Assembly: GCA_023487965.1 (NCBI GenBank)
Contig: JAMDBV010000039.1
Location: 1-10,122 of the forward strand
DNA from: Patescibacteria group bacterium
Lineage (GTDB): Bacteria > Patescibacteriota > Minisyncoccia > Phycocordibacterales > PALSA-1337
Direction of reading: 5' to 3'
DNA length: 10,122 nt
Translations under genes and position numbers: made by a program
The notes under the pieces: model-generated
Seen by the model: the letters and a program-made list of their open reading frames with translations, nothing else
The model's database searches: none
Told to the model about the DNA's origin: nothing
Part shown: positions 1-10,122 of the stretch, in pieces
Position numbering within the stretch: the stretch's first letter is position 1
Layout: each line of letters begins with the position of its first letter

Positions 1-184
1 GTTCAACAAGCATGGTGCATTAGCTTCGGTTGAAGAAGGCGTGGCAGGTCTTGTTCATGTTTCAGAATTTGGCACTGAAGAGAAGTTGAGGAAAACTCTC
101 GAACTCGGCAAGACATACAATTTCAAGATCTCAATCTTCGATCCAAAGGAGCAAAAGATGGCATTGAGTTATGTAGCAGCATAA
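1..184 (+). CDS. S1 RNA-binding domain protein, C-terminal end (partial)
   Basis: The frame that begins at base 2 is open to the TAA at 182-184 and encodes about 60 residues. It contains the pattern GVAGLVHVSEFG, followed by a Lys/Glu-rich turn and KISIFDPKEQKMALS. This is the second half of an S1-type OB fold: the G-LVH-SE strand, then the closing strand that ends in the S1 'I..D.....ISLS' pattern. S1 domains bind single-stranded RNA. As the last domain of a longer protein, the likely parent is a ribosomal protein S1-like factor, which in organisms with few Shine-Dalgarno sites could help recruit mRNA; that role is inference. The 5' part lies outside the window, so the number of S1 repeats is unknown. 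Other S1-domain proteins (PNPase, RNase R/E type) cannot be excluded, though the short tail after the domain favours an S1-like protein. Confidence 0.85.
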   Translation, partial: FNKHGALASVEEGVAGLVHVSEFGTEEKLRKTLELGKTYNFKISIFDPKEQKMALSYVAA

Positions 185-212
185 GTGTGCGATACGACAC
201 AATCCATACAGA

Positions 213-246
213 AAACAAACCCGCCTCTCAGGGCGGGTTTGTTTTT
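213..246. terminator. Bidirectional intrinsic terminator between convergent genes
   Basis: A perfect 13-bp inverted repeat, 213-225 with 232-244, has a GC-rich core (CCCGCC/GGCGGG), AT-rich flanks and a 6-nt loop. The + strand side ends in a T-rich run (238-246, interrupted by one G) and the minus side ends in TTTGTTTT. It lies 28 nt past the S1-gene stop and just past the stop of the minus-strand gene at 262, so it can end transcription from both. Confidence 0.9.
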
Positions 247-261
247 ATCACGGGCTACCGA

Positions 262-1245
262 TTATGGTACATATTTCTTTACGGCCTTAATGACACCTGA
301 TGCGAGTCTTATTATTACTGAGGTGGCATCGGCATCCGAAGGATCCACTAGTGTAAGACCGTATGTAATTCCATTTTTTCTTATCCGTAGAGCAGAGGTG
401 ACGGTACCGGATTCGGCACAAAGTCCTACAGGACCGCCTGTTTGCTGTACTCTAAGACCGATATCAACACATGTGGAGGTCACAGCCAAATCATTGTAAC
501 AAATATTCATTATCCAATCTTTGTTTGGTTTCTCTTCCGCTGAATTTAGAGTCTTGCTGTCGGTTCTCAGCCACCACACCGAACTTGACTTGTATCCTGA
601 CGGACATGAATAACCCATTGTCATCGGATTAACATAGCTCTTGCCGTTATGTGTACCGGCATATGTTCCATTGGTATCACCTACACTACTACTGTCACTT
701 ACCCCGGATGAATTCTTACAAAAAGTATTTATGTCTGTAATAGACGTGCTTTGCGGGTCACATGTATATACTCCATATATACCGCCAAAATCATTTTGCA
801 GACGCAGGCTATCGTCTACAGCAGATACGTCCTTGGTGCAGGAATGAAAATAATAGACTGGATTCCATGTCGTCGCTGAGGATCCATATGTAGTCGTCGT
901 ATATCCCGCCGGGCAACTGGCAGAACCCGTAATCGGATTCGGATAAACATTGACTTCGGCCCCTCCGTTATCGCTCTTACCGATATACGCACCACCAAAT
1001 TCGTATTCTGTTCCGCCGCTTGCCGATGCGTCACGATAACAATAATACAAATCCGAGGTAAAGCCGATCGATCCATATTTGAACTGTTGGGCCGTGTAGC
1101 CGCTAGGACACGAAGCGGCCAAAGTATATATTCCACCAAAATCATACGCATTGGCCGCATACGTTGATTTTACCGATGCAATTGCCGTAATAATAATTGC
1201 AGTTATAAACAGTATTCCCCTTATTTTGCTTTTATTGCCACTCAT
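262..1245 (-). CDS. Secreted cysteine-rich repeat protein (327 aa), function unknown
   Basis: The N-terminus (KSKIRG, then a hydrophobic stretch at about residues 10-24, then STYA-ANA) is a Sec signal peptide with cleavage near residue 30 or 33. The mature part carries a threefold pattern. A [DE]FGG[IA]Y motif occurs at residues 35-40, 82-87 and 152-157. A CP[SA]GY motif occurs at 46-50, 111-115 and 214-218, and in the last two cases it follows an NP[IM]T segment. There are ten cysteines, an even number that fits extracytoplasmic disulfides. The C-terminal 65 residues are cysteine-poor and begin near ALRIRKNGITYG; from memory, similar tails occur on Patescibacteria surface proteins. I chose ATG 1245, 5 nt after the upstream stop, over a GTG at 1266 that would overlap the upstream gene; a GGTGA lies about 10 nt before this ATG. 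It is probably cotranscribed with the fibre-like gene upstream. I cannot assign a molecular function. Confidence 0.8.
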   Translation of the reverse strand: MSGNKSKIRGILFITAIIITAIASVKSTYAANAYDFGGIYTLAASCPSGYTAQQFKYGSIGFTSDLYYCYRDASASGGTEYEFGGAYIGKSDNGGAEVNVYPNPITGSASCPAGYTTTTYGSSATTWNPVYYFHSCTKDVSAVDDSLRLQNDFGGIYGVYTCDPQSTSITDINTFCKNSSGVSDSSSVGDTNGTYAGTHNGKSYVNPMTMGYSCPSGYKSSSVWWLRTDSKTLNSAEEKPNKDWIMNICYNDLAVTSTCVDIGLRVQQTGGPVGLCAESGTVTSALRIRKNGITYGLTLVDPSDADATSVIIRLASGVIKAVKKYVP

Positions 1246-1250
1246 AAATA

Positions 1251-1679
1251 TTATTTCACCAACCACATCTGCCCAGTCTCTACGGGATTACTACCATCAC
1301 CCGGACACGAACCGCTGGCGCACGTCTGAATAACAAGACCACCAATAGTCTTTGTGACACCGTTCACCAGTAGCGTTCCACCGATCGCTGCACTTCCCTG
1401 CAACAATGTCTTGCCGGCGACTTCAAAATCAGCAACCCTAGTACCAGAAACGCTATCAACTGTCATACTGGTTTCATTTACCCCGAATGGTCCATTCTTT
1501 GTTTGAAGACTTTGTCCAACATTGATCGGTGCATTGCAAGCCGGTTCATTAGCGGGACAATCCGGAGGAGCAAAGGTTGGACTGGTATAATTTGCTAGAG
1601 CAGAAAGAGCGAAAGCACCCAGGGTAAGTCCTGTAATTATTCCGACCGACGATGTAAACTTGGTCAATGTTTTTTTCAT
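1251..1679 (-). CDS. Secreted fibre-like surface protein, copy A (142 aa)
   Basis: Residues 1-29 form a Sec signal peptide (MKKTLTKF, hydrophobic core, ALA-N cleavage). Next comes a short segment with two close cysteines (Cys41, Cys48) and the sequence APINVG. The rest is rich in short beta-strand and Gly/Thr patterns (EVAGKTLLQGSAAIGGTLLVNG), resembling the repetitive shaft of tail-fibre or beta-helix proteins; I recall similar 'APPxCP..APINVG' leaders on Parcubacteria surface proteins. A second cysteine pair (Cys120, Cys125) is near the C-terminus. It is a paralog of the protein at 2122-2847: the first 54 residues are nearly identical and the rest is related but diverged and shorter. There is no Shine-Dalgarno; a TATAAT lies 13 nt before the ATG on this strand. 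It sits 29 nt after its small TM partner gene. A role as an exported surface fibre or adhesin is inferred from signal peptide and composition only. Confidence 0.82.
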   Translation of the reverse strand: MKKTLTKFTSSVGIITGLTLGAFALSALANYTSPTFAPPDCPANEPACNAPINVGQSLQTKNGPFGVNETSMTVDSVSGTRVADFEVAGKTLLQGSAAIGGTLLVNGVTKTIGGLVIQTCASGSCPGDGSNPVETGQMWLVK

Positions 1680-1780
1680 ATTTGTAATGTTAATTATAAT
1701 GTTTTTTATTATTGACTCTGCATGAGCATGTTGGCGACGCTATCCTTCTGCGCTTGCGTTGGTTCTTTGGTCTTGGCGAG
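1576..1780 (-). repeat. 205-bp perfect direct repeat, copy A
   Basis: It is identical base for base to 2744-2948 at a constant offset of 1168. It covers the last 72 bp of small TM gene A, the 29-bp gap and the first 104 bp of fibre-like gene A. On its low-coordinate side similarity continues to about 1516 with three scattered mismatches (for example at 1575); on the high side it breaks abruptly at 1781. Confidence 0.95.
1693..1698 (-). promoter_or_regulatory. Possible -10 element before fibre-like gene A
   Basis: TATAAT lies on the minus strand in the 29-nt gap, 13 nt before ATG 1679; an identical copy is at 2861-2866 before gene B. It would give a leader of about 7 nt. No -35 is visible, and the AT-rich gap could produce this by chance. 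Confidence 0.35.
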
Positions 1781-2014
1781 GAGTGCCGCTACAGCATTGA
1801 TTTGTTCTTCCGACACCTTAACGGGTTCACTTTTCAACATTGACGCCAATCTTTGTTCCTTACTCAATGTCGGAACAGATGTTTCTGGTGTTGTTGCGCT
1901 CATCCTGATCCAAGTGAAGATTGAACCTGCAATGACAATAGCACCAAGCGCACTCACAAGGATAATTGCTTTCTTGTGATCATTGGAAGAACTTGGAACG
2001 ATAAAGTCATACAT
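1709..2014 (-). CDS. Small single-pass membrane protein, copy A (101 aa)
   Basis: After a short N-terminal stretch ending in DHKK there is one strong TM helix (about residues 15-34, AIILVSALGAIVIAG), then a tail of about 65 residues that would face outside if the N-terminus stays in. The tail has three short helical-looking units (EQRLASML, EQINAVAALL, AQKDSVANML), which suggests a small helical repeat. Its last 24 residues are identical to those of the protein at 2877-3191. I chose ATG 2014 over an upstream ATG at 2032 because a TATAAT (2021-2026) would then sit 6 nt before the start, as for other genes here. The gene precedes the secreted fibre-like gene by 29 nt, and the same pairing recurs at 2122-3191, so the products may act together as anchor, chaperone or partner. 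Function unknown. Confidence 0.75.
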   Translation of the reverse strand: MYDFIVPSSSNDHKKAIILVSALGAIVIAGSIFTWIRMSATTPETSVPTLSKEQRLASMLKSEPVKVSEEQINAVAALLAKTKEPTQAQKDSVANMLMQSQ

Positions 2015-2020
2015 GTAGTA

Positions 2021-2046
2021 ATTATACAACAAATATGCACGGTCAA
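2021..2046 (-). promoter_or_regulatory. Promoter of small TM gene A (leaderless)
   Basis: A perfect TATAAT (minus strand, 2021-2026) ends 6 nt before ATG 2014. TTGACC (2041-2046) lies upstream but with a 14-nt spacer, short of the usual 17, so the -35 assignment is weak. The 107-nt gap to gene B (2015-2121) holds no other visible feature. Confidence 0.55.
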
Positions 2047-2121
2047 ATGGATTCTGTGGATAGCAATACCTTATTTAGTTACTCTGCCTAGACAATACTT
2101 CAGATCAAGCGCCCTATCTCG

Positions 2122-2847
2122 TCAATTGTAGATATATATGAGACCACCCGAACCATCAGAGGAAATATTTATCTTAAATGAATCAGGCAGATCGGATATT
2201 TTCGGTGCAGCACATGTAATCCCAATATTGCCTGACCCATTTCGATCCTCTCCAACCATTATAGCGCCTGGTGGACAATACGCCTCATCATCACCGTATT
2301 CCGAACCTCCGACACTGGTTACTTTTAGCATTGTCTTAGGGTATTTGCCTCTAGTGGCCGAGCTGGTCGTATACATCTTTCTTGGCCATGAGTTTATATC
2401 CACTACACTAGTCGATATACTCGATGGACTAGTCCACGTTGCCTTACCGGTTGCGTCGATAGCTGTCAATATTTTACCGGCAGCCGGACTGTTTCCAGAT
2501 ATCGCAAGACCCGTTGTAGTCGCCATACCTCCAACTATCAAATCACCATCTACACCTGCACTGCCTGTGATATGAGTTTTGCCGTTGACTTCGAGAGCTG
2601 CCACAGGATTACCGGACGTATCTGTCAGAGCCGGCGCCAATTCATTGATGCCCAAAAATCCGTTTTTGAACTGGATCATTGACCCAACATTGATCGGTGC
2701 ATTGCAAGCCGGTTCATCAGCGGGACAATCCGGAGGCGCAAAAGTTGGACTGGTATAATTTGCTAGAGCAGAAAGAGCGAAAGCACCCAGGGTAAGTCCT
2801 GTAATTATTCCGACCGACGATGTAAACTTGGTCAATGTTTTTTTCAT
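2122..2847 (-). CDS. Secreted fibre-like surface protein, copy B (241 aa)
   Basis: It has the same Sec signal peptide and Cys41/Cys48 leader as copy A, differing by one residue (Asp for Asn44) in the first 54. The middle part (GINEL, ALEVNGKTHITGSAGVDGDLIVGG) aligns with copy A at protein level. A linker resembling tail-fibre shafts follows (GKILTAIDATGKATWTSPSS). The C-terminal third is unique: SWPRKMY, a Gly/Ser-rich region with Cys191 and Cys212, and a hydrophobic GLIYIYN end; it may be a small globular, disulfide-bonded tip. The stop is TGA. The gene lies 29 nt after the small TM gene at 2877. An exported fibre or adhesin is the best reading, from composition and analogy rather than a recognised catalytic motif. 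Confidence 0.82.
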   Translation of the reverse strand: MKKTLTKFTSSVGIITGLTLGAFALSALANYTSPTFAPPDCPADEPACNAPINVGSMIQFKNGFLGINELAPALTDTSGNPVAALEVNGKTHITGSAGVDGDLIVGGMATTTGLAISGNSPAAGKILTAIDATGKATWTSPSSISTSVVDINSWPRKMYTTSSATRGKYPKTMLKVTSVGGSEYGDDEAYCPPGAIMVGEDRNGSGNIGITCAAPKISDLPDSFKINISSDGSGGLIYIYN

Positions 2848-2948
2848 ATTTGTAATGTTAATTATAATGTTTTTTATTATTGACTCTGCATGAGCATGTT
2901 GGCGACGCTATCCTTCTGCGCTTGCGTTGGTTCTTTGGTCTTGGCGAG
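2744..2948 (-). repeat. 205-bp perfect direct repeat, copy B
   Basis: This is the partner of 1576-1780, spanning the same gene junction: the end of small TM gene B, the gap and the start of fibre-like gene B. Near-identity extends to about 2684. Recombination between the two copies would delete or duplicate 1168 bp and leave both reading frames intact. Confidence 0.95.
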
Positions 2949-3191
2949 AAGAGATGACACCTTCTTGACCTGCTCGGCACTGGCGCTTGAAGGAGCCTCC
3001 AACAATTGTCTTGCTATACCCGACGTCTCACCATTCGAGACCGTATTCGTCAGAATCATTGCGGATTGTCGACTTTGCAAAAAGGCAAATATAAGAGCGA
3101 TGATAATGATTATCGCCAATATACCAGTGAGGACGATCAACTTCGCATGATGCTTATCCACATCTACTTTTTGCGCGGCAAACTGCTCCAT
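2877..3191 (-). CDS. Small single-pass membrane protein, copy B (104 aa)
   Basis: The N-terminal cytoplasmic-like stretch MEQFAAQKVDVDKHHAK precedes one long TM helix (about residues 18-38, rich in Ile/Leu/Ala). A polar tail of about 65 residues ends in the same LLAKTKEPTQ...QSQ sequence as copy A. The N-terminal and mid-tail regions differ completely in sequence from copy A but keep its layout. TACAAT at 3198-3203 lies 6 nt before the ATG, and there is no Shine-Dalgarno. The gene lies 73 nt after the pth stop and 29 nt before fibre-like gene B. The function is unknown; the repeated pairing with a secreted protein suggests a shared surface role. Confidence 0.78.
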   Translation of the reverse strand: MEQFAAQKVDVDKHHAKLIVLTGILAIIIIIALIFAFLQSRQSAMILTNTVSNGETSGIARQLLEAPSSASAEQVKKVSSLLAKTKEPTQAQKDSVANMLMQSQ

Positions 3192-3197
3192 ATAGAT

Positions 3198-3224
3198 ATT
3201 GTATCATGCTGAAAAATCGCGATT
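3198..3224 (-). promoter_or_regulatory. -10 element of small TM gene B, with upstream palindrome
   Basis: TACAAT (minus strand, 3198-3203) ends 6 nt before ATG 3191. No good -35 is visible. A perfect 10-bp palindrome, AATCGCGATT (3215-3224), sits where a -35 would be reached and could be an operator; that part is speculative. Confidence 0.5.
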
Positions 3225-3264
3225 CCATATTCATGTGGATAATGGCACGAATTATTTTGAAGCA

Positions 3265-3861
3265 CTACCTCCCATTGAATAAACTCATCGCCTTTTCTCT
3301 GCCTTCGTTCAAAATAATTTCTACCGCATCGATAACATTCTTAGAAATTTTCTTAATAATTTTTATTTCGTCCGGTTTGTATTTGCCTAGAATGAATTTG
3401 ACGACCTTATCGTCTCCGTGTGGAACTTTCGCGAGACCTTTTGCATTTTCCGGCGCAATGCCGATGCGAATACGCGTAAAAGCTTCTGTCTTCACAGTCT
3501 TGATAACTGATTCGAGACCGTTATGACCGCCAGAACTACGATTGAATGATATTCTGATTTTACCTAGCGGCAAACTAAAGTCATCGTATACGACCACAAG
3601 CTTCTCGGCTTCTTTTTTGTTCTTGATAAATTTTGCGACTGCTTTTCCGGAATTATTCATGAATGTTTCCGGCAAAACCAAAACGACCGCTCCTTTGCGA
3701 CCGATCTTACCTTTTGCTACTAGAGCATTTGCCTTTTTATCCTCCATGAATGGAGCGTCGATGCTATCGGCAATGCCTTCTACGACAATACGACCGGTAT
3801 TGTGCCGACTATTATCGTATTCTTCTCCCGGATTGCCGAGACCTACTATTGTATATGCCAT
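3265..3861 (-). CDS. pth: Peptidyl-tRNA hydrolase
   Basis: This enzyme cleaves peptidyl-tRNA dropped from ribosomes and recycles the tRNA. All family signatures are present in the 198-residue product: GLGNPG (Asn10), the catalytic His20 in SRHNTG, the FMNNSG loop (residues 67-72), Asp93 in VYDDFSLPLGKIR, and GGHNGL with Asn114. The length is typical of bacterial Pth (about 190-200). An upstream in-frame extension reaching 4080 is rejected, because the family starts at MAYTIVGLG and a TATAAT lies 6 nt before this ATG. It leads the minus-strand block and is divergent from the prepilin gene. The C-terminal half is rich in Lys, as expected for a tRNA-binding surface. Confidence 0.97.
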   Translation of the reverse strand: MAYTIVGLGNPGEEYDNSRHNTGRIVVEGIADSIDAPFMEDKKANALVAKGKIGRKGAVVLVLPETFMNNSGKAVAKFIKNKKEAEKLVVVYDDFSLPLGKIRISFNRSSGGHNGLESVIKTVKTEAFTRIRIGIAPENAKGLAKVPHGDDKVVKFILGKYKPDEIKIIKKISKNVIDAVEIILNEGREKAMSLFNGR

Positions 3862-3867
3862 GGCAAT

Positions 3868-3895
3868 ATTATAATTTAACTGTCCACAATGACAA
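3868..3895 (-). promoter_or_regulatory. Promoter of pth (leaderless)
   Basis: Read on the minus strand, TTGTCA (3890-3895), a 16-nt spacer and TATAAT (3868-3873) are followed by 6 nt and then the pth ATG. The transcription start would fall on or next to the A of ATG. There is no Shine-Dalgarno. Confidence 0.75.
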
Positions 3896-3913
3896 GAGCT
3901 AGAAATTGTAATA

Positions 3914-3943
3914 TTGCTATAATTGCCAAGTACGTCATATATT
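3914..3943 (+). promoter_or_regulatory. Promoter of the prepilin gene (leaderless)
   Basis: TTGCTA (3914-3919), an 18-nt spacer and TATATT (3938-3943) end 6 nt before ATG 3950. The promoter is divergent from the pth promoter inside an 88-nt intergenic region, with no overlap of the two core elements. Confidence 0.7.
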
Positions 3944-3949
3944 ACCGCT

Positions 3950-4612
3950 ATGATCAATCGCAAAAAAGGCTTTACACTGATCGAACTCATGGTAGTGACT
4001 TCCGTCATCGGTGCGCTTGCCAGTATCATATTGGTACCACTTAGTGAATCCCGAGCAAAGGCCAGAGATGCACGGCGCATAGAAGATTTCAGAAACCTGC
4101 GTACAGCATTGACACTTTATTATCAGAATACAGGCAAGTTTCCCGGTGATTATAACGAGCTTGGTACTGTTATCAATCCGTACACTCACCTTGCGGAACC
4201 AAGTATTCATGTACCGCCGGTATTATTGTCCACTCCGACCGGTGGTCAGGGAGCATGCGATGCCATACCCGTATCCGGAGCCGCCGGAGCAGATCCGAAT
4301 ACGCAACCCTATACATTGAACAATTACAATCCGGACGCATACAACAAGACTATGCAAGAACTCGTTGACGCCAAAGTCATCTCGGCGATACCACACGATC
4401 CCGGCGGTTCCGGTTATTGCATAGCTACAGCCAAAGCGCCACCATATTCAGGTTCACAACCTGTATGCCCTGGCGTATGGCTTATGACGAGTCTGGAAAC
4501 AGGATCGCCTTCCAAAACTGGAATCCCTCCGTCGACTCGTTACGATGTCGGTCAAAATTGGTGTAGTAAAAATACAGAGACTCGACTATACTGCTTCTGC
4601 ATACCTTATTGA
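3950..4612 (+). CDS. Type IV-like prepilin / pseudopilin (220 aa)
   Basis: The N-terminus MINRKKG-FTLIELMVV is a class III (prepilin peptidase) leader. Cleavage is expected after Gly7, giving Phe at +1 and the conserved Glu at +5 (Glu12). A hydrophobic helix follows (about residues 8-31), then the SRAKARDARRIEDFRNLRTAL segment typical of GspG-like pseudopilins and CPR pilins. The C-terminal domain has YYQNTGKFPGDYNELG and six cysteines, several near the C-terminus, suggesting disulfide bonds. The product would be a subunit of a type IV pilus or a related export or DNA-uptake filament. I chose ATG 3950 over an upstream ATG at 3923 because the leader requires a short charged N-tail and TATATT lies 6 nt before 3950. 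No pilus assembly genes are in the window, so major versus minor pilin cannot be decided. Confidence 0.93.
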   Translation: MINRKKGFTLIELMVVTSVIGALASIILVPLSESRAKARDARRIEDFRNLRTALTLYYQNTGKFPGDYNELGTVINPYTHLAEPSIHVPPVLLSTPTGGQGACDAIPVSGAAGADPNTQPYTLNNYNPDAYNKTMQELVDAKVISAIPHDPGGSGYCIATAKAPPYSGSQPVCPGVWLMTSLETGSPSKTGIPPSTRYDVGQNWCSKNTETRLYCFCIPY

Positions 4613-4645
4613 TAATTCATAGATTATTCGTTCCATGAATGTCTT

Positions 4646-4670
4646 ACGCGATGCACGTGTCGCGTTTTTT
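4646..4670 (+). terminator. Intrinsic terminator after the prepilin gene
   Basis: A 6-bp stem, ACGCGA (4646-4651) with TCGCGT (4660-4665), closes an 8-nt loop and is followed by T6 (4665-4670). It lies 33 nt past the prepilin stop and 29 nt before lepB. The stem is short, so some read-through into lepB is possible. Confidence 0.7.
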
Positions 4671-4699
4671 AAGAATGATCATCAGAAAAATTGACGACC

Positions 4700-5305
4700 A
4701 TGTCCGATTGGTATAAAATTCCACCAATGAATCCGAACGGTGAAAATACCAACAAGATCTGGCGCACCGTTCGCGAATGGACAGTTACTATCATAATAGC
4801 CTTGTTGATCGCATTGCCTATCAGATATTTCATTGCCGAGCCATTTATCGTAAGCGGTGCCTCAATGGATCCGACATTTGCCTCCGGGCAGTTCCTGATC
4901 GTCGATCGGCTCTCGTATCGCTTCGGCGCCCCCGAGCGCGACGACGTCATCGTCTTCAAATACCCTAACAATCCCTCGGTATATTATATAAAGCGCATCA
5001 TCGGTCTGCCGAATGAAACTGTGAAGATCGACCACGGCAATGTCACAATCATAAACAGTCAATATCCCGACGGACTAAAACTGGACCAATCATTCGTAGC
5101 TCCAGCACATGCATCGCTCGATAGCGAAACGATCAAACTCGGCCCGAACGAATATTTTGTCATGGGCGACAATCGTCGAGAGAGTTCCGATTCGCGCGCA
5201 TGGGGCAACCTCGAATCCAAATACATCGTTGGCAAGCCGATACTGCGACTTTTACCGTTAACAAAGATTGCTCTTTTTCCGGGCAATTTCAGGGATAGCA
5301 ATTAA
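4700..5305 (+). CDS. lepB: Signal peptidase I (S26 family)
   Basis: This membrane serine protease cuts Sec and Tat signal peptides on the outer face of the membrane. In the 201-residue product a single TM helix (about residues 27-45, VTIIIALLIALPIRYFI) precedes the catalytic box SGASMDPTF with Ser55. The general-base Lys98 is in YYIKRIIGLPNE, and box E reads MGDNRRESSDSRAWG (residues 155-169). All catalytic elements are intact, and the size suits a compact Gram-positive-type enzyme. I chose ATG 4700; an upstream TTG at 4691 is in frame but less likely. No -10 box lies 6 nt upstream and no clear Shine-Dalgarno is visible. It is likely the first gene of a run reaching ftsA, and its substrates would include the exported proteins elsewhere in the window. 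Confidence 0.96.
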   Translation: MSDWYKIPPMNPNGENTNKIWRTVREWTVTIIIALLIALPIRYFIAEPFIVSGASMDPTFASGQFLIVDRLSYRFGAPERDDVIVFKYPNNPSVYYIKRIIGLPNETVKIDHGNVTIINSQYPDGLKLDQSFVAPAHASLDSETIKLGPNEYFVMGDNRRESSDSRAWGNLESKYIVGKPILRLLPLTKIALFPGNFRDSN

Positions 5306-5327
5306 TCAAGCGAAACAATTCACCACA

Positions 5328-6551
5328 ATGAATAAGGACAAGAAAAATACATCTTCAAGGTTCATCACTTATGAGCATTTGGATAAAGTCGGTGAGATCG
5401 CGGTATATTACGGATTCGCACCAGCCAAAAGTCCCACGATCACCAAAACAGATATTGAGATGGCTCGAGGTATCATGGATAATCGCGATAATGACGAGAA
5501 GATGAATAGCCCTATTCGTATCGAAGAAAAAGTGGCGTTACTGCGAACGTACCAAGAAAACAATATGCAATCCCTGCCACAGCCAGTAATGCTCTACTTC
5601 AAAGACGCTTGCAAATATGATGCCGGAATAGAAAAGCGAGCAAATACACATCGTTACGCCGATTTAGAAATACTCGGTACGTCCGGCAGTATTGCAGAAG
5701 CTATACTGATACAGACCACTCGATCCATGCTCGCTGAAGAGGGGTTCAAGAACACAAATGTTGAGGTCAACAGCATCGGCGACAAAGATTCTATGTCGAG
5801 ATTTATCCGGGAGTTGACGTCGTACTATCGTAAGAAGATAAACGACATGACGGCGTCGTGCCGACAGCTATTCAAGGAAGATCCTTTATTGCTTCTTACA
5901 TCCGATCTGCCAGAGTGCCAGGAATTGAACAGCCACGCACCAAAATCACTGGACTTTCTTACCGAGGGCAGTCGAAGACATCTCGAGGAGTTACTCGAAT
6001 ATTTCGAGACTTTGGATATACCTTATTCTATAAACAATACACTGCTGACAAACAAAAAATTCTGTTCGGAAACAGTATTTGCTATAAATGACGCCGGTGC
6101 GGAAGGCGGAAAAAACCTCGCGATGGGTGCCCGTTACAACGGCCTCGCGAAGAAACTCGGTATGAAGCGCGATATTCAGGGCGTGGGCATTTCGATCCTC
6201 ACAAAAAGCAAAAATGCTTCTATGCGCAAATCGATTTCCAAGGTTAAAAGGCCTTTGGCTTCTTTCGTACAACTTTCACCGGAATCAAAGCTTCTTTCGC
6301 TGGATATAATCGAGCGTTTACGCAAGGTCAAGATCCCTATGTACCTTTCCTTGGCGAAAGACCGTTTGGGTGCCCAAGTCGGCGCTGTCGAGAAACATCA
6401 TACGCCGTATATCATCGTAATGGGCAAGAAGGAAGCCGTCGAAAAAAATGTCATTGTGCGCGAAAATGACACTCACGCCCAGGAGATCGTAAGCATCGAT
6501 GAACTACCAAGGTATATGAAGAGAAAGGAAACGGAATTTTGGAAAAGTTAG
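5328..6551 (+). CDS. Histidyl-tRNA-synthetase-like protein lacking the catalytic arginines (407 aa)
   Basis: The chain follows class IIa HisRS along its length: an N-terminal YYGF segment, a core stretch VEVNSIGDKDSMSRF (about 145-159), DPLLLLTSDLPECQEL (aligning with HisRS 'NPLRVLDSKNPEVQ'), YSINNTLL, ETVF and ARYNGL (about 268-273, for GGRYDGL). A C-terminal HGTP anticodon-binding domain spans about 309-400. Key active-site residues are gone. The motif 2 FRxERPQ is not recognisable around residues 90-110. The HisA signature RGLDYY is replaced by TNKKFC (241-246). Motif 3 GLERL is replaced by LTKSK (291-295). It is therefore probably not a working ligase. A regulatory or tRNA-binding paralog is inferred; HisZ, the ATP-phosphoribosyltransferase subunit, is less likely because HisZ lacks the anticodon domain. 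I chose ATG 5328, 22 nt after the lepB stop, which suggests cotranscription. Confidence 0.85.
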   Translation: MNKDKKNTSSRFITYEHLDKVGEIAVYYGFAPAKSPTITKTDIEMARGIMDNRDNDEKMNSPIRIEEKVALLRTYQENNMQSLPQPVMLYFKDACKYDAGIEKRANTHRYADLEILGTSGSIAEAILIQTTRSMLAEEGFKNTNVEVNSIGDKDSMSRFIRELTSYYRKKINDMTASCRQLFKEDPLLLLTSDLPECQELNSHAPKSLDFLTEGSRRHLEELLEYFETLDIPYSINNTLLTNKKFCSETVFAINDAGAEGGKNLAMGARYNGLAKKLGMKRDIQGVGISILTKSKNASMRKSISKVKRPLASFVQLSPESKLLSLDIIERLRKVKIPMYLSLAKDRLGAQVGAVEKHHTPYIIVMGKKEAVEKNVIVRENDTHAQEIVSIDELPRYMKRKETEFWKS

Positions 6552-6569
6552 CTCAATAATCATCCCCGT

Positions 6570-6598
6570 TTGCCATTCCTGCGATGGTGTGCTAAATT
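6570..6598 (+). promoter_or_regulatory. Promoter of bS21 (leaderless)
   Basis: TTGCCA (6570-6575), an exact 17-nt spacer and TAAATT (6593-6598) end 6 nt before ATG 6605. The -10 matches the consensus at only four of six positions, but the spacing to both sides is ideal. Confidence 0.6.
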
Positions 6599-6604
6599 CA
6601 TAAT

Positions 6605-6847
6605 ATGATAAACGTAAATATTACCCGCAATCAAAACGAGAACAGTCTGGGTGCCTTGCGCCGCTTTACGCGCAAAGTACAGAGCTCAGGCATTATCCCC
6701 AAGATGCGCTCACTGCGGTATTCAGATCGCAACCAGTCACCGTACAAGGTCAAGCAAAAGGCTCTGAAAAAGATCAATCGCCGTAATGCCATGGCCAAAC
6801 TGATCAAGCTCGGCAAAGCTCCGGTAAAGACCGGTCCGCGCAGGTAA
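6605..6847 (+). CDS. rpsU: Ribosomal protein bS21
   Basis: This small basic 30S protein has 80 residues. It carries the bS21 signature near the N-terminus: NENSLGALRRFTRKVQSSGII matches the family pattern 'NES.E.ALRRFKR....GI', followed by a Lys/Arg-rich helix and an extended basic C-terminus ending GPRR. In other bacteria bS21 sits near the anti-Shine-Dalgarno end of 16S rRNA and affects initiation, which is relevant in a genome with few Shine-Dalgarno sites. A promoter with TTGCCA and TAAATT ends 6 nt before the ATG, implying a leaderless mRNA. ybeY follows after 9 nt. Confidence 0.92.
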   Translation: MINVNITRNQNENSLGALRRFTRKVQSSGIIPKMRSLRYSDRNQSPYKVKQKALKKINRRNAMAKLIKLGKAPVKTGPRR

Positions 6848-6856
6848 ACAAATCGA

Positions 6857-7237
6857 ATGAGTATATCGATCTCGAATAAGACCAAGGCTGCCATACCCGC
6901 GGTCGATTTTGACGTCATCGCGCGAACCATTCTGGGTAAAAAATATAACCTGAACCTTACATTTATCGGCGACAGTGAGATGCGTAAATACAATCGCATG
7001 TATCGCAACGTTGACAAGACAACAGACATCTTGAGCTTCCCCATCGGCCCGAGCGACGGAGACATACTGATATCGCCCAGAGAAACCAAGAAACAGGCGG
7101 GTGATTTTGATATGAACTATGATAATTTCATGGCATATCTGTTCATTCACGGCTGTGCACACTTGAAAGGATACGAGCACGGCAGTAAAATGGATCTATT
7201 CGAGACAAAAATGAAGAAGCGATTTCACATAGAATAA
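6857..7237 (+). CDS. ybeY: Endoribonuclease YbeY (rRNA maturation factor)
   Basis: YbeY is a zinc-dependent endoribonuclease that acts in 16S rRNA 3'-end processing and 70S quality control. The metal-binding motif H-x3-H-x5-H is intact: His98, His102 and His108 in HGCAHLKGYEH. The family substrate region is also present, as YNRMYRNVDKTTDILSFP (about 45-62) and GDILISP (68-74). At 126 residues it is shorter than E. coli YbeY (about 155), with trimming at both ends. The gene starts 9 nt after bS21 and ends 29 nt before ftsA, so the three are probably cotranscribed. Pairing a 30S protein gene with a 16S maturation nuclease makes functional sense. Confidence 0.95.
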   Translation: MSISISNKTKAAIPAVDFDVIARTILGKKYNLNLTFIGDSEMRKYNRMYRNVDKTTDILSFPIGPSDGDILISPRETKKQAGDFDMNYDNFMAYLFIHGCAHLKGYEHGSKMDLFETKMKKRFHIE

Positions 7238-7266
7238 TCTTAACCTAAAAAATAATATAACCGTTC

Positions 7267-8454
7267 ATGGCCAGATCGACCATAACCGGCATAGATGTCG
7301 GCACATACCATACAAAAGTCGTTATCGCAGACGCCAATGAACGCAATGAAAAGGGCTTTCCAAAGGTCATTGGAATTGGCATAGCGGAATCGCGTGGTCT
7401 GCGCCACGGTTATGCCACAAACATAGGCGACGTCACCCGCAGTATCGAAAAAGCCGTGAGGTCAGCAGAGGAAAAAGCGGGCATCAAAGTCAAAAAGGCA
7501 TTTCTTGGCATTAGCGGTATCGGTCTGTCGAGTATTACAGTGTCGAGCTCTATCGTTACGTCACGCGCCGACGCCGAGATCACGAGCATGGATATCGATA
7601 AACTGAGCGAACAGACCGAAAAAGATATACCGAAACCATCGATTGTAAATCGCCGTATCATATACGCCATTCCATTGGAATACAAAATTGACGGTAATGT
7701 CGTACTCGGCAAACCGGAAGGAATGAAGGGTAACAAGATCGAACTCAAAATGCTTTTTATAACCTGCCTCGATCATCATGTCGCCGATCTGGTACAAGCC
7801 ACCAACGACGCGGGCATAGAAGTCGAAGATATTATGGCATCACCGGTTGCCGCCGGTTTCGTCGTCCTTAGTAAGAGCCAGAAAGTAGCCGGTTGCGTCC
7901 TCGCAAATGTCGGGGCCGAAACTGTGTCTATATCTGTGTTCGAAAACAATATACCGACGTCGCTAGAGGTTTTCCCTATCGGTTCTACTGACATAACGAA
8001 CGACATCGCTCTCGGCCTAAAAGTACCGCTCGAAGAAGCTGAGCAGATCAAGATCGGCGCCATCACCGGCAGTACATTCCCGCGTAAGAAATTGGAGGAG
8101 ATCATCGCCGCACGACTGTCGGACATTTTCGAATTGATCGAGGCGCACCTCAAGAAAATCGGTAGAAACGGACTGTTGCCTGCCGGCATAGTCATCACAG
8201 GGGGCGGATCGGCACTGGGAACCATTGACGTCTTGGCGCGCTCGGCGCTAAAGCTTCCCTCCCGCATCGGCACATTGGGAATTCTGGACAATAAGTCTTC
8301 GTTCAAGGACGCGACATGGGCGGTAGCGTACGGACTTTGCATATGGGGTATGCACGCCGACAGCGATTCTGGCAATATCGAAACGACATTCAACAATCTG
8401 ATCAAGCGCATTTGGCGCAAGATCGAAGGTGCCGTGAAGCAAGTCTTGCCGTAA
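7267..8454 (+). CDS. ftsA: Cell division protein FtsA
   Basis: FtsA is an actin-fold protein that tethers FtsZ to the membrane at the division site. In the 395-residue product the phosphate-1 loop is GIDVGTYHTKVVI (residues 8-20) and an SHS2 (1C) region spans about 75-165. The second phosphate loop is ANVGAETVSISVF (213-225), and the adenosine motif is GIVITGGGSALGTIDVLA (307-324). The C-terminus, about residues 376-394 (NLIKRIWRKIEGAVKQVL), is a basic amphipathic helix, the usual FtsA membrane-targeting sequence. This tail and the 1C domain separate it from MreB, and the full set of actin motifs separates it from PilM. No ftsZ follows, unlike the common ftsA-ftsZ order. A weak TATAAC lies 5 nt before the ATG; cotranscription with ybeY is the simpler reading. 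Confidence 0.93.
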   Translation: MARSTITGIDVGTYHTKVVIADANERNEKGFPKVIGIGIAESRGLRHGYATNIGDVTRSIEKAVRSAEEKAGIKVKKAFLGISGIGLSSITVSSSIVTSRADAEITSMDIDKLSEQTEKDIPKPSIVNRRIIYAIPLEYKIDGNVVLGKPEGMKGNKIELKMLFITCLDHHVADLVQATNDAGIEVEDIMASPVAAGFVVLSKSQKVAGCVLANVGAETVSISVFENNIPTSLEVFPIGSTDITNDIALGLKVPLEEAEQIKIGAITGSTFPRKKLEEIIAARLSDIFELIEAHLKKIGRNGLLPAGIVITGGGSALGTIDVLARSALKLPSRIGTLGILDNKSSFKDATWAVAYGLCIWGMHADSDSGNIETTFNNLIKRIWRKIEGAVKQVLP

Positions 8455-8552
8455 CACCGCAAGGCCGGAATTGACGCGCCTAGAATAATATATCGACCGA
8501 AACGGACCGCGTGTTGACGGGAACGCTATATGTGTTTGAAAAACTAAATCGA

Positions 8553-8581
8553 TTGACTTTGCTCTGTCTTTTTTGTAAAAC
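8553..8581 (+). promoter_or_regulatory. Possible promoter of the exported-protein pair
   Basis: TTGACT (8553-8558), a 17-nt spacer and TAAAAC (8576-8581) lie before ATG 8599, giving a leader of roughly 10 nt. The -10 is a weak match. The 144-nt gap after ftsA (8455-8598) shows no convincing terminator or small gene. Confidence 0.4.
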
Positions 8582-8598
8582 TAGCAATACAGAAGCAA

Positions 8599-9810
8599 AT
8601 GACCATAATATGGCGCAAAATATCGGTACTTGTATTCATATTTACGGCTTTCATATGGTCGCCTATCTGCCATGCCGATGTTTCGACTACTGATATTCCC
8701 CTAACAATAGACGCTATAACACAGACACAGCCAAACGCCACATCAGACAATACGTACGCCCATGGCTGGAAATGGAATATAGACGTGACAATACCCGATT
8801 CCGAAGCGGCACTGCGTGTCAAATTGTCCGATTGGAACAGTGATAGCGGTTCTATAGATCCTTTTAACAATACCAGGTTTTACTCCGCCGAATCGATCAA
8901 CGCTCCAGATGAGGTTCACGCCATAAGCTCAGCAAAGGATGACTTTGGACAGATTATATTCATCTCCACTTCCACGCTCGATCGTGACCCCAGTACTCCC
9001 GGCATACAGGTCCGCATAGTGGCAGAGATGAAGATCCCTTCCGGCACCAAAGCCGGTTCGTATTCCGGGAATTTTTCTCTGCGTAGCGAACCGATGCCGT
9101 TCATAACTCTAAACGAGCAACCGGTTAGAGATGGTATCAACATCGCTTACGGTGTCGATATTTTTTGGAGGACAGAGTATTTCCGACCTGATGATATCAT
9201 TACCATCGAACTTTGGGATACTCGCAACAAATGCGGTGATTTGAGTGAAGATTGTCAATACGGATGGGATAATGTCGCAACAACGAGCAATAGCGGAAAT
9301 TATCAGTGGCAAGCCGGATTCTCGGAGAAGTCCGGATATTTCGGAACGACTAGCGACAAGGTCTACAAACTGCGGCTTGTCGCGCACGGTTCGAGCACCA
9401 CTGACAGCAACGCCATAGCTGAGACTTGGAGCGATCAATTTGCGATATTGGAACAAGTTCCCAGCATTGATATTTCACACATACCCAATACCTCCCCGAA
9501 ACCGGGAGATGACTTCGTCATATTCGGTCAAGGATTCTTGGCAAATGAAAATTCAATGCGTTTTTTCTGTCCACGGACCGACCCTACGATGGAATACTCG
9601 ATCGATCATCTCGCATCGCCAAACGGACTGTACTTTGAATTCACATTTCCGACGAATCCAAATTATACCGATGGTGACAATGCTACGACGACGCCATGCT
9701 TCCTTACGGTCAACAACGTAAACGGTACAACTACGCCACCGGCACTCATATACCTAACAATCGACTCTTCCGTTTCGAGCACAACCGCAAATAACCTTTA
9801 TCCACAATGA
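8599..9810 (+). CDS. Exported multi-domain beta-sandwich protein (403 aa)
   Basis: A Sec signal peptide ends at CHA-DVS (cleavage near residue 26). Three regions follow. Residues 28-163 form a beta-rich domain (RVKLSDWNS...RFYSAES...VRIVAEMKIPSGTKAGSYSGNFSLRSE) of a type I recall in Patescibacteria surface proteins. Residues 165-286 (DIFWRTEYFRPDDIITIELWD, SGNYQW, YKLRLVA, WSDQFAI) resemble the Kre9/KNH-type Ig-like domain of secreted proteins. Residues 288-387 (PSIDISHIPNTSPKPGDDFVIFGQGF) look like an IPT/TIG Ig-like fold. Cysteine pairs at 212/219 and 324/367 may form disulfides. There is no TM helix or sorting signal at the C-terminus, so the protein may be secreted or held by a partner. 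Its TGA overlaps the next gene's ATG by 4 bp, indicating coupled translation. No catalytic motif was found; a structural or adhesive role is inferred. Confidence 0.85.
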   Translation: MTIIWRKISVLVFIFTAFIWSPICHADVSTTDIPLTIDAITQTQPNATSDNTYAHGWKWNIDVTIPDSEAALRVKLSDWNSDSGSIDPFNNTRFYSAESINAPDEVHAISSAKDDFGQIIFISTSTLDRDPSTPGIQVRIVAEMKIPSGTKAGSYSGNFSLRSEPMPFITLNEQPVRDGINIAYGVDIFWRTEYFRPDDIITIELWDTRNKCGDLSEDCQYGWDNVATTSNSGNYQWQAGFSEKSGYFGTTSDKVYKLRLVAHGSSTTDSNAIAETWSDQFAILEQVPSIDISHIPNTSPKPGDDFVIFGQGFLANENSMRFFCPRTDPTMEYSIDHLASPNGLYFEFTFPTNPNYTDGDNATTTPCFLTVNNVNGTTTPPALIYLTIDSSVSSTTANNLYPQ

Positions 9811-10106
9811 ATATATCCGATTCAAAAGTAAAAGTACCTATTTCGCTACTGATTGTGGCTTTTGCGATCATCACATTCACATTCCCGTATAATGACAATA
9901 TCGTACTGGCTTCTGAAATCAGTGCCAACATGGGCACCACGACCGTGTCGGATCCGGTTACTAACACCGGCAACGGTGGCAACAGCGGCGGATCCGGTGG
10001 CGGAGGCGGAGGTGGCGGAGGTGTAAGTTCTGGCTCGTCCGGAGGAATCGCCAGCATCGCTATAGTTAAAGGAGATGCCAACCGCGATGGAAAAGTCGAT
10101 TGTTAG
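9807..10106 (+). CDS. Exported Gly-rich protein ending in a broken dockerin loop (99 aa)
   Basis: An N-terminal hydrophobic segment (about residues 10-27, ISLLIVAFAIITFTF) with VLA-SE looks like a signal peptide or anchor. It is followed by a Thr/Asn-rich stretch, a glycine/serine linker (about 58-83) and IAIVKGDANRDGKVD, the start of a dockerin type I calcium-binding loop (D-x-N-x-DG). The frame then stops at TAG 10104-10106, two codons after the loop aspartate, so no dockerin helix is encoded. Adding one base near 10098 would open a frame reading DIVRYMSAG to the window end, where dockerins usually continue as '[DN]IVD'. It is either a frameshifted longer gene or a natural short form; the window ends 16 nt later. 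The start overlaps the upstream stop as ATGA. Confidence 0.7.
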   Translation: MNISDSKVKVPISLLIVAFAIITFTFPYNDNIVLASEISANMGTTTVSDPVTNTGNGGNSGGSGGGGGGGGGVSSGSSGGIASIAIVKGDANRDGKVDC

Positions 10107-10122
10107 GTATATGAGTGCCGGT

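Follow-up and report, generated by a model that had tools for sequence, protein, structure and literature searches.

A probable gene conversion tract across the junction of two diverged fibre-like gene pairs in a Patescibacteria bacterium

Gene pairs of the window and their shared core

The window is the whole stretch of DNA that was analysed, a contig of 10,122 nucleotides (C27) from the genome draft G000 (506,721 bases, 61 contigs, 74% complete). Its gene order on the minus strand is the so-called peptidyl-tRNA hydrolase gene, TM-B, fibre B, TM-A, fibre A and a 327-aa protein. The first gene (3265..3861, minus strand), which we take from its sequence to encode a peptidyl-tRNA hydrolase, provides an anchor directly upstream of the two pairs. 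Each pair consists of a small partner with a single membrane span and a fibre-like protein. TM-B (104 aa) is found at 2877..3191 and fibre B (241 aa, long-tip class) at 2122..2847, followed by TM-A (101 aa) at 1709..2014, with a possible alternative TTG start at 2032, and fibre A (142 aa, short-tip class) at 1251..1679, which ends in GQMWLVK; all four are on the minus strand. The 327-aa protein (262..1245, minus strand) is predicted to be secreted, and its relatives are found behind short-class fibres in three other genomes. It carries repeated FGG.Y and CP.GY motifs.

A stretch of 205 bp is exactly identical between 1576..1780 (copy A) and 2744..2948 (copy B), with an offset of 1168. In this core the final 23 codons and the stop codon of the membrane partner are followed by a 29-bp gap and then by the opening 34 codons of the fibre gene. 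A near-identical extension of 60 bp (1516..1575 in A and 2684..2743 in B) continues up to the codons of the motif APINVG. It contains three mismatches, at positions 1550, 1569 and 1575, two of them synonymous and one giving N44D. Beyond core and extension, ungapped identity falls to 0.12-0.60 per 25 bp. Encoded in the constant part are the end of the membrane partner and, on the fibre side, the signal peptide and a linker, while the tips differ. The sequence-only reading had described an exact repeat across a gene junction with diverged coding sequence on both sides, and both descriptions are confirmed. The exactness includes 31 of 31 four-fold degenerate sites in the core and all 29 bases of the noncoding gap.

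The longest identical run, 205, is far from what column permutation gives: when 710 aligned columns, 133 of them mismatched, were shuffled 10,000 times, the longest run averaged 26 and never exceeded 57. Over three 50-bp bins past the start codon, G000 A and B share 40-64% identity with nine copies taken from six further genomes of the family, five of which belong to the genus of G000. Selection alone therefore does not hold the identity of the core, and the shuffle maximum, the identical four-fold sites and the low identity in relatives together indicate that it is recent. A near-identical tract with abrupt edges between otherwise diverged paralogs, as looked for in concerted evolution, is found here. 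A search of the genome for more copies, which the sequence-only reading had proposed, returned the two known copies and no further ones in the 506,721 bases and 61 contigs of the 74% complete draft.

Age of the flanks and of the two fibre classes

Outside core and extension, the two pairs differ as DNA and are still related as proteins. The comparison of TM-A with TM-B outside the core gives a protein score of 67 (shuffles: mean 26, maximum 48, n=2000), and that of tip A with tip B a score of 122 (mean 33, maximum 74, n=2000). Since both scores lie above all 2000 shuffles, both flanks are old homologs. Tip A scores higher against a tip of G037, a genome of another genus, than against the neighbouring tip B (140 and 122), and this single comparison is the one in the window itself that sets class against genome.

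Tips of the short class are recognised by motif in G000, G011, G028 and G037, and by sequence in G030. Relatives of the 327-aa protein are present in 5 of 53 family genomes (G000, G011, G028, G037 and G045), with open frames up to 912 aa. In G000, G011, G028 and G037 a relative follows a short-class fibre in the same orientation, which argues for the short class as an old cassette; the fibre of G045 is left unclassed. A second relative in G037 (C14) lies on a contig with no fibre hit and counts against this pattern. Short and long fibres are both present in G011 and G028, and their cores are not identical. In G000, G007, G011, G024 and G030, 5 of the 32 genus genomes in which the hydrolase gene was found, this gene precedes the fibre on the same strand and leaves space for one small gene between them; in G016 the order of hydrolase and fibre is reversed. 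From the class distribution, the linkage to the 327-aa protein and the hydrolase context, the two fibre classes appear to predate the species of G000, with only the core being young.

In G028 (L079, G028:C14) the two pairs are alike instead at 300-450 bp upstream of the fibre start, with 72-88% identity per 50-bp bin. This stretch corresponds roughly to the N-terminal part of the membrane partner and not to its C-terminal part.

The protein family, its cores and its tips in relatives

A profile of the N-terminal module (A1, 26 rows) matches 37 of 53 family genomes at E 0.01, with two places in G000, and at E 0.001 it finds the module in 147 of the 397 order genomes sampled. A first contig scan with fibre B alone confirmed no relative. 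A small open reading frame with a membrane-span-like stretch lies upstream of 32 of the 40 family copies having enough upstream sequence (one of these 32 calls, G042:C10:14011, is false, being the neighbouring fibre and not a membrane partner) and of 20 of the 74 order copies. Genome sizes in the family are 0.4-1.4 Mb. The source titles of 23 loci name Patescibacteria, Parcubacteria, Taylorbacteria, Nomurabacteria, Vogelbacteria and similar groups, or an unclassified bacterium. The suggestion of an ultra-small organism thus agrees with the genome sizes in the group and with its named relatives, which are Patescibacteria or uncultured bacteria.

The label "fibre" rests on relatives, because fibre B has no family in Pfam, PHROGs or NCBIfam and fibre A has none in Pfam. 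Among 105 proteins scanned against Pfam at E 0.001, ten families are matched, including Peptidase_S74 (6 proteins), a glycine-rich domain (5), collagen (2) and a tail collar domain (1). A PHROG named tail fiber protein matches 12 of the 105, and a collagen-like adhesin model of NCBIfam matches 2. The five window proteins themselves, fibre A included, gave nothing above the Pfam cut-offs, and no Rfam gathering score was reached across the window. Modelling gave a poor structure for fibre B (mean pLDDT 64.9, pTM 0.27), in which the N-terminal helix is the firm part. The signal peptide and APINVG region is the conserved part of the protein family, and the view of a constant N-terminal module with variable C-terminal tips is borne out. 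The fibre proteins are presumably exported and act at the cell surface. Among viral contigs, neither a confirmed relative of the N-terminal module nor an exact hit to a 48-base core word turned up, so a phage origin is unsupported in the viral collection.

Core and tip behave differently across relatives. Among 98 copies in 42 multi-copy genomes, 75 have their nearest core within their own genome, but 40 their nearest tip. The test drew on 31 genomes from outside the family that were hand-picked from the order hits, with part of their copies included. With shuffled genome labels, run for cores only, the mean is 1.4 and the maximum 8, compared with the observed 75. For this test 118 proteins were kept and 7 without the motif dropped; 105 have enough tip and 13 do not.

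Core and tip trees are discordant in an independent genus, g38. Three G080 copies and one G158 copy group together in its core tree (10 rows, support 98/96), whereas in the tip tree (9 rows) G080_C7 goes with G276_C31 (97/88) and G080_C1b with G276_C41 (83/96). Species clades fail the AU test for tips (p 0.000135 and 0.00133), as does a C7+C31 grouping for cores (p 0.019); that pair was chosen after seeing the data. Weak points of these trees are the G276 core group (30/90), two ungrouped G207 copies and one very long-branched tip row; G245 (masked letters) is omitted from both trees and G301 from that of the tips, and no readable copy came from 3 of 14 places. The genus g65 is mixed. There, 11 of 19 copies have their nearest core within their own genome and 7 of 19 their nearest tip, with G107_C3 showing the reverse pattern, one G175 copy omitted for want of the motif and G351_C16 omitted from the tip comparison. 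A tract that follows the genome with flanks that follow the class is seen in part only, for G080 and the tip pairs in g38, and the picture in g65 is mixed. An export end kept uniform by recombination, with outer tips that differ, is the pattern in some relatives.

Recurrence was scored pairwise in 18 multi-copy family genomes (G021 and a third G028 hit were left out for weak second or third matches), requiring at least 84% identity in both first 50-bp bins and flanks near 50%. A pair passes in seven genomes (G000, G013, G017, G027, G029, G038 and G042); none passes in the other 11, which counts against a general pattern. In the order set, cores are 94-98% alike in G249, G297 and G361, with one G249 pair at 90%. 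Rows in which overlapping tandem windows gave trivial 100% matches were not used (G065 C29, two G145 C6 copies, G176, G273 and G422). The same 141 bp stand at four contig ends in G027, and 111-131 bp are exact at four contig ends in G029, each time with two upstream and two downstream flanks. N-terminal cores at or near contig ends are also seen at L083-L084 (G361), L095-L096 (G145), L104-L105 (G297) and L178-L179 (G080). Where identical cores coincide with the ends of contigs, as in some drafts, the number of copies may be underestimated.

The limits of the tract were followed by ungapped walks from the start codon. Rightward, 11 of 15 walks stay in register for at least 29 bases, and the right limits of walks ended by a drop range from 29 to 222. 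On the left, where a contig end cuts none of nine in-register walks, eight of these lose identity no more than 9 bases before the start codon, the exception being G000 at 102. A right limit that differs between genomes fits homologous recombination better than a fixed recombination site, and limits that follow the available similarity argue in the same direction.

Origin of the identical core

We propose, with a probability of about 0.8, that homologous recombination within the chromosome, in its simplest form gene conversion, has recently homogenised the junction of two old paralogous pairs. Two old gene pairs, in each of which a small membrane protein with one span precedes a secreted fibre-like protein, would have existed side by side, and 205-265 bp over the gene junction would have been made identical by a recent event. 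The simplest mechanism would be RecA-type gene conversion between the tandem pairs. RecA has one match in G000 and is present in 32 of 34 genomes of the genus. The dependence on RecA, the direction of conversion and any benefit of tip exchange are inferred. The three mismatches are confined to the 60 bp at one end; an older, longer tract may have been overlain by a newer one, or this placement may be due to chance. Judged from sequence comparison, gene conversion between diverged paralogs is well supported, and the sequence-only reading, which had offered recent gene conversion of a constant core, is upheld on this point by the exact core, the column permutation and the old-homolog flanks.

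The core could instead belong to an active device for tip exchange, in which crossovers between the direct repeats delete, circularise or reinsert the 1168-bp unit and pair tips anew with membrane partners. Direct repeats with different flanks suit this explanation, and the contig ends of G027 and G029 are as expected of identical cores with alternative neighbours; however, static repeats predict the contig-end pattern equally, G000 has two copies only, and headless tips are rare near the copies examined. Such a device is therefore unlikely to explain the core, although active switching for surface variation is possible as a fair extension of gene conversion. The related idea of the core as a recombination hotspot is right in its crossover arithmetic (a deletion of 1168 bp), but the two copies in G000 and the right limits that vary between genomes do not favour it. 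A recent tandem duplication of one pair, followed by replacement of the membrane-partner ends and the tips, would also yield an identical core with different flanks, and G017, G027 and G038 each have one copy with no upstream membrane partner called. Yet the two window copies retain protein homology in both flanks, and tips of the short class are present in other species and a further genus as well; we consider this duplication improbable.

Assemblers can merge small differences inside a repeat, and collapsed variants could make two similar cores look identical, in a draft of 61 contigs with an inverted 34-nt fold-back at the end of this contig. The three mismatches beside the core were nevertheless kept, and the same pattern is found in other genomes, some with both copies on one contig (G042, G249), which makes an assembly effect very improbable. 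Strong selection on the export module alone might keep cores alike with no recombination, and the signal peptide and APINVG region is indeed what the family conserves. This hardly deserves belief given the identity at each of the 31 four-fold sites and throughout the noncoding gap, when other genomes differ at 36-60% of positions.

Under the preferred reading of gene conversion, tip exchange across the core would be a natural consequence of such a homology block. One might go further and see order-wide, modular, secreted host-contact fibres, whose species-uniform export and anchoring module would be a homology block for exchanging phage-tail-type tips between loci and cells. We hold this as a tentative and rather doubtful extension. 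If true, tip exchange would change which partner cells can be bound. In our judgement, the surface proteins by which reduced, often host-attached bacteria recognise their partners are still little known. A paper on type IV secretion in Patescibacteria states that its dataset yielded no adhesins of the PrgB kind and reports type IV pili as needed for adhesion (PMC12102498), and another paper names very large adhesin-domain proteins as candidates (PMC13059738). The present family adds a widespread, secreted-looking protein whose N-terminal end is constant and whose tips are of the tail-fibre type in some members, and it carries a recombination signature.

Several known systems resemble the locus in part. 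Gene conversion from silent cassettes acts in the surface-protein genes pilE/pilS of Neisseria and vlsE of Borrelia. The likeness lies in gene conversion in surface-protein genes, here probable ones; the difference is that the constant end is homogenised here and the tips stay different. Donors lacking a start are the mark of silent cassettes, whereas both copies here are complete, with a start codon and a signal-peptide-like N-terminus. The sapA family of Campylobacter fetus, which encodes S-layer proteins and works by promoter inversion, has a shared 5' part and different 3' parts, and an identical 5' part with different 3' parts is present here too. The PilV shufflon joins a constant N-terminus to an exchangeable tip. 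The repeats here are direct, in contrast to that system, and no shufflon-type inverted pair of at least 20 nt around the tips was found in 1251-3191.

Rhs genes with displaced C-terminal tips are described as having core and tip evolving independently, and homologous recombination is proposed there to pair cores with new tips (PMC2935791). Such decoupling is seen here in the 98-copy test and in g38, and is mixed in g65. Unlike Rhs tips, the fibre genes here are complete with their own start, and no Rhs model is among the ten Pfam families matching the 105 proteins at E 0.001. The 100 fetched regions together with the window contain 116 tip-like places; nine of them were flagged as having no N-terminal module, and five of these nine read as variant modules missed by the pattern. 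No array of headless tips was found in these regions and the window, nor in the rest of G000 searched with fibre B alone. The rarity of headless tips sets the locus apart from silent-cassette systems and Rhs arrays. A variable, predicted surface gene in another candidate-phyla bacterium, a hypervariable repeat gene of Gracilibacteria in which the assembly broke, is similar in kind; it differs in having 9-bp repeats within one gene, synonymous variation and no core/tip arrangement (PMC6851277). Searches of the open-licence PMC literature gave no match for the core/tip pattern.

At the far end of the window, an inverted repeat of 34 nt (9738-9771 and 10089-10122) is 97% complementary, and its second arm is the very end of the contig. 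This arm cuts an open reading frame with the motif GDANRDGKVD, which we take to be dockerin-like. The repeat is probably a fold-back artefact of assembly.
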